Origin: Thermus scotoductus DSM 8553
GTDB lineage: Bacteria; Deinococcota; Deinococci; Deinococcales; Thermaceae
Length of the DNA: 36,172 nt
Reading direction: 5' to 3'
Assembly: GCF_000381045.1 (NCBI RefSeq)
Contig: NZ_KB905749.1
Coordinates: forward strand, 1 to 36,172
How positions within the stretch are numbered: position 1 is the first letter of the stretch; the number at the start of each line of letters is the position of its first letter. Of the stretch, positions 1 through 36,172 are shown piece by piece. A program made the translations under genes and the position numbers. The notes beneath the pieces were generated by a model that was given only the letters and a program-made list of their open reading frames with translations, had not been told where the DNA came from and did not search any database.

Positions 1-17
1 TAACCCAAGTTGCTACC
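1..17 (+). repeat. IS982 terminal inverted repeat, distal end
   Basis: TAACCCAAGTTGCTACC at 1-17 is the exact reverse complement of 878-894. It lies just beyond the transposase stop codon. Confidence 0.85.
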
Positions 18-846
18 CAAGCATTTGTTGAGCCAAGAGATTTAGGTTGTGGGCCAAGATGAAGGAGAGCACCTTGATCACAAAACCCTCCTGGGTCACC
101 GCATGGATGCGCCGCGGGAAGAGGGCATGGAGCATACTGCCCACCGTCTCCACCACCCTCCGCCCCACAATGGCCAGGTACTGCAACCAAGGCACATACC
201 GCCGGCTGTTCCTTCTACGGATGACCATGGGCACAATCCCCCCCGCCTCCCGGAGGAGGTCTTCATAGAAGTGGCTTTCGTACCCCCGGTCCAGGTAGAG
301 CTCCGCCCCCTCGGGAAGGTCCAGGGGAAGAAGGAGCAAAGAGCTCAGATCATGTAGGCTTCCCGGGGTCAGGCTCACTTCATGGATAAACTTCCCGTCG
401 TCCACCAGGAGGTGGAGCTTGGGGCCGTGGAAGTAGACCCGTTTGCTGGGGATGAAGCCGCGGTAGGCCTTGTCTGGGAAAAGGCGGGAGCGGGGGGCGC
501 GGATATTCTCGCAGGCGGGGAGGGGGAAGGTGTCCAAGGCGTAGGCCTGGGCCTGGTGGAGGTTTTTCCAGGCCTGGGCTAGGAGGTGGAGAAGGGGGAG
601 GAAGAAGGGGTATAGGGCGTGGAGTCTGCGGTTGAAGCGACTTGGGGAGGGGACGTAGGTAAAGAGGCGCAGGTCTTTGGCGAGGGCCAGGGCCTTGTTG
701 TGCTTGCCGCCCAGTTCCATGGCGGCCAGGATGGCGAGGGTCAGGATGGCGGAGGCTGGGGTCTTGGCTTGGGGGTCGTCTTTGTAGCCCAGGGCCTGGA
801 GGGCATCGTCTATAATGCAAAAGGCCGCTATGATGCGCGACAGCAT
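13..846 (-). CDS. IS982-family DDE transposase
   Basis: This transposase cuts and rejoins the terminal inverted repeats that surround it. The reading frame is intact. The N-terminal helix FCIIDDALQALG and the RNase-H-like core starting ALDTFPLP (first catalytic Asp), followed by the second-strand region LYLDRGYES and a C-terminal Glu-containing helix (RRVVETVGSML), match the IS982 layout (about 280-290 residues). I prefer the ATG at 846; an in-frame TTG at 885 would give 13 more residues but lies inside the terminal repeat. Neither start has a clear ribosome binding site. Family assignment is from recalled motifs, not from a search. Confidence 0.8.
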   Translation of the reverse strand: MLSRIIAAFCIIDDALQALGYKDDPQAKTPASAILTLAILAAMELGGKHNKALALAKDLRLFTYVPSPSRFNRRLHALYPFFLPLLHLLAQAWKNLHQAQAYALDTFPLPACENIRAPRSRLFPDKAYRGFIPSKRVYFHGPKLHLLVDDGKFIHEVSLTPGSLHDLSSLLLLPLDLPEGAELYLDRGYESHFYEDLLREAGGIVPMVIRRRNSRRYVPWLQYLAIVGRRVVETVGSMLHALFPRRIHAVTQEGFVIKVLSFILAHNLNLLAQQMLG

Positions 847-877
847 AGCGGCCACTATTTTTTCAGGCCTCGGGATA

Positions 878-894
878 GGTAGCAACTTGGGTTA
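878..894 (-). repeat. IS982 terminal inverted repeat, promoter-proximal end
   Basis: GGTAGCAACTTGGGTTA matches the complement of 1-17 over all 17 bases. Host sequence starts at about 895. Confidence 0.85.
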
Positions 895-971
895 TGATAG
901 CATATCCGCTGCCCACTATGCTATGTGCTCCACCCCGCCTATCGGCGGCGAAAGAAGCTTCTCCGGAGCAC

Positions 972-1060
972 GTGGGGGAGCTAAGCTCCCTTCGGTCGCA
1001 TGTAGCTTCGCTGACCCATGTATCCCCGGTTTAAAAACCGGGGGATTATAGCTCCCCCAC
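972..1060. repeat. 89-bp segment bounded by 12-bp inverted repeats
   Basis: GTGGGGGAGCTA at 972-983 is perfectly complementary to TAGCTCCCCCAC at 1049-1060. The hairpin at 1024-1043 lies next to the right arm. There is no clear target duplication. It may be a miniature or degenerate mobile end. Confidence 0.5.
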
Positions 1061-1093
1061 ACCCCCTCTTTTCTCTAAAGGTTTTGCCGGGGC

Positions 1094-1120
1094 CCCCACC
1101 CCGGCGACGCCGGGGTGGGG
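1094..1120 (-). terminator. Strong hairpin downstream of the PEGA gene
   Basis: CCCCACCCCGGC and GCCGGGGTGGGG form a perfect 12-bp stem with the 3-nt loop GAC, 6 bp beyond the PEGA stop codon. No U-run follows on either strand, so it is either a weak intrinsic terminator or an mRNA 3'-stabilising structure. Confidence 0.5.
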
Positions 1121-1125
1121 TGGCA

Positions 1126-2742
1126 TCAGAGGGGCCTAAGGGTATACCGGAGCACCTGGTTCCCCGTGATGCGTACCGTCTCCACCAGGGTGCGGTACCC
1201 AGGGGCCACCAAGGTAAGTTCATGCTCGCCGAAGGGCGCCTCGAGGCGCAGGTAACCGCCCTTGGCCACCCCCACTTCCTTCCCATCCAGGAAGACCCGG
1301 GCCTCCACGTTCAGGTAAAGCTCCAAGACCGCCCGCACCGGCACGAGCTCCACGTAAAGCCTCACGGACTCCCCGGGGCGCACCTCCACCTGGGCTCGGT
1401 ACTCCCCGTAGCCGGGGGCCAGGACCCGCACCTCATGGAGACCGGCCTCGAGGGTCATCCTTAAAGGCGCCCGGCCCATCAAACGGCCGTCGATGTAGAC
1501 CTCAGCCCCCTCGGGCCTGGCCTCCAGATAAAGCTCCCCCGTGCGGATGGGCCTCAAGGTGACGGAAACCCGGGTTTCCCGGCCCCGTTCCACCCGCACC
1601 GTGGCCCGGTAGGGCTCGTAACCCGGGGCCTTGAGCTCCACCTGGTAGGTTCCCTCCTCCAGCACCAGGCGCAAGGGGGTACGGCCCCGCAAGGTGCCGT
1701 TCACGTAGGCCTCGGCTCCCGTGGGGCTGGACTCCAGAAGAAGGATGCCGGTGCGAGAGACGGGGTTCAGGCGCACGTCCAGCCGGGTGGTCTCGCCCCT
1801 TCGCACCTGGACCGTGGCCTGGTAGGGCTCGTAGCCCGGCGCCCTAAGCTCCACCGCATACCGCCCCTCGGGCAGGCTTAGGGAAAGGGGCGTGCGGCCC
1901 CTGAGGGTTCCTTCCACGTACACCTCGGCCCCGGAAGGGCTGGAGGTGACGGCCAGGGTCCCCTGCCTGGCCTCCGGCACCAGCTGGGCGAAGACCTGGA
2001 CCCTTTCCCCGGGCCTGGGGTTCAGCGTGACCCGGTAGGGCTGGTAGCCGGCAAGCCTAAGCTCCACCTCGTGCCGGCCCGGGTTCACCTGGAGGCTAAC
2101 AGGAGTGCGCCCGCTCATCCGCCCGTCCAGGTAGACCTCGGCGCCAGCGGGCCTCGAGTCCACCACCAGGGTGGCCGTGGCCGGGGTGGGCGGGGGAGCT
2201 GTGACCCGGCCCACGAAGTAGCGGGCCACGTCGGTGACCCAGTCCTTGTCGGGGATGGGCTCAATCACGATGGAAAGCGCCCGGGCTAAGCCCTCCGCCC
2301 CCTGGACCCGCACCTGATTGCGCTCCACATCCAGGATCTCCCCCAGGGAAAGGGGGCGCTTGCTGGCCACCGCCAGGATGCGGTCCTCACCCTCGGGACC
2401 CGTCACCGTGTAGCGGTAGCGGGCCCCTTCCGGGGGAAAGCGCCGGGTTTCCCCGGCCCTCAGGAAGTTATTCCGCTCAAAGGCGTTGGGCAGGATGGGA
2501 TCAATCCTGCCGTCGGCATTGATGTTGAAGAGGTAGACGTAGGCATCCTGGTTCACGTTCACGTAGATGAAGATGGGCTCACCGATCTGGTAAACCGCAC
2601 CTCCCCGTTTCCCGGGGTCCTTGTCCACCCAGACCTTCACCTGAAGGTCGGTGGGCGCGGGATTCACAATGATCCCCTGGGGGCTTATCTGCTGGGCCAA
2701 CGCCGCCCCAAAACCCAGGATGGCCAAAAGGAGCTTCCGCAT
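1126..2742 (-). CDS. Secreted DUF4384/PEGA-repeat protein
   Basis: The product is about 538 residues. A signal peptide (MRKLLLAILGFGAALAQ) is followed by a DUF4384-like domain (roughly residues 40-150, including VNVNQDAYVYLFNINADG). Five PEGA-type beta repeats of about 67 residues follow. Each has the pattern PxGAEVYxDGxxxGRTP then a GxHxVELxAPGYxPY stretch; the fifth is degenerate. PEGA repeats are surface modules, and DUF4384 is often found in secreted or lipid-anchored proteins. The ATG at 2742 is preferred over the GTG at 2751 because GGAGG sits 8 nt upstream of it. No enzymatic residues are evident. Location outside the cytoplasm is well supported; function is unknown. Confidence 0.85.
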   Translation of the reverse strand: MRKLLLAILGFGAALAQQISPQGIIVNPAPTDLQVKVWVDKDPGKRGGAVYQIGEPIFIYVNVNQDAYVYLFNINADGRIDPILPNAFERNNFLRAGETRRFPPEGARYRYTVTGPEGEDRILAVASKRPLSLGEILDVERNQVRVQGAEGLARALSIVIEPIPDKDWVTDVARYFVGRVTAPPPTPATATLVVDSRPAGAEVYLDGRMSGRTPVSLQVNPGRHEVELRLAGYQPYRVTLNPRPGERVQVFAQLVPEARQGTLAVTSSPSGAEVYVEGTLRGRTPLSLSLPEGRYAVELRAPGYEPYQATVQVRRGETTRLDVRLNPVSRTGILLLESSPTGAEAYVNGTLRGRTPLRLVLEEGTYQVELKAPGYEPYRATVRVERGRETRVSVTLRPIRTGELYLEARPEGAEVYIDGRLMGRAPLRMTLEAGLHEVRVLAPGYGEYRAQVEVRPGESVRLYVELVPVRAVLELYLNVEARVFLDGKEVGVAKGGYLRLEAPFGEHELTLVAPGYRTLVETVRITGNQVLRYTLRPL

Positions 2743-2810
2743 AATCCTCACCTCCGCCCTCAGGCTAAAGCCTCCCTGTGAAAATCCTGAGGGAAAAGGG
2801 ACAAGGCCCC

Positions 2811-3761
2811 TTAAGACTCGGCGTAGGCCCCAAGGGTGCGGAAGCGGCGGTAACGGTCCCGGTAGAGCTCCTCCGGGGAAAGCCCTTTGAGCTCCTCGAG
2901 GGTCTTCAGAAGGGCTTCCTTGATGTTGCGGATGGCCTGGTCGGGGTCCTTGTGGGCCCCGCCCTCGGGCTCGGGGACGATGGCGTCCACCACCTTCTGG
3001 GCCAGGAGGTCCCTTGCGGTGAGCTTCAAGGCCTCGGCGGCCTTGGGGGCCTCCTTGGCATCCCGCCAGAGGATGGCGGCGCAGGACTCCGGGCTGATCA
3101 CCGAGTACCAGGCGTTTTCCATGATGAGGACCCGGTTGGCCACCCCGATGGCCAAGGCCCCCCCGCTACCCCCCTCCCCCAGGATGAGGGCGATGGCGGG
3201 CACCTTCAGGCGGCTCATGCGCTGGATGCTCTGGGCGATGACCCAGGCCTGGCCCCGCTCCTCCGCGGAAACCCCCGGGTAGGCCCCCGGGGTGTCGATG
3301 AAGGAGAGGAAGGGATAGCCGAACCGGTCCGCCAGGTCCATGAGGCGCATGGCCTTGCGGTACCCCTCGGGGTGGGGCATGCCGAAGTTACGGTGGAGGT
3401 TTTCCTTGGTGTCCCGCCCCTTCTGGTGGCCCACCACCACCACCTTCTGCCCCTCCAAGTAGGCGAGCCCCCCCACGATGGCGGGATCGTCGGCGAAGGC
3501 CCGGTCCCCATGGAGCTCCAAAAAGTCCTGGAAGGCCTTCTCCAGGACGTCCAGGGTGGTGGGGCGGCCCGGGGCCCGGGCCAGCTGCACCCTCTGCCAG
3601 GCGTTGAGGCTCCCGTAGACCTCCTCCTTGAGCCTGGCCAGGCGGTCCTCCAAAAGGCGAATCTCCGCCTCGAGGTCCACCCCCGTGGTGCGGGCCGTCT
3701 CCCTTAGCTCGGCGATGCGTTTTTCCAGCTCCAGGATGGGCTTTTCAAACTCCAACGGCAT
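2811..3761 (-). CDS. accA: Acetyl-CoA carboxylase carboxyltransferase subunit alpha
   Basis: This is the alpha subunit of the carboxyltransferase that moves CO2 from carboxybiotin to acetyl-CoA to form malonyl-CoA, the first step of fatty-acid synthesis. The 316-residue length is typical. An N-terminal helical region ([17 protein letters not shown]) precedes the crotonase-like fold with [13 protein letters not shown] and the glycine-rich [14 protein letters not shown]. The start codon lies inside the end of accD (17-bp overlap), so the two subunits are probably translationally coupled and made in equal amounts. Confidence 0.97.
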
Positions 3762-4602
3762 AGGGAACTCCAGGGTGCAGATGACGAAGGGCCCGGACCA
3801 GCTCGCCCTTGAGCTTCCTGCGATCGGTAACCCGGTCCACCATCCCGTGCTTCAGCAAAAACTCCGAACGCTGGAAGCCCTCGGGCAGCTCCTGGCGGAT
3901 GGTCTGGCGGATGACCCTGGGCCCGGCAAAGCCGATCAGGGCCCCGGGCTCGGCGAAGATCACGTCGGCCAGGGCGGCGAAGCTGGCGGTGACTCCCCCG
4001 GTGGTGGGATCGGTGAGGATGGAAACATAGGGAAGGCGCTTCTCCCAGAGGCGGTCCAGGCTCATCACCGTCTTGGCCATCTGCATGAGAGAAAGGGCCG
4101 CCTCCTGCATCCTGGCCCCGCCCGAGGCCGCCACGATCACCAGGGCCCGGCCCTCCGCCGCCGCCCGTTCCGCCCCCCGGGCGATCTCCTCCCCCACCAC
4201 GCTCCCCATGGACCCCCCGGCGAAGGCGTAGTCCATCACCAGAAGGACCGCAGGCACCCCGCCGATGGTGCAGGTGCCCCCCAGGATGGCGTCCTTGCGA
4301 CCGGTTTCCTCCTGGTAGGCCCTGAGCCTTTCCGCATAGGGCTTGGTGTCCACGAAGCCTAAGGGATCCAGGGGCCTAAGCCCGGTGATCTCCTGGAAGG
4401 TGCCGGCATCCGCCAGCATCTCCACCCGTTCGGAAGCGGGCACCCGGTGATGGTGGCCGCACTTGGGGCAGACGTAGAGGTTTTCCCGGAACTCCTTCTT
4501 GTAGAGCTGGGCCCCGCAGGCCTCGCACTTGGTCCAAAGCTCGGGGACGTCCCGGTTTTCCCCGCTGGGCCTTTTTCTTCGGAAAAGCCGCTCTAGGGCC
4601 AC
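3745..4602 (-). CDS. accD: Acetyl-CoA carboxylase carboxyltransferase subunit beta
   Basis: This is the beta subunit of the acetyl-CoA carboxyltransferase (285 residues). The N-terminal C4 zinc ribbon is visible as CEACG and CPKCG near residues 27-49. The crotonase-fold core carries [20 protein letters not shown] and [12 protein letters not shown], which bind the acyl-CoA. Translation starts at a GTG preceded by AAGGAGG, one of the best Shine-Dalgarno sites in the window. It follows the bactofilin gene by 1 nt and overlaps accA, so bactofilin-accD-accA is one transcription unit. Confidence 0.97.
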
Positions 4603-4603
4603 G

Positions 4604-4969
4604 CTACGCCTCCTTGGGAGCCTCGAGGGCCCTGGTCTCCCCCGCCAGGCTCTGGCCGATGAAGACCGCTCCCGCCTCCACGTCCAGGGCCTGGGCCCGC
4701 ACCGTGCCGGTGAAGCGGGCCGTCTTGGAAAGGCTCACCTTCTGGGCCACCAGGTCCGCCTTCACCTCCCCGTGGATCTGCACGCTCCCTGCCTCCACCC
4801 TTTCCCCTTCCACCCGGCCCGTGCGGCCCACCTCCAGCTCCCCTTCCACGTAGACCGAGCCTTTGACCAGGCCGTCGATGCGCACCTGGCCCTTGGCCTT
4901 CAGGTCCCCCAGGACCTCGGTGTCGGACCCCAGGTAGGTGAGGGTCCCCGCCTGCCTTCTCCCCAGCAT
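4604..4969 (-). CDS. Bactofilin family cytoskeletal protein
   Basis: Bactofilins polymerise into membrane-associated filaments through a right-handed beta helix. This protein of about 121 residues shows the regular short beta repeat of the family ([39 protein letters not shown], then a run to VFIGQSLAG). The ATG at 4969 is preferred: a consensus -10 TAAAAT ends 7 nt upstream, so the mRNA is probably leaderless and the ATG at 4978 would lie inside the -10 box. Bactofilin genes are often paired with an M23 peptidase that remodels the wall; here only a stump of such a gene is left directly upstream. Confidence 0.9.
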
Positions 4970-4976
4970 CCGCCCC

Positions 4977-4982
4977 ATTTTA
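4977..4982 (-). promoter_or_regulatory. -10 box for a leaderless bactofilin mRNA
   Basis: TAAAAT on the minus strand, 7 nt before the ATG at 4969. It overlaps the stop codon of the M23 peptidase remnant (4980-4982), so the promoter lies within the dead gene's end. Confidence 0.5.
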
Positions 4983-5117
4983 ACGGGAGGCCCAAAGGGG
5001 GTCTAGGTAGGGCCTCGGGTCCACGGGGGACCCGTAGCGGTAGACGCCGTAGTGGAGATGGGGACCGGTGGAGCGGCCCGTGGAGCCCACGTACCCCAGG
5101 ACCTGCCCCGCGCAACC
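4980..5117 (-). pseudogene. 3' remnant of an M23 family metallopeptidase gene
   Basis: Between the deoA stop and the bactofilin start, the minus strand encodes 45 residues beginning GCAGQVLGYVGSTG, then RSTGPHLHYGV, and ending DPLWASR before a TAA. This is the C-terminal core of LytM/M23 endopeptidases, including the HxH zinc/catalytic motif. An in-frame TAG (5118-5120) sits immediately upstream and nothing further upstream resembles the rest of the domain, so the 5' part has been deleted. The remnant is too short to fold or act. Bactofilin/M23 pairing is a known arrangement and supports the call. Confidence 0.75.
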
Positions 5118-5128
5118 CTATCGCGGCC

Positions 5129-6403
5129 TCAGGGCACAGCATCCAGGACCAGGGGCAGGGGGCTTGCCGAAAGTCCCAGCTGGAAGGCCTCCCTTAAGTG
5201 GGCCAGGGCTTCCTCCAGGCCCTTCCCGCGGTGGTAGACCAGGGCCAGAACCTCTCCCCTTTCCACCCGGTCCCCGGGCTTCTTCAGGAGATAGACCCCC
5301 ACCCCGTGGTCGATGGCCTCCCCCTTCTTCCTACGCCCGCCCCCCAGGGCCAAAACCGCCAGGCCCACCCGGTAGGCATCCACCTCCTGCACCACGCCCT
5401 CCTTCTCCGAGGCGAGGGGAAGCTCCTCCCCCAGGGGAAGCAGGGAGAAGTCCTCCACCACCCGGGGATTTCCCCCCTGGGCCTCGAGGAAGGCCTGGAA
5501 CCTTTCCAGCGCCTTGCCGCTTTCCCAGGCCCTACGGGCCAGGCTTGGGTCCAGCCCCTCAAGCCGTAAGGACTCCTCCGCAAGGCGCAGGGCCACCTCC
5601 AAAAGGTCCTCCGGTCCCTTTCCCTTCAGGGTCTCTATGGCCTCCCGGACCTCTATGGCGTTCCCCACCGCCCGACCCAGGGGGGCCTCCATGCTGGTGA
5701 GGAGGGCCCTAACCCTTCGCCCCGCCCCCTGGCCGATCTCCACCATGGTCTTGGCGAGAAGCCGGGCTTCCTCCAGGGTCTTCATGAAAGCCCCCTTGCC
5801 CACCTTCACGTCCAAGACGATGCTCCTGGCCCCGGCCGCCAGCTTCTTGCTCATGATGGAGCTGGCGATCAAGGGGATGCTCTCCACCGTGGCCGTGACA
5901 TCCCTTAGGGCGTAGAGCTTGCCGTCCAAGGGGGCCAGGTCCGGGCTTTGGGCAGCGATGACCAGCCCAATGCGCTCGGCCCTTTCCAGAAACTCCCTTT
6001 CCGTCATCTCCCCCCGCCAGCCTGGAACCGATTCCAGCTTGTCGATGGTCCCCCCGGTGTGGGCCAGGCCCCGCCCCGACATCTTGGCGAAGGTGCACCC
6101 CGCCGCCGCCAGGATGGGCCCCACCACCAGGCTCACCTTGTCCCCCACCCCCCCGGAGGAGTGCTTGTCCACGGGGTGGGGCAGGTGGGAGAGGTCCAGG
6201 ACCCTCCCCGAGTAGGCCATGGTTTCCGTAAGCCATAGGGTTTCCTCCGGGTCCAGGCCCCTCAGGAAGGCAGCCATGAGCCAGGCGGATACCTGGTAGT
6301 CCGCCACCTCTTCCTTCAGGTAGCCCTCGAGGAAAGCCTTCAGGTCCTCCCGCCTGTGCTTCAGGCCCTCCCGCTTCTCGCGGATGAACTGCACCGGGTT
6401 CAT
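5129..6403 (-). CDS. deoA: Pyrimidine-nucleoside (thymidine) phosphorylase
   Basis: The enzyme splits thymidine or uridine with phosphate into the base and (deoxy)ribose-1-phosphate for nucleoside salvage. The 424-residue length is standard. The signature HPVDKHSSGGVGDKVSL (phosphate-binding, around residue 77) and KMSGRGLAHTGGTIDKLES are intact, as are the pyrimidine-site residues in ALRDVTATVESIPLIASSIMSKK. Whether it is deoA type (thymidine only) or pdp type (both) cannot be read from sequence alone. The ATG at 6403 follows a TAGCAT -10 box by 6 nt, suggesting leaderless expression from a 22-bp divergent promoter shared with the Uma2 fragment. Confidence 0.93.
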   Translation of the reverse strand: MNPVQFIREKREGLKHRREDLKAFLEGYLKEEVADYQVSAWLMAAFLRGLDPEETLWLTETMAYSGRVLDLSHLPHPVDKHSSGGVGDKVSLVVGPILAAAGCTFAKMSGRGLAHTGGTIDKLESVPGWRGEMTEREFLERAERIGLVIAAQSPDLAPLDGKLYALRDVTATVESIPLIASSIMSKKLAAGARSIVLDVKVGKGAFMKTLEEARLLAKTMVEIGQGAGRRVRALLTSMEAPLGRAVGNAIEVREAIETLKGKGPEDLLEVALRLAEESLRLEGLDPSLARRAWESGKALERFQAFLEAQGGNPRVVEDFSLLPLGEELPLASEKEGVVQEVDAYRVGLAVLALGGGRRKKGEAIDHGVGVYLLKKPGDRVERGEVLALVYHRGKGLEEALAHLREAFQLGLSASPLPLVLDAVP

Positions 6404-6409
6404 GCCCCC

Positions 6410-6419
6410 ATGCTACGCT
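6410..6419. promoter_or_regulatory. Overlapping divergent -10 boxes (deoA / Uma2 fragment)
   Basis: Only 22 bp separate the two divergent ATGs. TAGCAT (minus, 6415-6410) lies 6 nt before the deoA ATG, and TACGCT (plus, 6414-6419) lies 6 nt before the Uma2 ATG. The boxes overlap by 2 bp, so polymerase should not be able to occupy both at once. No -35 match is clear. Confidence 0.45.
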
Positions 6420-6425
6420 AGGGCC

Positions 6426-6611
6426 ATGGCCCAGCGGTACCGCTTCGGGATAGAGGAGTTCGAGCGCCTCTTCCAGGGGGTCACGGGGGTGGAACTTTTG
6501 GACGGGGAGGTGTACCAGATGAGCCCTATCGGTCCGAAGCATGCCGAGGTGGTGGCCTGTCTGGTTAATGTGCTAATATGCTTTTATGCGCACCACCCTA
6601 GACCTCCCTGA
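6426..6611 (+). pseudogene. Truncated Uma2 (DUF820) family endonuclease
   Basis: The first 45 or so residues (RYRFGIEEFERLF, GVELLDGEVYQMSPIGPKHA) match the N-terminus of Uma2/DUF820 proteins, which have a restriction-endonuclease-like fold and are normally about 180-200 residues. After about 6570 the similarity stops and the frame runs into the vapB start, ending at 6611. The catalytic core is missing, so this is a fragment left by deletion or by arrival of the vapBC cassette. An intact relative lies at 9511-10062. Confidence 0.7.
6574..6579 (+). promoter_or_regulatory. -10 box of vapBC
   Basis: TAATAT lies 6 nt before the vapB ATG, in a locally AT-rich stretch. No Shine-Dalgarno sequence fits in the gap, so a leaderless vapBC mRNA is likely. 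Confidence 0.5.
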
Positions 6612-6822
6612 CCCACTGTACCGCCACCTCAAACTCCAGGCAGCCAAGGAGGGGAAAACCCTACGGGAGCTGGTGATCCGCTACCTGGAGGAGGGCCTTC
6701 GCCGCCAGGCCCAGCGCCAGCCCCGTCCTTTACCCAAGATCCCCCCGGCTGGCCGCCAGATTCCCTCCTGGACGGGGACAGAACTTTGGGAGCTTTTAGA
6801 GGATGGACCTCCCGGACCTTAA
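6586..6822 (+). CDS. vapB: VapB-type ribbon-helix-helix antitoxin
   Basis: This 78-residue protein begins RTTLDLPDPLYRHLKLQA, the ribbon-helix-helix pattern of VapB/CopG antitoxins, with a second helix LRELVIRYLEEGL. Its proline-rich C-terminus (about residues 48-78) is the expected toxin-binding tail. It overlaps the following PIN-domain toxin gene by 20 bp. By family knowledge it neutralises the toxin and represses the operon. It sits directly on the broken end of a Uma2 gene, suggesting arrival as a cassette. Confidence 0.85.
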   Translation: MRTTLDLPDPLYRHLKLQAAKEGKTLRELVIRYLEEGLRRQAQRQPRPLPKIPPAGRQIPSWTGTELWELLEDGPPGP

Positions 6823-7219
6823 CCTTTGGTTCGCCCTCTTGGTGCCGGAGCATCCCTTTCACCCCGAGGCCCAGCGCTACTGGGGGGTAGCCGCGGAACC
6901 TGTCCTGGTCCGCGTGACCGCCTTGGGGCTTTTGCGCCTCCTCACCAACCCAAAGGCCATGGGAGGAAAGCCCCTGGAGGTGGGGGAAGCCTGGCGTGTC
7001 TACCGGGAGCTACGGGGCCCCGCGGGCGTTCCCGTGGTGGAGGAGCCTGAGGGTTTGGAAGACGCCTTGTCCTTCTTGGTGGCCCAGGGTTTTGGCTACC
7101 GTCATTGGACCGACGCCTATCTGGCTGCCTTTGCCCTTGCCGGGGGATACCGACTGGTTACCTTTGACCAGGACTTTCTCCGTTCCCCGGGCCTTAACCT
7201 CCTCCTCTTAAAGTCCTAA
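6803..7219 (+). CDS. vapC: VapC-type PIN-domain ribonuclease toxin
   Basis: This 138-residue PIN-domain protein would be an Mg-dependent endoribonuclease. The acidic residues expected in the active site are visible: the first Asp in MDLPDLNLWFAL, Asp in HWTDAYLAAFA and the last in LVTFDQDF. Start and length match VapC toxins. The ATG overlaps vapB by 20 bp, implying coupled translation. The gene ends 9 bp from the convergent pilT stop with no visible terminator between them. Confidence 0.87.
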   Translation: MDLPDLNLWFALLVPEHPFHPEAQRYWGVAAEPVLVRVTALGLLRLLTNPKAMGGKPLEVGEAWRVYRELRGPAGVPVVEEPEGLEDALSFLVAQGFGYRHWTDAYLAAFALAGGYRLVTFDQDFLRSPGLNLLLLKS

Positions 7220-7228
7220 GCCACCTTC

Positions 7229-8374
7229 TCAGTACGCCTGTCCCGTGGCCTTGGTGAGGAGGAGCCTGAACTCGTGGGGGCTGGTGGCGGCGGGAAGGGC
7301 GTCCTCCAGGGAGATGAGCCCCTGGCTGTAGAGCTCCACCAAATGCTGGTCGAAGGTGTGCATCCCGTGGATGGAGCCCTCCATCATGGCCTCCTTGATC
7401 TGGGGGGTCTTGTCCTCATCCTTGATGAGCTCCCGCACGTAGGGCGTGGCGATGAGAACCTCGAGGGCCAAAACCCTCCCCTTCCCGTCCGCCCGGGGGA
7501 GGAGGCGCTGGGAGAGGATGCCGAGAAGGGACTCCGCCAGGAGGATGCGCACCTGCTGGTGCTCGTGCAAGGGGAAGAACTCGATGATGCGGTTGATGGT
7601 CCGCCCCGCGTCCAGGGTGTGCAGGGTGGAAAGCACCAGGTGCCCGGTCTGGGCCGCCATGAGGGCGGCCTCCACCGTCTCCTTGTCCCGCATCTCCCCG
7701 ATGAGGATCACGTCCGGGTCCTGGCGCATGGCGTACTTGATCCCGGAGTAGAAGCTATCCGTGTCCAGCCCCACCTCCCGCTGCACCACCAGGCTCTTCT
7801 TATGCCTGTGCAGGAACTCTATGGGGTCTTCTATGGTGATGATGTTCTTGGCGTAGTGCAGGTTGATGTGGTCGATGATGGCCGCCAAGGTGGTGCTTTT
7901 GCCACTTCCGGTAGGACCCGTCACCAGGATGAGCCCCCGCTCCTTGGCCGCCAGCCCCTCCATCACCTCCCGGGGCAGGCCCAGGGCCTCAAAGCTGGGG
8001 ATCACCTCGGCCACCACCCGCATCACCAGGCCAAAGCTACCCCGTTGCCTTAAGAGGTTGCAGCGGAAGCGGGCCACCCCGGGGATGGTGTAGGCGAAGT
8101 CCATCTCCTTGCGGTACTCCATCTCCTCCCATTGCTCCGGGGTGAGGAGGGCTTTGGCGATGGCCTCGAGGTCCTTGGGGGTGAGGGGCCGGTTGCCAAA
8201 GGGCTTCAGCTTTCCATCCACCCGGATCACGGGGGGAGCCCCGGCCTGCAGGTGGATATCCGAGGCCCGGGCCTGGACCATGGCCTTGAACATCTCCAAA
8301 AGGCTGTGCCTGCCCTCCTGGGAAGAAGCCTCCCTAGCCGACCTAGCCCCTTCGGAGCCCTTCTCCTCGCTCAT
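7229..8374 (-). CDS. pilT: Type IV pilus retraction ATPase PilT
   Basis: This hexameric cytoplasmic ATPase powers pilus retraction, twitching motility and, in Thermus, aspects of DNA uptake. The 381-residue protein has an extra N-terminal tail of about 25 charged residues, then the PAS-like domain ASDIHLQAGAPPVIRVDG. Walker A is GPTGSGKST (about 151-159). The Asp box is TIEDPIEFLH, Walker B is DVILIGEMRD, and the His box is TGHLVLSTLHT. The C-terminal DQHLVELYSQGLIS is typical of PilT. PilT and PilU are close paralogues, so PilU cannot be ruled out. The start overlaps the panC stop by 4 bp (ATGA). Confidence 0.92.
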   Translation of the reverse strand: MSEEKGSEGARSAREASSQEGRHSLLEMFKAMVQARASDIHLQAGAPPVIRVDGKLKPFGNRPLTPKDLEAIAKALLTPEQWEEMEYRKEMDFAYTIPGVARFRCNLLRQRGSFGLVMRVVAEVIPSFEALGLPREVMEGLAAKERGLILVTGPTGSGKSTTLAAIIDHINLHYAKNIITIEDPIEFLHRHKKSLVVQREVGLDTDSFYSGIKYAMRQDPDVILIGEMRDKETVEAALMAAQTGHLVLSTLHTLDAGRTINRIIEFFPLHEHQQVRILLAESLLGILSQRLLPRADGKGRVLALEVLIATPYVRELIKDEDKTPQIKEAMMEGSIHGMHTFDQHLVELYSQGLISLEDALPAATSPHEFRLLLTKATGQAY

Positions 8375-9201
8375 GGATGGACCTCTAGGTTGTCGATCAA
8401 GCGCACCTCGGGAAAGCGGCCGGCCACGATCCCCCTGGCTCCGGGCACAAAGCGGGAAAGGGGCAAAAGGGTTTGGGGGTGGACGATGGCCAAATAGTCT
8501 GGCCGAAACTCCGGAGCTTCCCTAAGCACTTCCTCACCCCTTTCCAAGGCCTCGGCCACACCCTCACCCCTTAGGGCCGCTTCCCGCATGGCCAAAAGGG
8601 CCCGGTAGAGGACCGTGGCCTCCTTGCGCCTTTGCGGGGACAGGTAGACGTTGCGGCTGGAAAGGGCCAGGCCATCCTCCTCCCGCACCGTGGGCACCCC
8701 CACCACCTCCAGGGGAAAGCCCAGGTCCCGCACCATCTTGCGGACCACCAGAAGCTGCTGGTAGTCCTTTTCGCCAAAGTAGGCCCGGCTTGGCCCCACC
8801 AGGAGGAAAAGCCTGGCCACCACCGTGGCCACCCCCTGGAAGTGGCCGGGGCGCACCTCCCCTTCCCAAAGGGCGGTAAGGGGCCCCTCCACCGATACCC
8901 GGGTGGCAAAGCCTTGGGGGTACATCTCCTCCACGCCGGGGGCGAAGAGGAGGTCCACCCCCGCCTCCTCCAAAAGGGCCTGATCCCGCTTAAGGTCCCG
9001 GGGGTAACGGTGGTAGTCCTCCCCGGGGCCAAACTGCAAGGGGTTGACGAAGATGGAGACCACCACGAAGGGGTTCTCCTTCCGGGCCCTTTCCACCAGG
9101 GCCAGGTGCCCCCGGTGGAGGTAGCCCATGGTGGGGACAAACCCCACCCCCTCCCGGGGGAGGGCCTGCCTTAACTCGGCCACGGTGTGCGCCACCTTCA
9201 C
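8371..9201 (-). CDS. panC: Pantoate-beta-alanine ligase
   Basis: The enzyme joins pantoate and beta-alanine with ATP to make pantothenate, the vitamin precursor of coenzyme A. The 276-residue protein has the nucleotidyltransferase HxGH motif in PTMGYLHRGHL (around residue 31), FVNPLQFGPGEDYHRYPR, FGEKDYQQL, and the KMSKS-equivalent LALSSRNVYLSP. The start is the GTG at 9201, 7 nt after a TATACT -10 box, with no room for a Shine-Dalgarno, so the mRNA is likely leaderless. pilT follows with a 4-bp overlap, placing both on one transcript. Confidence 0.95.
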   Translation of the reverse strand: MKVAHTVAELRQALPREGVGFVPTMGYLHRGHLALVERARKENPFVVVSIFVNPLQFGPGEDYHRYPRDLKRDQALLEEAGVDLLFAPGVEEMYPQGFATRVSVEGPLTALWEGEVRPGHFQGVATVVARLFLLVGPSRAYFGEKDYQQLLVVRKMVRDLGFPLEVVGVPTVREEDGLALSSRNVYLSPQRRKEATVLYRALLAMREAALRGEGVAEALERGEEVLREAPEFRPDYLAIVHPQTLLPLSRFVPGARGIVAGRFPEVRLIDNLEVHP

Positions 9202-9208
9202 AGGGCTC

Positions 9209-9216
9209 AGTATACT
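9209..9216. promoter_or_regulatory. Palindromic AGTATACT: one -10 element for two divergent genes
   Basis: AGTATACT is its own reverse complement, so it shows TATACT on each strand. On the minus strand TATACT (9214-9209) is 7 nt from the panC GTG (9201). On the plus strand TATACT (9211-9216) is 6 nt from the GTG at 9223. Both genes would be leaderless and could not be initiated at the same time. No good -35 hexamer is seen on either side. Confidence 0.55.
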
Positions 9217-9222
9217 TTCCCC

Positions 9223-9504
9223 GTGGGCAAGAAGAAGCGCGAGGAAAAGCTCAAGAAAAAGGCCCTGAAGGAGTGGGAGGAGAGGCGGCCCAAGACCTTC
9301 CGCGAAGCCCTCAAGTACTTCCCCGGCATCTTCTTCCGCACCACCTTGGTGGTGATGGCGGCCACCCTCCTCATCCTGTTTACCGGTGTCCTGGGCCTTG
9401 CCTGGGCCCAGAGCATGTGGTTCCAGATCCTCGTCTACCTGGGGTTTTACCTCCTCTTCCAGCGCTTCATCATGGGGCCTTTAGCCCCACCCCGGATAAA
9501 ATGA
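9223..9504 (+). CDS. Small two-helix membrane protein, function unknown
   Basis: I do not recognise this protein. From the GTG at 9223 it has 93 residues. A very basic N-terminus (GKKKREEKLKKKALKEWEER) suggests a cytoplasmic, membrane-surface or nucleic-acid-contacting segment. Two hydrophobic helices follow (TTLVVMAATLLILFTGVLGL and MWFQILVYLGFYLLF) and a short basic tail. A longer version from an ATG at 9187 would start inside panC and place the -10 box in the coding region, so I reject it. It is followed after 6 nt by the Uma2 gene. Confidence 0.7.
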   Translation: MGKKKREEKLKKKALKEWEERRPKTFREALKYFPGIFFRTTLVVMAATLLILFTGVLGLAWAQSMWFQILVYLGFYLLFQRFIMGPLAPPRIK

Positions 9505-9510
9505 GGGCAG

Positions 9511-10062
9511 ATGGCCGAGCCCGCGGAAGTCCAGCGCCCCCTGACCCTCGAGGCCTACCTGGAGGAGGAGGCCCGAAGCCCTGTGCGCCACGAGCTGGTC
9601 CGGGGCTTCCCGAGAGCCATGGCCGGGGCCAGCCGCCGCCACAACCTCCTGGTGGTGGCCCTGGTGGCGGCCCTTTTCCCCCGGGCCCGGGAAAAGGGGT
9701 GCCGGGTCCATGCGGAAACCTTTAAGCTCAAGGTGGCCCCCGACACCGTCTACTACCCCGATCTCATGGTGGTTTGCGGCCCTCCAGGGGAAAACCCCTT
9801 TTTGGAAGAACGCCCCTGCCTGGTCCTGGAGGTCCTCTCCCCTTCCACGGAGGCCCAGGACCGCTGGGAGAAGATGCGGGCCTATCTGAATCTGGAAAGC
9901 CTCCAGGCCTATCTGCTCCTGGACCCGGAAAGGAAGGGCCTCGAAGGGTATTTCCGCGAGGGGAAGGGCTTCAGCCTGAAGCGCTACGCCGGCGGCCAGG
10001 TGCCCCTGCCCTGCCTGGACATGTCCTTGGACCTAGAAGCCATCTACTCGGCCCTGGACTAG
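9511..10062 (+). CDS. Uma2 family (DUF820) putative restriction endonuclease
   Basis: This 183-residue protein has the PD-(D/E)xK-like layout of the family: N-terminal LTLEAYLEEE, the ERHELVRG-like segment VRHELVRGF, YYPDLMVV with the catalytic-type Asp, and CLVLEVLSPSTE with the ExLS motif. The family is abundant in Deinococcota and cyanobacteria; most members have no proven role and some appear linked to mobile elements. The ATG lies 6 nt after the previous stop, with GAGGG as a possible ribosome site and TAAAAT 8 nt upstream as a possible own promoter. Confidence 0.85.
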   Translation: MAEPAEVQRPLTLEAYLEEEARSPVRHELVRGFPRAMAGASRRHNLLVVALVAALFPRAREKGCRVHAETFKLKVAPDTVYYPDLMVVCGPPGENPFLEERPCLVLEVLSPSTEAQDRWEKMRAYLNLESLQAYLLLDPERKGLEGYFREGKGFSLKRYAGGQVPLPCLDMSLDLEAIYSALD

Positions 10063-10079
10063 GCGCAGGGCCTGGGTCC

Positions 10080-10454
10080 TCATATCCTCTCGGCGTCCGC
10101 CCAGAACCCCTCCAGGTCGTAGTACTCCCGGGCCTCAGGGGTCATGAGGTGGACCACCACCTCCCCGTAGTCCAGGACCACCCAGCGGGGGCTCTGCCCC
10201 TCCGTGGGCCTGGGGCGAAGCCCCTCCTCCTCCAGCTTCTCCTGCACGTGGCGCTCCAGGGCCTGAAGATGGGGGGTGCTGGTGGCGCTGGCTAGGACGA
10301 AGTAGTCCAGGCTTTCCGAAACCGCCCTCAGGTCCAGGGCCACCACGTTTTCCGCTTTCTTTTCCCCAAGGAGATCCTTGATCCTCGCTACCAGCTCCAC
10401 TGCCTCTTGCTTACGCAAATCTAGCCCTTCGTGCTGACCGAGGGTCTTTACCAT
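10080..10454 (-). CDS. rsfS: Ribosome silencing factor RsfS
   Basis: RsfS (YbeB/Iojap) binds ribosomal protein L14 on the 50S subunit and blocks subunit joining in slow growth. The 124-residue protein has the family features ENVVALDLRAVSESLDYFVLAS and the C-terminal PRWVVLDYGEVVVHLMTPEAREYYDLEGFWADA. It starts 6 nt after the LCP gene stop and ends the operon that begins at rplU. nadD-yqeK-LCP-rsfS order is seen in many bacteria. Confidence 0.95.
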   Translation of the reverse strand: MVKTLGQHEGLDLRKQEAVELVARIKDLLGEKKAENVVALDLRAVSESLDYFVLASATSTPHLQALERHVQEKLEEEGLRPRPTEGQSPRWVVLDYGEVVVHLMTPEAREYYDLEGFWADAERI

Positions 10455-10460
10455 CTACCC

Positions 10461-11558
10461 CTATTGTACCAGGTCCCGCCCGAGCTCCACCACCACCCCG
10501 GGAACCGGCCCGTGGGGCGCAAGAAGGGGCAGGTGGAAAAGCTCGGCGAAGTAGCTTCCGGCCTCGAGGTCCTTGGTGTAGACCGCGCTCTGCGCCACCT
10601 CCGCCTCCTCCACCTGGGCCTCGATTCCCTCCCGGGCAAGAAGGGCTTGGCCCCAAAGGATCAGGCTCCTTTCCCCCTTTAGGCGCACGGGCACTTGGGG
10701 CGGAGAGGAAGGCAGGGCCATCCCCATCCATTGGGCCAGGACCTGGGCCCGGGCTTCCTCGTCCACCAGGAGGAAGGTCTCCCTCCCCTCGCGGGTGGGC
10801 AGGGTGGCCACGGAAAGCCTCAGGCCCTGGACCCCGGGCAGATAGGCCAAAACCTCATCCAGGGAAAGATCGGTGTCCAGCTCCCGCCAGGCCTCCCTTA
10901 GGGCCAGGGCCAAGGCCGGCCAGGTGCGGGGGTCCTGGGCCTTCTTGAGCACCTGGGAAACCACCCCCTTGATGCGGTCCAAACGGGCGTAATCCCCCAG
11001 GGCGTCGTGGCGGAAGCGCATGTACTTCACCGCCTCCTCCCCGTTTAGGTGAAGCCTTCCCGCGGGGAAGTCGATGAAAAGCCTCGCCGCCCGGTCGGTG
11101 TAGCGCATGGGGCGCTCCAGGTAGACCTCCACCCCCCCCACGGCGTCCACCACCCGGGCCACGCTTTCCAGGGTGAGGATGAGGTGCCTTTCCACCACCA
11201 GGCCCGTGGCCTCCGCCACCGCCCGCTTAAAAAGCTCCGCCCCACCCCGGGCGTAGGCGGCGTTGATCTTGCCCCCCACCACCGGGCTATAGAGGTCCCG
11301 GGGAATGGCCAAGGCCCTGGCCTCCCCTCCCCTAAGGCGCACGTAGAAGATGGTGTCCGTGCGGCTTCCCGGGCCGCATGGGGTGCGGTAGCCGCAGTAC
11401 TCGATGTCCCGGGCCGCCACCACCACCCCCATCTCGGGCAAGGCCCCAGCCCTCCTGGGCCGCATTCCTTCCTCCTCTCCCGGCCGCGGCCAGGAGAGCA
11501 CCCCCCCGAGGGCGAAAAGGGCCAGGGAAAGGAGGAGAAAGGAAAGCCTAGGGCGCAT
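10461..11558 (-). CDS. LytR-CpsA-Psr (LCP) family glycopolymer ligase
   Basis: LCP enzymes transfer polymers from undecaprenyl pyrophosphate carriers onto peptidoglycan. The protein (365 residues) has one N-terminal membrane helix (LSFLLLSLALFALGGVLSW). The LCP domain includes the Asp/Arg motifs SRTDTIFYVRL and LAIPRDLYSPV, then INAAYARGG and YMRFRHDALGDYARLDR. A C-terminal domain of about 90 residues resembles LytR_C. It would act on the outer face of the inner membrane. The large polysaccharide locus in this window is an obvious substrate source, but that link is inference. Its start overlaps yqeK by 11 bp. Confidence 0.9.
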   Translation of the reverse strand: MRPRLSFLLLSLALFALGGVLSWPRPGEEEGMRPRRAGALPEMGVVVAARDIEYCGYRTPCGPGSRTDTIFYVRLRGGEARALAIPRDLYSPVVGGKINAAYARGGAELFKRAVAEATGLVVERHLILTLESVARVVDAVGGVEVYLERPMRYTDRAARLFIDFPAGRLHLNGEEAVKYMRFRHDALGDYARLDRIKGVVSQVLKKAQDPRTWPALALALREAWRELDTDLSLDEVLAYLPGVQGLRLSVATLPTREGRETFLLVDEEARAQVLAQWMGMALPSSPPQVPVRLKGERSLILWGQALLAREGIEAQVEEAEVAQSAVYTKDLEAGSYFAELFHLPLLAPHGPVPGVVVELGRDLVQ

Positions 11559-12105
11559 CCTGCAAGCGGCGGTACACGGCCAGGGTCTTAGGGTGCAGGG
11601 GGATGCCCTTGGCGGTGAGGTAGGCCACCTTGTTCTGCACCGCCCGGCGGTAGGCCTCGAGGAGCCTCCCCGAAAGGGCGAGCTCCCGGATCTCCCCGTT
11701 CACCCCCCGGCCGGGCTCGGAGATGTCGGCGATGTAGAGGGCCATGCCCAGGCCGTTTTGGGGGTCCACCCCGTACACGTGCCCCTCCACCGCCTCCAAA
11801 ACCTCCTCGTCCTTTACCCCCCAGGCCTCGGCCAGAACCCGGGCCGCCCGGCCGTGGAGGGAAAGGGGATGAGCCCTTTCCACCTCGTTCTCCGGGGGGG
11901 CCAGTCTAAGGAGCTCCTCCTCCCCCAGGTCCCGGGCGGCGTCGTGGAGAAGCCCCGCCAGGTAAGCCCGCTCCCCATCCAGGCCGTTTTTAAGGGCGAT
12001 CTCCTGGGCCAGGGCCGCCACCCTCTGGATGTGCGCCCACCTTTCCGGCCGGACCAAGGCCTTTACCCTCTCCTCCAGCTCAGCGGTAGAGACCGTGCTT
12101 TTCAA
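11548..12105 (-). CDS. yqeK: YqeK-like HD-domain phosphohydrolase
   Basis: YqeK proteins hydrolyse symmetric diadenosine tetraphosphate; the HD motif is visible in AGLLHDAARD (around residue 50), with further metal ligands in HPLSLHGR and VEGHVYG, and IADISEPGR near the end. The 185-residue length fits. The start is a TTG inside nadD (26-bp overlap), supported by a strong GGAGGTG 5 nt upstream. Close linkage to nadD is common for this family. Confidence 0.87.
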   Translation of the reverse strand: MKSTVSTAELEERVKALVRPERWAHIQRVAALAQEIALKNGLDGERAYLAGLLHDAARDLGEEELLRLAPPENEVERAHPLSLHGRAARVLAEAWGVKDEEVLEAVEGHVYGVDPQNGLGMALYIADISEPGRGVNGEIRELALSGRLLEAYRRAVQNKVAYLTAKGIPLHPKTLAVYRRLQDAP

Positions 12106-12640
12106 GGTACACCTCCACGGGCCTGGGCACCCAGAAGCGGATGCTCTCTCCTTCCCGGATCCGCCTCCGGATCTCCGTGCTGGATATCCCCACCTCGGGC
12201 ACCAGCAAAGGCACCACGGGCACCGGCATCCCCTCCAAGGGGTAGCCGGGCCGGGCCACGGCCACTAAGGTGGCCAGCTCATGAAGCCGGTGCCCTTCCT
12301 TCCAGGTGAGGATATCCCGGTAGGCATCGGCCCCGGTGATGAAGAAGAGCTCATCCTCCGGGAAAAGCCTCCTGGCCTCCCTTAGGGTGTCCACGGTGTA
12401 GCTTGGGCCCGGCCGGTCCAGCTCCAGCCTCGAGGCCAAGAACCCCTTCTCCTCCGCCGTGGCCAGGAGGACCATCTCGTAGCGGGCCTCCGCCGGGGCC
12501 ACCGGGGTCTTGTGGGGGGGGCGGGCCGCCACCACAAAGAGGACCAGGTCCAGCCCCAAGGCTGCCCGGGCCTCCGCCGCCGCCAAAAGGTGCCCCAGGT
12601 GGATGGGATCGAAGCTCCCGCCGAAAAGGCCTATGCGCAA
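12080..12640 (-). CDS. nadD: Nicotinate-nucleotide adenylyltransferase
   Basis: NadD adenylates nicotinic acid mononucleotide to deamido-NAD in NAD synthesis. The 186-residue protein starts IGLFGGSFDPIHLGHLLAA, giving the GGxFDPxHxGH nucleotidyltransferase motif, and ends with the ISSTEIRRRI motif of the family. PSYTVDTLREAR and FFITGADAY are also typical. It is 27 bp downstream of obgE and overlaps yqeK. Confidence 0.96.
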   Translation of the reverse strand: MRIGLFGGSFDPIHLGHLLAAAEARAALGLDLVLFVVAARPPHKTPVAPAEARYEMVLLATAEEKGFLASRLELDRPGPSYTVDTLREARRLFPEDELFFITGADAYRDILTWKEGHRLHELATLVAVARPGYPLEGMPVPVVPLLVPEVGISSTEIRRRIREGESIRFWVPRPVEVYLEKHGLYR

Positions 12641-12667
12641 GGTTCAACCTCCGTGGTCAAGCCGCCT

Positions 12668-13921
<1,254 letters not shown>

Positions 13922-13939
13922 CCAAGCCGTCCCTTGGGT

Positions 13940-14197
13940 CTACGCCAAGGGACGCACGTGCACGTAGCGGCCGAGCCGCCCCTTATCCTGGAACTCCACC
14001 ACCCCGTCCACCAGGGCGAAGAGGGTGAAGTCCCGGCCCATGCCCACGTTCTTGCCGGGTTTGAACTGGGTGCCCCGCTGGCGGACCAGGATGTTCCCGG
14101 CCCTCACCACCTGGCCCCCGTACCGCTTCACCCCTAGGCGCTTAGCCTGGGAGTCCCGGCCGTTTTTGGTGGAACCCAAACCCTTTTTATGTGCCAT
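13940..14197 (-). CDS. rpmA: 50S ribosomal protein L27
   Basis: L27 reaches the peptidyl-transferase centre of the ribosome. The 85-residue sequence begins [20 protein letters not shown] and contains [17 protein letters not shown], both diagnostic. There is no cleavable N-terminal extension of the kind found in Firmicutes. It starts 3 nt after the rplU stop. Confidence 0.98.
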
Positions 14198-14200
14198 GGC

Positions 14201-14506
14201 TCACCCCTGAATCTCCTTGATGAGGATCTCCGTGTAGGGCTGGCGGTGCCCCTTCTTCCTGCGGTACTGCACCTTGGCCTTGAAGCGGGAGATGGTGATC
14301 TTCTTGCCCTTGCCGTGAGCGAGCACCTCCGCCACCACCTTGGCCCCCTCCACGAAGGGAGCCCCCACCACCGTCTTCTCCCCGGAAAGGAGAAGGACGG
14401 GAAGCTCCACCTGGCTCCCGGGCTCGGCCTTTAGCTTCTCCACCCTAAGCTTCAGCCCGGGCTCCACCCGGTACTGCTTGCCACCGGTCTTGACGATCGC
14501 GAACAT
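14201..14506 (-). CDS. rplU: 50S ribosomal protein L21
   Basis: L21 binds 23S rRNA in the large subunit. The 101-residue protein starts [17 protein letters not shown] and ends in the usual [18 protein letters not shown]. It is the first gene of the rplU-rpmA-obgE-nadD-yqeK-LCP-rsfS unit. The leader of about 37 nt carries a UUCG-capped hairpin and GGGAAGGGG upstream of the ATG as ribosome site. Confidence 0.98.
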
Positions 14507-14522
14507 GGCTTCCCCTTCCCAA

Positions 14523-14538
14523 AGCCCCCGAAGGGGCT
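14523..14538 (-). promoter_or_regulatory. rplU leader hairpin with UUCG tetraloop
   Basis: On the minus-strand mRNA, AGCCCC-UUCG-GGGGCU forms a 6-bp stem capped by the extra-stable C(UUCG)G loop, 16 nt upstream of the L21 start. It could be a control site for L21 or its operon, or simply a stabilising 5' structure. No U-run follows, so it is not an attenuator by sequence. Confidence 0.5.
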
Positions 14539-14549
14539 ACCGGCTTTCT

Positions 14550-14578
14550 ACTATACCCAACTCGGCCCACTCCTTCAA
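14550..14578 (-). promoter_or_regulatory. sigma-A-type promoter of the rplU operon
   Basis: TTGAAG (14578-14573), 17-bp spacer, TATAGT (14555-14550). Predicted transcription start is about 14543, giving a leader of about 37 nt. This is one of three canonical spaced promoters in the window. Confidence 0.75.
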
Positions 14579-14585
14579 TAGAGCC

Positions 14586-14843
14586 TCAAGAAGACGGGCG
14601 GCCTCTCAGGCCTTGAACCCATGCCTGTGCCCGCGCCTCCCTTTCCGCCACCTCTCCCGGGTAGGCGACCTTTACCTTGAGCCGACCGAAGAGGTTCTCC
14701 AAGGGAACCTCTTGCCTGGGCCGGAGGAAGACTTGCCCGCCTCGGATCACAAACTCCACCTCATCCCCCGGCTTTACTTCTAAAACCTCCCTCACCCTTT
14801 GGGGAAGCGTTATCCGGCCCTTGCTACCGACCCGGCTTCTCAC
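14586..14843 (-). CDS. AbrB/SpoVT-fold DNA-binding protein (orphan antitoxin-like)
   Basis: The 85-residue product starts RSRVGSKGRITLPQRVREVL, then VKPGDEVEFVIRGGQVFLRP: the swapped-hairpin AbrB/MazE DNA-binding fold of antitoxins and regulators. The C-terminal tail (VAYPGEVAEREARAQAWVQG) resembles the toxin-binding region of VapB-like antitoxins, but no toxin gene follows; the next feature is the rplU promoter. It begins with GTG, 23 nt after the Wzz gene, and so may ride on the polysaccharide transcript. It may be an orphan antitoxin or a regulator of the locus. Confidence 0.7.
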   Translation of the reverse strand: MRSRVGSKGRITLPQRVREVLEVKPGDEVEFVIRGGQVFLRPRQEVPLENLFGRLKVKVAYPGEVAEREARAQAWVQGLRGRPSS

Positions 14844-14866
14844 CCTACACCCCTTGCGGGAAACCT

Positions 14867-16753
14867 CTACCCCGCTGCCTCCGCCCGGGGCGGCCTTAGG
14901 GCCTCGGCCACGAAGGCCGCCATCACCCCGAGCATGAGGCCCAAGGCTAAGGCCAAGGCCAAAAGGAGGCCCCGTTTGGGGGCCACCTTCTCGTAGATGG
15001 GGTAGGCGGGGGCGATCACCTGGGCCAGGGAGTTCTGGGAGCTGGCCAACTCGATCTGCAAATCGGTGCGCTTTTGCACCAGGGCCACGTAGGCGTTGCG
15101 GGAAAGCTCCAGGGCCTGGCGTACCCTTTCCTCCTCCACCTGGGCCTTGGCCACCCGCTCCTTCAGCAGGTTGATGCGGGCCTCCACCTGGGCGATGCGG
15201 GCCTCGAGGGCCGCCTTGCGGGCCAGGAGGCGCGCCTCCTCCGCCTGGGCGTCTATGAGAGTGCCCCGCAAGCGCTGGTACTCGGGATTGGGATTATCAA
15301 AGGATAGGTCCCCGGACGTAAGGCTGGCGATCTGGTCGTAGCGGGAACGGAAAGCCTCGTAGGCGGCCTTTTTGGTGTTGTACTCCAACAAGAGGGCCTC
15401 TTTAGCCCGCTCCTGCACTGCAATTTGGTTCCGCAAGTCTTGAAGCTTGACCTGTAACCGTTGCTGTTCCTGAGCGAGAGCCTTGGCCTCCGCCAAAAGA
15501 GCTGCCAAGTTGGCACGTAAAGTTACCAGTTGCGTGACCAAGGGCTGGTAAACAGGGTTAATCTCCTGGGTTTTCAGCCGCAAGCCCGCTAAGGCGCTCA
15601 GATCCCCCTTCGCCAGGGCCGCCGCCACCACTGGATCCTCCACCACCTCCCGCACCAGTTCCAATACTCTTGGCTCCTTGATCAAAGCGGCTTCCAAGTC
15701 CTGTATACGCGCCTCGAGGCCCGCCTTCTCCGTATCCACCTGGGCCAAGCGAACCCCAACTTCAATTAGCCTCTGAGTAAGCCGATCCCGCTCCTGCTGC
15801 CACTCTGAAAGACGGTCTGTCTTTCGAAAATTCTCCAGGGTCAAAGCGGCCGCCTGGAAAGCCTGCCGGGCCCTTTCCGTTTCCCGCTTCAGGTTTTCCT
15901 GGGCCTCCTTAAGCCGCTTTCCGATGGTGGCCAGCTGCTCGGGGCTGGTGTCCAAGGGTACCAAGGCCGCCTGGCGCCGGGCCTCCGCCTCGAGGGCCCT
16001 GATCCGCCCCTGTACCGCCGCCAGGTCCCGCTCCAGGCCGGAAAGCTCCTGGTCCAGGCTCACCCTCTCCCCCGTCTTGGCATCCAGCTCCGCTTTGTCC
16101 TGGGCCAGGGTGGTGGTGCGCTGAAAGGCCTCCCAGCGGGCCTGGGCCTCCCGGTAGGCCTTCTCGGCGGGGGCGATCTGCTCCTCCAAGGCCTTAAGGC
16201 TGGCCTCGAGGCGGGCAAGGGGTATGGCGTTCACCCGCCTCTTCACCGCCTCTACCCAGAGGTTGGCCGCCTTGGCCGCCACCTGGGGGTCTGGGGCATT
16301 CACGGTGAGGCTGGCCACGACGGGGGGCACCTGGTTAGGGTTTACCGCCTGGAGCTTGGGGGAGATGTCATTGACCTTCAGGTCTCGCATCATCCGCTCT
16401 ACCCCCCGCAGGCTCCCCCGGTCCTGCCAGCGGGTGGGAAGCCTGCCCTCTTTCCGCAGGGCCTCCCACACCCCTCCCACCGTCTCCTCGGAAAGGGCCA
16501 GGGCCCTTAGCCCCTCAAAGGTGATGGGGGTAGCCTGCTGCACCTGGATCCTTTGCTCCAGTTGGGCCTGCACCTGCACCGGGGCCACGCTTAAGGTGGC
16601 GGTGGAGGCGTAGGTGGGCTCGGCGATGAAAAACCCGTAGATGAGAGCCAGAACACCCAACAGCACGGGCGGGGCAAGGAGCCAAACCCACTGGCGCTTC
16701 AAGGTTTCTAGGATGTCCCTGAGGGAAAGCTCTTCTCCAGGGGCTTCCACCAT
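14867..16753 (-). CDS. Wzz/GumC-type polysaccharide chain-length regulator
   Basis: The 628-residue protein has an N-terminal Wzz-type region with one membrane helix (WLLAPPVLLGVLALIYGFF, about 24-42). A very long, alanine/glutamate-rich periplasmic region with several coiled coils follows (about 170-560), then a second membrane helix near the end (GLLLALALALGLMLGVMAAF). This is the layout of polysaccharide co-polymerases that set chain length with Wzy. No C-terminal tyrosine-kinase domain is present. The coiled-coil part is longer than in O-antigen Wzz and more like GumC/Wzc periplasmic domains. It follows the membrane dehydratase gene by 26 nt, with its own possible -10. Confidence 0.88.
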   Translation of the reverse strand: MVEAPGEELSLRDILETLKRQWVWLLAPPVLLGVLALIYGFFIAEPTYASTATLSVAPVQVQAQLEQRIQVQQATPITFEGLRALALSEETVGGVWEALRKEGRLPTRWQDRGSLRGVERMMRDLKVNDISPKLQAVNPNQVPPVVASLTVNAPDPQVAAKAANLWVEAVKRRVNAIPLARLEASLKALEEQIAPAEKAYREAQARWEAFQRTTTLAQDKAELDAKTGERVSLDQELSGLERDLAAVQGRIRALEAEARRQAALVPLDTSPEQLATIGKRLKEAQENLKRETERARQAFQAAALTLENFRKTDRLSEWQQERDRLTQRLIEVGVRLAQVDTEKAGLEARIQDLEAALIKEPRVLELVREVVEDPVVAAALAKGDLSALAGLRLKTQEINPVYQPLVTQLVTLRANLAALLAEAKALAQEQQRLQVKLQDLRNQIAVQERAKEALLLEYNTKKAAYEAFRSRYDQIASLTSGDLSFDNPNPEYQRLRGTLIDAQAEEARLLARKAALEARIAQVEARINLLKERVAKAQVEEERVRQALELSRNAYVALVQKRTDLQIELASSQNSLAQVIAPAYPIYEKVAPKRGLLLALALALGLMLGVMAAFVAEALRPPRAEAAG

Positions 16754-16763
16754 AACGCCGTCT

Positions 16764-16769
16764 ACTATA
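16764..16769 (-). promoter_or_regulatory. Possible internal -10 box upstream of wzz
   Basis: TATAGT is a strong -10 match 10 nt before the wzz ATG, in the gap after the dehydratase gene. TTGGAG lies 15 bp further upstream, a short spacing. It may give extra chain-length regulator transcript independent of the main operon. Confidence 0.4.
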
Positions 16770-16779
16770 CCCTATCCTT

Positions 16780-18609
16780 CTAATCTCCAACCGGGATCCC
16801 CTCGGGTTGGTAACTGGGAACAAGGCGCTTAAGGGTTTGCCGAACCAGAAGGCTATCACCCTGACGGGCTGCCCGATAGAGCTCCTCCAAAAGGTGGGGA
16901 AATTCCGGGGGAACCTGGCTGTTCCTGGCCACCCAGATTTTTTCGTGGCGGCTGGCCTCCGTTCCCTCCTCGGCGGTGAGCAGTTCTTCAAAAAGCTTCT
17001 CCCCGGGGCGCACCCCCGTAAAGACGATCTCTATATCCCGGTAGGGCTCGAGGCCCGCCAGGCGTATTAGGTCCTTAGCCAGGTCCAAAATCTTCACGGG
17101 TTCCCCCATGTCCAGAATGTAGACCCGACCATTTTCCCCCATACCCCCCGCCTGCAAGACCAGCTGGGCCGCTTCCGGGATGGTCATGAAGTAACGGCGC
17201 ATCTCGGGGTGGGTCACGGTCACCGGTCCCCCCCTCCGGATCTGCTCCATGAAAAGGGGAACCACGCTCCCCCGGCTACCTAGGACGTTACCGAAGCGCA
17301 CAGATACGAACACCTGGTGGGGTTCAGCCCGTGAAGCCCCAAAGGCTACCACCTGCTCCGCCACCCGTTTGCTGGCCCCCATCACCGAGGTGGGATTCAC
17401 CGCCTTGTCGGTGGAGATGTTCACCAAGCGCTCCACCCCGAACTCCAGGCAGAGATCCACCACATTCTGGGTTCCCCGCACGTTGTTGAAGATGGCTTCC
17501 TCAGGGTTGACCTCCATAAGGGGCACGTGCTTATGAGCGGCGGCGTGAAACACCACCTCTGGCCTGTGGAGCCGGAAGATGTGGCGCAGGCGTTCCAGGT
17601 CCCGCACATCGGCCACCACCACCTTGTACTTCAGGTCGGGCCAGCTGGCCTCCAGTTCCTTTTCCAGCAGGAAAAGGCTGTTCTCCCCCCGGCCTAGAAG
17701 CACCACCTGCTCAGGATGAAAGCGGGCCACCTGCCGCACCAGCTCGCTTCCGATGGACCCCCCAGCCCCCGTGACCAGGACCACCCGGCCTTCCAGGTAG
17801 CCCGCGATCTCCCCCAGGTTGAGGCGCACAGGCTCGCGGCGGAGGAGGTCTTCTAAGCGCACCTCCCTGATCTGGGATATCCCCACCCGGCCCGAAAGGA
17901 TTTCGTAAATCCCCGGAAGAATCCGATAGCGAACCCCCGCGGCCCTGCTCATCTCCACCACCTTGCGTACCACGGAACCGGGGGCCGAGGGAATGGCCAC
18001 CAAGACCTCCTCCACCTCCAAAGCCCGAGCTACCTGGGGCAGAGCCTCCAGGGTACCCATGACCCGGACCCCCGCGATGGTCTGCCCTCTTTTGTTGGGG
18101 TCGTCGTCCAGGAAGCCCACGGGATAAAGGCCGGCCTCCGGGTGGCGGAGCATCTCCCGCACCACCATGCTGCCCGCCTCCCCGGCCCCCACCACCAGGA
18201 CCCGGGTGCCCTGAACCCCCTTGCCCCTTTTCCCCTCCCAGTAGAGGCGTACCCCCAGGCGCACCCCCCCCAGGAGCAAGAAGGCCAACACCATGGCAAT
18301 AAGAGGAACGCTCCGGGGCATGGGAAGGTAGGCCCTTAGGACCACGGCAAAGGCCAAAAGGACAGCCCCGCCTAAGCCCACCGCCGTGCCCAGCCGCACC
18401 AGATCCCGCACCCCCACCCGGCTCCAAGCCTGCCGGTGAAGGCCGAAAAGGGCGATGAGCAAGGCCTTTACGGGAATTCCCAAAAGGGTGTAAACCCAGG
18501 TGGCTTCCCAGTACGGGGAAGGAAGCCCCTCGAGGCGCAAGGCCATGGCCAAAGGCGCCGCCAGGGTCCAAAGAGCCAGGTCCAAAAGGAACTTGATAGC
18601 TCCCCGCAT
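16780..18609 (-). CDS. Membrane UDP-sugar 4,6-dehydratase (PglF/CapD/WbpM type)
   Basis: This large membrane SDR removes water from a UDP-HexNAc to form the 4-keto-6-deoxy sugar. Four hydrophobic segments occupy residues 1-130. A first nucleotide-binding fold (VLVVGAGEAGS) precedes the catalytic SDR domain with VVLVTGAGGSIGSEL (about 276-290). The active-site stretch is ISTDKAVNPTSVMGASKR (about 396-413), in which Met replaces the usual Tyr of YxxxK, as in WbpM/PglF enzymes. Length (609) matches the large class. With the PglE-, PglD-, PglC- and PglA-like genes next to it, it is the expected first step toward a bacillosamine-type sugar; the exact substrate is inferred. Confidence 0.9.
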   Translation of the reverse strand: MRGAIKFLLDLALWTLAAPLAMALRLEGLPSPYWEATWVYTLLGIPVKALLIALFGLHRQAWSRVGVRDLVRLGTAVGLGGAVLLAFAVVLRAYLPMPRSVPLIAMVLAFLLLGGVRLGVRLYWEGKRGKGVQGTRVLVVGAGEAGSMVVREMLRHPEAGLYPVGFLDDDPNKRGQTIAGVRVMGTLEALPQVARALEVEEVLVAIPSAPGSVVRKVVEMSRAAGVRYRILPGIYEILSGRVGISQIREVRLEDLLRREPVRLNLGEIAGYLEGRVVLVTGAGGSIGSELVRQVARFHPEQVVLLGRGENSLFLLEKELEASWPDLKYKVVVADVRDLERLRHIFRLHRPEVVFHAAAHKHVPLMEVNPEEAIFNNVRGTQNVVDLCLEFGVERLVNISTDKAVNPTSVMGASKRVAEQVVAFGASRAEPHQVFVSVRFGNVLGSRGSVVPLFMEQIRRGGPVTVTHPEMRRYFMTIPEAAQLVLQAGGMGENGRVYILDMGEPVKILDLAKDLIRLAGLEPYRDIEIVFTGVRPGEKLFEELLTAEEGTEASRHEKIWVARNSQVPPEFPHLLEELYRAARQGDSLLVRQTLKRLVPSYQPEGIPVGD

Positions 18610-18646
18610 ACGCTAGAGCCATCTTAACCCGGGAGGGTGTGAACGC

Positions 18647-18663
18647 AGGGTTAACGTAACCCT
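18647..18663. other. Inverted repeat AGGGTTA-acg-TAACCCT
   Basis: A 7-bp perfect stem with a 3-nt loop lies in the 57-bp gap between the aminotransferase stop and the dehydratase start. A further TTAACCC copy is at 18624-18630. It may be an operator, processing site or partial terminator. A possible -10 TAAGAT (minus, 18626-18621) follows it. Confidence 0.35.
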
Positions 18664-18666
18664 AAC

Positions 18667-19794
18667 CTAACCGGCCGCAAGGTTTCGGATGGCTTCTATG
18701 ATCCGGTCCTGGTCCTCAGGGGTTAGGGATGAACCTGAAGGCAAACAAAGCCCCTTACGGAACAGGTCCTCCGCCACCTCACCCCCCACCCTTTCCGCCC
18801 CCTGGAAAACGGGCTGCAGATGCAGGGGTTTCCACACAGGTCGGGTTTCTATACCCTCCTTTTCAAGGGCCTGTCGGATCGCCTCCGGTGAACGTCCATA
18901 GGCCTCCTTATCCACCAGCATCACGGTAAGCCACCGGGTGTGCCGGCCCCAAGGGGCCTCGGGTTGGAATCGGACGCCTGGCAAATCCGAAAGGCCCTCC
19001 ACGTACCTTTGGAAGATACGCCGCCGGGCCCCCACCCTTTCCTCTAAAGTGCGCAACTGCGCCCGGCCCACCGCAGCCAGGAGGTTGCTCATGCGGTAGT
19101 TGTACCCCACCTCAATATGCTCATACCAGGGGACGGGTTCCCGAGCCTGGGTGGCCAGCTTCCGGGCATGGGCGATAAGCTGTCCATCATCGGAAACCAG
19201 CATCCCCCCACCGGAGGTGGTAATGATTTTGTTGCCGTTGAAGGAAAAGATACCTGCATTGCCAAAGGTACCGGGGCTTTTGCCCTTGTAAGTACTTCCC
19301 AAGGCCTCTGCCGCATCTTCAATAAGGGCTATGCCGTACTCCTTGCAGAGGGCCTGGATTGGCTCTATGTCTGCGCTTTGGCCGTAAAGGTGGACCAGCA
19401 CCACCGCCTTGGGAAGTCTTCCCCTTTTGGCCCTCTTCTTAAGGAAGTCTGCCAGGAGGGCGGGGTCCATGTTCCAAGAGGTTTTTTCGCTATCTATGAA
19501 CACAGGGCGGGCACCCAAATACAAGACGGGAAAGGCACTGGCCGCAAAGGTAAGGGTGGAGACCACCACCTCGTCCCCTGGCCCCACCCCGGCCAGGATT
19601 AGGGCCAGATGGATGGCCGCCGTACCCGAACTCAGGGCCAGGGCATGCCTGGCCCCCACCACCTCGGCGAACTCCCGCTCAAAGGCCTCCACCTGCGGAC
19701 CCAAGGGGGCAATCCAACCAGACTCGAGGGCCTCCTGCAGGAACTGGGCCTCGAGGCCTGAGAGATGAGGAGGGGAAAGGTAGATGCGCTTCAT
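18667..19794 (-). CDS. DegT/DnrJ/EryC1 sugar aminotransferase (PglE-like)
   Basis: This PLP enzyme adds an amino group to a UDP-4-keto sugar. The 375-residue protein shows the family blocks ALSSGTAAIHLAL, VVVSTLTFAASAFPVLYLGA, ALIEDAAEALGS and FSFNGNKIITTSGGGMLVS, whose Lys (about residue 188) holds PLP. The C-terminal GIETRPVWKPLHLQPVF is typical of PglE-type enzymes. It overlaps the acetyltransferase gene by 4 bp and precedes the 4,6-dehydratase that would supply its keto sugar. Confidence 0.92.
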   Translation of the reverse strand: MKRIYLSPPHLSGLEAQFLQEALESGWIAPLGPQVEAFEREFAEVVGARHALALSSGTAAIHLALILAGVGPGDEVVVSTLTFAASAFPVLYLGARPVFIDSEKTSWNMDPALLADFLKKRAKRGRLPKAVVLVHLYGQSADIEPIQALCKEYGIALIEDAAEALGSTYKGKSPGTFGNAGIFSFNGNKIITTSGGGMLVSDDGQLIAHARKLATQAREPVPWYEHIEVGYNYRMSNLLAAVGRAQLRTLEERVGARRRIFQRYVEGLSDLPGVRFQPEAPWGRHTRWLTVMLVDKEAYGRSPEAIRQALEKEGIETRPVWKPLHLQPVFQGAERVGGEVAEDLFRKGLCLPSGSSLTPEDQDRIIEAIRNLAAG

Positions 19795-20423
19795 AACTCC
19801 TCCTGAAGCCGTCGCTGCACTTTGGCCGGAACCCCATAGGCGAGACTAAAATCTGGAACGTCGCGCACCACCACACCCCCAGCCCCAACCGTACTCCACC
19901 TTCCAACCCGCTTCCCAGGAATAACCACCACCCCCGCTCCCAAGAAGGCTCCTTCCGCTATTTCCACTCCTCCAGCTAGCCGCACCCCTGAAGCCAAGTG
20001 CACCCAGTCCCCCACCTGGCAATCGTGCTCCACCACCACGCCAGTATTGACGATGGCATGGCGACCTATCCGTGCCGAGGGCTGGACTACGGCTCCAGCG
20101 AAAACCACGGTACCCTCCCCCAAGGAAGCTGTGGCGTGCACATAGGCCCTGGGGTGCACAAGCGTGACCCACCTCACTCCATCCAGAAGGACGGTTAGCC
20201 GTCGTCGCAGACGGTTCTCACCTATCGCCAGCACAAATCTCGCATCTTCCTGGACGAACCTTTCAAAAAGCGACACCGGCCCTGCCACCGGAACCCCCAA
20301 TAAACTAGCTCCCCACTTGGCTGGATCATCATCCAACAGGGCAAGAACTTCGGCACCCACCTCTAAGGCCGTGGCCAAGACAACCTTACCATGCCCCCCG
20401 GCCCCGACCACCACAAGCCTCAT
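19791..20423 (-). CDS. PglD/NeuD-type sugar O/N-acetyltransferase
   Basis: The 210-residue protein has an N-terminal Rossmann-like UDP-sugar domain (RLVVVGAGGHGKVV) and a C-terminal left-handed beta helix of hexapeptide repeats (about 90-200). The His in NTGVVVEHDCQVGDW corresponds to the catalytic base of PglD. PglD acetylates the 4-amino group made by PglE to give UDP-di-N-acetylbacillosamine. It is coupled by 4-bp overlaps to the genes on both sides. Confidence 0.9.
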   Translation of the reverse strand: MRLVVVGAGGHGKVVLATALEVGAEVLALLDDDPAKWGASLLGVPVAGPVSLFERFVQEDARFVLAIGENRLRRRLTVLLDGVRWVTLVHPRAYVHATASLGEGTVVFAGAVVQPSARIGRHAIVNTGVVVEHDCQVGDWVHLASGVRLAGGVEIAEGAFLGAGVVVIPGKRVGRWSTVGAGGVVVRDVPDFSLAYGVPAKVQRRLQEEL

Positions 20424-21049
20424 ACGCCCTCACTACCCTTAAACTCCGGCATGGAGGCATGTCCCTCGGCGCTGATACCTTCCCGCCGCAGTACTTTAAC
20501 AAGGGTCAAGAACAGGATCTTCAGGTCCAAAAGCAGGTTCCAGTTGTCCACATACCATACATCCAGCCGGAACTTCTCCTCCCAGGTCAAGGCGTTGCGC
20601 CCATTGACCTGCGCCCACCCCGTGATCCCCGGCTTCACCTCGTGCCGCCGGGCCTGCTCCGGGGTATACCGCTCCAGGTACTCCATAAGAAGGGGCCTGG
20701 GGCCAACCAGGCTCATCTCCCCCTTGAGGACGTTGATGAACTCGGGGAGCTCGTCCAGGCTGTACTGTCGCAAAAACTTTCCCAATGGGGTAAGCCGCTT
20801 CTCGTCGGGCAAAAGCCTTCCCTCCGCATCCCGCTCCTCGGTCATGGTGCGGAACTTATACATGACGAAGGGCCTGCCCTGAAGCCCAGGGCGCACCTGG
20901 CGGAAAAGGACCGGACTTCCCATCTCGCGCCAGATGCGAAGGGCAACGTAGAGCATCAGAGGCCCAAAAGCAAGGAGGGCAAAGGAAGCGCCCACCACGT
21001 CCAGGATCCGCTTGAGAAGAGGGGAACGTAGAAGACCCACGAACCTCAT
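20420..21049 (-). CDS. Monotopic phosphoglycosyl transferase (PglC/WcaJ family)
   Basis: The enzyme loads a sugar-1-phosphate onto undecaprenyl phosphate and starts repeat-unit assembly. It is the short, monotopic form (209 residues): a re-entrant N-terminal helix (RILDVVGASFALLAFGPLML), YKFRTMTEERDAEG, the catalytic Asp-Glu pair in YSLDELPEFINVLKGEMSLV, then GPRPLL and KPGITGWAQVNGRN. Size and context fit PglC rather than the long WcaJ forms. It overlaps its neighbours by 4 bp on each side. Confidence 0.93.
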   Translation of the reverse strand: MRFVGLLRSPLLKRILDVVGASFALLAFGPLMLYVALRIWREMGSPVLFRQVRPGLQGRPFVMYKFRTMTEERDAEGRLLPDEKRLTPLGKFLRQYSLDELPEFINVLKGEMSLVGPRPLLMEYLERYTPEQARRHEVKPGITGWAQVNGRNALTWEEKFRLDVWYVDNWNLLLDLKILFLTLVKVLRREGISAEGHASMPEFKGSEGV

Positions 21050-22191
21050 TCTATTCCCAGTTCCTTTAAAAAGCGCTCGTTCACCTTCCAGGCGTCAAAT
21101 CGCTCCTCCGCAAGCCTTCGGCTTTCCTGGCCCATCCGCACGATCAAGTCCGGCTCGTGTATAAAGCGCTCCATGGCCTCGGCCAAGGCCTGGGCATCCC
21201 GCGGGGGAACCAGGAAACCGTTAACCCCGGGCACCACCGTTTCCCGGCAGCCAGGCGCATCCGTGGTGATGACGGGGCGGGCCATGGCCATGGCCTCCTG
21301 GGTGCTACGGGGAACTCCCTCCCGATACGACGAAGGCAAGACATACACGCTGGTCTGCCGAAGATAGGGGCGAACGTCCTCCGTCCAGGGCACCCACTCC
21401 AAAAGACCCTCCTCCACCCAGGAGCGAACCTCGCTTTCCCTGATGGCCCCAGGATTGGTGTCCAAAGGACCGATAAGGAGAAAGCGCACCTCCGGGTAGT
21501 TACCCTTTATCCTGCGGGCAGCCTCAGCAAACTCCCGCACCCCTTTTTCCCGGAGCAGCCTGGCGATGAGGGTAAAGGTAACGGGCTCGAGGTGAGGGGG
21601 GGCGGGGGGCCACTCCTCGAGGGGCACCCCAATCCCCCCCAGAAGCACGGCCTTCTCCTTGCGTACCAGACCTTGGGATACAAACTCATTGAGATCATCG
21701 GGGTTCAAGAAGAAAACCTTATGCGCTAAGGAAAAGCTCAGCCGGTAAAGCACCTTTAAAACTGCCCTCACTACCCGCTTCTTTAAGCTTTCCTCACCGG
21801 GAGTAAAAGCAAAACCTAGCCCCTCCACCACCGCAAACCGGCGGGGTACGCCTGCCATTGCCGCCGCTATGATGCCGTACACGTTAGGCTTGGGCTGGAA
21901 GGTGAGCACGAGGTGAGGTTGAGAGTGAGCCAGGGAAACGGCAAGAGAGAGAAGCGTTTTGAGGTCGGCAAGCGGACTGATACTTGTGCGCTTCAGGGGG
22001 TAGTGAAGGGCCCTCACGCCCCTCTCTTGCTCAAGTGCTTTTTCTAAGGCTTCTGTCCAGTCTGGGGCATAGACCAAGGAAGTGAACCCTCTGCCCGCGA
22101 GCTCTTGGAGAAGGGGGCGGCGAAACAGGGGAACCGCGGGGGCGTAGGGCACGATCAAGGCCACTGTTGGCTTATGTTCGTGCGCCTTCAT
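21046..22191 (-). CDS. GT4 glycosyltransferase (PglA-like)
   Basis: This retaining GT-B enzyme likely adds the second sugar to the lipid-linked bacillosamine. The 381-residue protein has the N-terminal domain region HLVLTFQPKPNVYGIIAA, also seen in PglA/CapM-type enzymes, and EGLGFAFTPG. The C-terminal donor domain has FTLIARLLREKGVREFAEAA and the GT4 E-x7-E motif in YREGVPRSTQEAMAMARPVI. It overlaps the pglC-like gene by 4 bp. PglA itself transfers GalNAc; the sugar used here is unknown. Confidence 0.88.
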   Translation of the reverse strand: MKAHEHKPTVALIVPYAPAVPLFRRPLLQELAGRGFTSLVYAPDWTEALEKALEQERGVRALHYPLKRTSISPLADLKTLLSLAVSLAHSQPHLVLTFQPKPNVYGIIAAAMAGVPRRFAVVEGLGFAFTPGEESLKKRVVRAVLKVLYRLSFSLAHKVFFLNPDDLNEFVSQGLVRKEKAVLLGGIGVPLEEWPPAPPHLEPVTFTLIARLLREKGVREFAEAARRIKGNYPEVRFLLIGPLDTNPGAIRESEVRSWVEEGLLEWVPWTEDVRPYLRQTSVYVLPSSYREGVPRSTQEAMAMARPVITTDAPGCRETVVPGVNGFLVPPRDAQALAEAMERFIHEPDLIVRMGQESRRLAEERFDAWKVNERFLKELGIE

Positions 22192-22196
22192 GACGT

Positions 22197-23081
22197 TTAG
22201 TGCTCCCAGCCAGGCACGGGCGTGGCCTTTATGGCTTCCAAGGCTGAAAGAGCGTCTTTGTGTTGATCTTCTGTTAAAGTTGTAAACCCGTACCTTCTGG
22301 AAAAGCGATTCTCCAAGCCGACTTTCTCAGCTAGCCAGGAAGCCACTTCCTTCCCTTTGGAGAGCGCGAGCAGGGATAGCGTCTGCGTTAGACCTACGAG
22401 CCCTGGGCCGTACTTCCAAATAACTTTCCTTTCGTTTCGGTATCCCGTGCGAAGGGCTCTGCCTCGAGGCACCCCGAACCAGCGGTAAAAGTAAAGAGGC
22501 TCAGGAAGCACGTGGAGCCTCGAGGTCTTAAACGTCCGTACAAAGAGTTCCCGGTCTTCGGCCCGGGGATAGTCTAGGGAATAGGGGTGGGCTTCAAACC
22601 AGGCCTTGCGGGCGAGAAGCGAGGGGTGCAGAAACCCGCCCCGCGCCAGGACCTCCTGCGCCGACGGTTGGCGGCCCAGTAGGAGCGCTCTGGGCCTGTC
22701 TTCGGCGTCTATGAGGTACGCTCCCGTGGTCACCCCGTCCAGCTCCGAGTTGGCCTGCAAAAGGCCCACCTGCTTTTCCAGGCGCAGAGGGTGCATGGCG
22801 TCGTCCGCGTCCATCCGCGCCACCAGTTCGCCCTTCGCCAGGCGTACGATCTCGTTCAGCCGCGCGGGCAGGCCCTTGTTCTGGCCGTCGCGGAGCACCC
22901 GGACGCGGGGGTCCTGGATGGCCGTGGCCCGCTCGTAACTGCCATCCGTGGAACCGTCGTCTACCAGGATGAGTTCCCAGTTCGGGTAGGTCTGGGCGAA
23001 GACCGAGCGCACGGCGAGGTCCAGGTAAGGGCCTGGGTTGAGAAAAGGTATGCCGACACTGACTAGGGGCGCATGCTTCAT
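22197..23081 (-). CDS. GT2 family glycosyltransferase
   Basis: This GT-A fold enzyme starts VSVGIPFLNPGPYLDLAVRS, has LILVDDGSTDGS for nucleotide binding and the DxD-type ARMDADDAMHP (metal/UDP). The later EDRELFVR supplies the usual general base region. The ATG at 23081 is chosen because AAGGAGG lies 4 nt upstream; a longer form to 23126 lacks a site. The 3' third (about 22200-22440) is less GC-rich than the 5' part. Acceptor and donor cannot be predicted. Confidence 0.88.
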   Translation of the reverse strand: MKHAPLVSVGIPFLNPGPYLDLAVRSVFAQTYPNWELILVDDGSTDGSYERATAIQDPRVRVLRDGQNKGLPARLNEIVRLAKGELVARMDADDAMHPLRLEKQVGLLQANSELDGVTTGAYLIDAEDRPRALLLGRQPSAQEVLARGGFLHPSLLARKAWFEAHPYSLDYPRAEDRELFVRTFKTSRLHVLPEPLYFYRWFGVPRGRALRTGYRNERKVIWKYGPGLVGLTQTLSLLALSKGKEVASWLAEKVGLENRFSRRYGFTTLTEDQHKDALSALEAIKATPVPGWEH

Positions 23082-23109
23082 CTGGCCTCCTTCTCCCATT
23101 TCGGCTTTT

Positions 23110-24159
23110 CTATGGCCATGGGTCAAACACCGTCCTGTAGGGGAGGAAGGGGGTGAGGGTCCCTGTTAGCTGGCCGTTGTAGTCAGCGAGCGCGTTACGC
23201 AGGAAGAAGACAGCACCTATAATTCCAGCTATTCCCACTCCCCACCAGAAGCTCTGCCCAGGGTGTTTCTTGGCGTGGTCAAACTCTCGGAGAAGTACAA
23301 GAGGGGTGGTGAACGCCACCAGGTCTAAAAACCGCAAGCCAGCATAGGACACGAATGCTAAACCCTGGAAGAAGACACCTAGGCCGAAGATTACAGCCCA
23401 CGCTCGGAGCTTTGTTTTGAAGGGCAAAGCCCCTAGACCTAATAGTAAACTGGCAAGCATGGTGATCCGGGATAACCCGGAAGCTGAAGAGGGGCTTTCG
23501 GAAGAGGAGTAAAGCTCCAGCTTGGCCAGTATGTAGTCTTGCTGTAAAAACGCTAGAGCCAATGCAGCCAGGATGAGGAAGCTTAACAAAAGAAGTTGCC
23601 GCCGAGTTTTTACCTTGAGTTCGGGCACAGCGAGTAATAGCGCTGGCAAAATCATTGAGTAGTGGAAGGTTATACTTGTTAGGGCCAATACGAGGAAGCA
23701 CCTTTTTTTGTTTCGCCTGAGGCACTGCCACGCCAGAAGAAGCAATGTTAGCCCAAGCCCTGCCCTCACCGCGTTCATGCCGTATGGAAAAACAAAGGCT
23801 GGGATGAAATAAAGTGTGATTAGGTTTAGCTCGTACCTATCGGAGCGTAGCCAATAAACAATCAGAAATAGTGTGAATAGGACACCTATACCCCGCAGTG
23901 CCCACACTTCCGAGCCCGTTAGCCGTAGAAGAAGCTCTGCAACCAAAGCGAAACCGGGTTCTAGCGAAAGCGTGTTGGTATCACTTTTTACAGAGCTGAG
24001 CCAGATTTCGTAGCTGTGGGTGTCCGTTCCACTATTCCGGATAGTTATAATTACACCAATAAACAGTAGGGCAAAAAGAGCAGGAAATTTCGCCCTTATT
24101 CCCACCCATCTCAGCCAAAGTGTAAGGTAGCTTAGAAACCATCCAGTAATGTACACCAT
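23110..24159 (-). CDS. EpsG/Wzy-like polysaccharide polymerase
   Basis: This membrane protein of about 349 residues has roughly ten hydrophobic segments. The N-terminal IRNSGTDTHSYEIWLSS resembles the RxxGTDtxxY motif of EpsG-family polymerases, and NAVRAGLGLTLLLLAW that of the second conserved block. In the operon it is the only polymerase candidate between flippase and chain-length regulator. Its DNA is clearly poorer in GC than the flanks (28 of 60 G/C at 23581-23640), suggesting recent acquisition, which is usual for wzy genes. Confidence 0.8.
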   Translation of the reverse strand: MVYITGWFLSYLTLWLRWVGIRAKFPALFALLFIGVIITIRNSGTDTHSYEIWLSSVKSDTNTLSLEPGFALVAELLLRLTGSEVWALRGIGVLFTLFLIVYWLRSDRYELNLITLYFIPAFVFPYGMNAVRAGLGLTLLLLAWQCLRRNKKRCFLVLALTSITFHYSMILPALLLAVPELKVKTRRQLLLLSFLILAALALAFLQQDYILAKLELYSSSESPSSASGLSRITMLASLLLGLGALPFKTKLRAWAVIFGLGVFFQGLAFVSYAGLRFLDLVAFTTPLVLLREFDHAKKHPGQSFWWGVGIAGIIGAVFFLRNALADYNGQLTGTLTPFLPYRTVFDPWP

Positions 24160-24165
24160 TTCCCT

Positions 24166-25083
24166 CTAGCGACCTTGGGGCGGTTCGGGCTGGCACCCTA
24201 GACGTCCCTTGTAGCCGTCCAAAGCTGCACTTAGCCAACGCCTCCATTCTTTGAAACTCCGCCTTAGTAATAGGAAGAAAAGGGTGTGACGGATAAATTC
24301 TAAGCTCAAGGCAAGCCACTTGCTTATGCCGGTTTTATGCTCCCGAATCAAGAATACACGATTTCTGTACTGATAGTAATTCTTGCCCCAGTTTGGTGTG
24401 TAAACCACAACCATGCGCCTCCCAAGTAAGGGAAACTCTTCAGTAAGGCCACTTGGATGAAGTAGCTTGGCTGCTGTCAAAGTTCCAAACCGCAACTTGC
24501 TTTTGCGCATCCTGAGAAGGAAGTCTACCTCATCTCCTCGGACAAATAGCTCCTTCCTAGGCAAACCAACCTCGTTGATAACAGAACTCCTTAAAAGAGC
24601 ACCATTAAACAAGTTCATGAAATCTGCAATGAATTCTACCTCCTTTAACTCAGTAACACCAAGGATGCGGCGGAAGCCTTGTTGCACAGAAAAGGATAGC
24701 TTGTTTGGATCTTGAGCGTCTATTACCAATGGGGCGATTCCGTCTAACCTCATCTCAAGCGCATACTTTAATAGCTTTTCCAAGCAGTCAGCGGAGGGGA
24801 GCGCGTCGTCGTCCATGAGCCACAGCCAGTCAAAGCCCTGCTCGTAGGCCCGCTTCATCCCCTCGTGGAACCCCCCGGCCCCGCCCTGGTTTTCGGGGAG
24901 GCGGAGGACCTCCACCTGGGGAAACTCTTCCTGGAGCATCTCTGGGGTGCCGTCGGTGGAGGCGTTGTCCACCACCAGGACGTGGTCCGGGGGGCGGGTT
25001 TGGGAGAAGACGGCCTTGAGGCACTCGCGCAGGAGCGCCTTCCGGTTGTAGGTGACGATCACGGCGCAAACCCGTTCACCCAT
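24166..25083 (-). CDS. GT2 glycosyltransferase, GlfT-like, with mosaic composition
   Basis: The protein of about 305 residues begins CAVIVTYNRKALLRECLKAV, has LVVDNASTDGT, the DDD metal motif in WLWLMDDDALPS and the later ELFVRGDEVDFLLRM, a pattern of galactofuranosyl- and rhamnosyl-transferases. The neighbour is UDP-galactopyranose mutase, so Galf transfer is likely. The ATG at 25083 has GAGGAG 7 nt upstream and overlaps the glf stop by 8 bp. Codons for residues 1-100 are GC-rich (43 of 60 at 24841-24900) and the rest GC-poor (21 of 60 at 24601-24660), with the switch near 24780. Confidence 0.87.
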   Translation of the reverse strand: MGERVCAVIVTYNRKALLRECLKAVFSQTRPPDHVLVVDNASTDGTPEMLQEEFPQVEVLRLPENQGGAGGFHEGMKRAYEQGFDWLWLMDDDALPSADCLEKLLKYALEMRLDGIAPLVIDAQDPNKLSFSVQQGFRRILGVTELKEVEFIADFMNLFNGALLRSSVINEVGLPRKELFVRGDEVDFLLRMRKSKLRFGTLTAAKLLHPSGLTEEFPLLGRRMVVVYTPNWGKNYYQYRNRVFLIREHKTGISKWLALSLEFIRHTLFFLLLRRSFKEWRRWLSAALDGYKGRLGCQPEPPQGR

Positions 25084-26197
25084 GGACGATCTCCTCAAAG
25101 AGCTTCAGGGCCCGGGCCACCGCCTGGTCCATGTTGTAGTAGCGGTAGTCCCCAAGCCTTCCGGCAAAGAGGACGGTCTTCAGCCCTTCTGCCTCCTTCT
25201 GGTAAAGCCTAAGCCGTTCCTCGTTCTCCTCCCGGGGAACCGGGTAGTAGGGCTCGTTCTCCCCCGGGCGGTAGGCCTCCGGGTACTCGTAGACCACGGT
25301 GGTGTGGGGCAGGTAGGCCTGATGGGTGAGGTGCTTGAACTCGGTGATGCGGGTGAAGCCATGGTCATTGGGATAGTTCACCGTGCCCACCTCTTGGAAC
25401 CAGGGCCTCTGGTGGTGTTCAAAGGCAAAGCGTAGAGAGCGGTAGGGCAGGGGCCCGTGCAGGTAGCCGAAGAACTCGTCCATGGGCCCGGTGAAGATGA
25501 GACGGTCAAAGCGCACCTCCCCCTCCACCTCCTTCCAGTCCGCCCCTAGGAGCACCCGGATGTTGGGATGGGCCAGCATCCTCCGGAAAAGGGCCGTGTA
25601 CCCCTCCTTGGGCATGGCCTGGTAGGTATCCTGAAAATAACGCTCGTCGTAGCTCACCAGGATGGGGACCCGGGCGGTGACCGAGGGGGAGAGCTCTTCC
25701 GGCTTCAAGCCCCACTGCTTGAGGGTATAGCCCTCAAAGACGTTCTTGTAGACGTAGTCCGCCAGGAAGCGGAGGTCGGGGTCCTGGACCTCCTTGAGCT
25801 TTAGGATGGAAATGCGGGCCCCGTAGCCAAAGTGGGCGATAAGCTTCTCCTCCAGTAGGTCCGCAAGCCTCTCCGAAAAGAGCCGCCTTAAGGAGGCCAG
25901 GCTGAAGGGAAGGGGGATCTCCTTGCCCTCCACCACCGCCCGCACCCGGTGGTAGTAGGGACGCCACTCGGTGAACCGGGAGAGGTAGTCCCATACCTTC
26001 TTGCTCTGGGTGTGGAAGATGTGGGGGCCGTAGCGGTGGACCAAAACCCCGTGCTCGTCGTATTCGTCGTAGGCGTTCCCCCCCATGTGGAGCCTCCGGT
26101 CCACCACCAGGACCTTCTTGTCCAGCTCCCTAGCGATGCGCTCCGCCAAGGTAGCCCCAGTGAAGCCAGCGCCCACGATGAGGTAGTCCACCTTCAT
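25076..26197 (-). CDS. glf: UDP-galactopyranose mutase
   Basis: This FAD enzyme converts UDP-galactopyranose to UDP-galactofuranose, the donor for Galf residues. The 373-residue form has the FAD motif VDYLIVGAGFTGATLAE, HMGGNAYDEYDEHG with YGPHIFHT, the substrate region FTGPMDEFFGYLHG, and AGRLGDYRYYNMDQA near the end. The ATG at 26197 has GGGAGGTGG upstream and overlaps the wzx stop (ATGA). A longer reading to 26413 is inside wzx and lacks similarity. Galf-containing glycolipids have been described from Thermus, which fits. Confidence 0.95.
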   Translation of the reverse strand: MKVDYLIVGAGFTGATLAERIARELDKKVLVVDRRLHMGGNAYDEYDEHGVLVHRYGPHIFHTQSKKVWDYLSRFTEWRPYYHRVRAVVEGKEIPLPFSLASLRRLFSERLADLLEEKLIAHFGYGARISILKLKEVQDPDLRFLADYVYKNVFEGYTLKQWGLKPEELSPSVTARVPILVSYDERYFQDTYQAMPKEGYTALFRRMLAHPNIRVLLGADWKEVEGEVRFDRLIFTGPMDEFFGYLHGPLPYRSLRFAFEHHQRPWFQEVGTVNYPNDHGFTRITEFKHLTHQAYLPHTTVVYEYPEAYRPGENEPYYPVPREENEERLRLYQKEAEGLKTVLFAGRLGDYRYYNMDQAVARALKLFEEIVHG

Positions 26198-27516
26198 TGG
26201 CCACCTCCCTGAAAGGCGAAGGGGTCTTGGCGGCTCCTCTTCAAATACAGCCATATCCCCAGGGTGACGAAAAGCTCCGAGACCACCACCGCCAGGGCCA
26301 TGCCCACGTGGAAGAGGCGGGGGGCCAGGAGCAGCGCCAGTCCCAGGTTGAAGAGCCCAGCCCCCACGATGATGGCGTTGAAGGGGCGGTCCAGGCCCAA
26401 AGGCAACATCCACTGGATACCCAGTACGTTGGAGAGGGCAATGAGGGGTACCAGGAAGGCCAGGAGGCGCAAAGCCAGGACCGCGGGGTCATATCCCTCC
26501 CCCAGGAAGAGCCTGACCAGGAAGGGGGCCAGGGCAAAGACCAAAAGCCCCAGGAAAAGCCCCGAAAGCCCCATGGTCCAAAGTCCCAACCGGGCTAACC
26601 GGGCCGCCTCCGCAGGCGCACGCCGAACCAGGTGGCTTAGCCTCGGGTAAAGGGCCTGGCTCACCGGGGAGAGAAGCCCCAAGACCGCCTTGCTGATCTT
26701 CTCCGCCCCGGCGTAGTACCCCACCACCTGGGGCGGAGCAAAAAGGCCTAGGATGAAGGTATTTCCCAGGGTGTAGAGGCTCACTGCGCTGCGGAAGAAG
26801 AACATGCTCCACCCCAAGCGGAGGGCTTCCAAGACCCCCTTTAGCGTTGGCAGGAACAAAGGCACCTCCCGGTAGGCGAGGTAGAGGGCCAGCAAGGTAG
26901 CCAGCAAGGAGGCGCCCCCTTGTAGGGCAAGGACCTTCCAGGTGTCGGAAGGACCCTTTACCCAAAGGAAGAGGAGAAGCAAAACCAGCCCCTTGGCCAA
27001 GACCTCCAGACCGGCCACCAGGCGCATCCGCTCGAGCCCTTGGAAGTACCAGACGGGGCTAAAGGCGGTGGCCAAGGCCCAGAATACCCCGGCCCACAAG
27101 ACCTGGGGATGGTCACGGAAGGCGGGGATGAACCCTCCCACTAAGAGGGCTACCCCTATGGCCAAAAGGCCAAGAAAAGCCTTAGCGCCCAACACCGAAG
27201 CTAAAAGCTCGGCCCGCCCCCTCAAGGAATCCCGGGCCCTAGCCACCTGGCGGGTGGCGGAAAGGCTAAAGCCAAACTCCACTAAAAGCTGAAGGTACCC
27301 CCCAAAGGCTTGGGCAAAGGCCAATAGGCCCCACTCCTTGGGCCCCAAGACCCGGGCCAGGTAGGGCACGGTGAGGAGGGGAAAGAGGTAGTTAGCAATG
27401 TGGACTCCATAAAGGGCCAGAATGTTGGTGGCTAAGCCCCCTGAGGCGGACTTGCCAACGAGCGCTTTGGTCAACCGCTCGGGGCTGGGAAAAAGGGAAC
27501 GCAGAAAACCCTTCAT
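26194..27516 (-). CDS. Wzx/RfbX-type lipid-linked oligosaccharide flippase
   Basis: The product (440 residues) has 12 or more hydrophobic segments and belongs to the MOP/PST flippases. The start region TNILALYGVHIANYLFPLLTVPYLARVLGPKEWG is split here as TNILALYGVHIANYLF then PYLARVLGP, typical of Wzx N-termini. It flips undecaprenyl-PP-linked repeat units to the periplasmic face. It is the first gene of the 13-kb minus-strand locus and overlaps glf by 4 bp. A weak -10 (TATCCT) lies 9 nt before the ATG. Confidence 0.9.
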   Translation of the reverse strand: MKGFLRSLFPSPERLTKALVGKSASGGLATNILALYGVHIANYLFPLLTVPYLARVLGPKEWGLLAFAQAFGGYLQLLVEFGFSLSATRQVARARDSLRGRAELLASVLGAKAFLGLLAIGVALLVGGFIPAFRDHPQVLWAGVFWALATAFSPVWYFQGLERMRLVAGLEVLAKGLVLLLLFLWVKGPSDTWKVLALQGGASLLATLLALYLAYREVPLFLPTLKGVLEALRLGWSMFFFRSAVSLYTLGNTFILGLFAPPQVVGYYAGAEKISKAVLGLLSPVSQALYPRLSHLVRRAPAEAARLARLGLWTMGLSGLFLGLLVFALAPFLVRLFLGEGYDPAVLALRLLAFLVPLIALSNVLGIQWMLPLGLDRPFNAIIVGAGLFNLGLALLLAPRLFHVGMALAVVVSELFVTLGIWLYLKRSRQDPFAFQGGGQ

Positions 27517-27550
27517 AATGCCCTGAGGATATTGTCCCGAAGTCTGCCGC

Positions 27551-27679
27551 TTAAGCTAGCCCGGAGCTGTAAAGCCGTCTGGCTCCCTTAAGATCCACAT
27601 GTCCTCGGCTCAGTGCCTTCCGAGCGGCGATCTTGGCCTTCCGCTCCTTCGACAAAGTGGTTGCTAAGTGTTTAGGCAT
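27551..27679 (-). CDS. Small basic protein of about 42 residues
   Basis: I do not recognise this. From the ATG at 27679 the product is about 42 residues: MPKHLATTLSKERKAKIAAR, then KALSRGHVDLKGARRLY and a short tail. It is rich in Lys/Arg and probably helical. GGAAGGAAG lies directly upstream of the ATG, and TAATCT further up might be a -10. It is just upstream of wzx in an AT-richer gap. A longer reading to 27733 lacks a ribosome site. It could be a small nucleic-acid-binding or antitoxin-like protein. Confidence 0.4.
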   Translation of the reverse strand: MPKHLATTLSKERKAKIAARKALSRGHVDLKGARRLYSSGLA

Positions 27680-27746
27680 CTTCCTTCCCCCGAAAAAGAT
27701 TATCACGGCTCCCGAGTATCCTTGGCTTTCCATAACCCCTAAAGCC

Positions 27747-27752
27747 TAAAAT
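27747..27752 (+). promoter_or_regulatory. -10 box of the lptD-like gene
   Basis: TAAAAT lies 7 nt before the ATG at 27760 and overlaps an upstream in-frame ATG (27751), which argues that 27760 is the true, leaderless start. TTGGCT is 19 bp upstream as a possible weak -35. Confidence 0.5.
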
Positions 27753-27759
27753 GCAATGC

Positions 27760-29379
27760 ATGCGGAGACTCTTGGTCTTGGGGTTGGTTTTAGGCCTAGC
27801 CCTCGCTTCTCCCTGCAAGGAAAGGCCCTACACCCTGGAAACGGAAGAGGGGCTTCTAGGGGGCCAGGAGATGAGCTACGACGGGGAGGTCCTGGTCTTT
27901 GAGGGCCGGGCCTGTTTGGAAAGGGACGGGCTTTACCTGGAAGCCCCCGCCATCCGCTACCTGGAAAAGGAAGGAAGCTTCCAGGCGGAAGGCCTAAAGG
28001 GCGAGGCCGAGGGCTGGCGGGTGGAGGCCAGGGTGCTCTTGGGAAAGGAGCTCAAGGAGGTACGCCTGGCCCAGGGGCAGCTGAAGGCGGAGGTGGCCTC
28101 GCTGGCCCTGGGAACTCCCTTGAAGGGAAGGGGCATCCTTCTGGAAAGCCCAGCCTACCGGGTGCGGGCGGAGGAAGCCACCTTCACCCGGGAGGAAGCC
28201 CAGCTCAAGGGCTTCCTGGCCACCCCCTGCCCCTGCGGGGAGGATGTGCGCCTGGCCATGGAAGAGGCCACCTTCCTGGTGCGAACCGGGGAGCTTAAGG
28301 GAGACGCCACCTTGGGGCTTTGGGGCCTCGAGGTTCCCCTGGAGGAAGCCCGGGCCAACGTGAACCGGAGGCCCGACCTCAAAAACCCCTTGATCCTTTC
28401 CAGCTCGGATACCGGGGGCTGGACCCTGGGCCTACAGGACTTTCCCCTCCCCAGGCCTGGCGATGAGATCGGGCAGTGGCCAAGAAGGTTCACCCTTCTG
28501 GCCTCAGGCCTGGGCACTTCCCAAGAAGCCCTGCGCCTGGGCCTACGGGAAGGCGGCCGGGGTGCCGAGGTGCAGCTGGGCTACGCCCCCGGGGTTAAGG
28601 CCTACTGGGACGACCTCCTCTTCGCCGCAAGCCCCAACCCTCCCGACACCGACACCCCCAGGCTGGAAGCCCGCTACACCCCCACCTTCCGTTTGGGAAA
28701 CCTCACCCTAAGGCCCTTCCTGCGCTACGCGGAGACGGGGAGGAGCCAGGGGACCACGGTGGGCCTCGAGGGGGGGTACCGGGAAACCCTGAAGGAGGGG
28801 CCCTTTAGCCTTACCTTTAGCCCCAGCCTCCTATTCGCCTTTTACCCCTTCACCCCTTACGCCCCCTACCTGGCCCTGGGGGGAAGCCTGGAAGGCCTGT
28901 TCCGGGAAGGGGACCTCAGCCTGCGGGCCAGCTATGCGGGGAGGCTCGAGCCCCTTTCCCCCATGCCCCCTTTCACCTTTGAGCACCGGGACGAGTTCCA
29001 GCGCCTAAGCCTGGAGGGGCGGTATGGACCCTTTGGCCTTCGCTACGCCCTGGAAAACCCCTTGGGCCAGCGGCTGGACCGCCTGGAAGGGGAGTTCCAA
29101 GACCCTGGCCTTGGCACCTTCCGCCTGGGGTACGTGCGGGGAAGCCTGGAGGAAGTCCGCCTGGGCTACGCCATGCCCCTTCCCGAGCGCACCTGCTGCC
29201 AGGCCCTTTGGCTTTCCCCCGAGGTGGGGCTTAACGGGGAGGGCATCACCCGCCTGGGCCTCACCTTCCGCTACTACGACGGGTGCTTCGCCTACGAGGT
29301 GCGTTGGCAGAATATCCTGAAGGGCCAGTACGGCGAGGCCACGGGGCAAAGTCTTTCCTTCGGCCTCTCCCTACGCTAG
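27760..29379 (+). CDS. LptD-like outer-membrane barrel with OstA-type N-domain
   Basis: The protein of about 539 residues has a signal peptide (RRLLVLGLVLGLALAS), an OstA/LptA-like beta domain (about 25-180: MSYDGEVLVFEGRACLERDG and repeats) and a C-terminal strand-rich barrel. The end, YDGCFAYEVRW then GQSLSFGLSLR, parallels the C-terminus of E. coli LptD (DCCYAIRV). Cys residues occur just after the signal peptide (SPCKE), as CPC, as TCC and in YDGC, so disulfides like those of LptD are possible. At 539 residues the barrel is shorter than in E. coli (784). It would insert a lipid-linked glycan into the outer membrane; substrate unknown. Confidence 0.8.
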   Translation: MRRLLVLGLVLGLALASPCKERPYTLETEEGLLGGQEMSYDGEVLVFEGRACLERDGLYLEAPAIRYLEKEGSFQAEGLKGEAEGWRVEARVLLGKELKEVRLAQGQLKAEVASLALGTPLKGRGILLESPAYRVRAEEATFTREEAQLKGFLATPCPCGEDVRLAMEEATFLVRTGELKGDATLGLWGLEVPLEEARANVNRRPDLKNPLILSSSDTGGWTLGLQDFPLPRPGDEIGQWPRRFTLLASGLGTSQEALRLGLREGGRGAEVQLGYAPGVKAYWDDLLFAASPNPPDTDTPRLEARYTPTFRLGNLTLRPFLRYAETGRSQGTTVGLEGGYRETLKEGPFSLTFSPSLLFAFYPFTPYAPYLALGGSLEGLFREGDLSLRASYAGRLEPLSPMPPFTFEHRDEFQRLSLEGRYGPFGLRYALENPLGQRLDRLEGEFQDPGLGTFRLGYVRGSLEEVRLGYAMPLPERTCCQALWLSPEVGLNGEGITRLGLTFRYYDGCFAYEVRWQNILKGQYGEATGQSLSFGLSLR

Positions 29380-29388
29380 ACTGAGGCC

Positions 29389-30258
29389 ATGCCCGAGGTG
29401 GAGGGGGAGCGGTTAGGGGAAAGGCTTGAGAAGCTGGAGGGGGTGGTGGAGGCCACCATCCGGGTCCTCCCCCCTTTGGTCCAGGACCTTTCCCGCCGCA
29501 TCGATACCCTGAGGGAGGAGGTCAAGGCCGAGCTTAGGGAAACCCGGGGCCACATGGAAGCCCGGCTCGGGGCGCTAGAGGAACGCTTGGCCCAGACGGA
29601 AAACAAGCTGGAGGCCCGTATCCAGCAGGTAGAAAACAAGCTGGAAACCCAAATCCAGCAGGTAGAAGCCCGGTTGCAAAGCCAAATCAGCGAACTGGAC
29701 GCCAAAATCTGGGAAACCGAAGGTAAGCTGGAGGCCCAAATCCAGCACGTAGAAAACAAGCTGGAGACCCGCATCCAGCAGGTAGAAAACAAGCTGGAAG
29801 CCCAGATCCAGCAGGCAGAAGTCCGGCTGCAAAACCGGATCCAGCAGACCGAGGAGAAACTGGAAGCCAGAATCCATCAGGTAGAGGCCCACCTGGAAAA
29901 CCAAATCCGGGAAACCGAGGAAAAGCTGGAAGCCCAAATCCACCAGGTAGAAGCCCGGCTGGGAAACCGGATCCAGCAGACCGAGGAGAAACTAGAAGCC
30001 AAAATCCACCAGGTAGAAGCCCGGCTGGGAAACCAACTCGACAGACTGAACGCCAAACTACAGGAGACCGAGGAGAAGCTGAAAGCCCAGATTCAACAAG
30101 TCCGGAGTGAGCTAGAGTCCAGGGTCCAAAGGGTGGAGGAAAAGCTAGAAGCCCTCAGGCAAGAGGTTAAGGTGGAGATCAACACCGCCTTCAACAAGGC
30201 CATGCTGGTGTTTGCCGCCATCGGCGTAGTCCTGGCCCTCCTGTCCCTTCTTCGCTAG
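29389..30258 (+). CDS. Hendecad-repeat coiled-coil protein with C-terminal membrane anchor
   Basis: The 289-residue protein starts with heptad coiled coil (about 1-69). Then come 16 eleven-residue repeats (residues 70-259, consensus TEEKLEAQIHQ / VEARLGNRIQQ) interrupted twice by one seven-residue unit (LDAKIWE, LNAKLQE), giving 3+10+3. A single hydrophobic helix (MLVFAAIGVVLALLSLL) ends the chain, so it is tail-anchored with the coil in the cytoplasm. Hendecads favour straight or right-handed coils, giving a rod of perhaps 30-40 nm. The start has a TAGACT -10 six nt upstream. It ends in a 4-bp overlap with the convergent gene. Function unknown. Confidence 0.85.
   Translation: MPEVEGERLGERLEKLEGVVEATIRVLPPLVQDLSRRIDTLREEVKAELRETRGHMEARLGALEERLAQTENKLEARIQQVENKLETQIQQVEARLQSQISELDAKIWETEGKLEAQIQHVENKLETRIQQVENKLEAQIQQAEVRLQNRIQQTEEKLEARIHQVEAHLENQIRETEEKLEAQIHQVEARLGNRIQQTEEKLEAKIHQVEARLGNQLDRLNAKLQETEEKLKAQIQQVRSELESRVQRVEEKLEALRQEVKVEINTAFNKAMLVFAAIGVVLALLSLLR
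29596..30165 (+). repeat. In-frame 33-bp repeats encoding hendecads
   Basis: 570 bp consist of 33-bp units in a 3-10-3 arrangement separated by single 21-bp units. Neighbouring units pair into near-identical 66-bp blocks, suggesting recent expansion by duplication. The unit lies entirely in frame, so it is a protein repeat and not a CRISPR. Confidence 0.85.
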
Positions 30259-30668
30259 CGCTCCACCCGCAAGGCCCTAAGGAAAAGGTTCCGGTCTTCG
30301 GGCGGCTGGTAGAAGTCATTGGTGAAGGCCAAGGCCAGGGTCCCTTTCCCCGTGGTCCTGACCCAGACCTCCATCACTCCCCGCACCTCCCCTTGCCAAA
30401 GGACGTGGCTCCCCTCCACCACCAAGGCATTGGGCCCTTTCCCTTGGGCCAGAGCGCCCTCGAGGACCAACCCCACCCGCGCCCTTCGGCAAAGGGGGAT
30501 CTCCACCACCCCATTGCTCCATAGCTCCGCCCTCTCCGGTAAAGGCCCGGGAACGCAAGCTTCCCGGGTGAGGGGGGCCAGGCGGAAGGCCTGGTCCAAG
30601 GACCAAAGGGCCAGGGAAAGCCCGAGGGCAAAGGTCCCGAGGCCCAAAAGCCAAGCCAAGGCCCTCAC
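30255..30668 (-). CDS. Membrane-anchored protein with possible carbohydrate-binding fold
   Basis: The 137-residue product has one N-terminal membrane helix (ALAWLLGLGTFALGLSLAL) and a beta-rich outer domain. Its C-terminus, LALAFTNDFYQPPEDRNLFL, resembles the FxNDxY...DRNL motif of calcium-dependent xylan-binding-type modules; Cys38 and Cys60 (approximate) could form a disulfide. It overlaps the O-antigen-ligase-like gene by 4 bp and would be made with it, so a role in handling the same glycan is plausible. The homology is from one motif only. Confidence 0.65.
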   Translation of the reverse strand: MRALAWLLGLGTFALGLSLALWSLDQAFRLAPLTREACVPGPLPERAELWSNGVVEIPLCRRARVGLVLEGALAQGKGPNALVVEGSHVLWQGEVRGVMEVWVRTTGKGTLALAFTNDFYQPPEDRNLFLRALRVER

Positions 30669-32110
30669 CAGCGCACCTCCTTCTCCAGCACATAGCGGGG
30701 CCTGAGGGCCAGGCGGTGCTGGCTGAGGAGGAGCACCCGAAGCCGGTACTCCCCTTTGGGCAGGTCCTGGGGAAGGGGAAAATACATAGGCTCATCCCCC
30801 CGCCACTCCCAGCCCACACGCTGGCAGTCCTTCTGGCAAAGCCACACCTGGACCCGGTACCCCTGGGCCCCCACCAGGCGCAAGAACCCCACCCCCTCCT
30901 TGGGGAAGGCCAGGTAGGCCAGGGAAGGAGGGGGCGTAGGTGGCCTGGTGGCCAGGTAGAGGAAGGGCAAGGACCAAAGGAGGGCCACCGCCCCCGCCAA
31001 GGCTAAGGCCCGGGGGACCATCTGCACCCCACCCCGGGCCAAGGCCAGGCCCCCTAGGAGGAAGAAGATCTCCCCCCGGAAGGGGCTAGGGACGCTAAAG
31101 GGGTTGTCGGTCATCCCCATGGCCACAAAGGCGACCAGCAGGGAAAGAAGAAGCCCTTCCCCCCAGGCAGCGGCCAGGAACCCCCCCACCAGAAGGAGAA
31201 GCCCCACGGCACCCCCCACCCCGCTTTCCCCCAAGGCCTGCAGGAGGTGGTTATGGGCAAAGCTCCACAGCCCCCCCAAGGGCCTAAGCCAGTCTGGGCA
31301 GGTTAGGCCGCGGGCCTCGAGGAGGGGAAAAAGGAAGCACTCCCCAAAGAGGGTTCCCTTCAGGTAATCCCCCAGCACATAGGGCCCTACCCCCGTCCAG
31401 GGATGGGCCTGGTAGACCTCGTAGGCCCTGAGCCATAACCCCTCGCGCCCCGAGAGGTGGGCCTGGAAGAAGCGCTCGGAGATAGGGGTATCCAGGGTGG
31501 AGGCGGCGAAGAGGACAAGACCCGCAAGCCCCAAGGCCCAAAGGCCCCGCCCCCGGAAAAGAAGCCCTCCGGCTCCTCCGACAAGCAGGGCCAGCATCCC
31601 CCCGCGGCTTGCCGAAAGGAGCAGGACCGCACCCCCAAGAAGGCCCAAAAGGAGGCGGAAGGGCCAGGGGTAGCGGAGATACACGGCAAGGAGCACCCCC
31701 ATAGCCCCCATAAACCCCAGGCCCACCGGGCTATGGAAGGGATGCATGAGCCTCTGCTGCACCGCCTGGTCCCCAAAGGTGAGGTAGGTGGCCACGAAGG
31801 CCGTTATGTAGAGGAGAAAAAGCCCATATCCTAAGGGCTTCAAAGCCTGGGTAGGGGAAGAGGCTCCCGCGTAAAGGGCCACACCGGCGCCCACCAGGCC
31901 CAGGACGTAAAGGACCCGGCCCAGGGCCAAGGGAAAAGCCAAAGGCTCTGGGGCCCCAAGGGCGGGAAGGAGGACGGAAAGGGCATAGACCCCCAACAGG
32001 CCCAAGGCCCAAGGGGAAAGCCGCCGCAGGTGGCCCAAAAAGAGGGGGGCCAAAAGGGCGAGAGGGGGAAAGAGGGGAGCCAGGGCCAAGGCGAAAGGCA
32101 AAAGGCGCAC
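30665..32110 (-). CDS. O-antigen ligase-like (WaaL/Wzy_C) membrane protein
   Basis: The protein of about 481 residues has roughly 12 hydrophobic segments and the large periplasmic loop region of the Wzy_C/WaaL family, with PWTGVGPYVLGDYL and the conserved SFAHNHLLQALGESGVGG. The C-terminal 90 or so residues (from about PPSLAYLAF) form a soluble beta-rich extension not usual in WaaL. WaaL-type enzymes join a polymer from undecaprenyl-PP to a lipid acceptor; Wzy or protein O-oligosaccharyltransferase activity is also possible. The GTG at 32110 is preferred over the TTG at 32119 because TATATT sits 7 nt upstream. Confidence 0.82.
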   Translation of the reverse strand: MRLLPFALALAPLFPPLALLAPLFLGHLRRLSPWALGLLGVYALSVLLPALGAPEPLAFPLALGRVLYVLGLVGAGVALYAGASSPTQALKPLGYGLFLLYITAFVATYLTFGDQAVQQRLMHPFHSPVGLGFMGAMGVLLAVYLRYPWPFRLLLGLLGGAVLLLSASRGGMLALLVGGAGGLLFRGRGLWALGLAGLVLFAASTLDTPISERFFQAHLSGREGLWLRAYEVYQAHPWTGVGPYVLGDYLKGTLFGECFLFPLLEARGLTCPDWLRPLGGLWSFAHNHLLQALGESGVGGAVGLLLLVGGFLAAAWGEGLLLSLLVAFVAMGMTDNPFSVPSPFRGEIFFLLGGLALARGGVQMVPRALALAGAVALLWSLPFLYLATRPPTPPPSLAYLAFPKEGVGFLRLVGAQGYRVQVWLCQKDCQRVGWEWRGDEPMYFPLPQDLPKGEYRLRVLLLSQHRLALRPRYVLEKEVRW

Positions 32111-32117
32111 GGGGGAC

Positions 32118-32123
32118 AATATA
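32118..32123 (-). promoter_or_regulatory. -10 box of the ligase-like gene
   Basis: TATATT on the minus strand lies 7 nt from the GTG at 32110. The alternative TTG start at 32119 falls inside this box. Confidence 0.55.
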
Positions 32124-32162
32124 CGCCAAGGAAGCCTTAAGGCGCTCCTCAGAACTCTCGGG

Positions 32163-32168
32163 TAAAGT
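32163..32168 (+). promoter_or_regulatory. -10 box of the lptA/C-like gene
   Basis: TAAAGT lies 7 nt before the ATG at 32176, suggesting a leaderless lptA/C-lptF mRNA. It is divergent from the ligase promoter with 40-bp spacing, so both can be bound independently. Confidence 0.5.
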
Positions 32169-32175
32169 ACGTGCC

Positions 32176-32811
32176 ATGAACGGGCTTAGCCGCTCTACCC
32201 TGGCCTTGGTCTTCCTCCTGGCCTCGGCCCTCGCTGCCCGGTTTGCCACCTTTAGCGTGGAGCCCTTCGGCACCCAGCGGGTCAACCTGGACACCGGCGT
32301 CACCACCCTGCCCCAGGGGGGGGTCCTCACCGACCACGAAAACGGCCTCCGCCTCAAAGGGAGCTACATAGAGTATAAGGAGGGAAGCTTTGTGCGGGCC
32401 AGGAAGGTGGAGCTTCTTTCGCAAAAGGAGACCTTCTTGGCGGAAAGCCTCGAGCACGACATCCCCAAGCAGGAGGCCCGCTTTAAAGGCCTCACCTTCA
32501 GCAACCCCGACTTCAAGGGCCTGAAGGCGGAAAGGGCCCTGGCCCTCTTCGCCGAGAACATCGTGGTCCTGAAGGGCAGGGTCCAGGCGGAAAGCCCCAG
32601 GCTCCAGGCGGAAACCCTGGTGGTGAACCTGAAGGGCCAGGAGGCCTTGGCTCTCGGAAGCTTCACCTACCAGGAGGGGAAGGCCACCCTGAGGGGCCAG
32701 GGGCCAAACGCCCGGCTATACCTGCGCTTTGCCTCGGGAAAGGTCCAGGCCAGCACCAAGGTGCCCCCTAGCGCAAGCCCCCTGGCCCAGTACGCCGCCC
32801 GCCTCCCATGA
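32176..32811 (+). CDS. LptA/LptC-like periplasmic bridge protein
   Basis: The 211-residue protein has an N-terminal membrane/signal helix (STLALVFLLASALAARF) and a beta-jellyroll repeat series typical of OstA/LptA and LptC: LTDHENGLRLKGSYIEYKEG, VELLSQKETFLAESLEHD, then VLKGRVQAESPRLQAETLVV. These proteins form the hydrophobic channel that carries LPS between the inner and outer membranes. LptA versus LptC cannot be told from the sequence. It overlaps the LptF gene by 4 bp (ATGA), which strongly supports an Lpt role. Confidence 0.78.
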   Translation: MNGLSRSTLALVFLLASALAARFATFSVEPFGTQRVNLDTGVTTLPQGGVLTDHENGLRLKGSYIEYKEGSFVRARKVELLSQKETFLAESLEHDIPKQEARFKGLTFSNPDFKGLKAERALALFAENIVVLKGRVQAESPRLQAETLVVNLKGQEALALGSFTYQEGKATLRGQGPNARLYLRFASGKVQASTKVPPSASPLAQYAARLP

Positions 32812-33914
32812 CCCTTTACCGGCACATCCTGAAAGAAAGCCTCCCCGTTCTGCTCCTGGCCCTTCTCTTCCTCACCGCCGTCTACCTCTTCGGCTTCTTC
32901 TACGCCGGGGCCCGATGGCTGGAGGGGGTGCCCCTCATCAAGGTGGCCCGCTGGCTCTCCTACCACGTGCCCGGGGTTCTGGTGCAGGTCTTCCCCATCG
33001 CTTTGGTCACCACCACGGTCCTGGTCTTCGGCAGGCTTTCCGCGGAAGGGGCCCAGTTCGCCCTCCTCTCCGGGGGGGTTCCCCTTTGGCGGGCGGCCTT
33101 GCCCCTTCTTGGGATAGGCGCTTTGCTGAGCGGGGTGGCCCTTTACCTCCAGGAGAGGCTGGTCCCCCACTACAACGAAAAGGTGCGGGTGGCCTGGTGG
33201 GACGAGATCCACACCCAAGGGGCCGGGCTATTCCGCCTAAAGGGCCTGCAGATCCCCATCGGCCAGGGGCGTAGCCTCTACTTTGAGGACTTTGACATGG
33301 GGACAAAGGAGATGGTGGGGGTGCGCATCGCCTCCTTCCGAGGGGAGGAGGGCACCTTCCTCTTCGCCGAGCGGGGAAGCTGGGAGGACAAGGTGATCAC
33401 CTTAAGGGATTACCGTTTCTACCGCATAGACTTCGGTGAGGTCCCCGGGCTGGAAACCGCCAAGGACCTCCTGGCCCAGACCCGAAAGGTATTCCGGGTG
33501 GTAAGCCAGGGAAAGGTGCTGGAGGTGGAGTCCGACCTCTCCCGGGCCCGGGCCATCGCCGACTACGCGGACACCTTCAGCTTCGGGCAGGATAGCCTTT
33601 CCCAGGCCTGGGCCAAGATCCAAGACCCCTTCTTGGCCCCCTTGGAGAAGTGGCGGGCCCGGCTGGAGTTCCACTCCAAGCTGGCCCTGCCCCTGGCCAA
33701 CCTGGTCCTGGTCCTCCTGGCCGCGGCCATGGCCTTGAGGTATGGCCGGAGCACCGGGCTTGCCTTGGGCCTAAGTGTGGTCCTGGCCCTGGGGTACTAC
33801 GGGGCCTTCTTCCTGGGCCGCTCCTTGGCAGGAATTGGGGCCCTTGCCCCGGAGGCGGGGGCCTGGGGGGCGAACCTCCTCTTCCTCCTTCTGGGCGTGA
33901 GGGCCCTAAGGTAA
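32808..33914 (+). CDS. LptF/LptG family permease
   Basis: The 368-residue protein is a YjgP/YjgQ-type permease: an N-terminal amphipathic start (TLYRHILKESLPVLLLALLF), three membrane helices, a periplasmic beta-jellyroll (about 130-260, including GRSLYFEDFDMG) and three more helices (LPLANLVLVLLAAAMALRYG onward). With the LptB ATPase, LptF and LptG extract lipid glycans from the inner membrane. Only one permease gene is here and no lptB, so a homodimer or partners elsewhere must be assumed. Confidence 0.88.
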   Translation: MTLYRHILKESLPVLLLALLFLTAVYLFGFFYAGARWLEGVPLIKVARWLSYHVPGVLVQVFPIALVTTTVLVFGRLSAEGAQFALLSGGVPLWRAALPLLGIGALLSGVALYLQERLVPHYNEKVRVAWWDEIHTQGAGLFRLKGLQIPIGQGRSLYFEDFDMGTKEMVGVRIASFRGEEGTFLFAERGSWEDKVITLRDYRFYRIDFGEVPGLETAKDLLAQTRKVFRVVSQGKVLEVESDLSRARAIADYADTFSFGQDSLSQAWAKIQDPFLAPLEKWRARLEFHSKLALPLANLVLVLLAAAMALRYGRSTGLALGLSVVLALGYYGAFFLGRSLAGIGALAPEAGAWGANLLFLLLGVRALR

Positions 33915-33920
33915 AAGCGC

Positions 33921-33946
33921 ACCCCCCTGGGCTTCCCCAGGGGGGT
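33921..33946. terminator. Bidirectional hairpin between lptF and tRNA-Ala
   Basis: ACCCCCCTGGG and CCCAGGGGGGT form an 11-bp stem with loop CTTC. Reading from the tRNA side (minus) the stem is followed by GCGCTTTTAC, a short U-run. It also lies 6 bp after the lptF stop, so it can serve both convergent transcripts. Confidence 0.7.
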
Positions 33947-33949
33947 TCC

Positions 33950-34025
33950 TGGTGGAGCCGAGGGGATTCGAACCCCTGACCTCCTCAATGCCATTGAGGC
34001 GCGCTCCCAACTGCGCCACGGCCCC
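33950..34025 (-). tRNA. tRNA-Ala (anticodon GGC)
   Basis: The minus strand folds into a full cloverleaf of 76 nt including encoded CCA. The acceptor stem GGGGCCG pairs with CGGCUCC, including the G3-U70 wobble pair that identifies alanine tRNAs. The anticodon loop is AUGGCAU with anticodon GGC, and the T arm is GGUUCGAAUCC. It reads the GCC codon, the favoured Ala codon in this genome. Confidence 0.97.
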
Positions 34026-34036
34026 AAGCAACGCCT

Positions 34037-34065
34037 ATGGTACCGAGGGAAGGGCGGTTTGTCAA
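34037..34065 (-). promoter_or_regulatory. Promoter of tRNA-Ala, overlapping the end of secG
   Basis: A perfect TTGACA (34065-34060), a 17-bp spacer and TACCAT (34042-34037) lie just upstream. Predicted start is about 34030, 5 nt before the mature tRNA end. The TGA stop codon of secG (34064-34062) is part of the TTGACA box. Confidence 0.8.
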
Positions 34066-34289
34066 CGGGGCCAAAGGCCGATCAAAAGGGCTAAGGCCAC
34101 GAAGATGACCCCCAGGATGACGGTGAGGCGGTAAAGCCCCCCGGTGACCCCGCGGGCGGAGAAGAGATCCGCGGAAGCCCCCATGAGGTCCCCGGCGCCC
34201 TGCTTGGGCTCCTGCACCAGGACCAGGTAGACCAAAAGCCCCGCCACGCCCAGGTAAAGAAGGATGACCAAGGTGTAAAGGAAGTCCAT
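34062..34289 (-). CDS. secG: Preprotein translocase subunit SecG
   Basis: SecG is the small subunit of the SecYEG channel. The 75-residue protein has two membrane helices (LYTLVILLYLGVAGLLVYLV and LTVILGVIFVALALLIGLW) joined by the conserved loop VQEPKQGAGDLMGASADLF. Its promoter is canonical; transcription should start 2-3 nt before the ATG, so the mRNA is nearly leaderless. The tRNA-Ala gene follows in the same direction, with its promoter inside the secG end. Confidence 0.93.
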   Translation of the reverse strand: MDFLYTLVILLYLGVAGLLVYLVLVQEPKQGAGDLMGASADLFSARGVTGGLYRLTVILGVIFVALALLIGLWPR

Positions 34290-34298
34290 ACCCTTACC

Positions 34299-34327
34299 AC
34301 TTTAGCGGGAAGGGAGGTCCCTGTCCA
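34299..34327 (-). promoter_or_regulatory. secG promoter
   Basis: TGGACA (34327-34322), 17-bp spacer, TAAAGT (34304-34299), then 9 nt to the ATG. Nearly consensus -35. Confidence 0.7.
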
Positions 34328-34346
34328 CCCGGGGTCCCTGGCGCGG

Positions 34347-34352
34347 TATAAA
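34347..34352 (+). promoter_or_regulatory. -10 box of the dehydratase gene
   Basis: TATAAA lies 5 nt before the GTG at 34358. There is no room for a Shine-Dalgarno sequence, so translation is likely leaderless. No -35 match is clear. Confidence 0.5.
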
Positions 34353-34357
34353 GAAGT

Positions 34358-35296
34358 GTGGAACTAGCGGATATCTACGCCGCCCACCGGCGCATCGCCC
34401 CTTACGTGCACCGCACCCCCCTCCTCACCTCGAGGCTCATGGATGAGCTACTGGGCAAGCGCCTCCTCCTCAAGGCCGAGCACCTGCAAAAGACCGGAAG
34501 CTTCAAGGCCCGGGGGGCCCTTGCCAAGGCCCTGACCCTGGAAAACCCCAAGGGGCTTCTTGCGGTGAGTAGCGGCAACCACGCCCAGGGGGTGGCCTAC
34601 GCCGCCCGGATCCTGGGGGTCAAGGCCCTCATCGTCATGCCCGAGGAAGCAAGCCCCTTTAAGAAGGAGGCGGCCCGGGCCTACGGGGCCCAGGTGGTGG
34701 ACCAGGGGGTCACGGTGGAAAACCGGGAGGAGGTGGCCAGGGCCCTCCTGGAGGAAACCGGCTACGCCTTCATCCACCCCTTTGACGATCCCTTGGTCAT
34801 GGCCGGCCAGGGCACCGCCGGGCTGGAGCTCATGGCCCAGGCGGGGGAGATGGGCCTTTTCCCGGAGGCCGTCCTGGTCCCGGTGGGGGGAGGCGGGCTC
34901 ATCGCCGGGGTAGCCACGGCGGTGAAGGCCTTCTCCCCAAGCACCCTGGTCCTGGGGGTGGAGCCGGAAGGGGCGGACGACGCCCGAAGGAGCCTGGAAA
35001 AGGGTGAGATCGTGCGCCTCTCCCAGGCCCCCCAAACCCGGGCGGACGGGGTAAGGACCCTGGCTTTGGGCCAGCACACCTTCCCCATCCTGAAGAGGAA
35101 GGTGGACGCCATCCTCACCGTGAGCGAGGAGGCCATCCTGGAGGCCGAGGGCCTCCTCTTCACCCGCACGAAGCAGGTGGTGGAGCCCACCGGGGCCTTG
35201 CCTTTGGCGGCGGTGCTGGAGCATAGGGAAAGGCTTCCTCAGGTTCTGGCCCTTCTCCTTTCGGGGGGAAACCGGGGGTTTGGGGTTTATCCTTGA
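34358..35296 (+). CDS. PLP-dependent threonine/serine dehydratase
   Basis: The enzyme deaminates threonine to 2-oxobutyrate or serine to pyruvate. The 312-residue protein is the fold-type II PLP core only: the PLP Lys in KTGSFKARGALAKA (about residue 51), the phosphate-binding SSGNHAQGVAYAAR and VPVGGGGLIAGVATA. There is no C-terminal ACT domain, so it is not the isoleucine-regulated biosynthetic form; it fits catabolic threonine dehydratase or a serine racemase-like enzyme. The start is the GTG at 34358. Confidence 0.9.
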   Translation: MELADIYAAHRRIAPYVHRTPLLTSRLMDELLGKRLLLKAEHLQKTGSFKARGALAKALTLENPKGLLAVSSGNHAQGVAYAARILGVKALIVMPEEASPFKKEAARAYGAQVVDQGVTVENREEVARALLEETGYAFIHPFDDPLVMAGQGTAGLELMAQAGEMGLFPEAVLVPVGGGGLIAGVATAVKAFSPSTLVLGVEPEGADDARRSLEKGEIVRLSQAPQTRADGVRTLALGQHTFPILKRKVDAILTVSEEAILEAEGLLFTRTKQVVEPTGALPLAAVLEHRERLPQVLALLLSGGNRGFGVYP

Positions 35297-35405
35297 AAAT
35301 CTGACATGGCGATACGGCATTTTCTAGGATGATCCCTCGCCCCTAGGCCCAGCCCCGGCGCAAGGCGGGACTTCTTTCCCTGGAAAGGCGGAGTAAGCTT
35401 AGCCC

Positions 35406-35526
35406 GTGATCGTCAAGGAAGCACTTCTACCCATAGAGGAAGTGGCCGGCAAGCTGGGCTTAAGCCGGGACAGGCTCTACCCCTACGGCCCCCACATGGC
35501 CAAGGTCCTGGGGGAGCCCCGTGACG
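35406..35526 (+). pseudogene. fhs: 5' fragment of probable formate-tetrahydrofolate ligase
   Basis: From the GTG at 35406 the frame encodes about 40 residues: VKEALLPIEEVAGKLGLSRD and LYPYGPHMAKV. This is the start of formate-THF ligases (PI.e.a..LGl....elYG.yKAKv). After about 35526 the similarity ends at the RE hairpin of the tnpB element, before the ATP-binding part of the enzyme. The rest may lie beyond the element, outside the window. The short match makes the identification likely, not certain. Confidence 0.55.
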
Positions 35527-35530
35527 TCCT

Positions 35531-35550
35531 CCCCCGAATTCATTCGGGGG
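35531..35550 (-). repeat. Right-end hairpin of the tnpB element
   Basis: CCCCCGAA and TTCGGGGG form a perfect 8-bp stem with loop TTCA, 6 bp beyond the TnpB stop. Such hairpins are recognised by TnpA and form the 3' part of the guide (omega) RNA scaffold. Confidence 0.65.
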
Positions 35551-35556
35551 CATCCC

Positions 35557-36172
35557 TTAGGATGCACGCAAGCACTCCTTGCGCTTCGGTTCGTGGACCG
35601 TATGCCATCCCAACCGGAATGACAAGACCACGGGCCGCGCCACTCGGCCACTACTCCCCTTCACGGGAGATACGTGGAATGCCCGCTCGTAGATATTGAG
35701 CGCAGCATTCACATCCGCCTGGGCCGTCCACCCACAGGAGCAACGGTAGAGTCCCCGGTGAACCCGGTTGGCCTTCCTCACCTGGCCACAAGCATGGCAA
35801 GTGCGGGAGGTACCCCGCTCCTCCACGTCGTTCCGTACGGTGATCCCCACAAGGGCCGCCTTGTACCGGAGCATGTGAAGGATCTTGCGGTAGGGCCAAG
35901 CGTGTAAGCGCTGGTTTACCCGGGGACCGTAATCCATCCCTTCCCGGATGCCCGTGAGATTCCCGATGACGATCTCCTTCACCCCGCGTTGGACACACTC
36001 GCGGATGAAGTGGGAGGTAGCCAGGTGAAGGAGGTGCCCCACCTGTCGGCTTTCCTTGCGGGCAATCTGCCTGAAACGACGGGACATGCGGGGATTCTCC
36101 TGGGATGGGGGTTTCACCCTTGCCCGCACCTTCTGCCAGTACCGACGGGCCGCCTTGATGAAACGGCCAGAG
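35557..36172 (-). CDS. tnpB: TnpB RNA-guided nuclease, C-terminal part (cut by window edge)
   Basis: The frame is open to the window edge, so the start and RuvC-I motif are outside. Visible are WQKVRARVKPPSQENPRM, the helix HLLHLATSHFIRE, the RuvC-II segment KEIVIGNLTGIRE, the zinc-finger cysteines in SRTCHACG and YRCSCGW, and the RuvC-III motif ADVNAALNI with its Asp. In the usual TnpB RuvC-II motif (IVIEDL) a Glu is catalytic; here that position is Gly. An E-E pair lies just before the finger (NDVEERGTS) and might compensate. An ATG/GTG-started reading from 36129 is only internal. Confidence 0.9.
   Translation of the reverse strand, partial: SGRFIKAARRYWQKVRARVKPPSQENPRMSRRFRQIARKESRQVGHLLHLATSHFIRECVQRGVKEIVIGNLTGIREGMDYGPRVNQRLHAWPYRKILHMLRYKAALVGITVRNDVEERGTSRTCHACGQVRKANRVHRGLYRCSCGWTAQADVNAALNIYERAFHVSPVKGSSGRVARPVVLSFRLGWHTVHEPKRKECLRAS

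Follow-up and report, generated by a model that had tools for sequence, protein, structure and literature searches.

An 8-bp palindrome, AGTATACT (positions 9209 to 9216), lies between the divergent start codons of panC and a small membrane-protein gene in Thermus scotoductus DSM 8553, where it very probably acts as a bidirectional sigma-A -10 element that drives two leaderless genes without meaningful switching between them. The first-pass annotation of this DNA had proposed one palindromic -10 box for two leaderless divergent genes, and the spacing, the leaderless signature, the lack of Shine-Dalgarno (SD) and -35 elements, the conservation of the box and the orthologues that do not share it all agree with that proposal, as judged from sequence. 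Taken singly the locus is a modest finding; the genus-wide class of promoters described below is the more interesting result.

Structure of the locus

Within the window (the whole stretch analyzed, 36,172 nucleotides long), positions 9199 to 9225 read CAC AGGGCTC AGTATACT TTCCCC GTG. The start codon of panC (pantoate--beta-alanine ligase; 8371 to 9201, minus strand, GTG at 9201) and that of the small gene (93 amino acids; 9223 to 9504, plus strand, GTG at 9223) are 21 bp apart, exactly as first annotated, and the self-complementary box presents TATACT 7 nt from the one and 6 nt from the other, again with exact coordinates. The predicted -10 hexamer of the small gene occupies 9211 to 9216 on the plus strand, at the distance of the main genome-wide peak (-12, see below), and that of panC occupies 9209 to 9214 on the minus strand, at the distance of the second peak (-13), so that the two overlap by 4 bp on opposite strands. 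The corresponding mRNA 5' ends are predicted at 9223 for the small gene and at 9201 to 9202 for panC.

The panC product matches PF02569 (1.2e-100) and TIGR00018, and the 3' end of panC overlaps by 4 bp a gene for a T2SSE/PilT-like ATPase (7229 to 8374, minus strand) that is probably cotranscribed with it. The 93-residue protein has a basic amino terminus and two hydrophobic stretches, and matches no family in Pfam or NCBIfam; because it is present in all 27 Thermus genomes and in 11 of 11 other Thermaceae tested, we take its reading frame to be a real gene. An alternative plus-strand start, GTG at 9187, was rejected, because it would overlap panC and because a constant distance between GTG and box is conserved only from 9223 on. 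A Uma2-family gene (PF05685; 9511 to 10062) starts 6 bp beyond the 3' end of the small gene on the same strand, and the two perhaps form one operon.

The box occurs once in the window, against 0.05 copies expected, and eight times in the 2.07-Mb source genome, against one copy of a reversed control pattern. Inspection of the sequence revealed no SD before either start; the best matches to a -35 element reach only 3/6 and 2/6, and no -35/-10 promoter of sigma-70 type was found near the box. An upstream -35 promoter was considered for the two genes and rejected, there being no promoter-like match nearby. Both genes have the sequence features of leaderless -10-motif genes in Deinococcus-Thermus (TANNNT 6 to 7 nt before the start, no SD, no required -35), and both promoters score within the usual range for leaderless promoters (28th and 44th percentile). 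On the panC side the discriminator is GAGCCCT (often GGGCCCC in relatives), whose upstream end is richer in purines than TTCCCC on the plus side; from this we would guess that panC may be the stronger direction.

The description of the box as a 'single shared element' holds in that the hexamers overlap by 4 bp, but not at the level of the critical bases, which fall on different base pairs. In the plus direction -12T, -11A and -7T are T9211, A9212 and T9216, and in the panC direction they are A9214, T9213 and A9209 (T, A and T when read on the minus strand); the two promoters thus interleave without common contacts, and a single substitution at either outermost position should therefore separate the directions.

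Conservation and unshared orthologues

At 27 of 27 orthologous sites in Thermus the box stands unchanged between the GTG starts; loss of the palindrome in close relatives, which would have spoken against the original proposal, was not seen in these genomes. While the box stays identical, the spacers vary, from 6 to 7 nt on the plus side (6 nt in 25 genomes, 7 nt in two) and from 5 to 7 nt on the panC side (7 nt in 26, 5 nt in one). A gap-free alignment of 25 genomes shows no variation in any of the eight box columns, whereas about 20% of third codon positions in panC and the small gene are invariant; the contrast is notable, though it falls short of proof, because invariant runs of at least eight columns also occur within the panC coding sequence.

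Conservation bears directly on the possibility that only one direction uses the box, the palindrome being incidental (TATACT is nearly self-complementary) and the other gene being expressed from elsewhere. Some symmetry does come free with TATA, and neither direction has a -35. Beyond TATACT, however, the reverse hexamer requires only A9209 and G9210, and both are invariant in the 27 genomes; both starts lie at precisely the leaderless distance without an SD, and the surroundings hold no other promoter-like site; and ten orthologues of the small gene with an unshared promoter mostly use TAAACT without the A-G flank. We consider the one-sided use of the box unlikely.

These ten orthologues, from other Thermaceae in which the small gene lies apart from panC, have an asymmetric box (mostly TAAACT, otherwise TAGACT, TACACT or a similar TANNNT), mostly 6 to 7 nt before the start, and the small gene looks leaderless there too. 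Conversely, a Thermaceae metagenome-assembled genome has TATACT, seven nucleotides and GTG before panC, with the small gene not adjacent. Because relatives that do not share the box keep the one promoter or the other, each promoter is independently supported. A sister genus (G049) retains CCCAGTATACTGGG 7 nt from the GTG of the small gene, with the panC start displaced to 62 nt from the box, so panC would have a leader there. In the sequences compared, full symmetry of the box is seen only where it is, or seemingly until recently was, shared.

The displaced panC leader of the sister genus (L294/L297) holds GGGGGCGGGACGCCCCC, a strong potential hairpin that panC transcription would meet just after the box, and which is possibly an attenuator or a stabilizing element.

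Proposed mechanism

Sigma-A RNA polymerase would bind AGTATACT in either orientation, read TATACT and melt the box, and transcription would start at, or at most one base from, the relevant GTG: leftwards that of panC, rightwards that of the small gene. The products would be two leaderless mRNAs from opposite strands, with about 21 to 22 bp between their 5' ends. The box could hold one polymerase at a time, a limit that should not yield a switch while initiation rates are modest; the most likely outcome would be steady, loosely coupled expression of both genes from the least possible DNA. We infer the actual 5' ends, activity both ways, the relative strengths and the absence of switching, and one direction could dominate with the other weak.

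The first-pass annotation had gone further, describing a two-way switch in which polymerase on one strand must exclude the other. Exclusion stands on steric grounds, being unavoidable with overlapping hexamers, but a true switch, in which occupancy one way shuts off the other to a physiologically meaningful extent, is in our judgment very unlikely. In Escherichia coli a strongly activated direction can repress its opposite (PMC12825309), but the five bidirectional promoters tested there all had too little basal activity to compete (PMC12825309), and the panC locus shows no site for an activator or a repressor.

Overlapping boxes across a Thermus chromosome

We surveyed 2.4 Mb of a single-contig Thermus chromosome (G008), in which 2423 genes and 308 divergent pairs were called with a home-made caller (codon log-odds, no upstream signal, other starts accepted if they scored within a margin; per-genome counts are therefore approximate), and displaced control windows were run through the identical procedure. 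TANNNT peaks at -12 (287 genes) and -13 (146 genes), that is, 6 and 7 nt ahead of the start codon, against a background of about 15 per position. The commonest leaderless hexamers are TAGACT, TAAACT and TATACT, with C the commonest base at -8, and -35 matches are not in excess among leaderless genes of this chromosome.

Both genes have a box at leaderless distance in 57 of the 308 divergent pairs, against 1 to 4 in controls, and in 29 of these 57 the hexamers overlap, against 0 to 3 in controls. An offset of +4 between the hexamers (ANNNTANNNT) accounts for 16 pairs (Poisson p about 2e-13 versus uniform) and an offset of -1 (TANNNTA) for seven (p about 2e-4); three pairs have an offset of -3, and three have the offset of +2 (AnTATAnT) seen at the panC locus, which is not over-represented alone (p about 0.1). 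The case for the panC locus therefore draws on conservation and spacing rather than on this last count. If 7 bp are assumed from box to transcription start site (TSS), the offsets +4, -1, +2 and -3 correspond to inferred TSS spacings of 23, 18, 21 and 16 bp. The panC arrangement is accordingly not unique, as there are about 29 overlapping-box pairs (the counts being approximate) in 2.4 Mb of one Thermus chromosome.

Two of the +4 pairs were followed through the genus (gene names come from reading the translations, with no search). TANNNT on both strands is kept in 24 of 24 Thermus genomes aligned for a pair adjoining a uvrC-like gene, and in 25 of 27 for a pair adjoining a hemE-like gene. At the hemE-like pair of one genome (G016; L362, compared with L336 to L360), two separate TANNNT boxes replace the single overlapping one, which may be a naturally occurring example of one shared promoter having split or of two having merged.

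We estimate that a Thermus genome holds about 30 such ultra-compact two-way promoters, and we lean towards the view that bidirectional -10 elements are a standard means of gene packing in Thermus, maintained by selection, at about one in ten divergent pairs and with the coupling of the two genes built in. If so, about 20 bp hold the promoter, the 5' ends of the two mRNAs and their start codons.

Relation to known promoters

Both ingredients of this arrangement have been published. The bidirectional promoters that Warman, Grainger and colleagues described from -10 symmetry (PMC12825309, PMC10268837) resemble those of Thermus in that one short -10 region is read both ways. In E. coli the commonest TSS spacing is 18 bp, with 10 and 23 bp also common, and all five promoters tested had basal transcription too low for competition (PMC12825309); the spacings of 23 and 18 bp inferred for the overlapping Thermus pairs are both common in E. 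coli. The Thermus promoters differ in that both transcripts appear to be leaderless protein-coding mRNAs, with start codons only about 14 to 25 bp apart. At the panC locus, moreover, the geometry is the rarer interleaved one, with a spacing of 21 to 22 bp (predicted from sequence) that is not among 18, 10 and 23 bp, and there is no -35 on either side.

The second ingredient is the leaderless gene. About 40% of genes in Deinococcus-Thermus genomes are predicted to be leaderless (PMC3160421), and in Deinococcus a TANNNT motif adjoining open reading frames drives leaderless transcription (by mutation and reporter tests), with RNA-seq support in T. thermophilus (PMC12340547). The panC locus is like these genes in having TANNNT 6 to 7 bp before the start, no SD and no need of a -35 (PMC12340547, PMC3160421), but those studies treat leaderless genes singly, whereas here they form a divergent pair; the terms 'diverg', 'bidirectional' and 'palindrom' are absent from the main text of PMC12340547. 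The combination was not found described: our literature search, which covered few subscription papers, returned no paper that joins leaderless genes with such bidirectional promoters.

Bidirectional promoters are known from TSS maps, and one of the two RNAs is often antisense or noncoding, so that bidirectionality may be either selected or a by-product of -10 symmetry. The two products in Thermus both look like mRNAs, the shared box is retained throughout the genus, and its symmetry is complete only where it is shared; these features point to selection. With no -35, leader or SD, such loci are near-minimal two-gene promoters, suited to clean tests of how polymerase chooses its orientation and of competition. 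Shared boxes of this kind would also help to fix the start codons of close divergent genes in the Deinococcus-Thermus phylum.

Other copies of the palindrome

The first-pass annotation had suggested a search of Thermus genomes for such palindromes between close divergent starts. The pattern AGTATACTN{5,8}RTG occurs 2 to 6 times per strand in every Thermus genome, against 0 to 1 control matches. Among the matches listed, the palindrome has starts on both sides at the panC pair and at a tyrosyl-tRNA-synthetase (tyrS) pair in 18 of 18 genomes (manual count), with one or two further double sites of this kind in several genomes. The source genome has a third, between a phosphoribosyltransferase gene and another open reading frame.

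These sites also bear on a very unlikely alternative, that AGTATACT serves as a transcription-factor operator through which both genes are repressed or activated. In its favor, the palindrome is perfect over 8 bp and strictly conserved, and the same core lies within a 20-bp palindrome at another site in Thermus (L029, see below). Against it, the symmetry stops at 8 bp at the panC locus, where the flanks are asymmetric in all 27 genomes and variable; the same 8-mer adjoins unrelated genes (tyrS, phosphoribosyltransferase) at the exact -10 distance; and other loci of the surveyed chromosome (G008) use overlapping boxes that differ widely in sequence for this purpose.

Two other copies have further symmetry around or beside them. 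At L029 (G000:C2, about 66051 to 66070) a 20-bp perfect palindrome, CGCTTAAGTATACTTAAGCG, covers the -10 of a leaderless methyltransferase-like gene and may represent either an operator or a promoter with extended symmetry; many Thermus genomes likewise have AGTATACT ahead of a similar GCG(A/G)TG start. At L033 (G000:C14:35548) the palindrome ACCGACCGGTCGGT directly adjoins AGTATACT upstream of a minus-strand ATG, and resembles a TetR-type operator placed over a promoter.
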